Shown: in pieces, positions 1 to 64,000 of the stretch
How the letters are laid out: each line of letters opens with the position of its first letter
How positions within the stretch are numbered: the first letter of the stretch is position 1
NCBI GenBank assembly: GCA_014654415.1
Contig: JACWDC010000001.1
Span: 1 to 64,000, forward strand
Direction of reading: 5' to 3'
DNA length: 64,000 nucleotides
Source of the DNA: Pelagibacterales bacterium SAG-MED05
GTDB taxonomy: Bacteria; Pseudomonadota; Alphaproteobacteria; Pelagibacterales; Pelagibacteraceae
Position numbers and translations under genes: made by a program
The notes under the pieces: model-generated
Told to the model about the DNA's origin: nothing
The model's input: only the letters and a program-made list of their open reading frames with translations
The model's database searches: none

Positions 1-56
1 CAAAATGGTTAATGAATATTCAAAGAATATAGATATGCAAGATATAGGATTGTTTT
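1..56 (+). other. Displaced inverted copy of an internal dnaX segment (chimeric edge)
   Basis: Bases 1-63 match the reverse complement of 9610-9672, inside dnaX, with one mismatch at base 57. The first 56 bases are identical. Read in the dnaX frame they encode the same peptide as mid-DnaX (residues around [17 protein letters not shown]). From base 57 onward the sequence is groEL, and the six bases gcaact (58-63) are shared by both parents. This looks like template switching at a microhomology in an amplified or assembled library. It is not a gene. Confidence 0.9.
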
Positions 57-936
57 AGCAACTCTAGTTGTAAATAAATTAAGAGGTGGTCTTAAAGTTG
101 TAGCTGTAAAAGCTCCAGGTTTTGGAGACAGAAGAAAAGCAATGTTAGAAGATATTGCTATTCTTACTGGTGGACAGGTAATCTCTGAAGACATTGGTCT
201 TAAATTAGAAAATGTTAAAATTAACGATCTTGGTTCTTGTAAAAAAGTTAAAATTGATAAAGAAAATAGTACTCTGGTTGCAGGTGAAGGTAAAAAATCT
301 GATATCGAAGCTAGATGCAATCAAATTAGATCTGAAATAAACGAAACAACATCTGATTATGATAAAGAAAAACTTCAAGAAAGGTTAGCTAAACTTGCTG
401 GAGGTGTTGCTGTAATTAAAGTTGGTGGCGCTACAGAAGTGGAAGTTAAAGAGAGAAAAGATAGAGTTGAAGATGCACTTAATGCAACAAGAGCTGCTGT
501 TGAAGAAGGAGTGGTTATTGGTGGTGGTTGTGCTTTACTTTATGCTGCTCAAGATCTAGACACTTTAAAAGTTAAAGGAGATGATCAAAAAGCAGGGGTG
601 GATATTGTTAAAAAAGCTCTTCAATCTCCTATTAGACAGATCACAGCAAATGCAGGAGTAGATGGTTCTGTTGTTGTTGGAAAGCTTATAGAAGGAAAAA
701 AATTATCTCAAGGTTACGATGCGCAAAACGAAGAATATGTAGATATGTTTGCCAAAGGTATTATAGACCCAACAAAAGTTGTTAGATCTGCTCTGCAAGA
801 TGCTGCGTCGATTGCCGGATTATTAATTACAACTGAAGCGATGATTGCAGACAAACCTGAAGAAAAAGACTCTGGTCCTGCTATGCCTCCTGGAGGAATG
901 GGTGGTATGGGTGGAATGGGTGGAATGGGAATGTAA
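55..936 (+). CDS. groEL: Chaperonin GroEL, C-terminal part (5' truncated by the chimeric edge)
   Basis: This is the 60-kDa chaperonin that folds proteins in the cytosol as a double heptameric ring with GroES. About 293 residues are present, roughly the C-terminal half of the usual 545. They begin in the conserved [11 protein letters not shown] stretch of the apical domain. The visible motifs are [35 protein letters not shown] and [14 protein letters not shown] (with the ATPase Asp), and the tail is a GGM repeat. In frame upstream of base 55 there are stop codons (10-15) and no GroEL homology, because that DNA comes from dnaX. The gene is probably intact in the real genome, and only this contig end is damaged. 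Confidence 0.95.
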
Positions 937-942
937 TTTCAC

Positions 943-1620
943 TTAACCTAAAGAATTTAGAAAAGGCTGCAATTTTGCAGCCTTTTTTTTTGATAACAAC
1001 AAAACAGCAGATGAATTTAATATTAATCCATCTTTTAAAACTCTAAGATTATTATCCTGTAGTGTCTTTCCTGTAGATGTAATATCCGTGATTATCTCAG
1101 ACGATCCAATAAAAGGATAAGTTTCTGTTGCTCCAAGGCTAGAAATTAATTTATATTGAGTTACTCCTTTTGAAATTAAAAAATTATTGGTTAAATTAGG
1201 ATATTTTGTTGCTACTCTTAACCTTGTATTTCTTTTTGATCTGATATCAAAAGCTACTTCTTCTAAATCAGCGATGGTTTGAACATCAATCCAATCGTCA
1301 GGGACAGCTACGACTAGATTGGCACTACCAAAATTGAGTTTCTGCTTTATGGCTATTTTATCTTGTAAAGATTTCTTTGACTCACTTAAAAGATCTAAAC
1401 CGGATATACCAACATCTAACGTTCCATCACCCAATCTTTGTATTATCTCTTTAGCATGTAAATATATTACTTTTATATTGGGTTTGTTTTCAATATTTGC
1501 AAAATAATTTCTTTCTTTATCATTTTGTAAAATTTTTAAATCTCTATCATTAAAAAAAGCTATAGATTTATCTTTTAATCTCCCTTTGCTTGGTAACCCT
1601 ATAGTAATAGAATTTTTCAT
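943..1620 (-). CDS. hisG: ATP phosphoribosyltransferase, short form (HisG)
   Basis: It catalyses the first step of histidine biosynthesis, condensing ATP with PRPP. At 225 residues it is the short form, which lacks the C-terminal regulatory domain and needs HisZ. The N-terminal motif GLPSKGRLKD (about residues 8-17), DVGISGLDLL (69-78) and the PRPP-loop region with TSTGKTL support the call. It is the last gene of a hisS-hisZ-hisG unit and its start overlaps hisZ by 4 nt, so translation is probably coupled. Its last codons contain the terminator of the convergent groEL gene. Confidence 0.95.
   Translation of the reverse strand: MKNSITIGLPSKGRLKDKSIAFFNDRDLKILQNDKERNYFANIENKPNIKVIYLHAKEIIQRLGDGTLDVGISGLDLLSESKKSLQDKIAIKQKLNFGSANLVVAVPDDWIDVQTIADLEEVAFDIRSKRNTRLRVATKYPNLTNNFLISKGVTQYKLISSLGATETYPFIGSSEIITDITSTGKTLQDNNLRVLKDGLILNSSAVLLLSKKKAAKLQPFLNSLG
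962..991 (+). terminator. Rho-independent terminator of groEL, lying inside the hisG coding region
   Basis: A GC-rich stem (ggctgca pairing with tgcagcc) is followed by a run of nine T residues on the plus strand, 26 nt after the groEL stop. The same bases encode the C-terminal AAKLQPF residues of hisG on the other strand, so the terminator is built into a protein-coding region. Confidence 0.85.
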
Positions 1621-2654
1621 ATATTATTTAAATTAATTGCTGCTCCTACAGCTGGAATATTTTTCTTAGCTCCTAAACTTTTGAGCAAGTCATCGTATCT
1701 TCCTCCTCTTGCAATTTCTTTCTTTCCCGAAAAAATCTCAAAAACAATTCCTGTATAATATTCGATATCTCTTCCAAAGTTTGTAATAAAATTTACTTTT
1801 ATATTTAATTTCTTTAAATTTTGAATTGATTTAAATTCCTTAAAAATATTTTTTTGAAGATTATTCTTTTTAATAAAATCTAATAAAGTTTCATCTAACT
1901 TTGATAATTTACAATTAATTTTTAAGAATGATCTTATAATTTTAACAATATGTTTTCCTTCGCTAAATGATCTTGGGTCTTTTATTTTTTTGTCAAATCT
2001 TTTTAAAATTTCTGAAACAGATCGTCCGGCTATAATTTTATCTTGTGCCATTTTTTTCATTTCATAAAATCTTTTTTTATCTGTATCAAATGTAACAGGA
2101 TCTATGTCTGAGTTTTTTTCTAATCTTTTAAGTAATTCTTCAAAATATTTAGGACGCCAAAAATGTCTTATCAATCTTAATTTCCATCTTTCAGGCATAT
2201 CTAAAGAATTAACCAGACTATTAAATAAACTTATGTCACCGACTTTAATTTCAATTTTTTTACTTTGTATTTTCTCAGCAGAATTTAAAATCGTTTTGAT
2301 AACTTTATAATCATCTTGTAACTTGTTTTTTGAGCCCAAAATTTCAATGCCTAACTGATCGTTTATCAATTCAGATTTTTTTTTATCACTTCTTCTATAG
2401 GCTTGCCCTGAATAATAAATTTTAGATTTTGATTTTTTTTCTAGATATTTGATGCAAGACGCAACTGTAAGATCAGGTCTTAGGCACATTACTTTTCCAT
2501 CCTCATTTTCAAATGTAAGCATTGACCTTCTAAAATTTTCACCAGATCTTTGGATAATATACTCTGAGTCTAACAACACATCTGGTTCTGACAAAACAAA
2601 ACCGTTGCTCTTAAAAGTTTTAATAATCTGCTCAGATAATTTTTTTGATTTCAT
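1617..2654 (-). CDS. hisZ: ATP phosphoribosyltransferase regulatory subunit HisZ
   Basis: HisZ is a catalytically dead histidyl-tRNA synthetase paralogue that forms an octamer with short HisG and confers histidine feedback. The 345 residues show the class II synthetase fold: SRPDLT-like CLRPDLTVASC near residue 60, GQAYRRSDKK, and the C-terminal GRDIEYYTGIVFEIF and ARGGRYDDLL motifs. There is no anticodon-binding domain, which separates it from HisS. The start overlaps the end of hisS by 23 nt and the end overlaps hisG by 4 nt. The three genes therefore form one operon in which synthetase, regulator and enzyme are related or partnered. Confidence 0.93.
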   Translation of the reverse strand: MKSKKLSEQIIKTFKSNGFVLSEPDVLLDSEYIIQRSGENFRRSMLTFENEDGKVMCLRPDLTVASCIKYLEKKSKSKIYYSGQAYRRSDKKKSELINDQLGIEILGSKNKLQDDYKVIKTILNSAEKIQSKKIEIKVGDISLFNSLVNSLDMPERWKLRLIRHFWRPKYFEELLKRLEKNSDIDPVTFDTDKKRFYEMKKMAQDKIIAGRSVSEILKRFDKKIKDPRSFSEGKHIVKIIRSFLKINCKLSKLDETLLDFIKKNNLQKNIFKEFKSIQNLKKLNIKVNFITNFGRDIEYYTGIVFEIFSGKKEIARGGRYDDLLKSLGAKKNIPAVGAAINLNNI

Positions 2655-3966
2655 TAACTAATTCTTTAATTGATACTGATTTCTCATTGCCAGAGCTTAA
2701 ATCTCGTAAAGTTGGTTTTCCTGATTTTATTTCATCTTCGCCATAGAGAATAACTGCTGGTGCATTAATTTTATTTGCATATTCCATTTGTTTTTTTAAT
2801 TTGCTTTCTCCCGGATAAATCTCAGTACTAACCCCAGCATCTCTTAGAATTTTTTGTAAATTGATATAATCTTTCATCAAATTTTTATTAAAAATACAAA
2901 TAACAACTTGCTTTGATTGTTTGAGCTTAAATTCTTTTTTCTGCATTAACGCATAAACTAATCGATCTAAGCCTATGGATATTCCAGTTGCAGGAGCATC
3001 ATAATTGCCAAAATTATTTACTAAATTATCGTATCTTCCACCTCCGCCAATTGAACCAAATTGAATAACTTCTCCTTTATTATTTTTTACATCAAATTTT
3101 AGACTCACTTCAAATATTGGGCCAGTATAATACTCAAGTCCTCTTATAATGGATGGGTTAAATTCAAAATTTGAAAAACCATAATCTTTAAATGTTTTAA
3201 AAATCTCTAAAAGATCTTCGGTATCTGGTGTCTTTTTATTTAATTCTTTTTCTACTATCTCTATACTAGATAAATTTAAATTTGCGCCTTTAGTAAAATC
3301 TCCCGATTTATCTTTTCGACCCTTTCCAAGTAATTGCTTAACTCCATTCCAACCCAATCGATCAATTTTATCTAAAGCTCTAAGAGCTGTAAGTCTTTGT
3401 TCATTGTTATTTATATTAACTTTTTTAAATAATTCTTCTGTGATTTTTCTAGAAGAAATTTTGATAACGTACTCTTCTTTGCTTAATCCACACTTCTCAA
3501 GTATTTCAGAAATTAACACACATAACTCTGCGTCAGCCTGTAAACTTTTTGTGCCAACAAAATCTGCATCAAATTGTAAAAATTCTCTGAACCTTCCTGG
3601 TCCAGGTTTTTCATTTCTCCATACAGTGCCAAGTTGATATCTTTTAAAAGGTTTTGGAATCTCTAAATAATTTTTTGCAACATACCGTGCTAATGGCGCC
3701 GTTAGATCATATCTCAAAGATAACCATTTTTTTTCATCTTGAAATGAAAAAACACCTTCGTCTGGCCTATCTTTGTCAGGTAAAAATTTTCCAATACTAT
3801 CCGTATACTCAAAACTTGGGGTTTCGAGATACTGAAAACCATACTTGATCATAACTTCTTTAATATTTGAAATTATAAAATCACGTACAAGTAATTCTTT
3901 TTCTTGTCTGTCAACAAACCCTAACGGAAGTTCTTTTGAGGGTTTGTTTTTTTTATCTTTCGTCAT
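2632..3966 (-). CDS. hisS: Histidyl-tRNA synthetase
   Basis: It charges tRNA-His with histidine. Class II motifs are visible: the motif 2 region GTVWRNEKPGPGRFREF, the histidine-binding RGLEYYTGPIFEV, and motif 3 with GGGGRYDNLV and ATGISIGLDRL. A C-terminal anticodon-binding domain follows. I chose the start at 3966 (MTKDKKNK, 444 residues). The open frame runs on to 4032, but that extension is antisense-free read-through of the tRNA-His gene and is not protein-like. The tRNA for the same amino acid lies 4 nt upstream on the same strand, so enzyme and substrate are co-located. The enzyme is expected to be the alphaproteobacterial type that matches a tRNA without G-1. Confidence 0.95.
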   Translation of the reverse strand: MTKDKKNKPSKELPLGFVDRQEKELLVRDFIISNIKEVMIKYGFQYLETPSFEYTDSIGKFLPDKDRPDEGVFSFQDEKKWLSLRYDLTAPLARYVAKNYLEIPKPFKRYQLGTVWRNEKPGPGRFREFLQFDADFVGTKSLQADAELCVLISEILEKCGLSKEEYVIKISSRKITEELFKKVNINNNEQRLTALRALDKIDRLGWNGVKQLLGKGRKDKSGDFTKGANLNLSSIEIVEKELNKKTPDTEDLLEIFKTFKDYGFSNFEFNPSIIRGLEYYTGPIFEVSLKFDVKNNKGEVIQFGSIGGGGRYDNLVNNFGNYDAPATGISIGLDRLVYALMQKKEFKLKQSKQVVICIFNKNLMKDYINLQKILRDAGVSTEIYPGESKLKKQMEYANKINAPAVILYGEDEIKSGKPTLRDLSSGNEKSVSIKELVNEIKKII

Positions 3967-3970
3967 TTTT

Positions 3971-4047
3971 TGGTACAGCAGGGTGGATTTGAACCACCGA
4001 CCCCTAGTTCCACAAACTAGTGCTCTAACCAACTGAGCTACTGCTGC
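3971..4047 (-). tRNA. tRNA-His (GTG anticodon), CCA encoded
   Basis: A complete cloverleaf of 77 nt. The acceptor stem is GCAGCAG paired with CTGCTGT, the D arm starts GCTC, the anticodon loop is TTGTGGA (anticodon GTG), and the T arm is GGTGG-TTCAAAT-CCACC. The end is A73 followed by an encoded CCA. The base before position 1 is T, so no G-1 is encoded, and the first pair is G1:U72. This matches the derived tRNA-His known from many alphaproteobacteria. Confidence 0.97.
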
Positions 4048-4225
4048 ATGACTCCTTTTTATATTAATTATTAATAAATTTGTATTTTAAAATTTGTAAT
4101 GATTTAGCTAAGCAATAGCCTAGCGTGCATTCTGTGAGAATGTGATGTAAAAACAGAAGTTATGTTTTTTATAATCATTGATATGTATTTAAGAAGTAAT
4201 TGTGTCTATTTCAAGGAAAAATTAC

Positions 4226-4259
4226 CGGGACAAAAAACTATCTAGAGCTTAGTGTCCCG
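4226..4259 (-). other. Inverted repeat 3' of cspA
   Basis: A 7-bp perfect inverted repeat (cgggaca and tgtcccg) separated by 20 nt lies 27 nt beyond the cspA stop. There is no clear U tract directly after it, so it may be an imperfect terminator or an mRNA 3' structure. The rest of 4048-4285 has no reading frame or RNA family that I recognise. Confidence 0.35.
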
Positions 4260-4285
4260 TTAATCTGTGATTTTGGAAATAAGAT

Positions 4286-4498
4286 TTAAGATGTTTTCTG
4301 CAATTTAACTGCGGAAGGACCTTTTTCTCCATTCTCCACTTCAAACGTTAACTCATCACCTTCGTTTAAGTATTTTAAACCAGCTTCTCTAACTGCTGAA
4401 GAATGAACGAACACGTCTTTTTCTTTGTCTTCTCTTTCAATGAAACCGTAACCTTTAGTACCATTGAACCACTTTACTTTACCTTTTAGTGTACTCAT
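4286..4498 (-). CDS. cspA: Cold-shock domain protein (CspA family)
   Basis: A single cold-shock domain of 70 residues that binds single-stranded nucleic acid and acts as an RNA chaperone. RNP1 is KGYGFI (residues 15-20) and RNP2 is VFVH (29-32). The length is normal for the family. The gene stands alone with its own promoter and a 5' leader containing a short hairpin, which fits post-transcriptional control as in other csp genes. Paralogue numbering cannot be settled here, so cspA is a family label. Confidence 0.93.
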
Positions 4499-4531
4499 AT
4501 TGTTTACTTTTCCTTATTTGTTATTAACTTT

Positions 4532-4550
4532 AGTTAGTAAAATACTAACT
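4532..4550 (-). other. Hairpin in the cspA 5' leader
   Basis: An 8-bp perfect stem (agttagta with tactaact) closes a 3-nt loop about 35 nt upstream of the cspA start and just downstream of the promoter. It would sit close to the 5' end of the transcript, where it could influence stability or translation. Confidence 0.5.
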
Positions 4551-4556
4551 GAGAAC

Positions 4557-4585
4557 CTTAAATAGATTTGTATATAGAATGTCAA
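4557..4585 (-). promoter_or_regulatory. Predicted sigma-70 promoter of cspA
   Basis: On the minus strand a perfect TTGACA -35 box (4580-4585) is followed after 17 nt by TTTAAG (4557-4562) as a weak -10 box. The position, about 60 nt before the start codon, suits a leader of around 50 nt. Confidence 0.5.
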
Positions 4586-4630
4586 TAGATGATTTAAATA
4601 ATCTAAAAAATTGTTTTTTTGCAACAGTAA

Positions 4631-5734
4631 TTAATAAATAATTGACACTAAACCTGCAATAAATACCAGGCTAATTCCTATATAAATTAGTTTATTTTTA
4701 ACAATATGGGTTTTAATTTTTTGAATGTCAGATCCTTTATAGCTTAATCCTGCATCTAAATCAGATGATTTGCTAAAACCTTGATCTCTCCCAATTTTCA
4801 AAAATTTTGCTTTTCTATGCTCATAAACTTCTTCCCTTGTAAAACTTTCAAAGCCACGTAAATTTTTTATAATTGAATGTTTAATATCATCAGCTATTGC
4901 TTCTGGATTTCTATGCGCTCCTCCAAGAGGTTCAGGAATAATTTCATCAATAATTCCTAAATTTAATAAATCTTTTGCAGTCATTTTCATAGCTTCAGCA
5001 GCTTGCAAGGATTTTGTTGGGTCTCTCCAAAGTATTGAAGCGCAACCTTCGGGAGAGATAACAGAATAAATTGAGTTTTCTAACATGATAACTTTATTTG
5101 ATGATGCTAAAGCAACTGCTCCACCCGATCCGCCTTCTCCTATAATAATAGAAATATTTGGAACGCTTATAGACATAGAAGATTCTATTGAATGAGCTAT
5201 TGCTGACGCTTGCCCTCTTTGCTCGGCACCAATACCTGGATAAGCTCCAGGTGTATCAATAAAGATAACTACAGGAATTTGAAATCGATCAGCTAGCTTC
5301 ATTAATCTAATACATTTTCTATATCCCTCTGGACGCATCATTCCAAAATTTCTTTCTATTCTTGTATTTAAGTCTTCACCCTTTTCTTGTCCAATAACTA
5401 AAACAGATCTATTATCTATTAAACCAAAACCTGCAATTACAGATTTATCATCTCCAAAATATCTATCTCCTGACAATAATGTAAACTGATTAAATATTTT
5501 TTTAATATAAAAATTTGCTTTAGGTCTATCCTCATGACGAGCAACTAAAGTTTTTTGCCAGCCATTTAAATTTTTATAGGTCTGTTTTAATTTTTCGTTA
5601 ATTTCTTCCTGAGTAATTTTGATTTTTTTTGTATCTACTTCAGATATTCCTTCTGATCCGAAAGGACTTTTAAGATTATCTACTTCTTCTTCTAGAGCTT
5701 TGATTTCTTTTTCAAATTCTAAATAATTTTTCAT
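4631..5734 (-). CDS. accA: Acetyl-CoA carboxylase carboxyltransferase subunit alpha with a C-terminal hydrophobic tail
   Basis: With AccD it transfers carboxyl from biotin to acetyl-CoA to give malonyl-CoA for fatty acid synthesis. The core is typical: RPEGYRKCIRLM, FIDTPGAYPGIGAEQRGQ, EGGSGGAVALA and SPEGCASILWRD. The family is usually about 320 residues, and this one has 367. The extra C-terminal part ends in LIYIGISLVFIAGLVSIIY (349-367), a run long enough to span or insert in a membrane as a tail anchor. The partner accD lies 42 kb away in the trp operon. The start at 5734 gives the usual N-terminal helix (MKNYLEFEKEI). Confidence 0.93.
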   Translation of the reverse strand: MKNYLEFEKEIKALEEEVDNLKSPFGSEGISEVDTKKIKITQEEINEKLKQTYKNLNGWQKTLVARHEDRPKANFYIKKIFNQFTLLSGDRYFGDDKSVIAGFGLIDNRSVLVIGQEKGEDLNTRIERNFGMMRPEGYRKCIRLMKLADRFQIPVVIFIDTPGAYPGIGAEQRGQASAIAHSIESSMSISVPNISIIIGEGGSGGAVALASSNKVIMLENSIYSVISPEGCASILWRDPTKSLQAAEAMKMTAKDLLNLGIIDEIIPEPLGGAHRNPEAIADDIKHSIIKNLRGFESFTREEVYEHRKAKFLKIGRDQGFSKSSDLDAGLSYKGSDIQKIKTHIVKNKLIYIGISLVFIAGLVSIIY

Positions 5735-5865
5735 AATAGTTAAATAATATAATTCTAGTATTGATAGAACTCAATTAAGTCAACAAATTGTCTAAAAAAA
5801 TGTCACAGTAATTAACATTTAACTTTAAATAACCAACATAGATAGGGTAAAAAGATTGGTGATTT
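5735..5865. other. Divergent intergenic region between accA and glcB, no riboswitch seen
   Basis: These 131 nt carry the promoters of both genes. In cultured SAR11 strains a glycine riboswitch has been described ahead of malate synthase. I looked for its conserved core on the plus strand and do not see it: there is no GGAGAG-type element and no pair of conserved stems. No other structure stands out. Confidence 0.6.
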
Positions 5866-8034
5866 ATGAATTATATTAATAAAAATGACTTTAAAATAAA
5901 TTCTACGTTATTTGAATTTATTAACAAAGAAGCTATTCCAGGTTTAGACATTAAATCAGAGGATTTTTGGGAAAATTTTGGAAAAGTTGTCCATGAACTT
6001 GCTCCTATAAATAAATCATTAATTAAAAAAAGAGAAACTATTCAAAAACAAATTGATGATTGGCATAAAAAAGATGAGAACAAAGATTTTAATAAGGAGA
6101 AATATATAAGTTTTTTAAAATCTATTTCATATATTGTTGATCAAAAAGAAGATTTTAAAATAAACACCTCTGATGTAGATAAAGAAATTTCTTCTATTGC
6201 AGGACCTCAGCTAGTAGTTCCAGTAGATAATGCTAGATATGCACTAAATGCAGCTAATGCTCGATGGGGAAGTTTATACGATGCTTTATACGGTACTGAC
6301 GTAATTCCTGGAGAAAAAGGGAAAGGCCATAATAAAGAAAGAGCTAATAAAGTAATTTCTTATGTAAGAGAATTTTTAGATCAAGTCTTTCCTCTTAAAG
6401 TTGATAGTTGGAAAGAAATTTCTAAAATTCAAATTGAAGGAAATGATTTAATATTGCTTATAAAAGATAAAAAAAATTATCTAAAAGATAATAAACAATT
6501 TGTTGGTTTCAATGGAGAGAAAACTAAACCTCATTCAGTATTACTTAAAAATAACAATCTACACATAGATATTGTTATTGATCCAAAAAATATGATCGGA
6601 AAAGATGATAAAGCAAATATTTCTGATTTTATTATTGAGTCAGCTATATCCACTATTATAGACAATGAGGACTCTGTGGCTGCGGTAGATGCGGAAGATA
6701 AAGTTAAATGCTACAGAAATTGGCTTGGATTAATGAAGGGTGATTTGAAAACAAATATGGAAAAAAATGGAAAAACATTTGTTCGTAAACTAAACCCTGA
6801 CAGAAATTACATTGGTAAAGATGGATCAAAAATTGAACTTCATGGAAGAGCTTTATTATTAAATAGAAATGTTGGTCATTTAATGACTAACCCTTCGATT
6901 ATTTTAAAGGATGGATCTGAAATTCCTGAAGGTATTATGGACGCCTTTATTTCTACACTGTGTGCTATGCATGATTTTAAGAATAAAAAAAATTCAAGAA
7001 CAAAATCTTTTTATATTGTTAAGCCAAAAATGCATGGTCCAGAAGAAGTAGCCTTTACCAATATTTTATTTGAAAAAGTAGAAGATGCTCTGGGAATAAA
7101 AAGATTTTCTATTAAAGTTGGTATAATGGATGAAGAGAGAAGAACAACAATCAACTTAAAAGAATGTATAAGAGAAGTAAAAGATAGGATTGTTTTCATC
7201 AACACGGGTTTCCTAGACAGAACTGGAGATGAAATGCATACTTCATTCGAGATAGGCCCAATGATTTTCAAAGGTGAAATGAAAAAATCTACTTGGTTGA
7301 ATTCCTATGAAAACTGGAATGTTGATATAGGTTTAGATTGTGGTTTTTCGGGAAAAGCTCAAATTGGAAAAGGCATGTGGGCTATGCCAGATAAAATGAA
7401 AGACATGATGGATCAAAAGATTGTGCATCCTAAATCAGGAGCTAACTGTGCTTGGGTGCCCTCTCCAACTGCTGCAACACTACACTCCATGCACTATCAC
7501 AAAGTAAGTGTATTTAATGAACAAGAAAAAATTAAAGCAAGAAAAAAAGCAAAATTAGAAGATCTTTTAGAAATACCAAAGGCTGATAGACTAAATTGGC
7601 CAGTTGAAGATATAAATCGGGAGCTAGAAAATAATGCTCAAGGTATTTTAGGTTATGTTGTTAGATGGATTGATCAAGGAGTAGGTTGTTCTAAAGTCCC
7701 AGACATAAATAATATTGGTTTAATGGAAGATAGAGCAACACTTAGAATATCTTCTCAACACATAGCTAATTGGTTGCATCATGGAATTTGTACAAAAGAC
7801 CAAGTAATGAAAGTGATGAAAAAAATGGCTACTATCGTAGATAAACAAAATGAAAAAGATCCAGCTTACTTTCGTAGTGGAAGATCTGGTTATACAAAAA
7901 TGTCAGATGACTTTGATAACTCAGTTGCTTTTTCAGCTGCTTGTGATTTAGTTTTTAAAGGAAGAGTTCAGCCTTCTGGATATACTGAGCCTCTTTTACA
8001 TCTAAAAAGGCTAGAAAAAAAAGCATCTGTTTAA
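5866..8034 (+). CDS. glcB: Malate synthase G
   Basis: It condenses glyoxylate with acetyl-CoA to give malate, completing use of glyoxylate from the glyoxylate shunt or from glycolate and glycine. The 722 residues match the monomeric G form, not the shorter A form. Visible motifs are [20 protein letters not shown] near residue 120, [15 protein letters not shown], the TIM-barrel segment [17 protein letters not shown], and [15 protein letters not shown] near the C terminus with the catalytic acid. The 3' end overlaps the convergent recR by 4 nt. No isocitrate lyase is in this window. Confidence 0.97.
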
Positions 8035-8636
8035 CTTCCGGTAACAGGCACTCTATTCTTAAAAGCTGAGAATAATGTTCCATCATCTAGCTGTTCGATT
8101 TCACCTCCAACTGGCAATCCTTGAGCTAATTTTGTAATCTTAATTTTACCGTTTTTAATTGTATCTTCAATATAATGGGCGGTAGTTTGCCCCTCTACTG
8201 TTGCGCTAGTTGCAATAATAACTTCTTTAAGACTATTTTTCTTAATCCTTTTAACTAAAGAGTCTAATAGTAAATTTTTTTGTTCATAATTTTCATTTGA
8301 ATTCAAAGTGCCACCTAAAATATGATAATGGCCTTTATAAATATTTGCTGAGTCGATAACCCACATATCTGCAAGATTTTCCACGATACAGATCTTGTCA
8401 TAAGCATTATTGCTAGAACATATGCAAATTTTATCCATTATTTTTAAGTTTCCACAATCAGCACAACGCACTACCTTCTTATATACCTGAGCTAAGGACT
8501 TGGCTAAAGGCTTTACCATGCTGTCTTTATTATTAATTAATTTTAAAATAATTCTTTTTGCTGATTTAGGCCCTAAGCCTGGAAGTTTAGAAAATTGTTT
8601 TATAAGCTCGTTTATTTCGGGAATATTATTATCCAT
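8031..8636 (-). CDS. recR: Recombination mediator protein RecR
   Basis: RecR works with RecO (and RecF) to load RecA on single-stranded gaps. The 201 residues show the N-terminal helix-hairpin-helix ([12 protein letters not shown]), a Cys zinc motif ([16 protein letters not shown], about 57-72) and a C-terminal Toprim domain starting at [13 protein letters not shown] with [10 protein letters not shown] and the [13 protein letters not shown] end. It is the last gene of dnaX-ybaB-recR, with the start abutting ybaB (1-nt overlap), a conserved bacterial order. Confidence 0.96.
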
Positions 8637-8956
8637 TAAAAGGGTAATTTAAAATCAGAAGGTAAATTTAATCCGCCTGCAACCTTAGAAAGTTCTTCAG
8701 CAGATTTCTTTTTTAAGTTCTCTTTCGCATTATTGTAAGCTGCTATAATTAAATCATTAATGATTTCCTGATTTTCTTTTTTTGCCTCCTCGCTAATAAT
8801 AATTGATTTTAATTCATAATCACCAGTTAAAATTACTTTAACTAAATTACCACCTGACTCACCTTCTACTTCAATTTTTTTGATTTGTTCCTGAGCTTCT
8901 TTCATCTTGTCTTGCATGGCTTTTGCTTTTGAAAGCATGTCAGAAAAATTAGTCAT
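8636..8956 (-). CDS. ybaB: YbaB/EbfC family nucleoid-associated protein
   Basis: A small dimeric DNA-binding protein of 106 residues. The family signature is clear: an N-terminal helix MLSKAKAMQDKMKEAQEQIK, then VEGESGGNLVKVILTGDYEL and a C-terminal LNLPSDFKLPF. It lies between dnaX and recR, overlapping dnaX by 8 nt and recR by 1 nt. This is the position where the family is nearly always found, which suggests a link to replication or repair. Confidence 0.95.
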   Translation of the reverse strand: MTNFSDMLSKAKAMQDKMKEAQEQIKKIEVEGESGGNLVKVILTGDYELKSIIISEEAKKENQEIINDLIIAAYNNAKENLKKKSAEELSKVAGGLNLPSDFKLPF

Positions 8957-10634
8957 TATCCTCCTCTTGAATGTTTATAAGTTTTGAGTCTGGAAATGCA
9001 TCTTTAATTTGTAAGGCTAAATCACTTTTTTCAAATTCTTCTAACTGAGATGATTTTTTTTCCATATTTTGCTCATATATACTCTTAGCATTATTATTTT
9101 TACTTAATGATATAATCCATCTTTCTCCAGTCCAAAGTAATAATTTTTCAGTAAGATTCTTAATAAAGTTTTGATTTAATTTTTCATTAAAACTGATATC
9201 AATTTTTCCCTTATTAAAGCTAACTAGTTTAACATTTCGCTCTAGATCAAATTTAAGTTCAACTTCTTTTTCTTTATTGGCTTGATCAATCAAATCTTGA
9301 AAGCTGGTAATCTCAATCTTAATTTTATTAATTTCAGAAGATAAATTTTTTATCGGATTTTTTTTAATTTGATCTGTATTTTTTAATTGGTTTTTAATTT
9401 GATTTGATAAATTAGTTTCTAAATTTTCTTCTTTTATATTTTCACCAACTAAACTTTTTTGTTTTGAATTTTTGTTACTATCAATATTGTTATAAAAAAT
9501 TTCTTTTTTAGTCTCAATGTTTTTAAGATGAACTAACTGCATAATATACATTTCTAATGTTAAGTTTTCATTTCCAACAACTTTAAGGTCATCAATAGTT
9601 TTAATCGTAAGTTGCCAAAACAATCCTATATCTTGCATATCTATATTCTTTGAATATTCATTAACCATTTTGATTTCTGTTTCTGATATTGTCATGTCTT
9701 TCTCAATAGGACCTAAATTTATTCTTCTGCTAAAAAGGTAAAGAACTTCTAAAATATCGTTTAAAAAATTTTTAGCATCTATTCCATTATTGATCAGTTC
9801 TCTTAAATATTTTAGTGCTTCTTTCTCGTCACCGTTTAAAACTTCTTTAAATAAAGATATGATTTTACTTCGATCTGCAAGCCCTAGCATTTCTCGAACA
9901 TCTGTTTCCTCTATTAAATTATTCTGACTAACAGATTGAAAGATTAAAGAACGATCTAAAAGTGATATAGCATCTCTCACCGAACCTTCTGATGTTCTTG
10001 CAATTAACCTGATTGAGTCATCAGAAATTTTTCCATTTTCTTTTTTTGAAATATTCTTTAAATGATCACATAATTTATTAACACTAACCCTCTTGAGATC
10101 AAATCTTTGACAGCGAGATAAAATGGTTACAGGTATTTTTCTAGCCTCTGTGGTAGCTAAAATAAATTTTAAACTAGGCGGTGGTTCTTCTAATGTTTTA
10201 AGCAAACCGTTAAAAGCTTGCTTTGAAAGCATATGAACTTCATCAATTATAAATATTTTATACTTTGCGCTTGTAGGGCTGTACTTTGAATTTTCAATTA
10301 ATTCTCTTATGTCATCTATTCCTGTTTTTGAAGCAGCATCCATCTCTAAAATATCTATATGATTAGAGCTAATAATTTCTTCGCAAGTAGGACAAAAATT
10401 TTCGCTAGAACATTTTATTTTTTCATCATTATTTTTTTCACAATTTAGTGACTTGGCAATTAATCTGGCTGTGGTTGTTTTTCCAACTCCTCTAATTCCA
10501 GTTAAAAGATAAGCATTTGGAGTTTTGCCAAGTTTGATGGCATTCATAATAGTTTGGGACATTAACTCTTGACCTATTAAATCTTTAAATTCTTGAGGCC
10601 TGTATTTAAGAGCTAAGATTTTATTTTTTGTCAT
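8949..10634 (-). CDS. dnaX: DNA polymerase III subunit gamma/tau
   Basis: Clamp-loader ATPase of the replicative polymerase. Walker A is GIRGVGKTTTAR (46-57), a Cys cluster for zinc lies at about 65-86, and Walker B is FIIDEVHML. The sensor 1 region ATTEARKIPVTILSRCQRFDLKR follows. The remaining 561-residue protein has a low-complexity Lys/Asn-rich linker and a C-terminal tau-like domain. 4.5S RNA lies just upstream on the same strand, and ybaB and recR follow. A 62-nt internal piece (9611-9672) reappears in inverted orientation at bases 1-62 of the window. Confidence 0.96.
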   Translation of the reverse strand: MTKNKILALKYRPQEFKDLIGQELMSQTIMNAIKLGKTPNAYLLTGIRGVGKTTTARLIAKSLNCEKNNDEKIKCSSENFCPTCEEIISSNHIDILEMDAASKTGIDDIRELIENSKYSPTSAKYKIFIIDEVHMLSKQAFNGLLKTLEEPPPSLKFILATTEARKIPVTILSRCQRFDLKRVSVNKLCDHLKNISKKENGKISDDSIRLIARTSEGSVRDAISLLDRSLIFQSVSQNNLIEETDVREMLGLADRSKIISLFKEVLNGDEKEALKYLRELINNGIDAKNFLNDILEVLYLFSRRINLGPIEKDMTISETEIKMVNEYSKNIDMQDIGLFWQLTIKTIDDLKVVGNENLTLEMYIMQLVHLKNIETKKEIFYNNIDSNKNSKQKSLVGENIKEENLETNLSNQIKNQLKNTDQIKKNPIKNLSSEINKIKIEITSFQDLIDQANKEKEVELKFDLERNVKLVSFNKGKIDISFNEKLNQNFIKNLTEKLLLWTGERWIISLSKNNNAKSIYEQNMEKKSSQLEEFEKSDLALQIKDAFPDSKLINIQEEDND

Positions 10635-10642
10635 TATATTTA

Positions 10643-10732
10643 GAGGCAGGCAACAACCTGAATAATTTTCACTACGGCTGCTTCTTTTCAGACCTGACCG
10701 GGTTTATGAAACATCCACCTGATGCCAACCTC
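10643..10732 (-). ncRNA. ffs: 4.5S RNA, bacterial small signal recognition particle RNA
   Basis: The minus strand contains the invariant SRP helix 8 core, ggtcaggtctgaaaagaagc followed by agcc, with the asymmetric loop and the GNAR-like tetraloop region that binds Ffh. The ends GAGG (10729-10732) and CCTC (10643-10646) pair to close a roughly 90-nt hairpin. Its place upstream of dnaX is common in bacteria. Exact ends are set from the pairing and the promoter position. Confidence 0.93.
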
Positions 10733-10738
10733 AATATG

Positions 10739-10768
10739 AGTATATCAAGATCAATTTGAATACTACAA
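10739..10768 (-). promoter_or_regulatory. Predicted promoter of the 4.5S RNA gene
   Basis: TTGTAG (10763-10768) and TATACT (10739-10744) on the minus strand are separated by 18 nt. Six nt downstream of the -10 box lies the G that starts the paired RNA, so box positions and RNA end agree. Confidence 0.6.
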
Positions 10769-10790
10769 GGCTAGATTTAAATTTTGTGGA

Positions 10791-11633
10791 CTATTTTTGC
10801 CTAAATGTTGAGGCTTCATACACTCCTAAAATCTGCAAAGTTACAGTATGAAAACCAAGTTCTTCAATTGCCTTTTTTACTCCAGATTCATCTAAATGAC
10901 CTTCTAAATCTAAATAAAAATTTGCTTGATCAAAAGTATTTTTAACAGAAAAACTTTCTAATTTCGTTAAGTTTACTTGGTTAGTTGCAAATCCTCCTAA
11001 ACATTTATAAAGAGCTGATGGTTCGCTTTTAACCCTAAAAATACAACTAGTTATAAATTTTTTTTCCCTATTAATCTCTGGTTGTTCTATATTTTTTCCC
11101 ATTATAAGAAAGCGAGTAACATTCCCTTTTTCATCCTCTATGTTTTTTTCTAAAATTTTTAATTTATAAATTTTAGCTGAAAGGTCTGATGCAATTGCCG
11201 CTATAGATTTATCATTACCTTCCGCTAGCTCTTTGGCAGAACCTGCTGTGTCCGCTGAAATGATAGGTTGAAATTTATTTTTATTAATTATTTTTTGACA
11301 TTGTCCAATAGCTTGAGCATGACTTCTAACAAATTTAATATCATTAATTTCTGCTTCTGGTTTACAAAGTAGATTGTGTTCAACATTTAAAAAATATTCT
11401 CCATGAATTTGTAATTTATATTTTGGTAATAAATAATGTATATCTGCGACTCTTCCGGCTAGCGAATTTTCTATAGGAATTATAATTTTATAACTATCAT
11501 CTTTATAAGCTTGTTTAAATGTTTCTTCAAATGTTGCGCAAGTCTTAACTTCTGCATCTTTAAATAAATTATTAGCGGCAATATGAGAATAAGCTCCGAA
11601 CTCTCCTTGAATAGCAATTTTAATTTTTTTCAT
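10791..11633 (-). CDS. pheA: Prephenate dehydratase
   Basis: It converts prephenate to phenylpyruvate in phenylalanine synthesis. The 280 residues are a stand-alone dehydratase without a chorismate mutase domain, as usual in alphaproteobacteria. The catalytic domain starts with IAIQGEFGAYSHIAA and contains IENSLAGRV and the NVTRFLIMG motif. An ACT domain follows from about residue 195 (SEPSALYKCLGGFATNQVN) for phenylalanine feedback, with the alphaproteobacterial TKLES form. The start overlaps the end of kdsB by 14 nt. Confidence 0.95.
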   Translation of the reverse strand: MKKIKIAIQGEFGAYSHIAANNLFKDAEVKTCATFEETFKQAYKDDSYKIIIPIENSLAGRVADIHYLLPKYKLQIHGEYFLNVEHNLLCKPEAEINDIKFVRSHAQAIGQCQKIINKNKFQPIISADTAGSAKELAEGNDKSIAAIASDLSAKIYKLKILEKNIEDEKGNVTRFLIMGKNIEQPEINREKKFITSCIFRVKSEPSALYKCLGGFATNQVNLTKLESFSVKNTFDQANFYLDLEGHLDESGVKKAIEELGFHTVTLQILGVYEASTFRQK

Positions 11634-12363
11634 TTTTTTCCATCAAATTTTTAACTTCAGCTAGATCTTCTTCAGTGTCAACACTAAGTGGTGATGATTT
11701 TATGTAACCAACATGTATCGACATTTTATTCTCTAGAGCTCTAAGTTGTTCTAGTTTTCTTTCTAATTCAAGCTTAGATCTTTTCAAACTTACATACCTT
11801 ATCAAGGCTTTATTAGTAAAGGCATAAATACCAATATGATGATATAGATTATAAGCTGAATTTTCATCTATTCTAAAAAAATCAAACACATTTAGAAACT
11901 TGTTGCTTAAAAGTTTTTCTTTCACCGCTACTTTTACTACATTTGGATTGTTAATTTCAGTCTTAGAATTAAATTCACTGGCTAAAGTTCCAATATCACA
12001 CTTCTTTTTTTGCATATAAGAAACTAAGTCAGAAATTGCTTGAGGTTGAATATTGGGCATATCACCTTGCAAATTAATAACTATTTCTGGCTCACTATTT
12101 AATTTTTTTTTAAAAACCTCAAATATTCGATCGGTTCCTGTTTCATGATTGTCAGATGTTTTTATTGCATTGCCCCCAGAATTTTTGACGGTATCGAATA
12201 TTTTTTCATCAGGAGTGGCAACATAAACCTCTCCCGCTTTGGACTTAATGGCTTGATCATAAACATGTAGAATTATCTCTTTATTGTTTATAAGTTTCAA
12301 AGGTTTGTTGGGCAATCTTTGAGCATCAAGCCTAGAAGGTATTATTATTGCAATTTTGTTCAT
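11620..12363 (-). CDS. kdsB: 3-deoxy-manno-octulosonate cytidylyltransferase (CMP-KDO synthetase)
   Basis: It activates KDO with CTP for attachment to lipid A. Motifs: IIPSRLDAQRLPNKPL near the N terminus (nucleotide-binding), NLQGDMPNIQP with the metal-binding Asp, and HHIGIYAF. I start at ATG 12363 (247 residues), not at the TTG five codons upstream, because IIPSR should lie within ten residues of the start. The other KDO gene, kdsD, is at 38.3 kb, and no kdsA or kdsC is visible here. Confidence 0.95.
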   Translation of the reverse strand: MNKIAIIIPSRLDAQRLPNKPLKLINNKEIILHVYDQAIKSKAGEVYVATPDEKIFDTVKNSGGNAIKTSDNHETGTDRIFEVFKKKLNSEPEIVINLQGDMPNIQPQAISDLVSYMQKKKCDIGTLASEFNSKTEINNPNVVKVAVKEKLLSNKFLNVFDFFRIDENSAYNLYHHIGIYAFTNKALIRYVSLKRSKLELERKLEQLRALENKMSIHVGYIKSSPLSVDTEEDLAEVKNLMEKNEKN

Positions 12364-12457
12364 AGTTGTGCGTCTCAAAGACGCAAAAAAATATTAAGTA
12401 ATTTTAAGTATTTTTTATGTAGTCGTGCTATATGTCAAACAAGTATTTATCAAATTT

Positions 12458-12991
12458 ATGGATGGTTTTGAAATAAATAAAATTATAGCAGCGATCTTAG
12501 CTACTGTAGTGGTTGTTTTTGGTATTAACAAAGTTACAGATTTAATATTTACTCCTGATAAGCCACAACAATCTGCTTACAAGGTAGAAAAAATAGAGCC
12601 AACTGTAGCTTCTGCTTCAACTACTGGGCAAGCGGCGGTTGGAATCAATGAATTGTTGGCTATGGGAACTATTGAACATGGGGAAAAAGTTTTTAAAAGA
12701 TGTAGCGCTTGCCACATGTTAGCTGCAGGAGGAAAAAACATGATCGGCCCAAATCTATGGAGCGTATTGGGGAAAAAAACTGGTGTTGCATCTGGTTATA
12801 AATATTCTAAAGCCTTAGCCACTTATGGAAAAGAATGGACCTTTGAAGAAATGAATGGATTCCTAATTAAACCCTCTGCTCATATTAAAGGAACAAAAAT
12901 GGCATTCGCAGGATTAAAAAAAGAAAAAGATAGAGCTTCGGTTATTTTATTTATGAACTCTAAGAGTGACAGCCCTCTGCCAACCCCTTAA
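12458..12991 (+). CDS. cycM: Membrane-anchored c-type cytochrome (CycM-like)
   Basis: A class I cytochrome c tethered to the inner membrane that carries electrons between the bc1 complex and the terminal oxidase. With the start at ATG 12458 the protein has 177 residues. An N-terminal anchor spans about residues 9-24, a linker follows, then the haem motif CSACH (82-86) and the Met ligand in KGTKMAF (Met148). The start MDGFEINKI resembles CycM proteins, and the GTG 11 codons upstream adds nothing conserved. The end overlaps the convergent argF by 4 nt. Confidence 0.88.
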   Translation: MDGFEINKIIAAILATVVVVFGINKVTDLIFTPDKPQQSAYKVEKIEPTVASASTTGQAAVGINELLAMGTIEHGEKVFKRCSACHMLAAGGKNMIGPNLWSVLGKKTGVASGYKYSKALATYGKEWTFEEMNGFLIKPSAHIKGTKMAFAGLKKEKDRASVILFMNSKSDSPLPTP

Positions 12992-13914
12992 TTTAAACAC
13001 CAGTTGATAATGCTTTTTTGTGCATGAACTCTGTTTAATGCTTGTCTCCATACTACTGACTGCTTACCATCGATAACTTCATCCGTTACCTCTTCCCCTC
13101 TTCCTACTGGCAAACAATGCATAAAGATTGTATCGGATTTTGCTTTTAGCATTAATTTTTTATTAACTTGATAGTTTTTTAAATGCTTCTTTTTTAGTTT
13201 CTTGTTCACTTTATCATTCATAGAAACCCATTTGTCAGTCATAACACAGTCGGAGTCTTTGACTGCTTCTTCAGGTTTTTTTGTTACTAAAAGATTTACT
13301 TTATTTTTTTTCGCCCAATTTAATATTCTTTTGTCTGGCATATATTTAGTAGGACACCCTATTTTTAATTGAAATCCAAATTTTCCTGCAGCTTCAATCA
13401 AAGAATTTGACATATTATTATTTCCATCTCCTAACCAAGAAATAACTTTTCCAGTTATCAAACCTTTTGTTTCTTCAAAAGTCATTATATCTGACATAAT
13501 TTGACAAGGATGACTTTTGTCAGAAAGCCCATTTATAATTGGTATATCTAAATGTTTTCCAAACTCCTCTAAATTTTTATGGGAAGATGTTCTCAGCATA
13601 ACTATATCCACATATTCAGTTAGTACTTTTGCAGTATCTTTTAAAGTTTCATCACCTTTTCCATAGTGAATAACATCAGGATTTAAGATAATAGAAGATC
13701 CACCAAGTTGTTTAACAGCGATATCAAAAGACATTCTTGTTCTTGTAGAAGGTTTTTCAAAAATCATCGCCATCGATTTTCCTTCAAAAGGTTTATCTTC
13801 ATCAGGTGCTGATTTATTTAAATTTTTTCTATTTATTTTTCTTAATTTTGCTTCTTCTATAATTGATCTCAAAGCTTTCGAAGATAAATCAGAAATATCA
13901 ATAAAATTTTTCAT
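12988..13914 (-). CDS. argF: Ornithine carbamoyltransferase
   Basis: It makes citrulline from ornithine and carbamoyl phosphate in arginine synthesis. The carbamoyl phosphate motif STRTR is at 56-60, HPCQIMSDIMT follows in the middle, and the ornithine-binding HCLPVGRGEEV lies near the C terminus. The 308 residues are normal length. It follows argD with a 4-nt overlap, so the two are co-transcribed. Confidence 0.96.
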   Translation of the reverse strand: MKNFIDISDLSSKALRSIIEEAKLRKINRKNLNKSAPDEDKPFEGKSMAMIFEKPSTRTRMSFDIAVKQLGGSSIILNPDVIHYGKGDETLKDTAKVLTEYVDIVMLRTSSHKNLEEFGKHLDIPIINGLSDKSHPCQIMSDIMTFEETKGLITGKVISWLGDGNNNMSNSLIEAAGKFGFQLKIGCPTKYMPDKRILNWAKKNKVNLLVTKKPEEAVKDSDCVMTDKWVSMNDKVNKKLKKKHLKNYQVNKKLMLKAKSDTIFMHCLPVGRGEEVTDEVIDGKQSVVWRQALNRVHAQKSIINWCLN

Positions 13915-15077
13915 TTGTAATTACCACATACGTTATTTAGAATTTTTAATGCTAAATTAATTTCTTTTCTTGTAACGTTTAAAGGCGGCAAAAGTCTGAC
14001 AACATTTTCTGAGGCTCTTACTGTAAGTAACTTTTGCTGTAATAACTTATTAATAAAATCTGCTTGATCTTTATAAAGCACAAGTCCTATCAATAATCCT
14101 TGTCCTCTAACTTCTTTAATAACTGTTGGATATTTATCTTTAAGTTTTTTTAACTCATTTTGAAAATATTTTCCATTTTTTGTTACGTTTCCTAAGAATC
14201 CTTTTTTAAACAAAACATCAATAACTGCATTGCCAACGCTCATTGCTAGAGGATTGCCTCCAAAGGTTGATCCATGTGTTCCAGGCTTCATACATGATGC
14301 AACTTTTTTATTAACTAATACTGCTCCAATTGGAAATCCTCCCCCTATTCCCTTTGCTATTGGGACAATATCAGGTTTAATTTTAGCATGTTCAAAAGCT
14401 AAAAATTTTCCTGTTCTTCCAATTCCACATTGGACTTCATCTAGTATTAACAATATCTTTTTTTTATTACATAGTTTTCTAAGTCCTTGTAAACAATAAT
14501 CTGGAATTACTTTTACCCCTCCTTCTCCCAATATTGTTTCAACCATAATTGCAGCAGTTCTGCTTGTAATTGCTTTTTTTAATCCTTTGTGATCTCCAAA
14601 ATTAAAATGATCAAAGCCCTCAACTTTTGGATAAAAGCCTTCAATTAATTTCTTGCTGTTGCTTGCAAATATAGTGGCTAAAGTTCTTCCATGAAAACTA
14701 TTATTGATACATAAAATTCTATTTTTTTTTGGTTTGCCTTTAGAATAAAAATATCTTCTAGCAAATTTTATTGCAGCCTCAGTTGCTTCTGCTCCTGAAT
14801 TCTGAAAAGAAACATAGTCTGCAAAAGTTTTTTGTTTAAGCCTTTTTGCTAGTTTTTCTTGTTCGGGAATTGTAAATACATTTGATACATGCCACACTTT
14901 TTTGGATTGTTTTTGAATAGCTCTATTTAAATAATCATTTGCATGACCTAAACAATTTACTGCTATTCCTTGTACAAAATCTAAATATTTTTTTCCATTT
15001 GTAGAATACAAAAAGCTTCCTTTACCTCTTTTAAAAGAAACTTTTTTCCTGTTATAAGTATTTAATATTGCACTCAT
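13911..15077 (-). CDS. argD: Acetylornithine aminotransferase
   Basis: A PLP-dependent class III aminotransferase of arginine synthesis that may also serve lysine synthesis. Visible motifs: NSGAEATEAAIKFARR, FHGRTLAT, LILDEVQCGIGRTGK with the PLP-contacting Asp, PIAKGIGGGFPIGAV with the Schiff-base Lys, and HGSTFGGNPLA. The 388 residues are typical. It lies 2 nt from the upstream permease gene and overlaps argF, which follows. Confidence 0.94.
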   Translation of the reverse strand: MSAILNTYNRKKVSFKRGKGSFLYSTNGKKYLDFVQGIAVNCLGHANDYLNRAIQKQSKKVWHVSNVFTIPEQEKLAKRLKQKTFADYVSFQNSGAEATEAAIKFARRYFYSKGKPKKNRILCINNSFHGRTLATIFASNSKKLIEGFYPKVEGFDHFNFGDHKGLKKAITSRTAAIMVETILGEGGVKVIPDYCLQGLRKLCNKKKILLILDEVQCGIGRTGKFLAFEHAKIKPDIVPIAKGIGGGFPIGAVLVNKKVASCMKPGTHGSTFGGNPLAMSVGNAVIDVLFKKGFLGNVTKNGKYFQNELKKLKDKYPTVIKEVRGQGLLIGLVLYKDQADFINKLLQQKLLTVRASENVVRLLPPLNVTRKEINLALKILNNVCGNYK

Positions 15078-15079
15078 GT

Positions 15080-15892
15080 TTATGATTTTATCTTATAACC
15101 TTTTTTAAATAAAATATAAGTAACTAACCAGCTTAAAAAACTCAAAATTATTAAATAAATTATTCCTGTCTTGATTGAGCTATCTGCATTACCAATAAAA
15201 CTATATCTAATTCCATCAATCATATAAAAAAAAGGATTTGCTTTACTAATTGCTTGTAAAAAACTAGGCAATCTATCTATTGTATAAAATGTTCCTGATA
15301 AAAAGGATAATGGAACTATAACAAAGTTCGTTGCAGATGCCATGTGATCAAATTTTTCAGCCCATAAACCTGCAATGATACCTATATTACCCAGTATAAA
15401 AGATGATAAAAAACAAAACAAAATTAAAGTAAATAAATGTTTTATTTGAATATCAATAATGAAATAAAAAACTACAATTGAAATTCCTGCAATCATAAAA
15501 CTTCTAGTAACAGCTGCTAAAGAAACTGAAATAGTAACTTCAGTAGCGGATAAAGGCGCATAAAGCAGATCAACAATATTTCCTTGAATTTTACCAATCA
15601 TAAAAGATGAAGATGAATGGGAAAAAGACTGTTGTATTACCTGCATTGCTATTAGGCCAGGAGCCAAAAATATGATAAAGGAAACCCCTAAAACTTCACC
15701 CCTGTCTCCTCCAATAGCCAGAGACAAAACTAATAAAAACAAAAGTGATGAAATCAAAGGAGAAAAAATTGTCTGAGCCCAAACATTTAAAAATCTTAAA
15801 ACTTCTTTCTGATATAAAGTCCAACCTCCAACCCAGTTAATTAGACCAAATCTTCTTTTTCCAATTTTATATTTTTTCGATATTTCAACCAT
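15080..15892 (-). CDS. ABC-2 type transporter permease
   Basis: An integral membrane protein of 270 residues with about six hydrophobic segments, of the ABC-2 family (YadH/NodJ-like). The conserved stretch near NFVIVPLSFLSGTFYTIDRLP and the end NPFFYMIDGIRYSF are typical. No ATPase gene is next to it, so its partner is encoded elsewhere. The substrate (drug, polysaccharide or lipid) cannot be told. It reads directly into argD with a 2-nt gap, which may only reflect genome compaction. Confidence 0.85.
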   Translation of the reverse strand: MVEISKKYKIGKRRFGLINWVGGWTLYQKEVLRFLNVWAQTIFSPLISSLLFLLVLSLAIGGDRGEVLGVSFIIFLAPGLIAMQVIQQSFSHSSSSFMIGKIQGNIVDLLYAPLSATEVTISVSLAAVTRSFMIAGISIVVFYFIIDIQIKHLFTLILFCFLSSFILGNIGIIAGLWAEKFDHMASATNFVIVPLSFLSGTFYTIDRLPSFLQAISKANPFFYMIDGIRYSFIGNADSSIKTGIIYLIILSFLSWLVTYILFKKGYKIKS

Positions 15893-16028
15893 TGATAGTC
15901 TTATAACTCCTTATTAAAAAAACTGTGCAAAACTAAAGCTATTAACAGCCTTCTGTTGTTTTAATGTTTTAAATTACAACATAATGTTTTAGTCATAATA
16001 AAAATACTAAATATAGCAAAGTTATACA

Positions 16029-16523
16029 ATGAGTTGGACTAACGAGAAAGTTGAAAAATTAAAAGAACTTTGGTCAAAAGGACATACGGCTAGTCAAATA
16101 GCTGAGAGCTTAGGTGACACAACTCGTAATGCAGTTATTGGTAAAGCTCATAGATTAAATCTAGAGGCTAGAGCTCCTTCAAAACAATCTAATTCACCTA
16201 AATCAAGAGACAACAGACAAGTCATGAGGCGATCTCCAGCTCCCCTGTCTCGAAAGGCTAAATTTCAGTCAATTTTACTTGATAAGAATTTCGAAGCTGA
16301 AAATCCTAAATCTCTAGAAGAATTAACTGAAGAAACGTGCAAATGGCCGATGGGTCACCCTAATGAAGAAAAGTTTTACTTTTGTGGTAGAAAACCAGAA
16401 GGTGAATTTCCATATTGTAAACTTCACGTTTTATACGCCTTCCAACCTAAAAACCAAAAAGAAGATGATCTAGGTGAAGAAATTCCAGAATTTATTGAAA
16501 AGAAAGTAAAGTCAGCAAGCTAA
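16029..16523 (+). CDS. gcrA: Cell-cycle transcriptional regulator GcrA
   Basis: An alphaproteobacterial sigma-70 cofactor that responds to GANTC methylation and controls cell-cycle genes. The N-terminal homeodomain-like segment MSWTNEKVEKLKELWSKG with RNAVIGKAHRLNL is diagnostic. A basic linker follows, then the C-terminal domain with CKWPMGHP and FCGRKPEGEFPYCKLH. The 164 residues are normal. The stop codon directly abuts the stop of convergent zur with no spacer. A diverged copy of its last codons lies 3.1 kb downstream (19613-19678). Confidence 0.95.
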   Translation: MSWTNEKVEKLKELWSKGHTASQIAESLGDTTRNAVIGKAHRLNLEARAPSKQSNSPKSRDNRQVMRRSPAPLSRKAKFQSILLDKNFEAENPKSLEELTEETCKWPMGHPNEEKFYFCGRKPEGEFPYCKLHVLYAFQPKNQKEDDLGEEIPEFIEKKVKSAS

Positions 16524-16925
16524 TTATTTGCACTTTTTGCAAAGACCGAAAAATTCTAAATTAAATCTTTTGAACTTCATTCCTTTTTTATGATTGAAAC
16601 TTGATAAATATTTTGAGAGTTTAATATCGCTAATTTCATCAACCACTTCACAACTTTCGCAAATTGAAAACGCTGTAGCTTTTGAAATTTCACAATCAGA
16701 ATTTTTACATGCAACAAAAGCATTTTTACTTTCAATCTTATGAATTTTTCCTACCTCAACTAATTTATCTAATGCTCGATAAACTTGTGGTGGGGCATTA
16801 ATGCCTTTCTTCTGAACATTGTAAAGTATCGTATATGCCTTTAAAGGCTCTGGAGATTTATCAATTAAATCAAAAATTATTTGCTGATTTTTGGAAAGAC
16901 TGTTTTCTTTATGCATTCTAGTCAT
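16524..16925 (-). CDS. zur: Fur-family zinc uptake regulator (Zur)
   Basis: A zinc-responsive repressor. The 133 residues hold a winged helix (AYTILYNVQ, then APPQVYRALDKLVEVGKIHKI) and a C-terminal dimerisation domain with Cys pairs CKNSDC, CESC and a final CKKC. Context decides between Fur, Zur and PerR: it is 15 nt downstream of znuB in the znuC-znuB-zur operon, opposite znuA. An alternative start is Met4 (16916). It probably represses the operon from the paired sites at 18513-18543. Confidence 0.9.
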   Translation of the reverse strand: MTRMHKENSLSKNQQIIFDLIDKSPEPLKAYTILYNVQKKGINAPPQVYRALDKLVEVGKIHKIESKNAFVACKNSDCEISKATAFSICESCEVVDEISDIKLSKYLSSFNHKKGMKFKRFNLEFFGLCKKCK

Positions 16926-16940
16926 TGTACTGATTCTTCA

Positions 16941-17744
16941 TTAATTTTTCAATTTAATCGATTGTTTAATTTTTACTAATGAAAGGATAAATAAAAACAA
17001 GGAAGCCGCAATGATTGATGGGCCTGAAGATGTATTAAACTGTAACGAAGTAAACAAACCCAAAATTACAGACAACAAACCTCCAAGCACTGAATAAATT
17101 ACCATACTCTGAGGACTTGAAGAAATATTTCGTGCCATTGCTGCTGGTATAATTAACATTCCTGTAATTAATAATAGTCCAACCATTTTAATTGAAATAG
17201 CAATTATCCCAGCCATTAAAATTGTAAATATAGCTTTAGCTCTATCAGGATTTAAACCTTCGGCTTCTGCTAATTCGTAGTTTACTGTTGATGCAAATAA
17301 AGGTTTCCAAATCAATTTAAGAATTAAAAGTATTAATGGCCCCCCTATCCATATAATTAATAAATCTTCAGTTGTAACTGCTAATATATCCCCAAATAAT
17401 AATCCCATGATATCGAACCTTATGAATGTTAAAAAACCAATTACAACCAGTCCAACTGCTAAAGATGAATGAGCCAAGAGTCCTAATAAAGCATCACCTG
17501 GTAGATTGGTTCTTTTTTGAAGTTGTATCAAAATTAATGCAATTAAAGATGAAATTATGAATACTGAAAGAGCAATGTTAAATTCCAAAGTATAAGCTAG
17601 TGTAACTCCAAGTAAAGCAGAGTGGGCAAGAGTATCACCAAAATATGATAGTCGCCTCCATATAACAAAACATCCCAGAGGCCCAGTTACAAATGCAATA
17701 CCAAGTCCAGCAACTAAAGCTCTTATAAAAAAATCATCTAACAT
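16941..17744 (-). CDS. znuB: Zinc ABC transporter permease ZnuB
   Basis: A polytopic inner-membrane permease of the metal ABC-3 family, 267 residues with about eight hydrophobic segments. The family motif GDTLAHSALLGVTL is near residue 36, and EAEGLNPDRAKAIFTILMAG is the coupling region facing the ATPase. It starts right at the znuC stop and runs into zur. It carries zinc handed over by ZnuA. Confidence 0.94.
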   Translation of the reverse strand: MLDDFFIRALVAGLGIAFVTGPLGCFVIWRRLSYFGDTLAHSALLGVTLAYTLEFNIALSVFIISSLIALILIQLQKRTNLPGDALLGLLAHSSLAVGLVVIGFLTFIRFDIMGLLFGDILAVTTEDLLIIWIGGPLILLILKLIWKPLFASTVNYELAEAEGLNPDRAKAIFTILMAGIIAISIKMVGLLLITGMLIIPAAMARNISSSPQSMVIYSVLGGLLSVILGLFTSLQFNTSSGPSIIAASLFLFILSLVKIKQSIKLKN

Positions 17745-18491
17745 TTAATTTTTTTTTATTTCACCTTCATTTGTATGAATATGATCATGACTATGTTTGT
17801 ATCTTGTTAATATTTGAGAGGCTTGTTCTCCAAATAAAGCTTTATATTCATTATTTTTTGCAACATCTATTGGAGAGCCTGAACAACAAACGTGACCGTT
17901 TAGACAAACAACATGGTCAGTAGCACTCATTACAGTATGTAAGTCGTGAGAAATCAATAGTATTCCACAATTTAATTCATCTGAAATTTTCTTTATAAGT
18001 TCGTAAAGAGCAATTTCGCCAGTAAAATCCACTCCTTGTACTGGTTCATCAAGCACTAAAAGATCTGGTTTTTTTGAAATAGCTCTTGCAAGCAATACTC
18101 TTTGAAACTCACCGCCTGATAAGTCGCCCAAATTTTTATCTTTAAGATGAATAACACCTGTTAAAGATAAAGCTTCGTTAATAGCTTCATCTTTGAGATT
18201 TTCAGTTAGTACCATGAAATCATTCACTCTAAGTGGCAATGTCCAATCAATTGAAATTTTTTGAGGAACATATCCAACTTTATTCGTGTATTTCTCAACT
18301 TCTCCATCGATTTTTTTATAAATTCCTAAAGCAATTTTAGCGGTGGTGCTTTTTCCAGAACCATTAGGACCAATAAGAGTAACTATTTTACCCTTTTCAA
18401 TTTCTAGTGATACTCCTTTAACGAGCCATTTGCCGTTTATACGAAAACCGGCTTGTTTTAATTTTACTAAAATATTTTGATTTAAGCTCAT
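17745..18491 (-). CDS. znuC: Zinc ABC transporter ATP-binding protein ZnuC
   Basis: The ATPase of the zinc importer. Walker A is GPNGSGKST (41-49), the signature is LSGGEFQR, Walker B is LLVLDEPVQG, and the switch His is in LLISHD. The C-terminal tail contains HSHDHIH, a metal-binding stretch often present in ZnuC. Divergent from znuA with 72 nt between them, which contain two Zur-like operators. Confidence 0.95.
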   Translation of the reverse strand: MSLNQNILVKLKQAGFRINGKWLVKGVSLEIEKGKIVTLIGPNGSGKSTTAKIALGIYKKIDGEVEKYTNKVGYVPQKISIDWTLPLRVNDFMVLTENLKDEAINEALSLTGVIHLKDKNLGDLSGGEFQRVLLARAISKKPDLLVLDEPVQGVDFTGEIALYELIKKISDELNCGILLISHDLHTVMSATDHVVCLNGHVCCSGSPIDVAKNNEYKALFGEQASQILTRYKHSHDHIHTNEGEIKKN

Positions 18492-18512
18492 TTTATCTCT
18501 TGACTCTAAAAC

Positions 18513-18543
18513 GTTATATTATTACATGCTGTTATATTATAAC
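18513..18543. promoter_or_regulatory. Tandem Zur-type operators between znuC and znuA
   Basis: Two nearly identical 13-mers, GTTATATTATTAC (18513-18525) and GTTATATTATAAC (18531-18543), start 18 bp apart in the 72-nt divergent promoter region. Each is a GTTAT-ATAAC dyad around three central bases, like Zur boxes of alphaproteobacteria. Their position suits repression of both directions at high zinc. Confidence 0.6.
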
Positions 18544-18563
18544 AATTCTAACATACTATTATT

Positions 18564-19541
18564 ATGAAAAACATTAAAAAATTACCATTTATATTATCAA
18601 TATTATCTCTATTTATTATTTTCTCACCAGCAAAAGCTGACATCAAAGTAGTTGCATCAATAAAACCTATACACTCATTAGCAAGTTATTTGATGGATGG
18701 GGTAGGTAAACCAGATTTAATAGTAGATGGATATGCTTCACCACACGGATTTGCAATGAAACCATCTCACGCTAAAATGTTACAAAATGCTGACTTAATC
18801 TTTTGGATTGGCGAAGACTTAGAAAGTTTTTTAGAAAAACCATTAAATTCAATAGCAAAAAAAGCTGAAAAAATAGAGTTAATGGAAATTAAAGGTTTAA
18901 ATAAATTAGAATTTAGAGAAAGAAACATATTTGAAGGACATGACGATCATGGGCATGACGAGCATAAAAAAGAAGACGAACATAAAGAACATGGTCATAA
19001 AGAAGATAAACACGATGATCACCATGAGCATGCTCACGGTGAACATGATCCACACATTTGGCTAGATCCAATGAACGCAAAAGTGATTTTAAAAGAAATG
19101 GCAGAACATTTAATAGAAAATGATCAAAAAAATGCATCTACGTATAAAGCTAATTTAAAAAAAGCACTCAAAGATTTAGATAAACTTACAAAAAAAGCAA
19201 AATCTGATTTAAATAAAGATTTTAAATCGATTGTTTTCCATGACGCCTATCAATATTTTGAAAAAAGATTTGATGTAAATGTTTTGGGAGCTTTTACTGT
19301 AAATACAGATGTATTGCCTGGAGCTGAACAATTATCTGAAATCAGAGAAATAATTGAACATGACAAAGTAAGTTGTGTGTTTTCTGAACCTCAATTTAAT
19401 CCTGACATAATCAATGCAGTAGCGAAAGATATGAATATTAAAACTGGTGTTTTAGATCCATTGGGAGCCACTTTAACTCCAGGAAAAACTTTATATTTTG
19501 ATCTAATTAGCAATATGTCTAAGTCCTTTAAAAGTTGTTAA
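18564..19541 (+). CDS. znuA: Zinc ABC transporter substrate-binding protein ZnuA
   Basis: A periplasmic cluster A-I binding protein. A signal peptide ends at AKA (residues 23-25). His62 in ASPHGF and the conserved HDPHIWLDP contribute zinc ligands. Between them, residues 126-161 form an acidic loop with 13 histidines, typical of ZnuA and thought to gather zinc. A second lobe contains FHDAYQYFEKRF and FSEPQFNP. The 325 residues are normal. It is divergent from znuC and shares its operator region. Confidence 0.95.
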   Translation: MKNIKKLPFILSILSLFIIFSPAKADIKVVASIKPIHSLASYLMDGVGKPDLIVDGYASPHGFAMKPSHAKMLQNADLIFWIGEDLESFLEKPLNSIAKKAEKIELMEIKGLNKLEFRERNIFEGHDDHGHDEHKKEDEHKEHGHKEDKHDDHHEHAHGEHDPHIWLDPMNAKVILKEMAEHLIENDQKNASTYKANLKKALKDLDKLTKKAKSDLNKDFKSIVFHDAYQYFEKRFDVNVLGAFTVNTDVLPGAEQLSEIREIIEHDKVSCVFSEPQFNPDIINAVAKDMNIKTGVLDPLGATLTPGKTLYFDLISNMSKSFKSC

Positions 19542-19612
19542 TTTTTTAGGTCAAAGTATCTTTCTCTTATAAATTGTAATAAATTCTTAGTAAACAATAA
19601 TTATAGGAGGGA

Positions 19613-19678
19613 GACGATGATCTTGGTGATGAGATTCCAGAGTTTATCGAGAAAAAAGTTAAAGCCTCGTCTGGTTAA
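19613..19678 (+). pseudogene. Remnant of a second, diverged gcrA 3' end
   Basis: The in-frame codons read DDDLGDEIPEFIEKKVKASSG and a stop, matching the GcrA C terminus (DDLGEEIPEFIEKKVK). Over the first 17 codons I count 10 base differences, and every one falls at a third codon position. Nothing of the rest of gcrA is present, since an in-frame stop (TAG) lies just upstream. It therefore came from a gcrA allele that was under protein-level selection and not from a recent local copy. It marks the edge of the zinc-cluster segment. Confidence 0.85.
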
Positions 19679-19711
19679 CAAAACTTTAACATTACAATCA
19701 TATAATTAACT

Positions 19712-19939
19712 ATGAAGTTTATTAAAAAATACCTTAAATGGTTAAGTACTTTTTTAGTTCTTACAGGTATTTTATTAACAAATTTGAATATGTATCCAGT
19801 AAATATAATGTTTCATGGAGCTGGAGTTGTTGGTTGGACTATTGCAGGTTTTATTTCTAAGGATAAAGCAATATTAACTAATTTTGGGTTACAGATACCA
19901 TTATTTATTATTGGTTTTTATCAAATTTTGGTTCCGTAA
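19712..19939 (+). CDS. Small membrane protein of unknown function
   Basis: Seventy-five residues with three hydrophobic stretches (about 10-27, 33-48 and 58-75), separated by a short loop with a conserved-looking FHGAGVVGW. I do not recognise the family with certainty. It follows the gcrA remnant and precedes the arsC-like gene by 26 nt on the same strand, so it might be co-transcribed. Length, start and hydrophobic pattern make it a credible gene. Confidence 0.65.
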   Translation: MKFIKKYLKWLSTFLVLTGILLTNLNMYPVNIMFHGAGVVGWTIAGFISKDKAILTNFGLQIPLFIIGFYQILVP

Positions 19940-19965
19940 GTTCGGGACACTTCAAAACATTTTTT

Positions 19966-20409
19966 ATGAGGAAAACAAAAACAATATTGTTTGTTTGTAC
20001 TGGAAACTCCGCGAGAAGCATAATAGCTGAAAGTATTGTAAATAAAAATTACCGAAATCAATTCATCGCATTTAGTGCCGGAAGTAATCCTTCAGGAAAA
20101 ATCAATCCTTACATTAAAGAGTATCTTGAAGGAAAAAAATTTAATTTAGACACTTATTATTCAAAAAATTTTGATGAATTTTTAAAAAATGATATTGATA
20201 TTGATTACGTGATTACAGTTTGTAATAACGCTAATAAAGAAGTTTGTCCTGTATGGCCCAAAAAAAAGACCATTACACACTGGGATATTGAGGACCCTGT
20301 TGAAAAATTTAAAAAAACTAAAAATAAAGATAAAATAAATTTAATAGCTGAAGAAACTTATAATATAATTAATGAAAAAATTAAAAATTGGATAAAAAAT
20401 GAAAAGTAA
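19966..20409 (+). CDS. arsC: Arsenate reductase, thioredoxin-coupled low-molecular-weight phosphatase type
   Basis: It reduces arsenate to arsenite. The P-loop is CTGNSARS (Cys11), and the redox Cys pair lies in TVCNNANKEVCPVWP, followed by HWDIEDP, as in the Staphylococcus-type ArsC family. The 147 residues are close to the family length. Its 3' end overlaps the aquaporin gene by 11 nt, and the pairing suggests arsenite leaves through that channel. Members of this family can also be phosphotyrosine phosphatases, but the three Cys favour arsenate. Confidence 0.88.
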   Translation: MRKTKTILFVCTGNSARSIIAESIVNKNYRNQFIAFSAGSNPSGKINPYIKEYLEGKKFNLDTYYSKNFDEFLKNDIDIDYVITVCNNANKEVCPVWPKKKTITHWDIEDPVEKFKKTKNKDKINLIAEETYNIINEKIKNWIKNEK

Positions 20410-21046
20410 AAAAATATTTATTGGTGAATTTATAGGAAGTTGTTTTTTAGTCATGATAATTGTTGGTTCAGGTATTATGGCTCAAAATCTAACTGATGAC
20501 GTCGCTGTAATGTTAATAGCGAATACTTTAGCTACAGGTGCAGGATTATTTGTTCTGATTACTTCAATCGGTGATATCTCTGGAGCACATTTCAATCCTG
20601 TCGTTACTTTAGCAATGTATTTTACCAATAAGATTAAAAAAAATTTAATTATCATTTATATCTCAGCTCAAATCTTAGGTTGCATGTTAGGAGTAATGTT
20701 GGCTAATTTTATGTTTGATCTTCCTTTGTTACAGCTATCAGAGAAGATTAGACCTGGAATAAATATTTTTACAGCTGAGATCATTGCAACTTTTGGATTA
20801 ATTTTTGTGATATTCGGATCTTTAAAAAGTGGTAAACTTGCAGTCGCCTCATCAGTTGCGACTTTTATAACAGCTGGTTATTGGTTTACCTCTTCAACTT
20901 CATTTGCAAATCCAGCGGTAGCAATTGCAAGAACTTTTACAGACACATTTACTGGAATTAATTACTTAAATACCCCTAGCTATATCATTGCTGAAATTAT
21001 TGGTGGAATATTAGCTGTCTATTTAATTAGAAAAATTTTTTTATAG
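20399..21046 (+). CDS. MIP family aquaporin, probable arsenite/aquaglyceroporin channel (AqpS-like)
   Basis: A six-helix channel protein of 215 residues. The two half-helix motifs are NPV (in GAHFNPVVTLA) and NPA (in SFANPAVAIAR, with the selectivity-filter Arg). It overlaps arsC by 11 nt. In Sinorhizobium meliloti an aqpS-arsC pair is known to detoxify arsenate by reducing it and letting arsenite diffuse out, and the same job is inferred here. Water or glycerol transport cannot be excluded from sequence. Confidence 0.85.
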   Translation: MKSKKIFIGEFIGSCFLVMIIVGSGIMAQNLTDDVAVMLIANTLATGAGLFVLITSIGDISGAHFNPVVTLAMYFTNKIKKNLIIIYISAQILGCMLGVMLANFMFDLPLLQLSEKIRPGINIFTAEIIATFGLIFVIFGSLKSGKLAVASSVATFITAGYWFTSSTSFANPAVAIARTFTDTFTGINYLNTPSYIIAEIIGGILAVYLIRKIFL

Positions 21047-21054
21047 TTGGAGGG

Positions 21055-21085
21055 TAGCCCAAGGTAATATTAATACCTTGGGCTA
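21055..21085. other. Perfect 12-bp hairpin after the aquaporin gene
   Basis: tagcccaaggta and taccttgggcta form a perfect 12-bp stem around a 7-nt loop, 9 nt past the aquaporin stop. No T run follows on either strand, so it is not a canonical Rho-independent terminator. It may protect the 3' end of the arsC-aquaporin mRNA. Confidence 0.6.
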
Positions 21086-21177
21086 ATTAATAAACGACCA
21101 GTTGGGAGACTGATGAACATTTAATAATATAGAAATGCTAAAAAAATATTTAAGTTAAGTTAAAGATTTATTAATTT

Positions 21178-22683
21178 TCAAGAATAAATGACATTAGAGT
21201 CGACATTCATCTCTTTTGCTAAATTTTTAAGTCTTTTAGTTACTTGTTTTGAGACTATATCACTATGATTTTTAGGTATTTTCAAAAAAATAGTCTTATT
21301 TCTTTTATAAATTTTAAATTCATCTAACAACAACGAAGACATGCTTGTAAGTGACTCTGCTAACCTTAAAGCAGATCCCACTTGCTTTGAGGATAAAATC
21401 TCGTTGTTATTTAATAAGGATAGAAACTGATAATTCGGGTTATATTTTAAGCCACAATGTCTCCAGAAACTTGCTGTTGCAACTTTTACTCTATCTCTAT
21501 GTTCTAGTTTTAGTAATGGAGTATTTAACACTTCCATAAAAACTAGCTCTGCTTTTTGAAAAGCTCCTAGGCCCCAATCCATTTTACTTAAGATACAAGC
21601 CAAGGTTAGTAATCTTCGATTAAAATATTCGTTGTCTTCAAATAATGGTGAAATAAAATTAAAATATTTCTCAAAACTCTTTCCATAGTCCCCTTTTTTA
21701 AAAGATATACCATCAGTTTTTAATTTGAAAATTTCATCCTCGCTCATTCCTTGGTTTATAATTGTATTCATATGTCCCTCTCTCAGTCCACTGATTGAGC
21801 AAATAACTTTTGAGGGGCTTGCTACTTCAATTATTTCGTTAAGTATTATAGAGCTAAAAGGTAAATAGGGAGTTCTAGATTTAGTAATATATTCCATTGA
21901 TTTCAAAGATGATTTATTAAATTTTGAAATTCTGTTTAAGTATTTAACTGCTGCATCTTTTGAGAGCTTATATTGATGCAAAATATGTAATGGGTGTTTT
22001 TCTTTAAAGAGATGATATTTAAATAATGATCTCCAAGTCCCTCCTACCAAATATATATTTTTAAATTTCTTTTTAGAAAGCCATTTTTCATCTCTTAAAA
22101 GTTTTCTAACATATTTTCCCAAATTTCTTTTTTTTATAATAGGATTATTTTCAAGTCTTAATACTCCAAGAGGTAAAGAGGTTGTTTCAAAAATTTGATT
22201 GTTAGAAACTCTGGCAAGTTCTAAACTTCCACCTCCTAAATCTGCAACAAGTCCATCTACTTCATCAAATCCTACCATTACACCGTTTGCTGATGTTCTT
22301 GCTTCTTCCTCGCCAGATAATACTAGTGGTTTTTTATTAAATGTTTTTTCAATTTCTCTTAAAAATTCACTTGCATCAGTGGCCTCTCTAAAAGCTGCTG
22401 TAGCAATAATTTCTAAATCTTGAACGTCTGAAATATCTAAAATTTCTTTAAATCTATTTAGAACTTTTAAAGAACTTTTAATTCCATCAGGATTTAGTTT
22501 TTTAGATTTATCTAGATTTTTTCCAAGTTTGCAAACTGCTTTTTCATTAAAAACTGGAATTGGAGAAATTTTAAAATTATCGTATATGAGCATTCTTATT
22601 GAATTTGATCCAAGATCTATTATGGCTTGCTTAGACTTTTTATTAGACTGAAATTTAAAAAGATTTTTTAATTCTGGTTTCAT
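21178..22683 (-). CDS. ppx: Exopolyphosphatase, Ppx/GppA family
   Basis: It releases phosphate from polyphosphate and may also hydrolyse pppGpp. The ASKHA fold is visible in AIIDLGSNSIRMLIYD near residue 20 and in LVADLGGGSLELARV. The C-terminal half resembles the HD-like domain of long Ppx proteins. The 501 residues match the long form. It overlaps the end of ppk by 4 nt, so synthesis and breakdown of polyphosphate are encoded together, next to the pho/pst cluster. Confidence 0.93.
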   Translation of the reverse strand: MKPELKNLFKFQSNKKSKQAIIDLGSNSIRMLIYDNFKISPIPVFNEKAVCKLGKNLDKSKKLNPDGIKSSLKVLNRFKEILDISDVQDLEIIATAAFREATDASEFLREIEKTFNKKPLVLSGEEEARTSANGVMVGFDEVDGLVADLGGGSLELARVSNNQIFETTSLPLGVLRLENNPIIKKRNLGKYVRKLLRDEKWLSKKKFKNIYLVGGTWRSLFKYHLFKEKHPLHILHQYKLSKDAAVKYLNRISKFNKSSLKSMEYITKSRTPYLPFSSIILNEIIEVASPSKVICSISGLREGHMNTIINQGMSEDEIFKLKTDGISFKKGDYGKSFEKYFNFISPLFEDNEYFNRRLLTLACILSKMDWGLGAFQKAELVFMEVLNTPLLKLEHRDRVKVATASFWRHCGLKYNPNYQFLSLLNNNEILSSKQVGSALRLAESLTSMSSLLLDEFKIYKRNKTIFLKIPKNHSDIVSKQVTKRLKNLAKEMNVDSNVIYS

Positions 22684-24806
22684 TTTACCAATCTTAAATT
22701 TTGAGGTTTAGCTCTTAAAATTGACTTACCACGACCTGATAAACTTGGGTTCTTCATGAAATAGGAATGTGCGGAAAAGCCTTTTTCTTGTTCTTTATGA
22801 TAGTTTCCTAAGCTATCTAAATACCATGTTTCTGATTTATCTTTAAAGTTGGCTAACATAATTTGATCTAAAATTTGCTCATGCACAGTATTGTTTTCTA
22901 TCGGAATTATAATTTCAATTCTTCTATCTAAATTTCTAGGCATTAAATCTGCAGATGAAATATATACCTGATTCTCTCGAGAAGGCATAGAACTACCATT
23001 TGCAAAACAATAAATTCTTGAGTGTTCTAAAAATCTGCCAATAAGGCTTTTTACTTTTATATTTTCAGATTGACCTTTAACTCCAGGTCTTAAGCAGCAT
23101 ACGCCTCGTACTGATAAGTTTATTTTTACTCCTGCGTTTGAAGCTTCATAAAATTTCTTAATAATTCCAGGGTCTACAAGAGAATTCATTTTTGCCCATA
23201 TTTCTGCAGGTTTTCCTTTACTTGCATTTACAATTTCATTTTCAATTTTTTCTTCAAAAAAATTCCTACTATTTAATGGAGACATAAAAATTTTATTCAA
23301 TTTTTTGGGTTTTGCATAACCAGTTACATAATTGAAAAATTTTTCAACATCTTTGGCCAAGTCTTGATTAGAGCTAAACAGTGATAAGTCAGTATAAATT
23401 TTTGCGTTAATTGGATGATAGTTTCCTGTGCCTAAGTGAACATAGCTTCGCGTTTTTGCTCCTTCTTTTCTTAAAACTAAACTTGCCTTTGCATGCGTTT
23501 TGTATTTTGCGAATCCGTAAACAATTTGAACGCCAGCTTTCTCTAGTTTCCTAGATAATTCAATATTAGCTTCCTCATCAAATCGAGCTTTTATTTCTAT
23601 TACGGCTGTAACAACTTTTCCGTTTTCTGCTGCTCTACTTAGTGCTTTTACGATAGGAGAGTCAGGTGTGGTTCGATACAAAGTTTGTTTGATACCGATA
23701 ACTTTGGGATCTTTTGCTGCAGCTTCTAAAAATTGAATTACTACATCAAAAGTTTCAAAAGGGTGGTGTACAACAAAATCTTTACTTCTTATAGCTGAAA
23801 AAAATTTATCATCAAATTCCTTCAATCTTTCAACTTCTCTAGGATTAAACTTTTTAAATCTCAGCTTTGGATCTTTCTTTTTACAAATTTCATCTATATC
23901 TTGTATTCCAACCAATCCTTCAACCTCATAAATATGATCTTCATCCATTTTAAATTTTTTTGAAATAAAATTTAAAAGGTCTTTATTTGAATTAGTGAGT
24001 ACTTCAAGTTTAACTACATTTCCCCTTCTTCTTTTCTTAATTGCTTTTTCAAAATATCTCACAAGATCAGCAGCTTCATCATCTATTTCAATTTCACTGT
24101 CTCTAATTATTTTAAACTGCAAACTTGCCTCGATATTATGGTCTGGAAATATTTCGTTGGCAAATTTACAAATTACGTCATCAATTGTGACAAATTCATT
24201 TATTTTTTCAGAATTGTTTAGCGATATAAATTTTGGAAGCGCTCTTGGTATAACTATAATTGCGTTTAGTTCTCTTTTTTTTTTAATTCTGCTCATTCTT
24301 AATAAGATTGCTTGGCCTTTATTTGATATAAAAGGAAAGGGATGTGATGGGTCGATGGCAGTAGGTGTTATTATAGGATAAATTGTTTCCTGAAAATATT
24401 CTCTCAGATACATAAGATCCTTCTTATTTAATTCTGAAATTTTTCTAATAAAAATTTTTTCTTTTGATAGCTCCTTTTTCAGCTCAAGGAACGCTTCGTT
24501 TTGCTTCTTTAATAGATCTTTAGTTTTTAATACGACCCTGTTTAATTGATCCTCTGCAGTTAATCCATCTGCGCTTAATTCGTCAAAACCATCTTTAATT
24601 TGATTAAAAAGTCCAGCGACTCTTACCATAAAAAATTCATCTAAATTTGTACCTGCGATTGATAAAAATTTTACTCTTTCAAATAGAGGATTTGTTTTAT
24701 CTTTTGACTCTTCTAAAACACGATCATTAAACTGAAGCCAAGATAATTCTCTGTTTATGAGTTGATTGCTAATATTAGCGTTTTCTGAAAATGATGCTTT
24801 CGACAT
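22680..24806 (-). CDS. ppk: Polyphosphate kinase 1
   Basis: It makes polyphosphate from ATP. The 708 residues show the N-terminal NRELSWLQFNDRVLEE, then FFMVRVAGL, and the catalytic core with GIKQTLYRT, IEIKARFDEEANI and YGFAKYKTHAKASLV containing the phosphorylated His region, then YVHLGTGNYHP. A second His lies in FLEHSRIY. Upstream it faces sixA with only 22 nt between the start codons. Confidence 0.97.
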   Translation of the reverse strand: MSKASFSENANISNQLINRELSWLQFNDRVLEESKDKTNPLFERVKFLSIAGTNLDEFFMVRVAGLFNQIKDGFDELSADGLTAEDQLNRVVLKTKDLLKKQNEAFLELKKELSKEKIFIRKISELNKKDLMYLREYFQETIYPIITPTAIDPSHPFPFISNKGQAILLRMSRIKKKRELNAIIVIPRALPKFISLNNSEKINEFVTIDDVICKFANEIFPDHNIEASLQFKIIRDSEIEIDDEAADLVRYFEKAIKKRRRGNVVKLEVLTNSNKDLLNFISKKFKMDEDHIYEVEGLVGIQDIDEICKKKDPKLRFKKFNPREVERLKEFDDKFFSAIRSKDFVVHHPFETFDVVIQFLEAAAKDPKVIGIKQTLYRTTPDSPIVKALSRAAENGKVVTAVIEIKARFDEEANIELSRKLEKAGVQIVYGFAKYKTHAKASLVLRKEGAKTRSYVHLGTGNYHPINAKIYTDLSLFSSNQDLAKDVEKFFNYVTGYAKPKKLNKIFMSPLNSRNFFEEKIENEIVNASKGKPAEIWAKMNSLVDPGIIKKFYEASNAGVKINLSVRGVCCLRPGVKGQSENIKVKSLIGRFLEHSRIYCFANGSSMPSRENQVYISSADLMPRNLDRRIEIIIPIENNTVHEQILDQIMLANFKDKSETWYLDSLGNYHKEQEKGFSAHSYFMKNPSLSGRGKSILRAKPQNLRLVK

Positions 24807-24828
24807 ATATAAATGTTAAATTAAAAAT

Positions 24829-25353
24829 ATGTTTAAATTATATGCGATGAGACACGCTAAATCTAGTTGGGATTTTCCAGATTTAGATGATCATGACAGG
24901 CCATTGAATAAAAGAGGGGTAAATTCAGCAAAATTAATTTGTGAATTTTTTATTAAAAAGAAATTAAAATTTGATTTAGTTTATTGCTCGTCCTCTAAAA
25001 GGACAATACAAACATTAAATATATTGTCAGAAAAAATCAGTTTTAAGAAAATTATTAAAAAAAAAGCGCTTTATCATGCTAGTGAGGATGAAATTATTCA
25101 TATCTTAAAACAAACAGTTGATAATTATAAAACTTTACTTTTAATCAATCATGAACCTTCAATTAGTGAACTCATAAATCGAATCTGTCTTAAAGAAAAC
25201 TCTGATCAATTTGAAAATTTAAAAAGAAAATTTCCTACTGCAGCCGTTGCTGAAGTAAGTTTTAATTTCAATGATTGGAAGAAGTTATCAAAAGTTAAAG
25301 GAAAATTAATATCATTTATAAAGCCAAAAGATCTTCAAGCATCTAAGGAATAG
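24829..25353 (+). CDS. sixA: Phosphohistidine phosphatase SixA family protein
   Basis: A histidine-phosphatase-fold protein of 174 residues. The catalytic RHG-like motif is MRHAKSSWD (residues 7-15), the second Arg is in CSSSKRTIQT, and a later catalytic His is in INHEPSI. SixA proteins remove phosphate from histidine on phosphotransfer proteins. The target here is unknown. The gene starts 22 nt from ppk and its end overlaps convergent phoB by 19 nt. Confidence 0.88.
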   Translation: MFKLYAMRHAKSSWDFPDLDDHDRPLNKRGVNSAKLICEFFIKKKLKFDLVYCSSSKRTIQTLNILSEKISFKKIIKKKALYHASEDEIIHILKQTVDNYKTLLLINHEPSISELINRICLKENSDQFENLKRKFPTAAVAEVSFNFNDWKKLSKVKGKLISFIKPKDLQASKE

Positions 25354-26018
25354 CCAGCAGATCTTACTGTTCTGATAAGATCTTTCTTGCCATCAATATT
25401 TATTGCTTTTCTTAGTCTTCTTATATGAACATCTATAGTTCTGGACTCCACATAAATATCATCTCCCCATACAGAATTTAGAAGTTGCTCACGCGAATAT
25501 ACTCTTTTTGGATTCTTTATTAAAAAATCAATTAGTTTAAATTCGGTTGGGCCGACTATAACTTGTTTATCTGCTCTATAAACTCTTCGTTGAACTCTAT
25601 CTACTTTTAGATCCTCAAATACTACAACATCAGCGGCAACACTTGGTTTAGATCTCTTTAATAAAGCGTTAACTCTTGCAATAAGTTCTTTTTGGCTGAA
25701 TGGCTTAGTTACGTAGTCATCAGCTCCTGTTTCAAATCCTTTCAGTTTGTCTTCCTCTTCACCTTTGGCTGTTAACATAATGATTGGGATATTTTTGTGA
25801 AGATTGCTTCTTTTCAAATTTTTACAGACTTCAACACCTGAAATATCTGGCAACATCCAATCTAATAAAATTAAATCAGGATTTTTTTCCTTTATATTTC
25901 TAATAGCGTCTTCTCCATTGACTGCATAATCAACTTTGTGACCCTCTTTTTCTAAATTGTATTTAAGCAAAGTTACGATGGGCATTTCATCTTCAACTAT
26001 GAATAAATTTGCCCTCAT
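25335..26018 (-). CDS. phoB: Phosphate regulon response regulator PhoB
   Basis: An OmpR-family regulator of 227 residues. The receiver domain has the acidic pair in FIVEDEMP, the phospho-Asp in LLDWMLPDISG, and the Lys in VTKPFSQKELIAR. The winged helix ends with TIDVHIRRLRKAI and RTVRSAGYSL. It is the last gene of the pst operon, overlapping phoU by 1 nt, whereas its kinase phoR is at the other end of the cluster. Confidence 0.96.
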   Translation of the reverse strand: MRANLFIVEDEMPIVTLLKYNLEKEGHKVDYAVNGEDAIRNIKEKNPDLILLDWMLPDISGVEVCKNLKRSNLHKNIPIIMLTAKGEEEDKLKGFETGADDYVTKPFSQKELIARVNALLKRSKPSVAADVVVFEDLKVDRVQRRVYRADKQVIVGPTEFKLIDFLIKNPKRVYSREQLLNSVWGDDIYVESRTIDVHIRRLRKAINIDGKKDLIRTVRSAGYSLDA

Positions 26019-26698
26019 TATCCTTTTGGTCGGTCTCCCTCTAAATAATCTCCTGTAATCAGAAAATAAACTTGCTCTGCAATATTGGTTGCATGATCTC
26101 CAATCCTCTCAATATTTTTAAGCATGAAAAGTAGTTGGGTTACTTTTTGTATATCGTTTTTATTTTTTTCTAAATGCTTTATTGCAGCTTCCATATTAGC
26201 ATTAGTCATTTGATCTATTTCTTCATCAGAATTCCAAACATTTTCTGCTGTATCTTTAGCTCTATGTAAATACGAATTTAAAACTGCATTGACTTGTTTT
26301 GATGCTTTTAAACCAGCTATTTCGAAATTTTTAGTTATATCATTAGGTAAATCAGTTCCAATTTTAGTTAATCGTTTTGAGATGTTTTTTGCTAAATCAC
26401 CAATTCTCTCTAAGTCTGAAGAAACTTTTAAAGCAACAACTGTCTCTCTTAAATCAATTGCCATAGGTTGCCTTAAGGCAATCAAATTTACAACTTGCTC
26501 TTCTATATTTAATTCATACTTATCGATTAATTCGTCATCTTTAATAGATTTTTCTGCTAAGCTAATATCTTTTTTAACTAAAGATTGAATGGAGTTTTCT
26601 AGCTGTTTCTCAACACCCGCTCCCATTTTCACTATTGTATCTTTTAACAACTGAAGTTGCTCTTCGTAAGATTTTACTATGTGCAGTTTTTCACTCAT
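26018..26698 (-). CDS. phoU: Phosphate signalling complex protein PhoU
   Basis: It links the Pst transporter to PhoR and keeps the regulon off when phosphate is plentiful. The 226 residues hold two three-helix PhoU repeats. The metal-binding signatures are ERIGDLAKNI in the first and ERIGDHATNIAE in the second. The gene sits between pstB (1-nt overlap) and phoB (1-nt overlap). Confidence 0.96.
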   Translation of the reverse strand: MSEKLHIVKSYEEQLQLLKDTIVKMGAGVEKQLENSIQSLVKKDISLAEKSIKDDELIDKYELNIEEQVVNLIALRQPMAIDLRETVVALKVSSDLERIGDLAKNISKRLTKIGTDLPNDITKNFEIAGLKASKQVNAVLNSYLHRAKDTAENVWNSDEEIDQMTNANMEAAIKHLEKNKNDIQKVTQLLFMLKNIERIGDHATNIAEQVYFLITGDYLEGDRPKG

Positions 26699-27453
26699 TA
26701 ACCAAACCTCCCTGTAATGTAATCCTGAGTTTGTTGTTTGTCAGGATTTTTAAATATTTTATCTGTTGATCCAAATTCTATTAGTTTTCCCAAATGAAAG
26801 AAACCTGTTTTTTGAGATACCCTAGCTGCTTGTGACATTGAGTGGGTAACTATTACAATTGTGACCTCTTTTTTAAGATCATCAATAAGTTCTTCAATTT
26901 GAGCTGTTGCTATTGGGTCAAGCGCTGAACATGGTTCGTCCATAAGAATCACTTCTGGGCTTACAGATATAGCTCTTGCAATACATAGTCGTTGCTGTTG
27001 ACCGCCTGATAAACCAGTTCCGATTTCATCAAGTCTATCTTTAACTTCGTTCCACAGGGCAGCTTTTTTCAAACTTGTTTCAACTATTTGATCCATTTCT
27101 TCTTTGCTCTGTGCAATACCGTGAATAGTAGGCCCATAAGCTACATTTTCATAAATTGTTTTAGGGAACGGATTGGGTTTTTGAAAAACCATACCAACGT
27201 TTTCCCTAAGTCTCACAACATCTAATTTTCTTGAGTTCAGTTCTAGGTTGTCCATTTTAATACTGCCTTCAACTCTACAAATATCTATAACATCGTTCAT
27301 TCTGTTCAAGCATCTTAAGAAAGTAGACTTTCCACACCCAGATGGCCCAATTAAAGCTGTAACTTCTTTTTCTGCTATATCTATAGAGACATCAAATAAT
27401 GCCTGTTTAGATCCGTAATATACATTTACATTTTCCGCTTTTATTTTACTCAT
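26698..27453 (-). CDS. pstB: Phosphate ABC transporter ATP-binding protein PstB
   Basis: The ATPase of the high-affinity phosphate importer, 251 residues. Walker A is GPSGCGKST, the Q loop is [17 protein letters not shown], the signature is LSGGQQQR, and Walker B is [13 protein letters not shown]. It starts next to the pstA stop and overlaps phoU by 1 nt. Confidence 0.97.
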
Positions 27454-28749
27454 TTAACTCCATTTCTTTTCAAATTTGTGTCTAACTATTTGAGCTGCCA
27501 AGTTCATTAAAATTAAAAAAGCTAGAAGCACCATAATACATGCGGATACTTTTTCAACAAAACCTCTCTCAGCACTTTCTGACCATATATATATCTGTAC
27601 TGGTAAACTTGCAGCAGGATCAACTGGCGTGCCAGGAATTGTATTCACAAAAGCAACCATTCCAATTAAAATTAAAGGAGCTGTTTCTCCTAAAGCTTGA
27701 GCTAAGCCAATTATCGTTCCAGATAAAGTTCCAGGCATTGATAGTGGCACAGTATGATGCATGGTCGTTTGCATATTGCTTGCACCCATCGCTAAAGCAG
27801 CTTCTCTTATACTTGGAGGAACAGCTTTTAAAGAGGCTCTTGCAGCAATAATTATTGTTGGTAATGTCATAAGTGACAGAGTAATTCCTCCAACAAGTGG
27901 TGTCGATCTTGGTAAATTAAAAACTGCTAATAAAATACCCAGACCTAGCAAACCAAATACTATAGATGGAACGGCTGCTAAATTGTTAATGTTTACTTCT
28001 ATAAAATCTGTAAATTTATTTTTTGGTGCAAATTCCTCGAGATAAATTGCAGCTAGCACTGCAACAGGAAATGAAAATGCTAAACACACTAATATACTAA
28101 AAACTGTTCCCATAAACGAGCTAGCTATACCTGCTAGTTCTGCCTCTCTTGAGTCAGGATTTGTAAAAAAACTAATGTTAAACTCTGATAAAATATCTCC
28201 TCTCTCATTAAGCATATCGTAAATCTGCAGCTGATAATCATTTACTCTTCTATTCTTTTCAGGGATATCTCTTGGATAATTTCCCTTATGAACTTGATCA
28301 ATATCATCAGAAGCTGTTAATTTTATGGGTACTATTTTACCTAGAAAGTCTGGATTTTTTAAAAGTAGATCTTTAACTTCTGTCTCATATTTATACGAAA
28401 CCATTTGAATCAGTTGACGATCCTCTTCTTCAGGAAGTCCAGGATCTAATGAGGTCATAGCTTTGTAAGCAACATCATAGTAGTCTGCATTTTCTAAATC
28501 ATCTTTTGATGGACTTTCTGCATCGATTAAAAGCAATTCTTTATCATAATGAACTTCGGTTACTATCCAAGTTTTTTGGAAAGCTGAGTAACCTTTTGAA
28601 AATATTTGAAACATAAAAACTGCTAAAAAGGTTAAAGCTAATCCTATAGCTATTTTGCCATACCATTGAAATCTTCTTTCAGCGTTATATCTTTTTTTTA
28701 AAAAATTTTTCTTAAAATTATTCATATTTTTCCCTATATTTTTTAACAA
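27454..28749 (-). CDS. pstA: Phosphate ABC transporter permease PstA, with N-terminal extension
   Basis: The permease has 431 residues, longer than the E. coli protein of about 300. One N-terminal membrane segment precedes a periplasmic region of about 160 residues (DUF3333 type, common in alphaproteobacteria). The transport domain follows, with the EAALAMGASNMQTTMHHTVP coupling motif. It overlaps pstC by 32 nt. Confidence 0.94.
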   Translation of the reverse strand: MLKNIGKNMNNFKKNFLKKRYNAERRFQWYGKIAIGLALTFLAVFMFQIFSKGYSAFQKTWIVTEVHYDKELLLIDAESPSKDDLENADYYDVAYKAMTSLDPGLPEEEDRQLIQMVSYKYETEVKDLLLKNPDFLGKIVPIKLTASDDIDQVHKGNYPRDIPEKNRRVNDYQLQIYDMLNERGDILSEFNISFFTNPDSREAELAGIASSFMGTVFSILVCLAFSFPVAVLAAIYLEEFAPKNKFTDFIEVNINNLAAVPSIVFGLLGLGILLAVFNLPRSTPLVGGITLSLMTLPTIIIAARASLKAVPPSIREAALAMGASNMQTTMHHTVPLSMPGTLSGTIIGLAQALGETAPLILIGMVAFVNTIPGTPVDPAASLPVQIYIWSESAERGFVEKVSACIMVLLAFLILMNLAAQIVRHKFEKKWS

Positions 28750-30094
28750 CTGAAAGAGCGATTACATTTAAAAATAAAGTTACTATAAATAAAGATATTC
28801 CCAAGGCAAAAGCTGATTGAGTTTTTGGATCTCCAAATTGTTGATCTCCAATTAAAATTACTACAATTTGTGCCGTAATGGTTGAAGTTGACTCAAGAGG
28901 ATTCATTGTAAGATTAGCCGCTAGTCCTGAAGCCATTACAACAATCATTGTTTCTCCCACCGCTCTCGATACCGCTAAAAGTATCGAACCTACGATACCA
29001 GGTAAAGCTGCCGGAAAAATTACTTTTTTTACAGTTTCAGATTTTGTTGCGCCCATTGCGTAACTTCCATCTCTTAAATTTTGCGGTACTGCTGTTATAA
29101 CGTCATCGCTTAGACTTGAGATAAAAGGAATTATCATTACTCCCATAACTGCTCCTGCAGCTAAAGCGCTCTCCGATGAAACTTCTAAACCCATAGCGTT
29201 ACCTATTTCTTTAACAAAAGGACCGACGGTTAAAGCTGCAAAAAAACCGTATACCACTGTTGGAATACCAGCTAAAATCTCAATAATAGGTTTCGCATAT
29301 TTTCTCACGCCTCTTCCGGCATACTCAGATAGATAAATCCCGCTTAACAAACCTATGGGGATGGCAACACACATTGCAATAAAAGCAATAAAAAAAGTTC
29401 CAGCAAATAAAGGTACAGCTCCGAAAGCATCCTTCATTAATTCAGGATCTGGCTGGCCATCTCTTACAAAAGTTTTAGCAGGATACCAATGAGTTCCGAA
29501 TATAAAGTCAAAGATTTTTACTGCTTGAAAAAATCTAATCGCTTCAAATAAAAGTGAAAAAATTATTCCGATTGTAACTAAAACTGCGCCTAATGATGCA
29601 ACAAATAACACCCATTTAAGAAAAATTTCTACTGGTTCTCTCATTCGATCATTTTTCTGAACAGATCTATATGCAAAACTCAGAGAGAAAATTAAAATTG
29701 CTAAAATAATTGCTACTTTAGCACTGTTGGCTATTCCTTTTAATTGAATATACTTATTAGCAGACTCATCTAAAAAATTAGTAATATTTCCCGTGTAAGT
29801 TCCTGCGGCTAGTGCCTTAACTTTTGTGTAAATAAGCTGAAGCTCATTTTTAGTTAAATTTTGGTCGGTGTAATCTTGTAAAATAAATGTTTTAACTATT
29901 GATGGTTCAAAAACTGACCATAGGACAAAAATTATTAATGCTGGTACAGCACACCATGCAGCTAAATAATATCCATAAAATTTTGGTAATGCCGTAAGTC
30001 TTTGTGATGATTGAATAACTAGAGCTTTTTTTCTACCGAAATAATAACTTGTGAAAGCTAAGAGAATAATAAAAGTTACAAGTATTAAATTCAT
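28718..30094 (-). CDS. pstC: Phosphate ABC transporter permease PstC, long form
   Basis: This is the partner permease of PstA, 458 residues with extra N-terminal membrane segments, as in other alphaproteobacteria. The core contains IEILAGIPTVVYGFFAALTV, the coupling segment LRDGSYAMGATKSETVKKV, and SRAVGETMIVVMASG. It lies 59 nt after pstS, and a hairpin terminator or attenuator sits in that gap. Confidence 0.95.
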   Translation of the reverse strand: MNLILVTFIILLAFTSYYFGRKKALVIQSSQRLTALPKFYGYYLAAWCAVPALIIFVLWSVFEPSIVKTFILQDYTDQNLTKNELQLIYTKVKALAAGTYTGNITNFLDESANKYIQLKGIANSAKVAIILAILIFSLSFAYRSVQKNDRMREPVEIFLKWVLFVASLGAVLVTIGIIFSLLFEAIRFFQAVKIFDFIFGTHWYPAKTFVRDGQPDPELMKDAFGAVPLFAGTFFIAFIAMCVAIPIGLLSGIYLSEYAGRGVRKYAKPIIEILAGIPTVVYGFFAALTVGPFVKEIGNAMGLEVSSESALAAGAVMGVMIIPFISSLSDDVITAVPQNLRDGSYAMGATKSETVKKVIFPAALPGIVGSILLAVSRAVGETMIVVMASGLAANLTMNPLESTSTITAQIVVILIGDQQFGDPKTQSAFALGISLFIVTLFLNVIALSVVKKYREKYE

Positions 30095-30111
30095 AATGAG
30101 CTTCCAGAGAT

Positions 30112-30138
30112 AAAAAGGGGGTAAAATACCCCCTTTTT
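30112..30138 (-). terminator. Hairpin between pstS and pstC, likely partial terminator
   Basis: aaaaagggggta and taccccctttt form a 12-bp stem with a tiny loop, ending in T residues on the minus strand. It lies 16-42 nt after the pstS stop. Partial termination here would give more PstS than membrane components, a usual arrangement for binding-protein operons. Confidence 0.75.
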
Positions 30139-30153
30139 GTTTAATTGATACTA

Positions 30154-31158
30154 CTAGTTCTTAGCAGGCATGTTAACTAACTTCGTAGCGTTAGTTCTAG
30201 ATGTTTTGTATAACTTGCCATCTAGAGGTACTAGCCCGATATCAGTTAAGTAACCTTTTTTACCCATAGCTTTTTTACTTGTGAACTCTTTTACAAATTC
30301 ATGTAAGCCAGGTACAACGCCCACGTGAGCTTTTTTCACGTAGAAGAATAAAGGTCTTGCAACTGCGTAACTGTAATCTTGAATCGAAGATAGACTTGGT
30401 TGACCACCTTCAATGCTTGCAGCTTGCAATTTATCTTTTGCAGCTAAGAAATAACTGAAACCAAAGAAACCGAACATTTCTTTGTCCGCAGCTAATTTTT
30501 GAATAATAAGTGAATCGTTTTCACCAACTTCAATTACCGCACCATCTTCTCTTAACGCTTTATATTTAGCGCCAGCTTTTTTAGAAGCATCATCGATACC
30601 TTTTTTCATTACTAATGAATTCCAAGCATCTCTTGTTCCTGATGTTCCTGGAGGCACCATAACTTTGATAGGGTAGTTTGGTAATGATGGGTCGATATCA
30701 CTCCAATTTTTATATGGATTTGGTACTAACGCACCATCTTTAGCAACTTCTTTTGCTAATGCTGCCCATAAATGTTTTTTTGTAAAGTTTACTGGTTTAG
30801 CATCTTTAGAATAAGCTAACGTTATTCCATCGTTACCAACTGTAATTTCTACAATTTCTTCAACACCATTTTTTTGACATAGCGCATACTCTTTAGCCTT
30901 CATAGCTCTAGATGCATTTGTTACGTCTGGGTGCTCTGTACCAACTCCGGCACAGAATAATTTAGCTCCACCACCTGTTCCTGTTGACTCGATCACTGGT
31001 GTTTTAAATTTACCAGACGAACCAAATCTTTCAGCAACGATTGTTGCATACGGGAATACAGTTGAAGAACCAACGATTTTAATCTGATCTCTAGCTTGAG
31101 CAGAAGTTACAACTAACATTGCAACTAATGAAGCTAAAGCGATTGATAGTTTTCTCAT
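30154..31158 (-). CDS. pstS: Phosphate-binding periplasmic protein PstS
   Basis: The periplasmic phosphate receptor of the Pst system, 334 residues. A signal peptide covers residues 1-22 (ending TSAQA). Phosphate-binding loops include VGSSTVFPYA, ESTGTGGGAKLFCAG and PPGTSGTRDAWN. The ribosome-binding site aaagga lies 7 nt before the start. A Pho-box array lies about 70 nt upstream. Such a protein is among the most abundant in marine SAR11 cells when phosphate is low. Confidence 0.97.
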   Translation of the reverse strand: MRKLSIALASLVAMLVVTSAQARDQIKIVGSSTVFPYATIVAERFGSSGKFKTPVIESTGTGGGAKLFCAGVGTEHPDVTNASRAMKAKEYALCQKNGVEEIVEITVGNDGITLAYSKDAKPVNFTKKHLWAALAKEVAKDGALVPNPYKNWSDIDPSLPNYPIKVMVPPGTSGTRDAWNSLVMKKGIDDASKKAGAKYKALREDGAVIEVGENDSLIIQKLAADKEMFGFFGFSYFLAAKDKLQAASIEGGQPSLSSIQDYSYAVARPLFFYVKKAHVGVVPGLHEFVKEFTSKKAMGKKGYLTDIGLVPLDGKLYKTSRTNATKLVNMPAKN

Positions 31159-31226
31159 TGTTTATCCTTTCATTTATTAATTAATTAACAAACAGTGGAC
31201 TCATAGAGTTTAAAGGACTCTTTAAT

Positions 31227-31255
31227 ATTACAGATGTGTTACAAATTTGTTAAAA
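31227..31255 (-). promoter_or_regulatory. Pho box array upstream of pstS
   Basis: On the minus strand the 7-mers TTTTAAC, TTGTAAC and CTGTAAT repeat every 11 bp with 4-nt spacers, ending 68 nt before the pstS start. The last two units (31227-31244) fit the PhoB direct-repeat consensus well, and the outer one is weaker. PhoB binding here would place pstS, and downstream pstCAB, phoU and phoB, under phosphate control. Confidence 0.7.
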
Positions 31256-31265
31256 TGATAACTTT

Positions 31266-31877
31266 TTAGTTGAACTTTCTAGTTATCTCGATTTGTTGAT
31301 AATCAGAGGCTAAAGACCCTCCGCAACTAAAAGGTCTTACTTTATTTTTAACTGCGTAGGATTGAGTTGGCTTTAATGTAACTTCTAGTTGTACAAAGTT
31401 AACTAATTTTTGAGTGAAACCTTTATCATATCTCCAAGCATTCCATTGTGTTGGAGCGGTGAATACTTGGGTTAAATAAGATGCAGCTTGTGAGTGAATC
31501 ATATTGCTCTCGTTTTGTCCTTTTAAAAGATTATTTTTAACTTTTTCAAAAATTTTTCTACATTTAATTGAGTCCACCATGTACGAGTTAGCATTTAAAT
31601 GAGTGCTCATCGGTGCTGACACAATTAATTGAATTCCATCGTATCTTCTTGAAAATAAAGCTTCAGTATAAATTGTAGATACATTTTTATTATCTATTTC
31701 AATAACTAAATCGTTTTTGGCTAGCTTAAGATCGTTTTTCAGTCTTAAAAGTCCAAGATCAAAAACTGTAAGAGGTTGAGAACGTAAAGTTTTCTCAATT
31801 AAATCTACATCTGCCTTAACAGTTGTAAAAATTAAAGTTAATAAAACCAGACTTATATAATTCATTAATCTAGTCAT
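31266..31877 (-). CDS. Secreted protein of unknown function within the pho/pst cluster
   Basis: It has 203 residues with a signal peptide ending near TTVKA (residues 1-22). I recognise no domain. The mature part is soluble and alternates charged and hydrophobic segments, with two Cys (one in SIKCRKIF, one in RPFSCGGS) that could form a disulphide in the periplasm. It lies between phoR (63 nt upstream) and the pstS promoter, on the same strand as both. Its place suggests a role in phosphate sensing or scavenging, but this is inference from position only. Confidence 0.75.
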   Translation of the reverse strand: MTRLMNYISLVLLTLIFTTVKADVDLIEKTLRSQPLTVFDLGLLRLKNDLKLAKNDLVIEIDNKNVSTIYTEALFSRRYDGIQLIVSAPMSTHLNANSYMVDSIKCRKIFEKVKNNLLKGQNESNMIHSQAASYLTQVFTAPTQWNAWRYDKGFTQKLVNFVQLEVTLKPTQSYAVKNKVRPFSCGGSLASDYQQIEITRKFN

Positions 31878-31940
31878 ACTAAAACTTTAACTATTTTGCC
31901 GTCTATCTCAAGACAAAATTTAATATAACTGTAATATTTG

Positions 31941-33140
31941 CTAAAATTTAGAAAAATGAACCTTTATTTCGGTGCCACTTTGAGCCTCACTTTTTATTTC
32001 TAACTCACCTCTATGCTGATTAACAATGTGCTTCACGATCGCCATTCCCAATCCAGTGCCACCAACTTTTTTACTTTTAGCTGCATCAACTCTAAAAAAT
32101 CTTTCTGTAATTCTCGGAAGTTGTTCAGTTGGAATCCCAATACCTTTATCTTTAATGGACACGGTGTAAGAGTCTCCTATTACTTTTCCGTTACCTTGCC
32201 CACAATTAACCTCAATCTTTTTATTTTTTTCTGAATATTTTATACTGTTGTCAATAATATTTGAAAAAACTTCAATTAATTTTTCATGATCGCCTTTAAT
32301 AAAGAAATCATCTTTTATATTATTTTTAAATTCAAACAATTTTAAATTTTTTTGATGTATATCCTCAACGTTACTTAAAACTTCTTTTAAGTTTACTTTA
32401 TCTTGGGGTTGTATATGTTCTTCTAATTCAATTTTACTTAATGAAAGTAAATCTTTAATTAAGCTTTCCATCCTATCAGCTTGCTCAAGCATTATCGGTA
32501 TGAATTTTTTTTGTGCTTCTAAATCATCTTTCGCATGTCCACTTATAGTTTCTAAAAATCCTTTAATAGAAACTAAAGGCGTTTTAAGCTCATGGCTAAC
32601 ATTGGCTACAAAATCTGATTTGAATTTTTGCGCTTTTACAATTTCAGTAAGATCTTTTAAAAAAAGATTTAAGGTATCTGGATCATCAGAAAAAACACTT
32701 TCACCGATCATAATATAAACTTTAAAAAATTGAAAGGAAGGCTGATTCAATTCTAAATCCATATTAATAGTTTTCCTTTTATTTAAAACTAAATCAATAT
32801 TTTGTAGCAGATCAGGAACTCTTAATATTGTAGCAATATGTTTACCAAGACTTTCTTTGCCAAATTTATTTTTAGCGCTTGGATTTAAATACTTTATATT
32901 TTTATATTTATCTAAAATTATTAAATAATCATCTAATTGATTTAATATTGCTCCTTTCTGGGGGTCGTCCTCAATATCTTCGTTGGTAATATCTTGAACT
33001 TCTTGATCTAAATTTTCAGATTGTTTTTGATTTCTAACTTCACTTCTGGCATCAAATCCTTTTTTAATATGTTTTGCTGAAACTAAGATTACTACGATAG
33101 CAATAATTACTGCCAAAGATAAAAATAATAATGTCATCAT
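31941..33140 (-). CDS. phoR: Phosphate regulon sensor histidine kinase PhoR
   Basis: It has 399 residues with one N-terminal membrane helix (about 2-22) and no periplasmic sensor domain, as expected for PhoR. A PAS-like region (LDDYLIILDKYKNIKYLN) follows. The phospho-acceptor His is in VSHELKTPLVSIKGF, and the ATPase motifs are NIIDNSIKYS, KDKGIGIP and VGGTGLGMAIVKHI. It heads the phosphate cluster, with the cognate phoB at the far end. Confidence 0.93.
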   Translation of the reverse strand: MMTLLFLSLAVIIAIVVILVSAKHIKKGFDARSEVRNQKQSENLDQEVQDITNEDIEDDPQKGAILNQLDDYLIILDKYKNIKYLNPSAKNKFGKESLGKHIATILRVPDLLQNIDLVLNKRKTINMDLELNQPSFQFFKVYIMIGESVFSDDPDTLNLFLKDLTEIVKAQKFKSDFVANVSHELKTPLVSIKGFLETISGHAKDDLEAQKKFIPIMLEQADRMESLIKDLLSLSKIELEEHIQPQDKVNLKEVLSNVEDIHQKNLKLFEFKNNIKDDFFIKGDHEKLIEVFSNIIDNSIKYSEKNKKIEVNCGQGNGKVIGDSYTVSIKDKGIGIPTEQLPRITERFFRVDAAKSKKVGGTGLGMAIVKHIVNQHRGELEIKSEAQSGTEIKVHFSKF

Positions 33141-33228
33141 AATTTAAGTTTTTCTAAAGTATTTATAAGAATTGCTCCATATAAATATGAATTATAACTT
33201 AAACTTTGAATTATGCAAAATATAGGGG

Positions 33229-34260
33229 TTAATTAGGTGCGGTGTTAGCTAAAAATATTTTAGCGCAGTTCTCCCAGGTATATTTTTTAGCTATTTCTTT
33301 ACAGTCGTCTCTATTTAATTTTAAAGCTTCTAGCGCGGCTACTTTTAAATCTTTGTTTAAAACACCACCATTTGTTCCCTCTAAAATATCTTTTGGACCT
33401 GTAACTGGATAGGCGGCAACAGGTGTTCCGCATTGTAAACCTTCAATAATAACTATGCCAAAAGTGTCTGTTAAGCTCGGCATTACAAAAACATCTGCTG
33501 ATGCAAAGTAAGATGCTAACTCACCATTTGTTTTCTCACCTTTAAAAATAACATTAGGAAATTCTTGTTTTAATTCATTTAAATCTGGCCCCTTTCCTAC
33601 TACAATTTTAGTTCCTTCTAGATCAAGTTTAAGAAAAGCTCTAATATTTTTCTCAATAGAAACTCTACCTACATATAACCAAATAGGTCTTTTATATTGT
33701 AAATTGATACGCTTCGGGTTTTTAAATGCCCCATGATTAGCTCCTCTTGTCCAAACAGCTAGTTTTTCTGGATCAAAACCAATTTTTTTTAAATCCTCTT
33801 TCATTGATTTTGTAGTTACTAACGTTTTGTAAGCGGCTGAGTGAAAGTTTTTGAGAAATTTTTGAGGTATTTTAATAGGTATAAAAGGTGCGTAAAGCTT
33901 AATATATTTATCGAAAGACGTGTGGTAACTGGTTGTAAATTTTAAATTATTTTTTAAACAATATCTTCTTGCAAAGTAACCCAGCGTATCTTCTGTGGCT
34001 ATATGGATAACTAATTTTTCTTTATTTTTTTTAGCAAATTCTAACTCTTTTTGAATCATTCTTCCAACTTTAGGCCATACATTTAATGCAATTTTAATAT
34101 CATTATATTTGGGCAACGGAACAGTCAAAAAATTTACTGGAGTTATAAAGCTAACTGTATGCCCAAGTTTTTTTAATTCGTCTTTTAATTGTTCAAGAGT
34201 CCTCACTACACCATTTATTACCTGTTCTTTACAAGCTCCTGTGACTATTAATATTCTCAT
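33229..34260 (-). CDS. agt: GT4-family glycosyltransferase, probable diacylglycerol glycosyltransferase (Agt)
   Basis: A GT-B glycosyltransferase of 343 residues. It has an N-terminal TGACKEQVINGVVRTL, a donor domain starting LYVGRVSIEKN, and the C-terminal MPSLTDTFGIVIIEGLQCGTPVAAYPV with the EX7E motif. It follows plcP by 3 nt. In SAR11 and other marine bacteria the plcP-agt pair replaces phospholipids with glycolipids under phosphate stress (Sebastian et al. 2016; Carini et al. 2015, from memory). The sugar and exact acceptor are inferred. Confidence 0.85.
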   Translation of the reverse strand: MRILIVTGACKEQVINGVVRTLEQLKDELKKLGHTVSFITPVNFLTVPLPKYNDIKIALNVWPKVGRMIQKELEFAKKNKEKLVIHIATEDTLGYFARRYCLKNNLKFTTSYHTSFDKYIKLYAPFIPIKIPQKFLKNFHSAAYKTLVTTKSMKEDLKKIGFDPEKLAVWTRGANHGAFKNPKRINLQYKRPIWLYVGRVSIEKNIRAFLKLDLEGTKIVVGKGPDLNELKQEFPNVIFKGEKTNGELASYFASADVFVMPSLTDTFGIVIIEGLQCGTPVAAYPVTGPKDILEGTNGGVLNKDLKVAALEALKLNRDDCKEIAKKYTWENCAKIFLANTAPN

Positions 34261-34263
34261 GGA

Positions 34264-35079
34264 TTATTTATTAACCACTTTTAAATATGGTTCGTAATTT
34301 ACAACTTCTTCTCTTATTTTGTCCCAATCTATAACTTCCATTCTACCATCAAAATGCTCAACTAAAAATGTTGCTCCCTCAACCCAGTCGCCACAGTTTA
34401 GGTAACTTATTCCATCAATATTTTGGTCCGCAGCATGATGTATATGACCACATATAATACCATCAACTTTTTTCTTCTTTGCGTAATTTGCTAAGGTCTT
34501 TTCATAGTCACCTATATATTTCACTGCATTTTTTACTTTGTGTTTTAGATATTTTGCTAACGACCAATTATCCTTTTTGAATAATCTTCTAAAAAAATTA
34601 ATAACAACATTTAACTCAAGTAAAAAACTATAGGCATGAGCACCTAATTTTGATAACCATGGAGCATATTTCATCACTCCATCCCAGGCGTCACCGTGAA
34701 CAACGATATACTTTTTATTATCTGAAGTTACGTGTATAGCTCTATTTGCAACTTCAATATCACCAAAATGTAATGGCAAAAATTTTCTAAATACTTCATC
34801 ATGATTGCCAATTATATATTTTACTTTTGTTCCGTGTCTTGCTTTTCTTAATGTTTTTTGAACTACATCATTATGTTCCTGAGGCCAGTAAAATTTAGTT
34901 TTTAAAGCCCATATATCAATAATGTCACCTACGAGATATAAATTTTCTGATCTTGAATGCTTATAAAATTCAAGTAGCTTATTTGCAGAACTTTTTCTGT
35001 GTCCTAAATGAACATCACTTATAAAAATGCTTTTATAATTTAAAATTTTTCCTTTAGATTTTGTTTGAATTGTTTCCAT
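34264..35079 (-). CDS. plcP: PlcP-type metallophosphoesterase (phospholipase C for lipid remodelling)
   Basis: A calcineurin-like phosphoesterase related to LpxH. Metal-binding motifs run in order: SDVHLGHRKS, LVGDIIDIW, IGNHDE, VVHGDAWDG and GHIHHA. PlcP cleaves phospholipid head groups to diacylglycerol for the next gene (agt) to glycosylate. The open frame reaches 35118, but I start at Met 35079 (271 residues) because the family begins shortly before SDVHLGH and the longer start would leave no room for a promoter. Neither start has a strong ribosome-binding site. Confidence 0.85.
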   Translation of the reverse strand: METIQTKSKGKILNYKSIFISDVHLGHRKSSANKLLEFYKHSRSENLYLVGDIIDIWALKTKFYWPQEHNDVVQKTLRKARHGTKVKYIIGNHDEVFRKFLPLHFGDIEVANRAIHVTSDNKKYIVVHGDAWDGVMKYAPWLSKLGAHAYSFLLELNVVINFFRRLFKKDNWSLAKYLKHKVKNAVKYIGDYEKTLANYAKKKKVDGIICGHIHHAADQNIDGISYLNCGDWVEGATFLVEHFDGRMEVIDWDKIREEVVNYEPYLKVVNK

Positions 35080-35115
35080 AAATTTTATAAAACGAATCTC
35101 TAGTGATAGTTGAAT

Positions 35116-35137
35116 CATATAAATGTTACAGAATTAT
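35116..35137 (-). promoter_or_regulatory. Candidate Pho box in the plcP/dagK divergent region
   Basis: CTGTAAC (35125-35131 on the minus strand) equals the strong half-site of the pstS Pho box. The units 11 bp on either side (TTTAATA-like and ATATGAT) are weak. It lies between the start of plcP and the diacylglycerol kinase gene and could control both. Only one good half-site is seen, so the call is tentative. Confidence 0.35.
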
Positions 35138-35143
35138 TAAAAA

Positions 35144-36040
35144 ATGATTAAAAAACTTAATTTTGCAGTTATATTCAACGCCAATGCAGCAGGCGGTAGA
35201 AAGCTTAAGTTAATTAGTAAGGTCATTTATCTTTTAGAGAAAAATCACACTGTAGATCTTTTTAAAACTCAAAATGAAGAACATGCGAGAAAAGTGTTTA
35301 AAGAATTATCTAATAAACAATTTGATCGATTAGTATTTGCTGGAGGTGACGGAAGTGTTTGCTTTGGTATCAATGAAATGTTTAAAAGTGACAATTTAAA
35401 AGACAAATTAGTTGGGTACATACCTGCAGGTACTGCAAATATTCTGCAAATAGAAACTCAAATTAAGAAAAAGGCTGAGGAGATTTACAATGTCCTCGTA
35501 TCAGATAATCATAAGAAAATTTCATTAGCAAAAATAAATGATAAGTATTTTTTCTTGATGGCGGGTATAGGTTTTGACTCTCAAATTGTTGAGTCCATAA
35601 ATAGTAATATTAAAAAGTATCTTGGAAAAGTAATTTTCGCGTTAAAAGGTTTTCAGCATTTTTTGTTTTTAAGAAATAATAACATGGAGGTCGAGGTAGA
35701 TAATGAAAAAATTATGGCTGATTGGATTTTATGCACTAATTCAAAATACTATGCTGGACCCCATTCTATTACAAACGATACAAATATATTTGAAAACAAG
35801 ATAGTGGCTTACATATTTAAAGACCTAACCAGAATAAAATTGCTTTACTATGTTTGGTTAATTTTGACTAAAGGTGACTTAACATCTGCAAAAAGTGTGA
35901 TCAAAAAAGAACTGAACAGATTAAAAATAAATGGTGTTAACAATAAAGTTCTATCTCAGGTTGATGGTGAAAATTGTGGTTATGTAAACAGTCTTGAAAT
36001 CCAAAAAACAGACAGATTTATAAATTTATTAGTTCCGTAA
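35144..36040 (+). CDS. Diacylglycerol kinase family lipid kinase
   Basis: A DAGK-catalytic-domain protein of 298 residues (DagK/YegS-like). It begins AVIFNANAAGGRKLK, has the nucleotide motif FAGGDGSVCFG near residue 65, then YIPAGTANILQIET and a C-terminal beta domain. It would phosphorylate diacylglycerol (or a related lipid) to phosphatidic acid. Placed divergently from plcP-agt with 64 nt between the start codons, it could return surplus diacylglycerol to phospholipid synthesis when phosphate is restored. That link is inference. Confidence 0.88.
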   Translation: MIKKLNFAVIFNANAAGGRKLKLISKVIYLLEKNHTVDLFKTQNEEHARKVFKELSNKQFDRLVFAGGDGSVCFGINEMFKSDNLKDKLVGYIPAGTANILQIETQIKKKAEEIYNVLVSDNHKKISLAKINDKYFFLMAGIGFDSQIVESINSNIKKYLGKVIFALKGFQHFLFLRNNNMEVEVDNEKIMADWILCTNSKYYAGPHSITNDTNIFENKIVAYIFKDLTRIKLLYYVWLILTKGDLTSAKSVIKKELNRLKINGVNNKVLSQVDGENCGYVNSLEIQKTDRFINLLVP

Positions 36041-36146
36041 AATTATCTAAATTTTTTTTCAACTTTTAGTTTAAAAGGTTTTTCTAAATTTCATTTGAAA
36101 GATTTTTAAAATTATTTTAAGATTTTCAGGTTTTTGGAGGAACAAC

Positions 36147-36344
36147 ATGAAAAAAAAATTGAAAAAAAACGAAAAGAAGAAGAAGAGAATACTAAAATCA
36201 ATCAATAAGCTTAAAAATAAGATAAGCACTAAACAAAAAAAACTATCAAAGATTGATCTGAAGATAGCTAGTATCGAGAAAAAAATTGCTGAGAAAAGAG
36301 CTAGCAAAAATAAAGAACCTATCGCAGCATCTTTAAATAATTAG
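36147..36344 (+). CDS. Small lysine-rich coiled-coil protein, unknown function
   Basis: It has 65 residues, about 40% Lys, predicted as one long charged helix (LKSINKLKNKIS, then LSKIDLKIASIEKKIAEKRA). A clear ribosome-binding site GGAGG lies 7 nt before the ATG and a strong terminator follows, so it has its own transcription unit. I recognise no family. The basic helix suggests nucleic acid or ribosome binding. A hydrophobic minus-strand frame over the same bases lacks these signals. Confidence 0.65.
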   Translation: MKKKLKKNEKKKKRILKSINKLKNKISTKQKKLSKIDLKIASIEKKIAEKRASKNKEPIAASLNN

Positions 36345-36363
36345 TTTATAAAGAAATTAAATG

Positions 36364-36396
36364 CCCCTGATTTAAAAAAAATCAGGGGTTTATTTT
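36364..36396 (+). terminator. Rho-independent terminator after the lysine-rich gene
   Basis: cccctgattt and aaatcagggg form a 10-bp stem with a short A-rich loop, followed by tttatttt. It ends inside the last codons of the convergent SMR-family gene. Confidence 0.85.
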
Positions 36397-36734
36397 AATT
36401 TACCAAAAAGGTTTAGAAGTATAACCCCTGAAACAATTAAAATTAAACCTAAAGTGCCGTAAATATTTGGTGATTGATTATATTTTAAAATCCCAAACAA
36501 AGTTACTGCTGTAATTGTTAGTGCTCCATAAGTTGCGTAGGTAAAGCCCACAGGTATCACGCTCATAGCTTTTGAGAGACAGAATATACATACGGTCATA
36601 TTGGCTATACAAAAGAGAGTTGGTCCAAGTTTAGTAAACCCTTCTGTAGTTTTTAAAAAACTGTTTGAAGTAATACCAGTTAGAGTCGCTAAAATTAAAA
36701 AGATATAACCTGATAATAAGCTAATGCTTTTCAT
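36390..36734 (-). CDS. SMR-family small membrane transporter homologue lacking the TM1 glutamate
   Basis: It has 114 residues and four hydrophobic helices, typical of EmrE/SugE-like proteins. Family features are TTEGFTKLGPT after helix 1 and IPVGFTYATYGALTITAVTLFG in helix 3. The membrane-embedded Glu14 of EmrE, essential for proton-coupled export, aligns with Gly20 here, and helix 1 has no acidic residue. It may form a heteromer, or transport by another mechanism. It overlaps the upstream gene by 4 nt. Confidence 0.85.
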   Translation of the reverse strand: MKSISLLSGYIFLILATLTGITSNSFLKTTEGFTKLGPTLFCIANMTVCIFCLSKAMSVIPVGFTYATYGALTITAVTLFGILKYNQSPNIYGTLGLILIVSGVILLNLFGKLK

Positions 36735-37675
36735 TGTACTTTTGCAAACTGTCCGCCATCTCTATACCTCCACAACCATTTTTTCATAGCTTCCTCAACG
36801 TCAGATGGTTTTACGTTAAGGTCTTGTAAAGTTAAATGATTATTTGAAACGATATTATCTGCTTCAGATAATATTTTACATTGATCAATCGTTAACATTG
36901 GAGGAATGGGAAGCATGCTCATGAGTACGCTTTGAGTTTTAGCTAGTGGCATTGGCATCTCTACTACAAATCTTTTTTTATTCAATGTTTTCATAATTGA
37001 TTTAACCATATCACCAAAGCTAATCACTTGTGGTCCCCCTATTTCATAAATTTTTCCATGATTATCTTTTGCTTCGATTGCCTTAACAATTGTATCAGCT
37101 ACATCTGAAGCTAATATAGGTTGAAATTTATAATTCATCTTAACAACTGGTATTATGGGTAGAATGCTTAATTTAGAAAACAAATTTGTAAAATTATCTT
37201 CTGTCCCACAAACAACGCTCGGTCTTATAATTACAGTATTTTTAAAGTTTGTAAGTGCATTAACTTCTCCTTGAAATTTAGATCTTTGATATAAAGATTT
37301 TGAATTTTCACTCGCACCTATTGCGCTTACTTGAATGAATTTTTTCACATCTGATTGAGCGCATATTTTTGCAACTGCTTCAGGTATACCTGCATGAATA
37401 TTCATAAATTTTTGTTTTCTAGTTTCATATAGAATTCCAATTAAGTTAATGACAACATCAGAGTTTTTGATTGATTCTTTTAATTCATCAAAATTATTAG
37501 AGTTCCAATTTATCAATTCTATTGAGCCAGGTGTCGCTTGAGTCTTTAAATAACCTTTTTGAAAGGCATTTCTTGTAGAGATAATGCATCTATAGTTTTT
37601 CTTGGTCAAATTTCGAACAAGATATCTTCCTATAAAACCCCCACCACCTAAAATTGTGCAAATTTGATTTTTCAT
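36731..37675 (-). CDS. Complex I NDUFA9-like NAD(P)-binding protein
   Basis: An atypical short-chain dehydrogenase of 314 residues. The dinucleotide motif is ILGGGGFIGRYLVRNL near the N terminus. SAIGASENSKSLYQRSKFQGE holds the active-site-like Tyr and Lys, and IIRPSVVCGTEDNF follows. The family is linked to complex I assembly in alphaproteobacteria and mitochondria. No other complex I genes are here, so the role is taken from the family. Confidence 0.85.
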   Translation of the reverse strand: MKNQICTILGGGGFIGRYLVRNLTKKNYRCIISTRNAFQKGYLKTQATPGSIELINWNSNNFDELKESIKNSDVVINLIGILYETRKQKFMNIHAGIPEAVAKICAQSDVKKFIQVSAIGASENSKSLYQRSKFQGEVNALTNFKNTVIIRPSVVCGTEDNFTNLFSKLSILPIIPVVKMNYKFQPILASDVADTIVKAIEAKDNHGKIYEIGGPQVISFGDMVKSIMKTLNKKRFVVEMPMPLAKTQSVLMSMLPIPPMLTIDQCKILSEADNIVSNNHLTLQDLNVKPSDVEEAMKKWLWRYRDGGQFAKVQ

Positions 37676-37693
37676 GATATTTAGAAACTATAT

Positions 37694-38317
37694 ATGAAAA
37701 TAATTAAGATTAAAGAGGACATAACTTCAGAGATAGCCAGTTCATTTAAAAATAGTATTGCAATTGATACCGAAGCTACTGGCCTACAAATCCCTGAAAG
37801 AGATAAATTAAGTCTCATCCAAATTTGTGATGAAAAAGAAAACGTTTATATCATCCAGCCAAATAAAAAAACTTATAAAGCTCCAAATTTAGTTTCTGTT
37901 TTAGAAAACGATAAAATTCTTAAAATTGGTCACTTTTTAAGATTTGATAAAAGTGCCCTAGAATTTTTTTTAAAATGTAAAATGAAAAATATTTTTGATA
38001 CTAAAATAGCATCAAAAATTGTAAGAACTTACACCGATGCTCATGGTTTAAAAAATTTAGTGCAAGAATTTTGCAACAAAAATTTAGATAAACGCCAAGG
38101 TAGCAGTGACTGGAATAAAGATATTGATGATCTTTCTGATAAACAATTAGAATATGCTGCTAACGATGTAATTTACTTGCATAAGATTAAGTCAGAGTTA
38201 GAAAAAATGCTTATAAGGGAAAATAGAATGGATTTATTTAAAAGTTGTATAGCTTTTTTAAATACAAGGGTTGAGCTCGATCAAAATGGATTTAAATTTG
38301 ATATTTTTGAACATTAA
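37694..38317 (+). CDS. rnd: RNase D-like 3'-5' exonuclease
   Basis: It has 207 residues with only the DEDD exonuclease domain: AIDTEATGLQIP (Exo I), GHFLRFDKSAL (Exo II) and YAANDVIYLHKI (Exo III with Tyr). The HRDC domains of E. coli RNase D are missing, as is common in alphaproteobacteria. It probably trims tRNA or other small RNA 3' ends. Its stop overlaps the start of kdsD by 1 nt. Confidence 0.87.
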   Translation: MKIIKIKEDITSEIASSFKNSIAIDTEATGLQIPERDKLSLIQICDEKENVYIIQPNKKTYKAPNLVSVLENDKILKIGHFLRFDKSALEFFLKCKMKNIFDTKIASKIVRTYTDAHGLKNLVQEFCNKNLDKRQGSSDWNKDIDDLSDKQLEYAANDVIYLHKIKSELEKMLIRENRMDLFKSCIAFLNTRVELDQNGFKFDIFEH

Positions 38318-39297
38318 TGAATAGTAATAATTATATAAATTTAGCTAAAAAAGCTGCTAATATACAAATTCAAGAATTAAAAAAAATAAATAAAGTTTTT
38401 AATAGCTCTTTTGTCAAAGCGATAGATTTAATTTTAAATTGTAAAGGTAAGGTTGTTTTTGGAGGCATTGGTAAATCTGGGTTAGTTGCTAGGAAAATTT
38501 CTGCAACTTTTTCAAGTGTTGGAATTCCAAGTTTCTTTTGTGATCCTGCTCAAGCTCTACACGGGGATATGGGGCAAATAGAAAAAAATGATATTCTGAT
38601 TATTTTTTCCTATTCAGGAAATACTTCAGAGCTAGCGAACATGCTTAAATATGCTAATCGTTTTAGAATAAAAATAATAGGTGTTGCGTCTAAACCGGAT
38701 AGCCTTCTTCTTAAGGCAAGTGATATAAAAATTTTGTTACCAAAAGTTAAAGAATCTGATGTAACAGGGATGGTTCCAACATCAAGCACATCGCTCACCA
38801 TGTTACTGGGGGATTGTTTGGCTACAACTGTTATATCTAAAAGAAAGTTTTCTAAAGAAAAATTTAAACTTTTTCATCCAGGAGGAAATATTGGTAACTC
38901 TTTACTGCTAGCAAAAGACATTATGATTACTGGAAAAAAACTGCCGATAATAAATTTTAAAAAAAATTTAGGAGAAGCTTTAAAAGTAATGAACCAAAAA
39001 AAACTAGGAATTGTGATTTTATTAAAAAATCAATATATCGCAGGTTTAATAACTGATGGGGATTTAAGAAGAGAAATAAAGTTTCTTTCTAGAAAAACTA
39101 ACTTACAAAAGTTTATGACCAAAAAACCTTTAACAGTTAATGAGAACATGCCGGCTTCTAAAGCTTTAGCGATTATGAATGAGAAAAAAATTACAAGTTT
39201 ACTTGTTGTTGCGGACAAAAATTTTAACAAAAAAAATAAAGTTAAATTAAAAGGAATTATTCATATACATTCTCTTTTACAATATGGTCTTAAATGA
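38317..39297 (+). CDS. kdsD: Arabinose-5-phosphate isomerase (KpsF/GutQ family)
   Basis: It converts ribulose-5-phosphate to arabinose-5-phosphate, the first step to KDO for lipopolysaccharide. An SIS domain (GGIGKSGLVARKISATFSS and SYSGNTSEL) fills the first 200 residues, and two CBS domains follow (LGIVILLKNQYIAGLITDGDLRR and the last 60 residues). The 326 residues are normal. It is followed by lptC with a 4-nt overlap. Confidence 0.94.
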   Translation: MNSNNYINLAKKAANIQIQELKKINKVFNSSFVKAIDLILNCKGKVVFGGIGKSGLVARKISATFSSVGIPSFFCDPAQALHGDMGQIEKNDILIIFSYSGNTSELANMLKYANRFRIKIIGVASKPDSLLLKASDIKILLPKVKESDVTGMVPTSSTSLTMLLGDCLATTVISKRKFSKEKFKLFHPGGNIGNSLLLAKDIMITGKKLPIINFKKNLGEALKVMNQKKLGIVILLKNQYIAGLITDGDLRREIKFLSRKTNLQKFMTKKPLTVNENMPASKALAIMNEKKITSLLVVADKNFNKKNKVKLKGIIHIHSLLQYGLK

Positions 39298-39902
39298 TTG
39301 AGAGAAAAAAAAAATTAAGAATTATTCAATTTTTTTTACTAATTTTTGCTATATTAATAATTTATCTAACTTATTACAGTAAAGAAATCAGTAATGTAGA
39401 TCTGGCAGACTCCGAACAAGTTAAGAAAACTTTAAAAGATGAAGATAAAGATGATGAAAATTTATTTTTTGATATTGAATATACTGGACTAGATCTTCGT
39501 GGAAATAGATATTTATTAAAATCTAAGAAAGCGCGTTTGGATGAATTAAAGCCAGAAATCATCTATATGGAGGATGTACATGCAATTTTTTATTTTAAAG
39601 ACAATACAATATTATATATTTGGTCTGATGAGGGAATATATAATAATAAAAATTTTGATATGGAATTTTCTAAAAATGTAGAAGCTGAATACTTAGATAG
39701 TAAACTTTTTGCAGAAAAAGCTAATTATTCAAACACAGAAAATTATCTTAGTATTTATGAAAACGTAAGAATTAACGATATAAGAGGAAACTTGATTGCA
39801 GATAAATTATTATTTGATATAAAAAAACAAAATTTAGCTATTACATCTTTTAATGATGGCAAAATAAATGCTAATGTAAAATTGAATGAAAAAAGGTTTT
39901 AG
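39294..39902 (+). CDS. lptC: LPS export system protein LptC
   Basis: A bitopic protein of 202 residues with one N-terminal membrane helix (about 10-27) and a periplasmic beta-jellyroll that passes LPS from LptBFG to LptA. The conserved region FDIEYTGLDLRGNRYLLKS fits LptC. It lies between kdsD and lptB, overlapping lptB by 17 nt. The usual neighbour lptA is absent from between them. Confidence 0.8.
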   Translation: MIERKKKLRIIQFFLLIFAILIIYLTYYSKEISNVDLADSEQVKKTLKDEDKDDENLFFDIEYTGLDLRGNRYLLKSKKARLDELKPEIIYMEDVHAIFYFKDNTILYIWSDEGIYNNKNFDMEFSKNVEAEYLDSKLFAEKANYSNTENYLSIYENVRINDIRGNLIADKLLFDIKKQNLAITSFNDGKINANVKLNEKRF

Positions 39903-40638
39903 AATTTTAAAATTTAAAAAGGACAAACCTATCTTTGAAGTTAAAGATATAAACAAATCTTTTGATGGAAGGCCAATTTTAAAAAAGCTCTCACTAAGAG
40001 TGTTTCCAGGAGAATGTGTTGGGGTGCTTGGACCAAACGGTTGTGGAAAAACAACTCTGTTTTCAATATGTATTGGTGAACAAAATCCCGAAGGAGGAAA
40101 AATATTTTTAAACAATAAAGCAATAGATCAAATCCCAATGCATCTAAGATCTAAAGAAGGTTTAGGTTATCTTCCTCAACAAAGAAGTGTATTTAATATG
40201 AGTGTTTACGACAATATAATTGGAATTGCTCAAATAAGTATAAAAGATCAACAAAACCAAAAAGAAATTACTGAAAAGCTTCTTGATGAATTTAATTTAC
40301 AACACTTAAGAACTTTAAATGCTTCTGTATTGTCTGGTGGAGAAATTAGACGATTAATGATGGCAAGAATAATGATAAATAAACCAAAAATTGTTTTACT
40401 CGATGAACCTTTAGCTGCTCTTGATCCTATAGTTATTCAGGATATTCAAAAATATATTGTAAAGATTCAGAGGCAAGGTGTAAGCGTTCTTTTGACGGAT
40501 CATAATGTAAAAAATTTATTTGATATTACTGACAGAAGTTATGTCTTAGGAGAACAAACAGTTATTGCTGAAGGCACATCTAAAGAGTTGCTAAAATCAT
40601 CAAAAGCCATAGAGCACTATTTTGGAACTCAATTTTAA
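39886..40638 (+). CDS. lptB: LPS export ABC transporter ATP-binding protein LptB
   Basis: The ATPase that drives LPS extraction with LptF and LptG. Walker A is GPNGCGKTT, the Q loop is LGYLPQQRSVFNMSVYDNI, the signature is LSGGEIRR, and Walker B is IVLLDEPLAALDP, with the switch His in LLTDHNV. The 250 residues include a short basic N-terminal extension. The start overlaps lptC by 17 nt. Confidence 0.95.
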   Translation: MKKGFRILKFKKDKPIFEVKDINKSFDGRPILKKLSLRVFPGECVGVLGPNGCGKTTLFSICIGEQNPEGGKIFLNNKAIDQIPMHLRSKEGLGYLPQQRSVFNMSVYDNIIGIAQISIKDQQNQKEITEKLLDEFNLQHLRTLNASVLSGGEIRRLMMARIMINKPKIVLLDEPLAALDPIVIQDIQKYIVKIQRQGVSVLLTDHNVKNLFDITDRSYVLGEQTVIAEGTSKELLKSSKAIEHYFGTQF

Positions 40639-40646
40639 TAAATTTA

Positions 40647-41993
40647 ATGCAAGCTAAAAGTTTTTCTTTAAATATTAATCAAAAAATAAAACCTTTTATA
40701 AAATCAATTAAAGTGGACTCTGACAAATCTTTGTCTATCAGAAGTTTTTTAATTGGATCAATTTGTGAAGATGTTTCAGTTGCAAAAAATGTTTTAGAGT
40801 CAGAAGATGTTTTGTCTACCATTAATTGTCTTAAGAAACTTGGTGTTCAAATAAGAAAAAAATCTAAATCATATTTTATTCACGGAAAAGGTCTGGGTTC
40901 ATTATTTGCAAAAAAAAAATTAAATTTAAATTTTGGAAATTCAGGCACTTTAGCAAGACTTTTAATAGGGATATTATCAACAACTCCAGATATAGAAATT
41001 AAATTACAGGGCGATCATTCTTTAAACAAAAGAAGTATGAAGAAATTAATTGAGATAATGTCAGAATTTGGAGCTAAGTTTTTACCTAAAAATAAATTTA
41101 ATTTTCCTTTAAAACTTATTTCAACTGAAATGCCAGTCTGTATAAAATATAAAGCTGGAGTTTCTGCTCAACTTAAAAGCGCAGTTATACTAGCGGGTTT
41201 AAATTCTTTCGGTACTACTGAAATAATTGAAGACAAAAAAAGTAGAGATCATACTGAAAATTTACTGATAAAAAATTCTCAAGCTATTAAAATTAAAAAA
41301 GGTAGAAAAAAACTAATAACAATATATGGAAAAAAATATCTAAATCGAATTAATATTGATGTGCCTGGAGATCCCTCCTCTGCAGCTTTTTTTGTTGCTC
41401 TAACATTGTTAAGTAACAATTCTTCTCTTAAAATTAAAAATGTAGGCTTAAACCCTACTAGAATTGGATTTTATGAATTATTAAAAAAACACGGAGCAAA
41501 CATAAAATTCTCTAACAAAAGAAAAAAAAATAACGAAATTACTGGAGATATAAATATCAAGAGTGGAAAATTAAAAAGACCAATTATTGCACCTAAAAAT
41601 TTTTACGAAAAGACTACGGATGAGTTTCCAATTTTATTTTGTATTGCTGCTTTAACAAAAGGCACTTCTATTTTTAGAGGCATCGAAGACTTAGCTAATA
41701 AAGAAAGTAATCGTATTAAAGAAATGCAAAAAATTTTGAAACAAATAGGCGTTAAAAGTATTTCTACTAAAAATGAAATGAAAGTTTTCGGGAAAAGTTC
41801 TGTTGAAAATAAAAACAAAAAAATTACTGTGCCTAATTTAGAGGATCATAGGATTTGTATGTCATCAGTAGTGCTATCTTTGCTTACTGGGATTAGAACA
41901 AAGATTAATAATTTTGAAACAGTAAATACATCTTCACCAAATTTTTTAAAAATAATAAAATCATTAGGAGCAAACTTTGAAATTACAAAATAA
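40647..41993 (+). CDS. aroA: 3-phosphoshikimate 1-carboxyvinyltransferase (EPSP synthase)
   Basis: The sixth step of the shikimate pathway. The 448 residues carry the substrate motifs DSDKSLSIRS (usual PGDKSISHR, with the PG lost but Lys, Ser and Arg kept), GNSGTLARL, SAQLKSAVILAGL, PGDPSSAAFF, the catalytic TTDEFPI, NKESNRI and DHRICMS. The end overlaps cmk by 17 nt. It begins a long plus-strand run of overlapping genes ending at folC. Confidence 0.95.
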   Translation: MQAKSFSLNINQKIKPFIKSIKVDSDKSLSIRSFLIGSICEDVSVAKNVLESEDVLSTINCLKKLGVQIRKKSKSYFIHGKGLGSLFAKKKLNLNFGNSGTLARLLIGILSTTPDIEIKLQGDHSLNKRSMKKLIEIMSEFGAKFLPKNKFNFPLKLISTEMPVCIKYKAGVSAQLKSAVILAGLNSFGTTEIIEDKKSRDHTENLLIKNSQAIKIKKGRKKLITIYGKKYLNRINIDVPGDPSSAAFFVALTLLSNNSSLKIKNVGLNPTRIGFYELLKKHGANIKFSNKRKKNNEITGDINIKSGKLKRPIIAPKNFYEKTTDEFPILFCIAALTKGTSIFRGIEDLANKESNRIKEMQKILKQIGVKSISTKNEMKVFGKSSVENKNKKITVPNLEDHRICMSSVVLSLLTGIRTKINNFETVNTSSPNFLKIIKSLGANFEITK

Positions 41994-42648
41994 GATAATC
42001 CAACTTTCGTGTGATGGAGGAGCTGCCACTGGTAAATCTACTGGAGCAAAAATGATTTCAAAAAAATATAAACTTAAATTTTTATCATCTGGATTGTTAT
42101 ATCGATATGCTAGTTTTCTTTTAATAAAACATAAACCTAAAAACAAAATAAATTTCCTAAAAAAAAATTTTAAAAGACTGAATTACCAAAAATTAAATAA
42201 GATAAATTTACATACTGTTGAAATATCAAAGCACAGTGCAATTATTGCAAAAACTTATAAGGTGAGAAAAATTCTAAAAAATTTTCAAATTACTTTTACA
42301 AAAAAATATAAAAATTGTTGCATTGAAGGAAGAGATATATCAACAAAAATTCTTCCAAACTCAGATGTAAAATTTTTTTTTAAATGCAATTTAAATACAG
42401 CAGCTTTTAGAAGATACAAGGAATTAAAAAAAAGTAATAATAAAATTAAAATTAAAGACGTTAAAAAAGCCTTAAGAATAAGAAATAATCACGACATCAA
42501 TAGAAAAAGTAGTCCTTTACTCAAACATAGAGATGCGATAGAAATCGACACCGGAAAATTAAACAAAAAAGCTATGGTGAAAAAAATGTCTAAATACGTG
42601 GATAAAATTATAAAAATAAAATATGGCAACCGAACAAGAATTAAATAA
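41977..42648 (+). CDS. cmk: Cytidylate kinase
   Basis: It phosphorylates CMP and dCMP. The P-loop is GGAATGKST (usually GPSGSGKGT), followed by FLSSGLLYRY, the CMP-binding EGRDISTKI, and the C-terminal SPLLKHRDAIEIDTG. The start is a TTG at 41977 inside aroA. The end overlaps rpsA by 26 nt. The cmk-rpsA order is widely conserved in bacteria and supports the call. Confidence 0.92.
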   Translation: MKLQNKIIQLSCDGGAATGKSTGAKMISKKYKLKFLSSGLLYRYASFLLIKHKPKNKINFLKKNFKRLNYQKLNKINLHTVEISKHSAIIAKTYKVRKILKNFQITFTKKYKNCCIEGRDISTKILPNSDVKFFFKCNLNTAAFRRYKELKKSNNKIKIKDVKKALRIRNNHDINRKSSPLLKHRDAIEIDTGKLNKKAMVKKMSKYVDKIIKIKYGNRTRIK

Positions 42649-44350
42649 AACAAATCCCTTACATAAAGAATTTCAAACCCTTCTTGAAAAAGATTTTAAA
42701 GATAGAAAATTAAAAGAGAACGAAATCATTAAAGCTACTGTTACTGAAATAACCAAAAACTTTATTGTTGTAGATTGTAAGGCTAAAATGGAAGGAATGA
42801 TACCTATTGAAGAATTTAAGAATGATGATGAATTATCAAAATTAAAAATTGGTTCAATAATTGATGTGTACTTAGACAGAATAGAAAGTGCGAGAGGTGA
42901 AATAATTATCTCTAGAGACAAAGCAAGAAAAATGAAGGCTTGGAAAAGAATGGAAAAAGTTTTTGAAACACAAGAAGAATTAACTGGTTATATCACTGGA
43001 AAAGTTAAAGGGGGGTTTATAGCTACAGTAGATGGTTTGCCGTGTTTTATGCCATCATCACAAATAGATATAAGGCCACTTAAAAAAATTGATCACTTAA
43101 TGAATACCCCGGTAAAAGTGATTGCAACAAGAATTGATAAAAATCGCGGCAATGTTTGTGTTTCCAGAAGAGCGGTGCTTGAAAAAAGTAAAAATGCAGA
43201 AATTATGGAAGCTTTGAAAAATATTAAAGAAGGTTCAATTGTAGATAATGCAATTGTCAAAGCAACTACCGACTGGGGAATTTTTTTAGATATAAACGGC
43301 GTGGATGCTTTGCTTCATGTTTCCGACCTCAGTCACGGAAGAGTTAAGAAGCCATCTGACTTAGTAACTATTGGTCAAAAACTAAAAGTTAAAATCACAA
43401 AAATTGATCAAAAAACAAATCGTGTATCGGCATCCATTAAAGCATTAACAGAAGATCCATACTCAAATATAGACAAAAAGTATGAAGTAGGTAAATTTTA
43501 TAAAGGTACGGTTACAAAAATTATGGACTACGGTTGCTTTGTTCGAATTGAAGACGGGATCGAGGGCTTAATTCATAATTCAGAGTTGGATTGGACCAAT
43601 AGGAATGTTAAACCAAGTAAAATTCTTGCTGTATCTCAAAACATTGATTTTAAAATTGTTAATATTGATAAAGAGTCAAAAAGAATTTCATTATCCTATA
43701 AGGCAACATTAGATAATCCATTTGACAAGTTGGAACAAAATATAGGTAAGGAAGTAAAAATTAAAATTAATAATATCACTGATAAAGCAATATTTGGAGA
43801 ATTAACCGAGTCAGGTTTAACCGGAATGTTGCCTTATAAGGAAATATCTTACGAAGAAAATGTAGAAGATCTTAAAAAATTCAAAAAAAATGAAATCATG
43901 AATGTTAAAATTATTGAAATCAAAGATGAAAAAATCAGATTTTCTAAGAGAGCCTTAGATAAAGACCCATTCGATTGGTTCAAAAATAACAAAAAAAAAG
44001 TTGGCAATGTAATTACAACAAGAATTCATGAGGTATTAAAATCTGGTGTAAAAGTTGCGGTAGATAAAGAAAAAAAATTAATTGTAACAATTAGAAAAAC
44101 TGATTTAGCAAAAGAATCTAGTGACGCTCGTCCAGAAGTGTTTTCTCCAGGAAATGCTTTAGATGCTAAAATTACCGAATTAGATTTGAAAACTAGAAAA
44201 ATAAAATTAAGTGTAAAAGCAGCACAAATAGATGAAGAAAAATCTCTTATTGCCAAATTTGGTGAGGGAGCGACCAAATCAGGAGCGACCTTAAAAGGTA
44301 TTTTTGAAAAAGCAATAGGTAGCAAAAAAAAGAATAAAGAAGAAAAATAA
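42623..44350 (+). CDS. rpsA: 30S ribosomal protein S1
   Basis: A ribosomal protein of 575 residues that recruits mRNA. Six S1 (OB-fold) repeats can be followed. The most typical are repeats 3 and 4, with VDNAIVKATTDWGIFLDI, LLHVSDLSHGRVKKPSD and YKGTVTKIMDYGCFVRIEDG with GLIHNSELDWT. It starts inside cmk and is followed directly by the TTG start of ihfB. Confidence 0.96.
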   Translation: MATEQELNKTNPLHKEFQTLLEKDFKDRKLKENEIIKATVTEITKNFIVVDCKAKMEGMIPIEEFKNDDELSKLKIGSIIDVYLDRIESARGEIIISRDKARKMKAWKRMEKVFETQEELTGYITGKVKGGFIATVDGLPCFMPSSQIDIRPLKKIDHLMNTPVKVIATRIDKNRGNVCVSRRAVLEKSKNAEIMEALKNIKEGSIVDNAIVKATTDWGIFLDINGVDALLHVSDLSHGRVKKPSDLVTIGQKLKVKITKIDQKTNRVSASIKALTEDPYSNIDKKYEVGKFYKGTVTKIMDYGCFVRIEDGIEGLIHNSELDWTNRNVKPSKILAVSQNIDFKIVNIDKESKRISLSYKATLDNPFDKLEQNIGKEVKIKINNITDKAIFGELTESGLTGMLPYKEISYEENVEDLKKFKKNEIMNVKIIEIKDEKIRFSKRALDKDPFDWFKNNKKKVGNVITTRIHEVLKSGVKVAVDKEKKLIVTIRKTDLAKESSDARPEVFSPGNALDAKITELDLKTRKIKLSVKAAQIDEEKSLIAKFGEGATKSGATLKGIFEKAIGSKKKNKEEK

Positions 44351-44632
44351 TTGTCAAGACCCGAGCTCATTAAACTGCTTAAAAAGAAACATCCCAAACT
44401 CAATAAAATTCAATTAGAAAAAATCATTGATACTTTCTTTCAAAGCATTGAGGGTGCGTTGAATAAAAAAAGATCTATTGAATTACGTGGCTTTGGCACC
44501 TTCTTTATTAAAGAAATTAAAGAAAAATATTCTGCTAGAAATCCAAAAACAGGAGAGCTGATTTATGTGCCAAAAAAGAATAAGGTAAGGTTTAGAGCTA
44601 GTAAGCAATTTAAGGAATTTTTAAATCAATGA
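44351..44632 (+). CDS. ihfB: Integration host factor subunit beta
   Basis: A DNA-bending HU/IHF-family protein of 93 residues. The beta-arm signature is IELRGFGTFFIKEIKEKYSA followed by RNPKTGELI, ending in FRASKQFKEFLN. The start is TTG directly after the rpsA stop, and the rpsA-ihfB order is conserved in proteobacteria, so beta is preferred over alpha. The end overlaps pyrF by 4 nt. Confidence 0.93.
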   Translation: MSRPELIKLLKKKHPKLNKIQLEKIIDTFFQSIEGALNKKRSIELRGFGTFFIKEIKEKYSARNPKTGELIYVPKKNKVRFRASKQFKEFLNQ

Positions 44633-45288
44633 AAAAACCAAAGATATTTATAGCTTGTGATACTACAGATCTAACAAAAGTTAGAAAAATAATAGCTCAA
44701 TCACAAACAAATAAAATAAAAATTGGATATAAGTTCGGATTAGAATTTATGAACTCTAAAAATGGAAGGCAGTTTGTGTCCAAATTAAAAAATAAGATTA
44801 TTTTTGTTGATCTCAAATTAAATGACACGGTTCATACAATGTTATCAGCGGTGAAAGCAGTAAAAGATTTAAAAATAAATTACCTTACAGTCCACATTTC
44901 ATCGGGCTTAGCTGCTTTAAAAGCAGTCAAAAAAGTTTCAGGATCAATCAAGATTGTAGGGGTATCAACTTTAACGTCCCTAAATAACAAAGATTTAAAA
45001 ATAATAGGACACAAAAGATCAGTTAAAAATCTAGTAGCCCACCAAGCAGGACTTGCTAAAAGAGCAGCATTGGATGCTTTAGTCTGCAGTCCTTTTGAAG
45101 TAAATATTGTTAGGAAGAATTTTAAGAAAGAAATCATTACTCCAGGAGTGCAAATAGGTAAAAAAAACTATGATCAAAAACGGTCTATGGAGGCCAAAAA
45201 AGTCAACTCAGATTGGTTAGTCATAGGGCGTTCTGTTACGAGGGGAAATATTAAAAAAAATATTCAAAAGCTTATTAAATCATTATAA
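44629..45288 (+). CDS. pyrF: Orotidine 5'-phosphate decarboxylase
   Basis: The last step of UMP synthesis. The 219 residues have the catalytic DLKLND pattern (DxKxxD), LTVHISSGLAALKA, LDALVCSPFE, ITPGVQ and VIGRSVTR at the phosphate site. The residues after the catalytic motif, DTVHT, differ from the common DIPNT, but the charged network is intact. It lies between ihfB and trpB with an 8-nt gap to trpB, in the place where trpF is often found in related genomes. Confidence 0.9.
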   Translation: MKKPKIFIACDTTDLTKVRKIIAQSQTNKIKIGYKFGLEFMNSKNGRQFVSKLKNKIIFVDLKLNDTVHTMLSAVKAVKDLKINYLTVHISSGLAALKAVKKVSGSIKIVGVSTLTSLNNKDLKIIGHKRSVKNLVAHQAGLAKRAALDALVCSPFEVNIVRKNFKKEIITPGVQIGKKNYDQKRSMEAKKVNSDWLVIGRSVTRGNIKKNIQKLIKSL

Positions 45289-45296
45289 AAGAAATA

Positions 45297-46526
45297 ATGA
45301 TGAAGATTAAAAAGGGTATTCAGCTAATAGATCAGCACGACAAAAACTATATGTATGGTGGTAAGTTTGGTGGAAATTTCATTCCTGAAACCCTAAAAAA
45401 ACCCATTGATGACTTAACTAAATTATTTGCCAAACTTAGAAAAGATAAAAAATTTCTAAAAGAAAGAGACTATCACTTTAAAAATTATATTGGAGAACCC
45501 ACTCCTTTTATTAAATTAGAAAATTTAACTGAACATTTGAGGGGACCTCAAATTTATGCAAAGGTTGTTTCTGAAGCCAATGGAGGTGCTCATAAAATTT
45601 ATAATGCAACTGTTCACTGTTTAATAGCTAAAAGAGCAGGTAAAAAATATATCGTAGGAGATACAGGTGCTGGTTATGCAGGAAAAATGCTTTCTATGGC
45701 AGCTAAAAAATTTGGCCTTAAATGTAAAATTTTTATGGGTGCAAAAGATATTAAAAGACAAAGGCCAAATGTTGAGGCAATGAAAAAAAATGGGGCAGAA
45801 ATTGTGTCTGTAACGACCGGGAGTCAAACGTTAGTTGACGCTGTAAGTGAATGTATGAGATACTGGGTTTCAAATTGTGACACTACTCATATGTGTGTTG
45901 GTTCAACAGTTGGACCTAACATATTTATAAAGATTTGTGCATGGAGCACAGCCCAAATTTCAAGGGAATTGATTAAGCAAGTACGAGAAGAATTTGGAAA
46001 GATACCTAACAAATTAAAATTAATTAATTGTGTTGGAGGTGGTAGTTCCGCAGCAGGATTCTGGAATGAATTTATGGATACTCATGCCCAATTCATTGGG
46101 GTCGAAGCTGGAGGTCCAAGAAATAGTAAACTTCATGCAGCGCCATTAACTAATGGATCTAAAATTGGTATTCTTCATGGAGCTGCACAATACGTTATAC
46201 AAGATAAAGAAGGTCAGATAGGCTCAACCAAGTCAATATCTGCAGGCCTTGATTACCCAGGAATTTCTCCTCTTCATTGTTTTCTCAAAGACACAAAAAG
46301 AGCTAGTTACACTTCTGCAAGTGATGAAGAAGCACTTAAGGCTTATCAGTTGGTTTCAAAACTTGAAAACATCTCTCCTTCTCTTGAGCCTTCACATGCT
46401 TTTGCTGAAGCAATTAAATTAGCACCAAAATTGAAATCATCTGAAGTTATTATTGTTAACTCTTGTGGTGATAGTCTTAAAGATAAAGATATAATTAAAC
46501 AAAAATTAGGATCATACATAAGATGA
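45297..46526 (+). CDS. trpB: Tryptophan synthase beta chain homologue with an altered active site
   Basis: A fold-type II PLP enzyme of 409 residues, clearly of the TrpB1 family (FGGNFIPETL, AHK with Lys100, MGAKDIKRQRPNV, GGGSSA, SISAGLDYPG). Relative to the Salmonella enzyme, numbered with a constant offset of 13 at these sites, the PLP Lys87 is kept. The catalytic Glu109 is Asp122, His115 is Ala128, Lys167 (salt bridge to TrpA) is Val180, and Ser377 at the PLP ring is Cys390. The SGRGDKD motif reads CGDSLKDKD. It is followed by trpA with a 4-nt overlap. It could be a slow or modified tryptophan synthase or a new activity. Confidence 0.85.
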   Translation: MMKIKKGIQLIDQHDKNYMYGGKFGGNFIPETLKKPIDDLTKLFAKLRKDKKFLKERDYHFKNYIGEPTPFIKLENLTEHLRGPQIYAKVVSEANGGAHKIYNATVHCLIAKRAGKKYIVGDTGAGYAGKMLSMAAKKFGLKCKIFMGAKDIKRQRPNVEAMKKNGAEIVSVTTGSQTLVDAVSECMRYWVSNCDTTHMCVGSTVGPNIFIKICAWSTAQISRELIKQVREEFGKIPNKLKLINCVGGGSSAAGFWNEFMDTHAQFIGVEAGGPRNSKLHAAPLTNGSKIGILHGAAQYVIQDKEGQIGSTKSISAGLDYPGISPLHCFLKDTKRASYTSASDEEALKAYQLVSKLENISPSLEPSHAFAEAIKLAPKLKSSEVIIVNSCGDSLKDKDIIKQKLGSYIR

Positions 46527-47323
46527 AATCAAAAATTGCTATAGCTTTTGATAATTGTAAAAAGGAAAAAAGACCAGCATTAATTACATATACTGTTGCT
46601 GGAGATAACACTAAAAATAATTCTCTCAAAATTCTCAATAAAATATCAAAGCATGCAGATATTTTAGAACTTGGATTTGCACACAACACCCCCATAGCTG
46701 ATGGTGGACAAATACAAGGCAGCTCACATCGGGCTCTTAAAAATGGAATTAAATTAAAAGATGTTTTTCAAATTGTTAAAAATTTTAAAAAAAATAATCC
46801 TAGTAAGCCAATTATTCTAATGGGATATTTTAACCTGATTTATCAAAATGGTGAAAATAACTTTTTAAAAAACTGTAAATCATCAGGAGTAGATGGTTTA
46901 ATTATAGTTGATCTCCCTTATCCGGAGAATAAAAACTTTGCAAATAAGTGTAAAAGAAAATCAATAAATTTTATACAACTTCTATCTCCTACAACTTCAA
47001 AAGATAGAATGAAAAAGATTATTAGAGACTCGCATGATATGATTTATTATATTAGCATGCTGTCCACAACGGGTGGAAAATTAAAAGTTGCGCCAAGAAA
47101 AATTCTCGAAAACTATAAAAAAATAAAAAGGCTCAATAGCAATAAAAATCTAGTGATAGGCTTTGGAATAACAAATAAAACTATATCTTCTCTCAAAACA
47201 GCCGACGGACTAGTTGTGGGCAGTCAATTATGTAAAACTATTACTGATTCTATTAAGAAAAGACAAAATCCTGTCACAAAGTTAGATAAATTAGTATACA
47301 GTTTAAAAAATAACATTCTATGA
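46523..47323 (+). CDS. trpA: Tryptophan synthase alpha chain homologue
   Basis: A TIM-barrel protein of 266 residues that cleaves indole-3-glycerol phosphate. The catalytic Glu49 (ILELG) and Asp60 (IADGG) are both present, as are the phosphate-site residues of TTGG, GFGI and GS. The normally invariant PFSDP loop reads AHNTP (53-57), so Asp56, which pairs with Lys167 of TrpB, is Thr. Arg179 of the loop 6 region is Met. It overlaps trpB and accD by 4 nt each. Confidence 0.87.
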   Translation: MKSKIAIAFDNCKKEKRPALITYTVAGDNTKNNSLKILNKISKHADILELGFAHNTPIADGGQIQGSSHRALKNGIKLKDVFQIVKNFKKNNPSKPIILMGYFNLIYQNGENNFLKNCKSSGVDGLIIVDLPYPENKNFANKCKRKSINFIQLLSPTTSKDRMKKIIRDSHDMIYYISMLSTTGGKLKVAPRKILENYKKIKRLNSNKNLVIGFGITNKTISSLKTADGLVVGSQLCKTITDSIKKRQNPVTKLDKLVYSLKNNIL

Positions 47324-48237
47324 ATTGGATAACAAAATTTATAAAACCAAAAATCAAATCACTCTTTGAAAAAAGATCCTCAAAAATAAAAGAAAATCTC
47401 TGGACAGCTTGTGAATGTAAAAATTTAATTTACAAAGAAGATCTTCAATCTAATCTAAAGTGTTGTCCTAAGTGTGGAGCACATCATAAATTATCTTGTA
47501 AAGAAAGATTTGAAACTTTTTTCGATAACAAAGAATATGAATTAATAAAAACTCCATTACCAAAAGATGATCCTTTAAAATTTGAAGATAATAAAAAATA
47601 TATAGAAAGATTAAAATCAGCACGAAAAATTACACAACAAGATGATGCCGTTTCAATAGCAAAAGGTAAAGTTAAAGATATTGATGTAGTCGTAGGTGCT
47701 CAAGATTTTAGATTCATTGGTGGATCTTTTGGTGCTGCCTCTGGAGAAGCATTCATTGCAGGTGTTCAGCATTCTATAGAAAACAATATGCCATTTATTT
47801 TTTTTAGTTGTAGCGGCGGCCAAAGAATGATGGAGTCATCCATTGCTTTAATGCAAATGTCTAGAACAGCTTTAGCAGTGAACGAATTAAAGAAAAAAAA
47901 TATTCCTTATATTGTTGTTTTAACAAATCCTACAACCGGAGGTGTCACAGCTTCTTGGGCTATGTTAGGAGATATTTTAATTGCAGAACCTAAAGCAACT
48001 ATTGGTTTTGCAGGAAGACGTGTAATACAAGATACGGTAAGAGAAACTTTACCTGAAGAATTTCAAACAGCAGAGTATGTTAAAGATCATGGTGGTATTG
48101 ACCTTGTGGTTGAAAGAAAATATTTAAACTCAACTATAGGAACTTTCCTAAATGTATTGTTGAAAAAAGCAGAGGCTCAGGCTAAAAATGAGTCATCTAA
48201 TGTCACAATCGATCAATCTTTACAATCAGCTAGCTAA
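47320..48237 (+). CDS. accD: Acetyl-CoA carboxylase carboxyltransferase subunit beta
   Basis: Partner of AccA in malonyl-CoA formation, 305 residues. The N-terminal zinc ribbon has Cys49-Pro-Lys-Cys52, but the first pair is Cys31-Glu-Cys33 and not CxxC. The crotonase-fold core is good: FRFIGGSFGAASGEAF, FSCSGGQRMMES, LTNPTTGGVTASWAMLGD and IGFAGRRVIQDT. It overlaps trpA by 4 nt and folC by 38-50 nt, in the alphaproteobacterial trpBA-accD-folC order. Confidence 0.93.
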   Translation: MNWITKFIKPKIKSLFEKRSSKIKENLWTACECKNLIYKEDLQSNLKCCPKCGAHHKLSCKERFETFFDNKEYELIKTPLPKDDPLKFEDNKKYIERLKSARKITQQDDAVSIAKGKVKDIDVVVGAQDFRFIGGSFGAASGEAFIAGVQHSIENNMPFIFFSCSGGQRMMESSIALMQMSRTALAVNELKKKNIPYIVVLTNPTTGGVTASWAMLGDILIAEPKATIGFAGRRVIQDTVRETLPEEFQTAEYVKDHGGIDLVVERKYLNSTIGTFLNVLLKKAEAQAKNESSNVTIDQSLQSAS

Positions 48238-49462
48238 AAATAAACTATTTAGTAAATCAGTAAATTTTGATCTAAAAAGAATTAAATTAATTCTTCAAAA
48301 ATTAAAACATCCTGAAAAAAAACTAAACAATGTTATCAATATTATCGGGAGTGATGGCAAGTACTCGCTTTTGACTTCTTTAAAATATTTTATTGAAGCA
48401 AATCATCAAAAAACATCTGCTTATATCTCCCCTAGTTTAAAAGATATTAGAGAACGTTTCTGGATGGGCAATGAGTTTCTAAGTTATAAAGAAATTAAAA
48501 AAACAATAAAAATTATTGAAAAACAAAAAATCAACTTAACAATTTTTGAAGCTTTAACAGTTATCTTTATCTTAAACGCAGCCAAAAGAAATAATGATTA
48601 TAATCTTATCGAAGCAGGCGCGCTATTTGCCAAGGACTCAACAAATCTTTTTGATTTTCCAAAAATACAAGCTGTGGTGAATATAAATAAACAGCATTTA
48701 AATTTTTTAAAATACAAAACATTAAATGAAGTTATTTATCAAAAAGTTGGATTTTTAAGTAATTTTACAAATATTTATATAGGAAAACAAAAACCCTTAG
48801 TTTCAAAAAAAATTAAACAATTATTAAAAAGAAATAATAGTTTAGTTTTGTATTCTAACTCATGGAGACTAGTCAAAGTAAATAATGATTATTTTTATAA
48901 AGATAAGAAAATAAAAATTAAATTAAATACTAAGTATATTCACTCGAAAGGCTTGTTGGAAAATCTTTGTTTGGCAATTAAGATTGCTTTAGATCTAGAA
49001 ATTAATAAAAAAATAATAAGTAAAACTATTCCAAAAGTTAAATTTGAAGCTAGAATAGAATATTTAAAAAAAGGTAGATTAACTAAAAAAATATATAAAA
49101 ATGAAAAGATTTTAATAGATGGTTGTCATTCTGAAACAAGTGCTAAGAATTTAGCTAATTATCTCAGAACTCTTAAAATACCAATCTATGGTATATGGGC
49201 CATGACAAAAAACAAAGATCCCAATAAATTTATTAAGCAGTTTAGTGGAATATTTAAAAAAATTATAACTATTCCTATAGAGAACGAGTCCGCTGCCTTA
49301 TCAAACCAACTATTGTTAAGAATAGCAAAAAAAAATAATTATAATTCAGAAACTTCTAAAAGTTTTGAAGAAGCCTTAAAAAAAATCACTTCAAGAGAAA
49401 AAAAAATTATTTGTATTTTTGGGTCTTTATATTTATGTGGAAATATCCTAAATAAAAATTAA
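48188..49462 (+). CDS. folC: Folylpolyglutamate synthase/dihydrofolate synthase homologue with altered motifs
   Basis: A Mur-ligase-like enzyme of 424 residues that adds glutamate to folates. Context (after accD, before trxA) and the pattern SPSLKDIRERF, IFEALTVIFI and a middle His (NKQHLNFL) support FolC. Several conserved stretches are altered: the P-loop GTNGKGS reads GSDGKYS (54-60), GGRLDATN reads FAKDSTN, and DGAHN reads DGCHS. It may still act, since the P-loop Lys and Ser are kept. The start may be Met5 (48200). Its last codon overlaps trxA. Confidence 0.78.
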   Translation: MSHLMSQSINLYNQLAKNKLFSKSVNFDLKRIKLILQKLKHPEKKLNNVINIIGSDGKYSLLTSLKYFIEANHQKTSAYISPSLKDIRERFWMGNEFLSYKEIKKTIKIIEKQKINLTIFEALTVIFILNAAKRNNDYNLIEAGALFAKDSTNLFDFPKIQAVVNINKQHLNFLKYKTLNEVIYQKVGFLSNFTNIYIGKQKPLVSKKIKQLLKRNNSLVLYSNSWRLVKVNNDYFYKDKKIKIKLNTKYIHSKGLLENLCLAIKIALDLEINKKIISKTIPKVKFEARIEYLKKGRLTKKIYKNEKILIDGCHSETSAKNLANYLRTLKIPIYGIWAMTKNKDPNKFIKQFSGIFKKIITIPIENESAALSNQLLLRIAKKNNYNSETSKSFEEALKKITSREKKIICIFGSLYLCGNILNKN

Positions 49463-49779
49463 ATATTTTCTTTGATCCAAGAAACAATATTTGATTTTGT
49501 AGTTGCTCCTACTTTAGTAGCCTTAAGCTCACCGCCTTTAAATAATAACATAGTGGGTATACCTTTTATTCCATACTTTGTAGGTGTGTTTGGTTCTTGA
49601 TCAATATTATGTTTTGCAATAACAACTTGATCTTTCATTTCATCTGATATTTCTTCAAGGACTGGACCGATTTGTTTACAAGGTCCACACCATTCTGCCC
49701 AAAAATCTACAACGGTAGGTTTGTCTGATTTGATAACATCAGTATCGAAACTTTCATCTGTAATTGCTTTAGTTGTCAT
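49459..49779 (-). CDS. trxA: Thioredoxin
   Basis: A disulphide reductase of 106 residues with the active site WCGPC in VVDFWAEWCGPCKQIGP and the cis-Pro in GIPTMLLFKGG. The length is standard. It is convergent with folC, overlapping by 4 nt, and is presumably a reductant for the ArsC in this window and for ribonucleotide reductase. Confidence 0.96.
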   Translation of the reverse strand: MTTKAITDESFDTDVIKSDKPTVVDFWAEWCGPCKQIGPVLEEISDEMKDQVVIAKHNIDQEPNTPTKYGIKGIPTMLLFKGGELKATKVGATTKSNIVSWIKENI

Positions 49780-49813
49780 ACATTCTAATTAAGTATTTTT
49801 GATTTAAAGTCAA

Positions 49814-51235
49814 CTATGCTAAAGAGTAAATTTTTTCTAATTCTTCAACGTACGCGTTAATTTCATCAAGGATAACTAGTTTTTCAGGTTGTCCTTCTTT
49901 TTCAAATTTAGCTCTGAGAGTATCTATTTCTGAATAAGTTCTTGGAATTGTGTTCCATTTTTCATTATTCGTGCTTAAAAGTTTTTTTGCAATATCCTTG
50001 TGAATTAAATTGTAGTCTGACTTACTCAACATTTCAGGTTTTTCCATGTAAAGAAGTTTCTTTCCAAAATATTGAAGTCTTTCATCTCTAAATTTAGCTA
50101 GCACAGATAATTTTTTATCCCAGCCTACATTGTGAAATTCGGGCATTATCTTATTGTCTTCGGTTGAGGTAAACTTAGCATAAATGCTTTCTTCATTATA
50201 TAAATCTTCTTGAGATTTAGACTGTTCTTTTTCTTCAATTTCTGACCGTTTTATAGATATAATTTTTTCTGAAAATTCTTTGTTTTCTTTTATTAGTTTA
50301 GCTCTGGCTTGCAATTTAGATGTTCCAATTATTTTATATTCATCAAATTTATCTCCATATGATGGGTTCATTATAACTGGATGCTTATTGTGTCTTACAG
50401 TTCTAATAAACTTAGGTTGTTTTTTCATTGCAACTGTTAATTCCTGTATTGGCATTTTTAAATAAATATTAGGATCATGTCTTAAATCAAAACACAAAGG
50501 CCACTGATATTGTGGATGTTGACAAATAAAAGTTTGAACATAAGGTCTGCTTTTTCCATAAAAATATTCATTAGTGCAAAATAATAGCTCTTTTTGTATC
50601 AAGCTTAACGTTTGATTTTTATCCATTGTCAACATGCTGGCTTTCCAAACATTAGGGGCTTTATTTACAATTAATTTTGCTATACCAACTGTAGCCATGA
50701 CATCTCCAATTGCGCTGTGTGCATCGCCATGTTCAATGCCATTTAAGGGTGCCATTTGATCTAATTTATAAACGTCATTCCCTTTTTTGTTCACAGAATT
50801 TTTAAGTGTGTTTGGGTAATAAAGGTTTGCTGCACGCGCGAGACCTAGGATATCCCCTCTTGTATTGCCGTTAGTGCTTGTAATATAGGGGTACTCTAAA
50901 GTCTGAAAAAGAGTACATCTTAAAAATTCTTCATCAAAATCTATACTATTAAAACCAACGTATGTTGCTTTCCCCCATCTTTTAAGTGTTTCAATAAACT
51001 GTCTAATCATTTCATAGTGAGAAAGATTGGAGCTTTTCAACATCTTTGGTGAGGACTTATTTACAATTAAAGCCATAGCCTCTGGTATTATTCCAGGGCT
51101 TAATCTACATCTTAAATCAAAACGATCTAGTTCTTCTAGATTATCATTTGTTAAAACTGCTCCAATTTGAATGATCTGACCCCAATATTTATTAGAAGAA
51201 CTAGTTTCAAAATCATAAAAGACAAAATTTGACAT
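49814..51235 (-). CDS. sbcB: Exodeoxyribonuclease I
   Basis: A 3'-5' single-strand DNA exonuclease. It has 473 residues with DEDD motifs: FVFYDFETSSSNKYWGQ (Exo I), YVGFNSIDFDEEFLR (Exo II) and EHGDAHSAIGDVMATV (Exo III). The C-terminal half carries the SH3-like and helical regions of ExoI. It follows rmuC by 9 nt on the same strand, so two DNA maintenance genes are paired. Confidence 0.92.
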   Translation of the reverse strand: MSNFVFYDFETSSSNKYWGQIIQIGAVLTNDNLEELDRFDLRCRLSPGIIPEAMALIVNKSSPKMLKSSNLSHYEMIRQFIETLKRWGKATYVGFNSIDFDEEFLRCTLFQTLEYPYITSTNGNTRGDILGLARAANLYYPNTLKNSVNKKGNDVYKLDQMAPLNGIEHGDAHSAIGDVMATVGIAKLIVNKAPNVWKASMLTMDKNQTLSLIQKELLFCTNEYFYGKSRPYVQTFICQHPQYQWPLCFDLRHDPNIYLKMPIQELTVAMKKQPKFIRTVRHNKHPVIMNPSYGDKFDEYKIIGTSKLQARAKLIKENKEFSEKIISIKRSEIEEKEQSKSQEDLYNEESIYAKFTSTEDNKIMPEFHNVGWDKKLSVLAKFRDERLQYFGKKLLYMEKPEMLSKSDYNLIHKDIAKKLLSTNNEKWNTIPRTYSEIDTLRAKFEKEGQPEKLVILDEINAYVEELEKIYSLA

Positions 51236-51244
51236 GGATTAAAT

Positions 51245-52276
51245 TTATTTAATAATTTTAATCTTTTTTGGATCTTCTATCAAAGTTTCTTTTACTTGTC
51301 CTGGGTCTTTAATATTTCCAAGTGTGTTCATGATAGATCTAGCATCTCTTCCAAAGCTATCAGTAACGGTCATAGCTTGTTCTAATTTTTTTCTAAGATC
51401 TTTAATGCTGTCAAAATGCTTTTCAAACCTAGAGCTAATATTTCTTAAATCACTATAAATTTGAGTTGCATGTTGTTGGACCTTAAGAGTCTGAAATCCC
51501 AAATGATAGGATTGTAATAATGCTGACAATGTATTTGGTCCTGAAATTGTTACTTTGTACTTTGTTCTAAGCTCTTGTAATAATAATTCTTTAGTTTTTG
51601 GATCTCTGTAGCTAGAAAGTTCAGCAAATAATCCTTCTGTGGGAACATACACAATAGCAAAGTCCGTACTCATAGGAGGTGCTATATATTTTAAATTTAC
51701 TGATTTTGCCTTTAATCTAAATGCTGCAGCTAAATCTTTCCTTGCTTCTGCTTGTAACTCTTTGTCATTAGCATTATATGCGTCATCAATTGCTTTATAT
51801 TTTTCTACAGGCCAGTGACTATCTATTGGCAATAAAACATCTTGTAGTTTTATAGCAAATTCAACTGTCTCTGAAGTTTCTTCCGGCTTCATTTTAACAT
51901 TAGCTATAAATTGTGAAGCAGGTAATAGATCTTTTAGTAGCGAACCTAGTCCAAATTCTGCAAGTGTACCGTACGTTTTTACTCCGCTTAAAATTTTACT
52001 AAAATTATCTTGGCTTTTGTTAAGTTCGCTTACTTGATGATTAAATACTCCTACTTTTTCATCTACTTTTGTTAAAGCTCCTGTCATATCTTTTGCTATC
52101 TCTTTGCTCATAGATCCAAAAGACTGATTAAAAGAATCTTTTAATGAATTAACTTCATCCTTGAAAATCTGACTGTTGTCAGTTTGCTCTGGTTGCTTGC
52201 GCCTAAATAAAAGAATAATTGCTATTAAATTAGCAATTATTAAGGTTATAACTAATATTATTAGTAACGAATCCAT
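51245..52276 (-). CDS. rmuC: DNA recombination protein RmuC
   Basis: It has 343 residues: an N-terminal membrane helix (about 5-24), a coiled coil (about 45-95), then the RmuC domain with YGTLAEFGLGSLLKDLLP, DVLLPIDSHWPVEKY (the PD-(D/E)XK-like region), IVYVPTEGLFAEL and GPNTLSALLQSYHLGFQTL. RmuC limits inversions at short inverted repeats. It lies 6 nt downstream of the ADP-ribosylglycohydrolase-like gene. Confidence 0.93.
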   Translation of the reverse strand: MDSLLIILVITLIIANLIAIILLFRRKQPEQTDNSQIFKDEVNSLKDSFNQSFGSMSKEIAKDMTGALTKVDEKVGVFNHQVSELNKSQDNFSKILSGVKTYGTLAEFGLGSLLKDLLPASQFIANVKMKPEETSETVEFAIKLQDVLLPIDSHWPVEKYKAIDDAYNANDKELQAEARKDLAAAFRLKAKSVNLKYIAPPMSTDFAIVYVPTEGLFAELSSYRDPKTKELLLQELRTKYKVTISGPNTLSALLQSYHLGFQTLKVQQHATQIYSDLRNISSRFEKHFDSIKDLRKKLEQAMTVTDSFGRDARSIMNTLGNIKDPGQVKETLIEDPKKIKIIK

Positions 52277-52282
52277 ATATCA

Positions 52283-53221
52283 TTATATAATATTTTTTGC
52301 TGATTTCGTTTTTTTTATCCATTGAGCGGGTATATTCTTAAAACCTCTAAGTGCAGCAAAATAAGCTCCAACAAAATTAGCTCTAGAACAATTACACCCA
52401 CCAGCTTTAATAGTTTTAATAACTGCAGACTTGTAACTGCTTGAGGTAATTATTGCATGAATCGAACCCATAAATGTTCCTGGATAACTACAAGCTTTTC
52501 CAAACTTTTTAACAACTTTAATATGATTGTGGTTTTTAAGTCTTATTATCTTTTTAATATTAATGATTACATCCTTGTAATATTTGCTTTTTTTATATTT
52601 TCTAGTGAAAGTTTGGAGTGGATTTTTATCTCCATCTTTAGCTAAATCTATGATTTTTAATTTTGCTAAAGCATAAGTCTCGTTTATTTTTGAATTAGCT
52701 ACACTTCTAATAACCCTTTTTAATTCCTTATCTGAATTGTTATATAGATAATAGGGTAAAGCGGCACAATATCCATCTGACTCATTAACTTTTGTGCCTC
52801 CTGTCATTGTTTTTTTAGCTTTTATGTTTTGTATTGTCTCTAATATATTTTGATGTATCCAAGGGCCATTCAAGGGGTTTTTCCATTTAATTTTTTTATA
52901 TTTTTTTCTTAATTTTAGATTTCTCCAGTATATTGATCCTGGTCCAAATTTTTTAACAATATTTTTTTTAAAATTTTTAAAAACCTCAGATTTTTTTTTA
53001 GTAGTTAGTAAAGTATTGAACATAACTTGCCCTACATCATTATACCCAGATACATTTCCTGTTTTAATAGAATAAAAAGGACTTTTGTTTTTTTTTAAGA
53101 AAGCTACTTCTTTTTGACCTTTAATATATCTTTTTAACTTTTTAGGATCATAAACCCAGTGCAAAGGTCTTGCGGCTGCATCTGCTACGGTTGCCCCTAA
53201 AAAAATATGTAAGTTATTCAT
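52283..53221 (-). CDS. ADP-ribosylglycohydrolase-like protein (J1-crystallin-type subfamily)
   Basis: It has 312 residues of the ARH fold. The N-terminal ADAAARPLHWVYD (13-25) marks the J1-crystallin-like subfamily. The metal-binding motifs of active hydrolases are changed: TDDT reads NDVG (in SGYNDVGQVM), and GGDTDT near the C terminus reads GGCNCS in KAGGCNCSRANFVGA. It may have lost dinuclear Mg binding. The start overlaps the rlmN-like gene by 8 nt. The substrate is unknown. Confidence 0.8.
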   Translation of the reverse strand: MNNLHIFLGATVADAAARPLHWVYDPKKLKRYIKGQKEVAFLKKNKSPFYSIKTGNVSGYNDVGQVMFNTLLTTKKKSEVFKNFKKNIVKKFGPGSIYWRNLKLRKKYKKIKWKNPLNGPWIHQNILETIQNIKAKKTMTGGTKVNESDGYCAALPYYLYNNSDKELKRVIRSVANSKINETYALAKLKIIDLAKDGDKNPLQTFTRKYKKSKYYKDVIINIKKIIRLKNHNHIKVVKKFGKACSYPGTFMGSIHAIITSSSYKSAVIKTIKAGGCNCSRANFVGAYFAALRGFKNIPAQWIKKTKSAKNII

Positions 53222-54305
53222 TAATCATTGATTTCTTATTTGCAAGTGAACCGCAAGAAGCATTAATGTCTCTCCCTCTACTTCTTCTGAACAAAGACAA
53301 GAAACCATTATCTTGGATTGTTTTTGAAAATTTTTCAATATTTTCTCGGGAAGCTGATTTAAAATCTTTATTAGATAAAGGATTAAATTCAATTAAGTTC
53401 AATTTTGAAGGAACTTTTTTCATAATCTTTATCAATTCTTTTGCTTGTTCTTCTGTCATATTTTCTTCTAAACAAATCCACTCAATAAAAATAGGTAATT
53501 TAGTTTGATCGTAGTATTTTTTCAGCTGCGGAATTAAAGACTCAATTGAGTATTTTTCATTTATTGGCATAATCTTGGATCTGTGTTTAGGAATAGAACT
53601 ATGTAAACTCCACGCTAAATAAACATCTAATTCTTTTGCGGCCCACTCAATAGCGTCTATATCATCTTTTTTTATTCCAATTCCAACTGTGCTTACAGTT
53701 ATTCGTGTACGGCCATATTCTAAACCATCTTTATTCTTAGAATTATCTATAGCAATTTTAACATTATCTAAATTTAAGAAAGGAGAGCCTTCGCCCATTA
53801 AGACTTGATTGGTAATTTTCTTCTGCGTCGACCAATCATCAATGTAATCTTTGCATAAAATGATTTGAGAAACAATTTCCCCTGGACTTAAATTTCTAAC
53901 AAGTTTTTTTGCAATTTGTGCAGTAGCACAAAACTCGCACGATAAGTAGCAGCCCACTGAAACAGAAAGACAGATTGTGTATCTACTCTGTGATTTATCT
54001 GGAATTAAAACAGTTTCAACATTTCTTTTATCTTTAAGTTCTAAAAGAAATTTAATAGTACCGTCTTTAGATTTTTGTATGTCTACTATCTTGGGTTTAT
54101 CCAGGCTAATTAAATCTTTAATTTTTTCTCTTAGTTCTAAACTAAAGGTAGTTAATTCATCAAAGCTTTTTATATTTTTTTTATAAACTGCGTTGAACAT
54201 CTGTTGAGCTCGCATTTTAGCCTTGTTAGTATCAACATTGACTTTTTCAATTAAAAAAATTTTTAATTGATCAAAATTTAGATCATAGAAATTTTTTTTA
54301 TTCAT
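53214..54305 (-). CDS. rlmN: RlmN-type radical SAM RNA methyltransferase
   Basis: It methylates C2 of an adenosine in 23S rRNA (and some tRNAs). The 363 residues contain the radical SAM motif CYLSCEFCA, MGEGSPFLNLDNV, the SLHSSIPKHRSKIMP segment, and the C-terminal Cys in DINASCGSLA that forms the methyl intermediate. The radical SAM loop and both Cys features match RlmN better than Cfr. A hairpin lies upstream at 54328-54351. Confidence 0.9.
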   Translation of the reverse strand: MNKKNFYDLNFDQLKIFLIEKVNVDTNKAKMRAQQMFNAVYKKNIKSFDELTTFSLELREKIKDLISLDKPKIVDIQKSKDGTIKFLLELKDKRNVETVLIPDKSQSRYTICLSVSVGCYLSCEFCATAQIAKKLVRNLSPGEIVSQIILCKDYIDDWSTQKKITNQVLMGEGSPFLNLDNVKIAIDNSKNKDGLEYGRTRITVSTVGIGIKKDDIDAIEWAAKELDVYLAWSLHSSIPKHRSKIMPINEKYSIESLIPQLKKYYDQTKLPIFIEWICLEENMTEEQAKELIKIMKKVPSKLNLIEFNPLSNKDFKSASRENIEKFSKTIQDNGFLSLFRRSRGRDINASCGSLANKKSMINE

Positions 54306-54327
54306 CTGCTTAAACTAATAAAGGCTT

Positions 54328-54351
54328 GAGAGGGGTTTTAAAACCCCTCTC
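54328..54351. terminator. Perfect 24-bp palindrome between two minus-strand genes
   Basis: gagaggggtttt followed by its exact complement aaaacccctctc forms a strong hairpin 9 nt past the stop of the 90-residue gene. On the minus strand there is no long T run after it, so termination may be partial. It also lies 23 nt before the rlmN start. Confidence 0.6.
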
Positions 54352-54359
54352 TATAAAGA

Positions 54360-54632
54360 TTAAAGTTTATTAGGATTTTTTCTTATGTGATTAAGAACTT
54401 TTCCAGCATTTTTGCCTTCTTTAATTGTGTAACCGCTCGTTCCATTGGCATTAGCATCAACTGCTTTTACCGATCTTTGTAATTGCTGAATAAGTTTAGC
54501 CTCTGACTTTTTTCGGCTGAACTCATTAAGCAAATGTGTATGTCTTTTGATCATAACATCTCCTTTTTTTTTCAACCTACTTTTTAACTCTTTATAGAGT
54601 CCTGCATGTAGATGCAGAGTCTTTTTTTCCAT
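54360..54632 (-). CDS. Small basic protein of unknown function
   Basis: Ninety residues, rich in Lys, Arg and His at the N terminus (LHLHAGLYKELKSRLKKKG), with a helical middle (KLIQQLQRSVKAVDANA) and a GYTIKEGKNAGK-like turn. I do not recognise it. It lies alone with a hairpin downstream. The absence of a membrane segment and the basic charge suggest a cytosolic, possibly nucleic-acid-binding protein. Confidence 0.6.
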   Translation of the reverse strand: MEKKTLHLHAGLYKELKSRLKKKGDVMIKRHTHLLNEFSRKKSEAKLIQQLQRSVKAVDANANGTSGYTIKEGKNAGKVLNHIRKNPNKL

Positions 54633-54691
54633 GACATATGGATGTTTGGACTCTAATATGTGTTAATACCTTCTGTCAATAGGTGTAAAAA

Positions 54692-54847
54692 ATGAACAAT
54701 AAAACTATAGGAATAATTATAATAGTTTTTGGTGGTTTGGTCTTATACAGCAAACAAGAATATGCCTGGATTATATCTGCAATATCTATAGGGATAGGAT
54801 CAGGTGTTTTCTTCTGGAAAGAAAAAGAAAGAGATATAGAAAAATAA
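54692..54847 (+). CDS. Small two-helix membrane protein of unknown function
   Basis: Fifty-one residues with two hydrophobic segments (about 5-19 and 25-41) and a charged end (KEKERDIEK). The reading frame stops 1 nt before the start of the following oxidoreductase gene, which suggests translational coupling. I recognise no family. Size and spacing are typical of the many tiny membrane proteins in streamlined marine genomes. Confidence 0.6.
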   Translation: MNNKTIGIIIIVFGGLVLYSKQEYAWIISAISIGIGSGVFFWKEKERDIEK

Positions 54848-54848
54848 C

Positions 54849-55427
54849 ATGTCTAAACGAATCTTTATTGTTTACGGTCATCATGACACAAAAAAATGTT
54901 TCAACCAGGAAATTAGAGATACTTTTATATCTGAAGCAAAAAAATTAGGTCATCAAATTGATCTGATAAATTTACATGAAGAAAAAGCAATACCTTTCTA
55001 TGATGGTTCAAAACCAAGTGAACAAATTTTAGATTACAGGAAAAGACTAGAAAAAAGTGATGTGCTATTTATGATCTCACCATGCTATAATTTAAGAGCA
55101 ACAGCGATTTTAGAAAATTGGATAGATCTTGTTCTTGCTCCTAAATGGTTTTTTTCTTTCAAAAGACTTGTTGGGAATTGGGGATACCCAGTAGCAGGCG
55201 CTATGAAAGATCGCAAGGCGATTATGTCGATGAGTTATGGAGGTAACTGGTTTAGTATTCAAACTTGGTTTCAAAATATTCCTTTTAGAAGAATAAAGGC
55301 TGGGGTTCTTAAACTTGGAGGTATGAATACTAGCTATATAAGATTTTATGAAGTTTTACCTGGAATGACAAAAGAAAAATTTACAAAACATATGGAAAGA
55401 GTAAGAAAATTAGTAAAAAAAATATGA
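54849..55427 (+). CDS. NAD(P)H-dependent oxidoreductase, flavodoxin-like fold
   Basis: A flavoprotein of 192 residues of the KefF/MdaB/NQO type. It starts with IFIVYGHHDTKKCFNQ and contains LFMISPCYNLRATAILENWID (usual P-x-W-W-x-x-P-A replaced) and AIMSMSYGGNWFS. It probably reduces quinones or other electrophiles with FMN or FAD. It follows the 51-residue membrane protein by 1 nt and is followed by another small frame. Confidence 0.83.
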   Translation: MSKRIFIVYGHHDTKKCFNQEIRDTFISEAKKLGHQIDLINLHEEKAIPFYDGSKPSEQILDYRKRLEKSDVLFMISPCYNLRATAILENWIDLVLAPKWFFSFKRLVGNWGYPVAGAMKDRKAIMSMSYGGNWFSIQTWFQNIPFRRIKAGVLKLGGMNTSYIRFYEVLPGMTKEKFTKHMERVRKLVKKI

Positions 55428-55436
55428 AAACAATAA

Positions 55437-55547
55437 ATGTCTAAAAGATATAGCGGTAAGAGCAATAAAGATAGAAGCTTTATGAAAAAAGCTAAACTTA
55501 GTCATAAAGAAAAAAGAAAACTTAAGAGAGAAAAGAAAAACAAATAA
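55437..55547 (+). CDS. Very small basic protein of unknown function
   Basis: Thirty-six residues, about half Lys or Arg (MSKRYSGKSNKDRSF, then a KREKKNK end). Its stop overlaps the start of the next gene in a TAATG, a typical translational-coupling junction, which argues for real translation. It has no recognised family. A ribosomal or RNA-binding role would fit the composition but is not shown. Confidence 0.5.
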   Translation: MSKRYSGKSNKDRSFMKKAKLSHKEKRKLKREKKNK

Positions 55548-56173
55548 TGTGTGGAAGATACGTAATATCTAAACCTGTTAGTAAAACGATAGATCTGGTA
55601 AAAACTAATATAAAAGTTGAAGATGCAGACAATTTTAATGCTCACCCTTCACAAAAATTACCAGTTATAAAATCCTACACAAATGGGAAGGCCCTTGAAT
55701 TATGTGAGTGGGGATTAGTACCTTCTTGGTCCAAAAAACTTGATAAATTTTCTCCACTAATTAATGCAAGAAAAGAAACTCTTATGGAAAAAGTCACTTT
55801 TAAAAACTTAATACAAGCTTCAAGATGTGTAGTTCCAGCTGATGGTTACTATGAATGGAAACGAGAAGATAAAAATAAAGTACCTTATTACTTTACTAAA
55901 GATGACGATAAGATTATGTTTTTTGCTGCTATTCATCAAAACAATCAATTTTGCATCATAACCAGAGAAGCGACTGAAAAAATTAGTGAAATTCACCATA
56001 GAGAGCCTCTGATTATTAATCAAAGTCAAATTAATAATTATTTAAACATTAAAAAAGAAGCTATGGAAATTTTAAATTCTATAAAACCACCTAACTTAAA
56101 ATTTCACACAATATCAAAGAATGTAAATAATCCTGTAAATAATGATCCAGCTTTAATTAAGTCTATAAATTAA
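55547..56173 (+). CDS. yedK: SOS response-associated peptidase (SRAP/HMCES/YedK family)
   Basis: It crosslinks to abasic sites in single-stranded DNA and shields them. The 208 residues begin MCGRY with the catalytic Cys2. Family landmarks are FNAHPSQKLPVI, LINARKETLMEKV, RCVVPADGYYEW and the His in IHHREPLI. The start is fixed by the need for Cys at position 2. It is coupled to the small basic gene upstream and abuts the dioxygenase gene downstream. Confidence 0.93.
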   Translation: MCGRYVISKPVSKTIDLVKTNIKVEDADNFNAHPSQKLPVIKSYTNGKALELCEWGLVPSWSKKLDKFSPLINARKETLMEKVTFKNLIQASRCVVPADGYYEWKREDKNKVPYYFTKDDDKIMFFAAIHQNNQFCIITREATEKISEIHHREPLIINQSQINNYLNIKKEAMEILNSIKPPNLKFHTISKNVNNPVNNDPALIKSIN

Positions 56174-56986
56174 ATGAATAGTCTTTCTATTACTCCTGGA
56201 ACAAACAAAGTAGGCGCTTACATTAACAGCATTGATTTAAAAAACTTAGAACAGAACCAAGTGAATGAGATAAAAGATATTTTAAACCAATTTGGAGTTA
56301 TTTTTATAAAAAAACAAAGTTTAGATCCTGAAACTTATCAAAACTTTGCGAAAAGTATAGGAACACCAGTCATCTACCCAAGATTAAAAGGGTTAGATAA
56401 AAAGTTTCCATTTATCAATGTCATTGAAAGAAAACCTAAAGATAAGAATTTAAGTTTTGGATCAAGTTGGTTGCATCAGGATACAAGTTATTTAGCCAGT
56501 AACAGACCTCGCTATACTATGCTGATGGGAATAGAAATTCCTAACGGCGAAGGAAATACTGTTTTTTCATCAGGATTTAATGCTTATAGAAAATTACCAG
56601 ATAAAATCAAACATAAGATTAAAAATGCTACAGGAATTTTTTCTTCAGCGGGCCCTATAGCAGTAACGAGAATTGAAAGAGAAAAAGAAATTGGAATTAA
56701 ATCTTCTGACAGCATGGAAGCTGAACACCCAATCGTAAAAACAGTAAATGGTAAAAAGACTTTATATGTTTCTCCAGGTCATTTAATGGAAATCAAAAAT
56801 GTTGATGAAAAAGATGCAGTTTATCTAAAAAAATATTTAATAGAACACGTAAATAAAAAGGAATTTATTTTTTCTTATGAATGGTCAAAAGGTGACATTT
56901 GTCTCTGGGACAACTTAAGTATCTTGCATATGGCCAGTGAAATTAAAAACTGCAGAAGAGTCATGCACCGTATTACGATGAAATAA
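56174..56986 (+). CDS. TauD/TfdA-family 2-oxoglutarate-dependent dioxygenase
   Basis: A non-haem Fe(II) enzyme of 270 residues. The metal triad fits HQD in SSWLHQDTSY and His in the C-terminal RRVMHRITMK or ILHMASE region, with the 2-oxoglutarate Arg near RRVMHR. The substrate could be taurine or another sulphonate, or a different acid. The neighbours do not tell. It starts directly after the SRAP stop and converges on purK. Confidence 0.88.
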   Translation: MNSLSITPGTNKVGAYINSIDLKNLEQNQVNEIKDILNQFGVIFIKKQSLDPETYQNFAKSIGTPVIYPRLKGLDKKFPFINVIERKPKDKNLSFGSSWLHQDTSYLASNRPRYTMLMGIEIPNGEGNTVFSSGFNAYRKLPDKIKHKIKNATGIFSSAGPIAVTRIEREKEIGIKSSDSMEAEHPIVKTVNGKKTLYVSPGHLMEIKNVDEKDAVYLKKYLIEHVNKKEFIFSYEWSKGDICLWDNLSILHMASEIKNCRRVMHRITMK

Positions 56987-58030
56987 TTATTTCTTTAAGA
57001 TAGTGAGATGTCCCATTTTTCTTTTATCTTTTATTGCTTTTTTTCCGTAATCAAAGAAGAATTCTTTATCACTAAAAGATCTGTTTCTGTATTCTTCAAT
57101 TTCTTTACCTAAAATATTTATCATTTCAGCATCAGATATTTTTTGAACTTTATCAATTTTTAATCCACACACTGCTCTAACGTGATTTTCAAACTGACTA
57201 ATATTAAAAGCATTGATGGTTAGATGGCCCGAATTATGAACTCGAGGTGCAATCTCATTTACTAATAAAGTATTTTTTTTATCGATAAAATATTCAACAC
57301 ACATAGTGCCTATATAATCTAGTTTTTCAGCAATTAATTTTGCATTAGTTTGTGCTTTTTTAAATATTTCATCAGTAATGTCTGCGGGTATCTTTGAATA
57401 TTTTAAAATTTGATCTTTATGAATATTTTCAATGGGTTCATATGTATAAATTTCACCATTTCCAAATCTAGTAATTACAGCTGAAATTTCTCTACTCAGA
57501 TTTACTTTTTTTTCTAAAATGTAGTCAGCAGTAAAACACCAGTCTTTCTTAACATCGTCTAAAGAGTTTAAAACAAATTGTCCATGCCCATCATAACCAA
57601 GTGTATTTGTTTTTAAAATTCCAGGAAAAAGTTTTTCATTTTTTTTAATATCTTCAGCTGATTTTATAAAGGCCCACTCAGTAGTCTTAATACCGAGCTT
57701 GTTTACAAAAGTTTTTTCTAATTTCCTATTTTGAACTGTCTGATTGATGTCAGGTTTAGGTAAAACTTTTTTTTCTTTGTTTATGCTTTTTAATATTTCA
57801 ATAGGAATGTTTTCAAATTCATAAGTAACTATATCTACTTTGTTGATAAATTCTTTTACTTTTTCTTTGTCTTCATATTTGGCAAATATAAATTGATCTG
57901 TGTAATTTTGTGCTGGCCCTTGTTCATCATCAGAAATAACAACTGTTTTTATATTAAGCTTTTTGGCAGCTTGACATAATAAAGATCCCAACTGACCAGA
58001 GCCTATAATTCCTAAAGTAATGTCTGACAT
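56987..58030 (-). CDS. purK: N5-carboxyaminoimidazole ribonucleotide synthase
   Basis: An ATP-grasp enzyme of purine synthesis. It has 347 residues with the N-terminal IIGSGQLGSLLCQAA and IVTYEFENIP, the ATP-grasp core GILKTNTLGYDGHGQFVL, and NEIAPRVHNSGHLTINA. It follows purE by 3 nt, and both act in sequence on aminoimidazole ribonucleotide. Confidence 0.95.
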   Translation of the reverse strand: MSDITLGIIGSGQLGSLLCQAAKKLNIKTVVISDDEQGPAQNYTDQFIFAKYEDKEKVKEFINKVDIVTYEFENIPIEILKSINKEKKVLPKPDINQTVQNRKLEKTFVNKLGIKTTEWAFIKSAEDIKKNEKLFPGILKTNTLGYDGHGQFVLNSLDDVKKDWCFTADYILEKKVNLSREISAVITRFGNGEIYTYEPIENIHKDQILKYSKIPADITDEIFKKAQTNAKLIAEKLDYIGTMCVEYFIDKKNTLLVNEIAPRVHNSGHLTINAFNISQFENHVRAVCGLKIDKVQKISDAEMINILGKEIEEYRNRSFSDKEFFFDYGKKAIKDKRKMGHLTILKK

Positions 58031-58033
58031 TAA

Positions 58034-58522
58034 TTATTTAGGTTTTTTTTTAATGGACTGAGTTTGAATACGTCTCCACTTTTCTAAATTAGATTTTATT
58101 ATTGGATCCGAGTTGCCAATGATGGATGCTGCTAGTAATCCACCATTAAAGGCTCCATCAATTGCTAAACAACCAACTGGCACAGCTTTTGGCATTTGTG
58201 CCATTGATAGTAAACTATCAAGGCCTTTCAGTTTTTTAGTTTCTATAGGCACTCCCAAAACTGGTAATGTTGTTAAGGATGCCACCATACCGGGTAAATG
58301 AGCCGCTCCACCTGCGCCAGCCACAATCACTCCAAAACCATTTTTTTCAGCAGTTTCTGCAAATTTAAACATGCGTTTTGGTGTTCTATGGGCGCTTACG
58401 ATTAAAACTTGATATTTAACTTTAAGAATTTTTAGAATTTTTGCACAATCCTTCATAACTGGATAGTCAGATTGTGACCCCATTATGATTGCTACTTTAT
58501 TTTTTTTTTTATTGAGTTTCAC
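58034..58522 (-). CDS. purE: N5-carboxyaminoimidazole ribonucleotide mutase
   Basis: It has 162 residues that move the carboxyl group from N5 to C4 of AIR. Motifs are IIMGSQSDYPVMKDC near the N terminus, SAHRTPKRMFKFA with the catalytic His, GAGGAAHLPGMVA and PVGCLAIDGAFNGGLLAA. It is the first gene of purE-purK and starts divergently from a small lipoprotein gene. Confidence 0.96.
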   Translation of the reverse strand: MKLNKKKNKVAIIMGSQSDYPVMKDCAKILKILKVKYQVLIVSAHRTPKRMFKFAETAEKNGFGVIVAGAGGAAHLPGMVASLTTLPVLGVPIETKKLKGLDSLLSMAQMPKAVPVGCLAIDGAFNGGLLAASIIGNSDPIIKSNLEKWRRIQTQSIKKKPK

Positions 58523-58627
58523 AAACTAATTTAATCAATTTTATAAATAAAAACAATAGAGTTTAATTTCTTTTTTTTGACTAATTTATGCCAATCAAAA
58601 CACAGATTTTTTTATCATGTTAGCGTT

Positions 58628-58831
58628 ATGAAAATATTATCTATTTTATCTTTGTTGTTTTTGTTAACTAATTGTGCAGGTAGCAATTTAGCCAAAGTCA
58701 AGTTTGGTGAGCGTTGCACTGCTTCTGATGCAAAACAACTTCAGGAAAAATCTTATGTGTGGTTTGTGAGTAAAGATGCCGCAAAGGATTTTGACAAAAG
58801 AATAAATAAATCAAACTGTTTAGATAGCTAA
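58628..58831 (+). CDS. Small lipoprotein of unknown function
   Basis: Sixty-seven residues with a lipoprotein signal peptide ending LLTNC, so the mature protein starts with an acylated Cys (residue 16). The rest (TASDAKQLQEKSYVWFVSKD) is soluble and has two more Cys. I start at Met 58628, because the longer frame adds 17 residues that break the signal peptide. No family is recognised. Confidence 0.7.
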   Translation: MKILSILSLLFLLTNCAGSNLAKVKFGERCTASDAKQLQEKSYVWFVSKDAAKDFDKRINKSNCLDS

Positions 58832-58872
58832 ATTAATTTTTAATTTTTGTTGTTTATGGTAGTAAGGGGTTT

Positions 58873-59961
58873 ATGTGTAGACCCCTTATTATTTATTGTA
58901 TACTCTTTTTTTTATTCAATATAAATTTAGCAGCTATGGATCAAAAACCCTATCATCACATTTATAAAGACGGCAAGTTATTTGCTTTTAGAAATTTAGA
59001 AGGGGGTCCAAAGAGAGATCCTAATTTTAAATGGAATTGGAAGCTTTTTAGGGAAGAAAAAAAGAAACTCAAAATTGATTATCCTCCTGAGCATGTCATT
59101 GATAGACAAATAGTTTTGAAAAACCTTGAGAAACATAAATCAGACTCATATGTTATGTGGCTTGACCATGCGAGCTTTATTATTAAACTTGGGAATACTA
59201 CAATTATTACTGATCCAGTTTTTGAAAAATATTATGGATATTTAGGTTTTGGTACAAAAAAATATATCAAGCCTCCTTTAAAATTGGAAGAACTTCCAGA
59301 GATAAATTTATTTTTGCTTAGCCACAACCACCTAGATCACATGTCTCAACAAACAATAAATAATTTTCCTTATAAAAATACAAAAGTTCTTGTGCCTTTA
59401 AAGCTTGGAAAATATTTTACAAGAAATGGATACAAAAAAGATAAAGTAAAAGAGATGGACTGGTTTGACAAAGTTCAAATTAATGACGAAATCACTATAA
59501 CAATGTTGCCAGCACAACATTGGAGTAAACGTTGGATTTGGGGTGATGGAAATACTAATAGAAGTCTTTGGGGAAGTTTTTTAATTGAATACAAAGATAA
59601 AAAAATCTTTTTTGCCTGTGATACTGGACCAGCTCCTTTTTATAAAGATTTAGGGAAAAAATTTGGTCCAATTGATTTAGGTTTCGGAAATATTGGTGCT
59701 TATAATTTCTTTCCAATTATAAACGTCAAAGATAAATCTACAGCTCATGCAAACCCGGAAGAACTTTTATCCCTTATGAAAGATCTTAAAGTTAAAAAAG
59801 TAGTTGGAATGCATTGGGGTACGGCTATCTTAAGTTTGGAGCCAATCTGGGAACCCCCAGTTAGATTTAAAGCAAATGCTGAGAAATTTGGATATAAAAA
59901 AGAAGATGCAATTATATTTAAAATTGGAGAAATAAAAAAACTTAATCAATTAATTAACTAG
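58873..59961 (+). CDS. NAPE-PLD-like metallo-beta-lactamase-fold hydrolase
   Basis: It has 362 residues. The metal motif is LLSHNHLDHMSQQ (HxHxDH), followed by a His in LPAQHWSKRW, the Asp in FFACDTGPAPFY, and the last His in VVGMHWGTAIL. These match the N-acyl-phosphatidylethanolamine phospholipase D-like family (UlaG-like superfamily). A hydrophobic N terminus (residues 5-20) may be a signal peptide, which would put it in the periplasm or outer membrane. Substrate unknown. The end overlaps the next gene by 8 nt. Confidence 0.85.
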   Translation: MCRPLIIYCILFFLFNINLAAMDQKPYHHIYKDGKLFAFRNLEGGPKRDPNFKWNWKLFREEKKKLKIDYPPEHVIDRQIVLKNLEKHKSDSYVMWLDHASFIIKLGNTTIITDPVFEKYYGYLGFGTKKYIKPPLKLEELPEINLFLLSHNHLDHMSQQTINNFPYKNTKVLVPLKLGKYFTRNGYKKDKVKEMDWFDKVQINDEITITMLPAQHWSKRWIWGDGNTNRSLWGSFLIEYKDKKIFFACDTGPAPFYKDLGKKFGPIDLGFGNIGAYNFFPIINVKDKSTAHANPEELLSLMKDLKVKKVVGMHWGTAILSLEPIWEPPVRFKANAEKFGYKKEDAIIFKIGEIKKLNQLIN

Positions 59962-61153
59962 CTTTTCTTTTATTTCTCTCTTTATCGAGAAGTTTTGTTA
60001 AAGAATCTACCATGGTATCTGAGGCTTTAAATATTTCATTAGATTTAAACTCTAGTGAAACATTTCTTTCGGGATCAGTTTTGTCTTCTATTATTATTCC
60101 TTCATCTGGAGAATTGTTTTTAATATAAATTAAAATCAGCCATTCTTCATCAGGTGCATCATCCCATTTAATAAATATTTCACCTGTTTCAAACCTTCTG
60201 TCAATTACTCTCATGATGCTCAAATATTTTGGGATATATTTCTTATTAATTTGAAAACATAAGCTATGTGCTGATCGGTAGAAGCTTTCTAAAGCAAATT
60301 CAATTTTCTGTCTTTCTAAATTGTAAACTTTTTCTTTTTCAAGTAATGCCGACCTATCATCACCTTCTTCAACTTTCACTCCAAGTTGTGCAACTCTTTC
60401 TCTTATTTTTTGGTCTCTTAATGCTTGATATTTTAATTTAATTTTATCAATACGTTCCTGAACATCAACATAAGACTCTCTTTGCTGGTTTAATACAAAT
60501 TTTTCTAAGTTTTGTATTTCTAGAGCTTCACGCTTTCTAAATTTCTCAATTTTTTTCTCTAATTTAATTTGCTCTAAAAATTTTCTTTGTTTCGCTGCCT
60601 GTTCTTTTCTTACTTCAGCTTGTTCAAGTTTAATAAACTTTTGTAATTCTTGTTTTCTATCTTTTACAAGTTTAATTTCTTCTTTTAACTCCTGTTCTTT
60701 AGCTTTAATCTCATTTTCTTGCTCACTTTTTAATTTATTTTGTGTCTCTTTTTTTTCTCGTTCCATTACTTGAAGTTTGAGAAGTTTTTGTTTCTCTTTT
60801 TCTTCTTGAATAACCTCTTTGATTTCTAAAATTTTATTGGATATTCCTTGAAAAAAATTTTGAAGCGACCTGTCTAAATTAAAGTTAAAACTAAAAACTG
60901 ATTTTAATTTCTCATTAGCTCTTAATAAACTAAGTATTACTTTTCTTGTTTTTTTTGGAGACTTTAATTTCTTTTTTGCTTTACTTTTTTTTCTTTTTTT
61001 TGTAATTTTTTTATTCTTTTTTTTTAAAGAGACTTTTCTAAACTTTTTCTTGAGATATCTTTTTTTGAATTTTCTTTTCTTTTTTTTTAAAGAGACTTTT
61101 CTAACCTTTTTCTTGAGATATCTTTTTTTAAATTTTCTTTTCTTTTTTTTCAT
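59954..61153 (-). CDS. Lysine-rich coiled-coil protein with tandem N-terminal repeats, unknown function
   Basis: It has 399 residues in three parts. Residues 2-43 are two copies of a 21-residue very basic repeat (KKKKRKFKKRYLKKK-type), followed by more Lys to about 70. Residues about 110-250 form a long charged coiled coil rich in Glu, Lys and Gln. The last 110 residues (FALESFYRSAHSLCFQ to the end) look globular, with alternating strands (GEIFIKWDDAPDEEWLILIY). I recognise no family. The basic tail may bind nucleic acid or anionic lipid. Confidence 0.75.
   Translation of the reverse strand: MKKKKRKFKKRYLKKKVRKVSLKKKKRKFKKRYLKKKFRKVSLKKKNKKITKKRKKSKAKKKLKSPKKTRKVILSLLRANEKLKSVFSFNFNLDRSLQNFFQGISNKILEIKEVIQEEKEKQKLLKLQVMEREKKETQNKLKSEQENEIKAKEQELKEEIKLVKDRKQELQKFIKLEQAEVRKEQAAKQRKFLEQIKLEKKIEKFRKREALEIQNLEKFVLNQQRESYVDVQERIDKIKLKYQALRDQKIRERVAQLGVKVEEGDDRSALLEKEKVYNLERQKIEFALESFYRSAHSLCFQINKKYIPKYLSIMRVIDRRFETGEIFIKWDDAPDEEWLILIYIKNNSPDEGIIIEDKTDPERNVSLEFKSNEIFKASDTMVDSLTKLLDKERNKRKAS
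61025..61150 (-). repeat. Tandem 63-bp repeat, two copies, in the lysine-rich gene
   Basis: Two adjacent 63-bp units (61025-61087 and 61088-61150) differ at two positions. One changes Val to Phe in the encoded 21-residue unit and the other is silent. The near identity indicates a recent tandem duplication in frame. Confidence 0.92.
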
Positions 61154-61179
61154 ACCTATATTTAATTAAATATCAGGTT

Positions 61180-62385
61180 TTATAAATATATATAGTCTCT
61201 TGTTCTATGAGCTGATTGAAAGTTTTTCACAATTTGTAATTGAAAAACAGCTAAGTCTTTGTATCTAAAAGCCGCTGCGCAACTTGCGAAATAAAATTCC
61301 CACATTTTTACAAATTTATCATCAAAAAGGTCTTTTACCTCTTTTCTTTTTGATAAAAATCTTTCAAGCCAACTTTCTAATGTCTTGTCATAATGTCTGA
61401 TAAGTGTCTCTGTATCAGACACAATGAGGCCTGTTTTTTCAATAGGTTCTATAATTTGACTAAATGATGGACAGACACCGCCTGGAAAAATATATTTATT
61501 TATAAATTTATTTGGAGGAGAAGGTTTGTCAACCACACCAATGGTATGTAATAGGAATATACCATCGTCCTTAAGCAATTTATTCATTGACTCAAAGAAA
61601 ACTTTATAAAATTTTTTTCCCACGTGCTCGAACATTCCAACTGAATAAATTCTATCGTACTGACCATGAATTTCTCTGTAATCAGCTAGTTCAAAATTCA
61701 CTTGGTTGTCTAAACCAAGTTCTCTAGCTTTCTTTTTGCAATAATTAATCTGATTTTTGCTTAAAGAAATTCCTAAAACTTCGCAACCTTTTTGCTTTGC
61801 AATTTCAAAAGCCATTCCTCCCCATCCACAACCAACTTCTAAAATTTTTTGACCTTGCTTAATATCTAATTTTTTGACGATATGATTTATTTTATTTTTT
61901 TGTGCCTCTTCTAAAGTTTTTGTATCTTCTTTCCAATAAGCGCATGAATATAATCTGTGATCTCTATCTAAAAATATGTCATAAAGTTTTTCACCTTTGT
62001 CACCTCCAATATCATAATGATGTTCTACATTTTTTCTAGACTTCCCTGGTAAATTAAAGTTAGATAGGAACCTCCTTAGCTGATATATCCTTTTAGATAT
62101 ATAGCTGGCTGAATTTACTTCTCTTCTTCCCAAATTTTTAACTAAATCCATTAAAAATTCTTTCAGTGATGCATTCTCAATAATGATTTCACCTCTCATA
62201 TAAGCCTCGGGAAATTCTAACTCAGGATCTAAAACAAGTTTCCAAATAAGATTTTCTTTTAACAACTTAACAGTAACAGGATTATCTGTTCTTGGATTAC
62301 CACAAATATATTTTTGGCCTTTGGAGTCAATAAGAATAATACCACCTTCTTTGTAAATGTTTGAAAATACTCTTGCTAATATCAT
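61180..62385 (-). CDS. cfa: Cyclopropane-fatty-acyl-phospholipid synthase family methyltransferase
   Basis: It has 401 residues that use SAM to modify acyl chains of membrane phospholipids. An N-terminal lipid-binding domain with NPVTVKLL and a C-terminal Rossmann domain are visible: NVEHHYDIGGDKGEKLYDIFL, YSCAYW with the active-site Cys, and ILEVGCGWGGMAFEIA for SAM, then IYSVGMFEHVG. Members of the family include Cfa and other fatty-acid methyltransferases, so the exact product is open. Confidence 0.87.
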   Translation of the reverse strand: MILARVFSNIYKEGGIILIDSKGQKYICGNPRTDNPVTVKLLKENLIWKLVLDPELEFPEAYMRGEIIIENASLKEFLMDLVKNLGRREVNSASYISKRIYQLRRFLSNFNLPGKSRKNVEHHYDIGGDKGEKLYDIFLDRDHRLYSCAYWKEDTKTLEEAQKNKINHIVKKLDIKQGQKILEVGCGWGGMAFEIAKQKGCEVLGISLSKNQINYCKKKARELGLDNQVNFELADYREIHGQYDRIYSVGMFEHVGKKFYKVFFESMNKLLKDDGIFLLHTIGVVDKPSPPNKFINKYIFPGGVCPSFSQIIEPIEKTGLIVSDTETLIRHYDKTLESWLERFLSKRKEVKDLFDDKFVKMWEFYFASCAAAFRYKDLAVFQLQIVKNFQSAHRTRDYIYL

Positions 62386-62387
62386 GC

Positions 62388-63269
62388 CTAGGCTGCTAAA
62401 TTATTTTGAACTATAAATTTTAAATTATTTAATTTTTTAATTAAATCTTTTTTTTCTTCAGAATTCAAAAGAACCAAAGGAGGTAGCAAATTCTTAAAAT
62501 CATCATCTTTTAAAGACATATAACTATGAAGAGCTGATATTAAATTATAGTTATCAAATACTTTTCTAACGGCAACTAATTTATCATTTTGTGTTTGTTC
62601 TTTTTTTTTTTCAAAATCATCAAAAACTTTTCTAGCAAGTGGAGCGGTTACATTGCAAATCGCTGAAATTATTCCACTATTACCTAATTCTAAACCTTTT
62701 AATAATTTTGTTTCAGAACCAGGAAAAATTAAAAAATTTGGAATTTTTAAACTTTCATAAAGATTATAACTTGAGTCTTTTACTCCAATAATATTGGAAA
62801 AATCAGAAGCTAATTTTTTTATAAATTCTGGTTTAAACAAAAAGGAACTTAATTTTTCAAAATTATATAATATGATTTTTACTTTTGGCACTTTATTAAT
62901 TATATCTTTATAAAAATTGTAAACTCCTGTTTCAGTATTAGATGAATAGTATGCTGGCGGCATTATTAACCAGGAATTAAATTCATATTCCATTCCATAT
63001 TTAATTAAATTAATAGTATCGTTTAAAGAATTGCAACCGGTGCCAAAAAAAAACTTTTTTCTTAACTTATGATTTGCTGCTTTCGAAATTAAACTTTTTT
63101 TGGAATTTAGATCAATTAATTGACTCTGACCTGTTGAACCAAAAAATATAGCTCCGTGTAATCCATTATTAATAGAGGATGCTGCGTGTGCAATTGTTGC
63201 GTCTACATTTAACGAACAATCTTCACGTAAAATGCTACAAGTAGCAGAATATACTCCTTTAGTTATCAT
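62388..63269 (-). CDS. DapA-family (DHDPS/N-acetylneuraminate lyase) aldolase
   Basis: A TIM-barrel class I aldolase of 293 residues. The Schiff-base Lys is in IIGVKDSSYN, the catalytic Tyr is in IILYNFEKLSS, and the N-terminal loop reads FFGSTGQSQ in place of GTTGE. The Glu change at the substrate carboxylate loop suggests a lyase other than true dihydrodipicolinate synthase. Its start lies 47 nt from a divergent glycosyltransferase. Confidence 0.83.
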   Translation of the reverse strand: MITKGVYSATCSILREDCSLNVDATIAHAASSINNGLHGAIFFGSTGQSQLIDLNSKKSLISKAANHKLRKKFFFGTGCNSLNDTINLIKYGMEYEFNSWLIMPPAYYSSNTETGVYNFYKDIINKVPKVKIILYNFEKLSSFLFKPEFIKKLASDFSNIIGVKDSSYNLYESLKIPNFLIFPGSETKLLKGLELGNSGIISAICNVTAPLARKVFDDFEKKKEQTQNDKLVAVRKVFDNYNLISALHSYMSLKDDDFKNLLPPLVLLNSEEKKDLIKKLNNLKFIVQNNLAA

Positions 63270-63316
63270 AATCTTACCTAATTTATTCTATCTAAGTTAT
63301 ATAGTTAAAATCAAGT

Positions 63317-64000
63317 ATGAAAATTTTGTGTGTAAATACGAGAAAAGGAGTAGGAGATCAAGTTATCTTTATTCCTTATCTCCATTCTGTTTCAAAAAAA
63401 TATAAATCACCAGTTTCATTATTAGCCAAAGAAGATTCTAGAGCTAAAGAACTTCTTGAAGATGATAATCACTTAGATGAAATAATTACTCTAAAAAAAG
63501 AAATGGATGGTGTAAGAGGAATTTTTAAATTAACAAATGAATTGAAAAAAAGAAAATTTGATAAAATTTTTATTTTTAATTCCTCTTTCAGGTATAATTT
63601 AATTGCAAGACTAGCAGGTATCAAATCAATTTATCAATATCCTTTATTTAGAAGTAAAGATAATATCGTTCTTAGTGCAAAAATTTTTACTGAAGATATA
63701 ACTAATCAAGTTGTTTCAACTGAACCTAATCTAATAATTAAAAAAAGAGATAACAATTTAGATAAAAGCTTCAAATATATTTGTCTTGGAATAAGTGCTT
63801 CCGGCCCAACCAAAAGATGGAATATTAATAATTATATTAAATTAGCAGAAAAAATTAATAAAAAAATAAAATGTAAATTTTATATAGCAGGTGGAAAAAA
63901 CGATGTTGATCTTATAAATAAATTTAAGAATTCAGAAATAGGGAAAGACTCCCTTTCATTTGAAAAAATGAATATTAAAGAAACCATGCAGCATATTTCA
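63317..64000 (+). CDS. Glycosyltransferase family 9 (heptosyltransferase-like), 5' part
   Basis: The first 228 codons of a gene that runs off the window. The N-terminal LCVNTRKGVGDQVIFIPYL and the second domain start ICLGISASGPTKRWN with a YIAGGKNDVD segment match ADP-heptose:LPS heptosyltransferases and related GT9 enzymes. It probably adds a sugar to LPS core or another surface glycan. The start is ATG at 63317 and no stop is present before 64000. Confidence 0.8.
   Translation, partial: MKILCVNTRKGVGDQVIFIPYLHSVSKKYKSPVSLLAKEDSRAKELLEDDNHLDEIITLKKEMDGVRGIFKLTNELKKRKFDKIFIFNSSFRYNLIARLAGIKSIYQYPLFRSKDNIVLSAKIFTEDITNQVVSTEPNLIIKKRDNNLDKSFKYICLGISASGPTKRWNINNYIKLAEKINKKIKCKFYIAGGKNDVDLINKFKNSEIGKDSLSFEKMNIKETMQHIS

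Follow-up and report, generated by a model that had tools for sequence, protein, structure and literature searches.

A clade-wide Asp109 form of tryptophan synthase in Pelagibacterales with joint replacement of the alpha56/beta167 charge pair

The trpB-trpA locus and its products

The window, meaning the whole stretch of 64,000 nt analysed here (Pelagibacterales bacterium SAG-MED05, contig JACWDC010000001.1), carries a tryptophan synthase gene pair on its forward strand. The beta subunit gene trpB (45297..46526, +) encodes 409 aa of the SAR11 (Asp109) type, based on the ORF, the NCBIfam model TIGR00263 and the predicted fold, and the alpha subunit gene trpA (46523..47323, +) encodes 266 aa, based on the ORF, TIGR00262 and the predicted model. 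Both frames are intact, with a 4-nt overlap between them, in agreement with the initial annotation of this DNA. Directly upstream of trpB lies pyrF (44629..45288, +). The downstream neighbour in this conserved locus, accD (47320..48237, +; named from its translation and place), overlaps trpA, again by 4 nt.

The window TrpB narrowly passes the TIGR00263 cut-off (397.4 bits against 392.45), and TrpA passes that of TIGR00262 (212.7 bits against 102.35). Membership of the TrpB2 family was rejected, as TrpB scores 105.3 bits with TIGR01415 against a cut-off of 518.85; TrpB2 is a distant PLP relative of the window protein. The predicted model of TrpB has a mean pLDDT of 92.5, and the 50 matches listed by Foldseek against the PDB are all TrpB, with TM-scores of 0.88-0.92 by query length. 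For the TrpA model the mean pLDDT is 91.1, and the low blocks are residues 51-60 and 181-190, which belong to loops L2 and L6. The window's genome yielded one TrpB and one TrpA, and no second canonical copy of either gene was found in it; the single-copy claim is limited because this genome is 87% complete.

Replacements at the active site and the subunit interface

Residues are numbered after E. coli K-12 TrpB and TrpA, the reference to which the window proteins were aligned. TrpB carries E109D, Q114Y, H115A, K167V, N236S and S377C, and it keeps K87, R141, D305, E350, K382 and D383. The codon of the PLP lysine, K87, is at 45594..45596 (+), followed by Asp at the catalytic Glu109 position (45660..45662, +) and Tyr-Ala at Gln114-His115 (45675..45680, +). 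In canonical TrpB, Glu109 activates indole. Further downstream lie the Val at beta Lys167, the partner of alpha Asp56 (45834..45836, +), the Ser at Asn236 (46047..46049, +), and CGDSLKD in place of SGRGDKD at 377-383 (46464..46484, +). The Asn equivalent to Asn236 anchors the PLP phosphate, according to a passage of PMC6608616.

In TrpA, AHNTP replaces PFSDP and Thr replaces Asp56, and Glu49 and Asp60 are kept. Loop L2 from Glu49 to Asp60 reads ELGFAHNTPIAD (46667..46702, +), with Thr56 at 46688-46690, and loop L6 has Ser181-Thr182-Thr183 (47063..47071, +) where the canonical sequence is GVT or GIT; both positions were obtained by manual counting along the ORF. Passages of PMC6608616 describe the GVTG loop of TrpA as highly conserved and report that activity in the complex falls when alpha Asp56 or Pro57 is changed.

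The alignment bears out what the initial annotation had said of Asp109, Ala115 and the PLP lysine in TrpB, of the joint change of alpha-Asp56 to Thr and beta-Lys167 to Val, and of the AHNTP loop and the retained Glu49 and Asp60 in TrpA. Its reading of the C-terminal part of TrpB stood only in part. The replacement of Ser377 by Cys is real but is no departure, since Cys occupies this position in 43 of 62 canonical rows and Ser in 19, and it was rejected as a mark of the SAR11 type. The SGRGDKD motif, which had been described as gone, has lost RGD but is half retained: K382 and D383 stay in 169/169 SAR11-type rows, and G378 stays in 164/164 rows of an earlier row set (whose 63 canonical rows count E. 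coli twice). Two replacements had not been listed before, namely N236S, found in all 169 SAR11-type TrpB rows, and alpha-G181S, found in 157 of 162 SAR11-type TrpA rows.

Distribution of the Asp109 type

The TrpB alignment has 241 rows and 237 distinct sequences. Repeats of counted loci were excluded, as were stretches below 300 (TrpB) or 190 (TrpA) residues; 4 sequences are shared between groups, the named records and the family genomes overlapping in part. Asp109, by which SAR11-type rows are themselves defined, occurs in 169 of the 241 rows. The window's family supplies 84 of them and the sister family f114 another 5; the remaining 80 come from named records, all titled Pelagibacter, Pelagibacteraceae or Pelagibacterales. 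These records are the best 80 of a collection scan, with rarer hosts outside its reach. The other 72 rows have Glu109 and comprise 30 phylum-level rows, 28 class-level rows, E. coli, and 13 Pelagibacterales rows of other TrpB types, divided between the window's family (7) and f114 (6). The 5 of 11 loci with Asp109 in f114 are not a frequency, because the loci were picked to span its different TrpB types. K87 is present in 168 of the 169 SAR11-type rows, with an unread residue in the remaining one; in TrpA, Glu49 is present in 162/162 and Asp60 in 161/162.

A TrpB match (E up to 0.001) was obtained in 126 of 147 family genomes, a few of these matches being weak, partial or of other TrpB types, and in 52 of the 53 high-quality ones. 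With the same residues fixed across the clade, the idea of an oddity of one genome was rejected, and neither sequencing error nor drift in one genome can therefore explain them. The pair represents a known enzyme in a clade-wide variant form that most sampled SAR11 share, and is neither a one-off oddity nor a decaying gene.

Among the matches listed for 398 phylum genomes, TrpB identity shows a gap, the next value below 83% (same family) being 45%. A donor outside Pelagibacterales was rejected, as identity above 45% was seen only in the window's genome and G009, of the same family, among those matches. The 112 class genomes from outside the family reach 46%. In a phylogenetic tree of 62 chosen rows, which carries long-branch warnings (including L046 with L144), the Asp109 type forms one clade with full support.

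The tree also contains TrpBs from two genomes of the window's genus (L047 and L048, compared with L002) that group with other genera, and this placement suggests that the trpBA locus may have been exchanged among SAR11 lineages. Other highly diverged trpBA pairs occupy the same locus in L040 (3361-4479), L041 and L146, in L137-L139, and in L043-L045 and L147. The L040-type TrpA has Glu at Asp60, and the L137-type TrpB has Leu at Arg141. No close source of the L043 type was seen among 289 class genomes, the best identity being 41% among the matches listed. In genome G040 (L060, L030), listed as 100% complete, the longest TrpA frame has only 177 aa, and trpA may be broken or misassembled there.

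Joint change of alpha56 and beta167

By sequence, the alpha Asp56-beta Lys167 pair of canonical coupling is absent in the window. Across 228 TrpA/TrpB pairs, a basic residue at beta-167 occurs together with an acidic residue at alpha-56 in 62, and a non-basic residue together with a non-acidic one in 166, with no mixed combination, as expected from the earlier claim that the pair had changed together. When only distinct pairs are counted, the numbers are 61 and 163, again with none mixed. All 62 charged pairs have beta Lys167, with alpha-56 being Asp in 56 and Glu in 6. A second joint loss, with beta Leu167 and alpha Thr56, is found in the Pelagibacterales type of L043, L044, L045 and L147, which the tree places at a long distance from the SAR11 type (stems of 2.63 and 1.21 changes per site, respectively). 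Two further Pelagibacterales types have Lys167 with Glu56.

The weight of this pairing depends on how much else changed. Positions conserved at 95% in the 62 canonical rows were compared with the 84 SAR11-type rows, the 80 named loci being left out. Among 138 such positions in TrpB, 74 are kept and 18 are swapped for another fixed residue in the SAR11 type; among 37 in TrpA, the numbers are 20 and 4. On the SAR11 stem, 51 of the 138 and 9 of the 37 changed. If positions are taken as independent, the chance of a joint change at one named pair is ~0.09, and for the second type it is ~0.13.

These comparisons support co-evolution of alpha56 and beta167, with few independent events behind them, and most of the 228 pairs are related. 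Changed allostery is possible. One reading goes further and holds that alpha-beta allostery was re-wired or lost, the pair changing as a unit, so that the two subunits would no longer gate each other by way of the L2-H6 salt bridge. It would account for charges that are kept or lost jointly in every pair, for a second loss in a type far off in the tree, for the six charge-keeping Glu56/Lys167 pairs, and for the Ser at alpha-Gly181 in the conserved GVTG loop; against it, the independent events are few, with the chance probabilities given above, and other contacts may stand in for the salt bridge. We regard this reading as plausible and yet lean against it. It is compatible with the explanation that we prefer, an ordinary tryptophan synthase in a Pelagibacterales form.

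The tryptophan pathway and the missing trpF

In the window's genome trpE, trpG, trpD and trpC stand side by side, and a lexA-like ORF comes after them; trpD and trpC were named by family models, and trpE, trpG and lexA by reading the translations. Both trpC and trpD are present in 53/53 high-quality family genomes. Of the trpCDEFG set to which the initial annotation had pointed, four genes were thus found, but trpF was not: PF00697 gave no match in the window's genome, and a clade model from 16 trpF rows gave no divergent trpF among 10 candidates scored.

The gap is also visible at the locus. In many relatives trpF lies between pyrF and trpB, and in the window pyrF abuts trpB (45288-45297). 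This trpF is missing in 17 of 70 family loci (the window, L003, L006, L021, L031, L044, L045, L050, L051, L062-L064, L069-L072 and L078), where the 70 do not count L001, which repeats the window's locus; in the other 53, the pyrF and trpB frames are 549-623 nt apart. By genome, trpF was detected in 47 of the 53 high-quality family genomes with PF00697 and in 49 with the clade model, G070 being only a weak match.

HisA was considered as a substitute for TrpF. No column of the HisA alignment separates, at 60%, the 22 trpF-minus genomes (no trpF match by PF00697 or by the clade model) from 24 trpF-plus genomes, with 4 unsure genomes excluded. Positions 109 and 143 of PriA fall, we assume, in the HisA columns where we placed them, and there Glu109/Arg143 occurs in one of the 22 trpF-minus genomes (G001, L299) and not in the window's genome. 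This pair is typical of PriA according to a passage of PMC4732765. Among the trpF-minus genomes, G073, G108 and G120 have no trpB found either and G111 has only a trpB fragment, and these four may simply be incomplete. Given the lack of a recognisable trpF, the flow into TrpC and TrpA is a presumed one in the window's genome.

Selection and tempo

The NG86 dN/dS values between the window and seven relatives are 0.03-0.11 for TrpB and 0.05-0.12 for TrpA, with dS > 1 in 11 of the 14 comparisons. For the nearest relative, L003, dS is 0.59 (TrpB) and 0.52 (TrpA), and dN/dS is 0.05 and 0.08. The median TrpB identity is 78.8% within SAR11 (14 loci including the window), 43.3% to other alphas (31 loci) and 72.7% among those other alphas. 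The corresponding medians for AccD, which include some partial stretches, are 52.5%, 42.9% and 49.5%. Among the five locus proteins compared, TrpB shows the highest conservation within the clade, and its pattern is one of a long stem and a short crown.

The trpF-less loci could be read as a sign of relaxed selection, or of decay at an early stage, in a lineage that is losing tryptophan synthesis. The intact frames, the low dN/dS against the nearest relative and the clade-fixed residues speak so clearly against such a course that we consider it very improbable, and the initial annotation had likewise argued against decay.

HTCC1062 and the published record

Locus L054 (genome G026) is taken by us to be Ca. 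Pelagibacter ubique HTCC1062. Its TrpB is 80% identical to that of the window and has D109, Y114, A115, V167, S236 and C377, so that the replacements discussed here recur in L054 as well as across the 169 SAR11-type rows. The relevant passages describe growth of HTCC1062 in artificial seawater medium with pyruvate, glycine, methionine and vitamins (PMC13198564), and also with glycine, glycine betaine, pyruvate, DMSP and vitamins (PMC5069961); tryptophan is not among the nutrients listed in these passages on defined media. Taking L054 as HTCC1062, the case that the initial annotation had itself named against its reading, the same residues in SAR11 strains that are tryptophan prototrophs through this pair, is largely borne out.

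A 2008 Sargasso Sea metagenome paper placed the SAR11 TrpB in a distinct, single-copy trpB_1 cluster and concluded that, being single copy, it must function in tryptophan synthesis; trpF was missing in 3/37 SAR11-like contigs (PMC2395257, in the parts seen). The gene order given there is present in L054, and in the window too except for the missing trpF. The distinct TrpB cluster and the occasional absence of trpF agree with our observations; the parts of that paper that we saw do not go down to single residues, do not mention the alpha56/beta167 pairing and do not count trpF across genomes. In the open-licence literature we found no residue-level description of SAR11 TrpB or of the alpha56/beta167 pairing, no mention of E109D in tryptophan synthase and no assay of an Asp109-type enzyme. 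The cluster has thus been in print since 2008, and what appears new, within the open-licence literature, is the residue-level description and the pairing.

The initial annotation had raised a new reaction using indole or another nucleophile. Because all 72 other rows retain Glu109, sequence by itself does not dismiss a shift of reaction. A beta-replacement enzyme acting on another nucleophile, with tryptophan coming from outside or made in another way, would fit the change of Glu109 to Asp, the changes at H115 and N236 and the lack of trpF in the window's genome, but it sits poorly with trpC and trpD in every high-quality family genome, with the kept catalytic pair of TrpA and with the growth of HTCC1062 in media that list no tryptophan. 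A new reaction is not needed, because HTCC1062 grows without listed tryptophan and TrpB is single copy (PMC2395257, in part); the adjacent trpE, trpG, trpD and trpC point the same way, and we judge the alternative nucleophile very unlikely.

Proposed mechanism and implications

Our preferred explanation, to which we assign a probability of about 0.85, is that the pair is an ordinary tryptophan synthase in its Pelagibacterales form, whose active site has been remodelled and which is under purifying selection. TrpA, with Glu49 and Asp60 kept, would cleave indole-3-glycerol phosphate, and TrpB would join indole to the PLP-aminoacrylate formed from serine, with Asp109 as the general acid/base in place of Glu109. 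On the clade stem, a burst of change may have reshaped the pockets for indole and for the PLP phosphate (Q114Y/M, H115A, N236S) and, together with them, the interface at which alpha loop L2 meets beta helix H6 (alpha-D56T, beta-K167V); strong selection since then would have held the remodelled state. We infer that Asp109 stands in for Glu109, that tryptophan is what the enzyme makes in the window's species, and that closure and channelling proceed without the alpha56-beta167 salt bridge.

Compared with canonical TrpB1/TrpA of Salmonella and E. coli, the SAR11 type shares the predicted fold, Lys87, Arg141, Asp305, alpha Glu49/Asp60 and the arrangement as a gene pair with a short overlap. It differs in Asp109, Tyr/Met114, mostly Ala115, Ser236, the missing RGD motif, the missing alpha56-beta167 charge pair and, mostly, alpha Ser181. 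PDB 6duc, by its title a Salmonella-type beta-K167T mutant, lacks this salt bridge on the beta side; that is a single laboratory change, whereas in the window both partners differ naturally.

Tryptophan synthase is the model for substrate channelling and allostery, and it is a main scaffold for making unnatural amino acids. As a tentative and rather doubtful extension, the SAR11 complex may have swapped both the textbook catalytic acid and the inter-subunit bridge, so that catalysis and channelling would be controlled differently, with the paired loss occurring at least twice in Pelagibacterales and the isomerase step of trpF handed to another enzyme in some lineages, including the window's. 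The missing trpF is a concrete gap in the pathway to be solved, and a natural, clade-wide Asp109 form without the bridge, in very abundant ocean bacteria, offers a ready test of which textbook residues are required.
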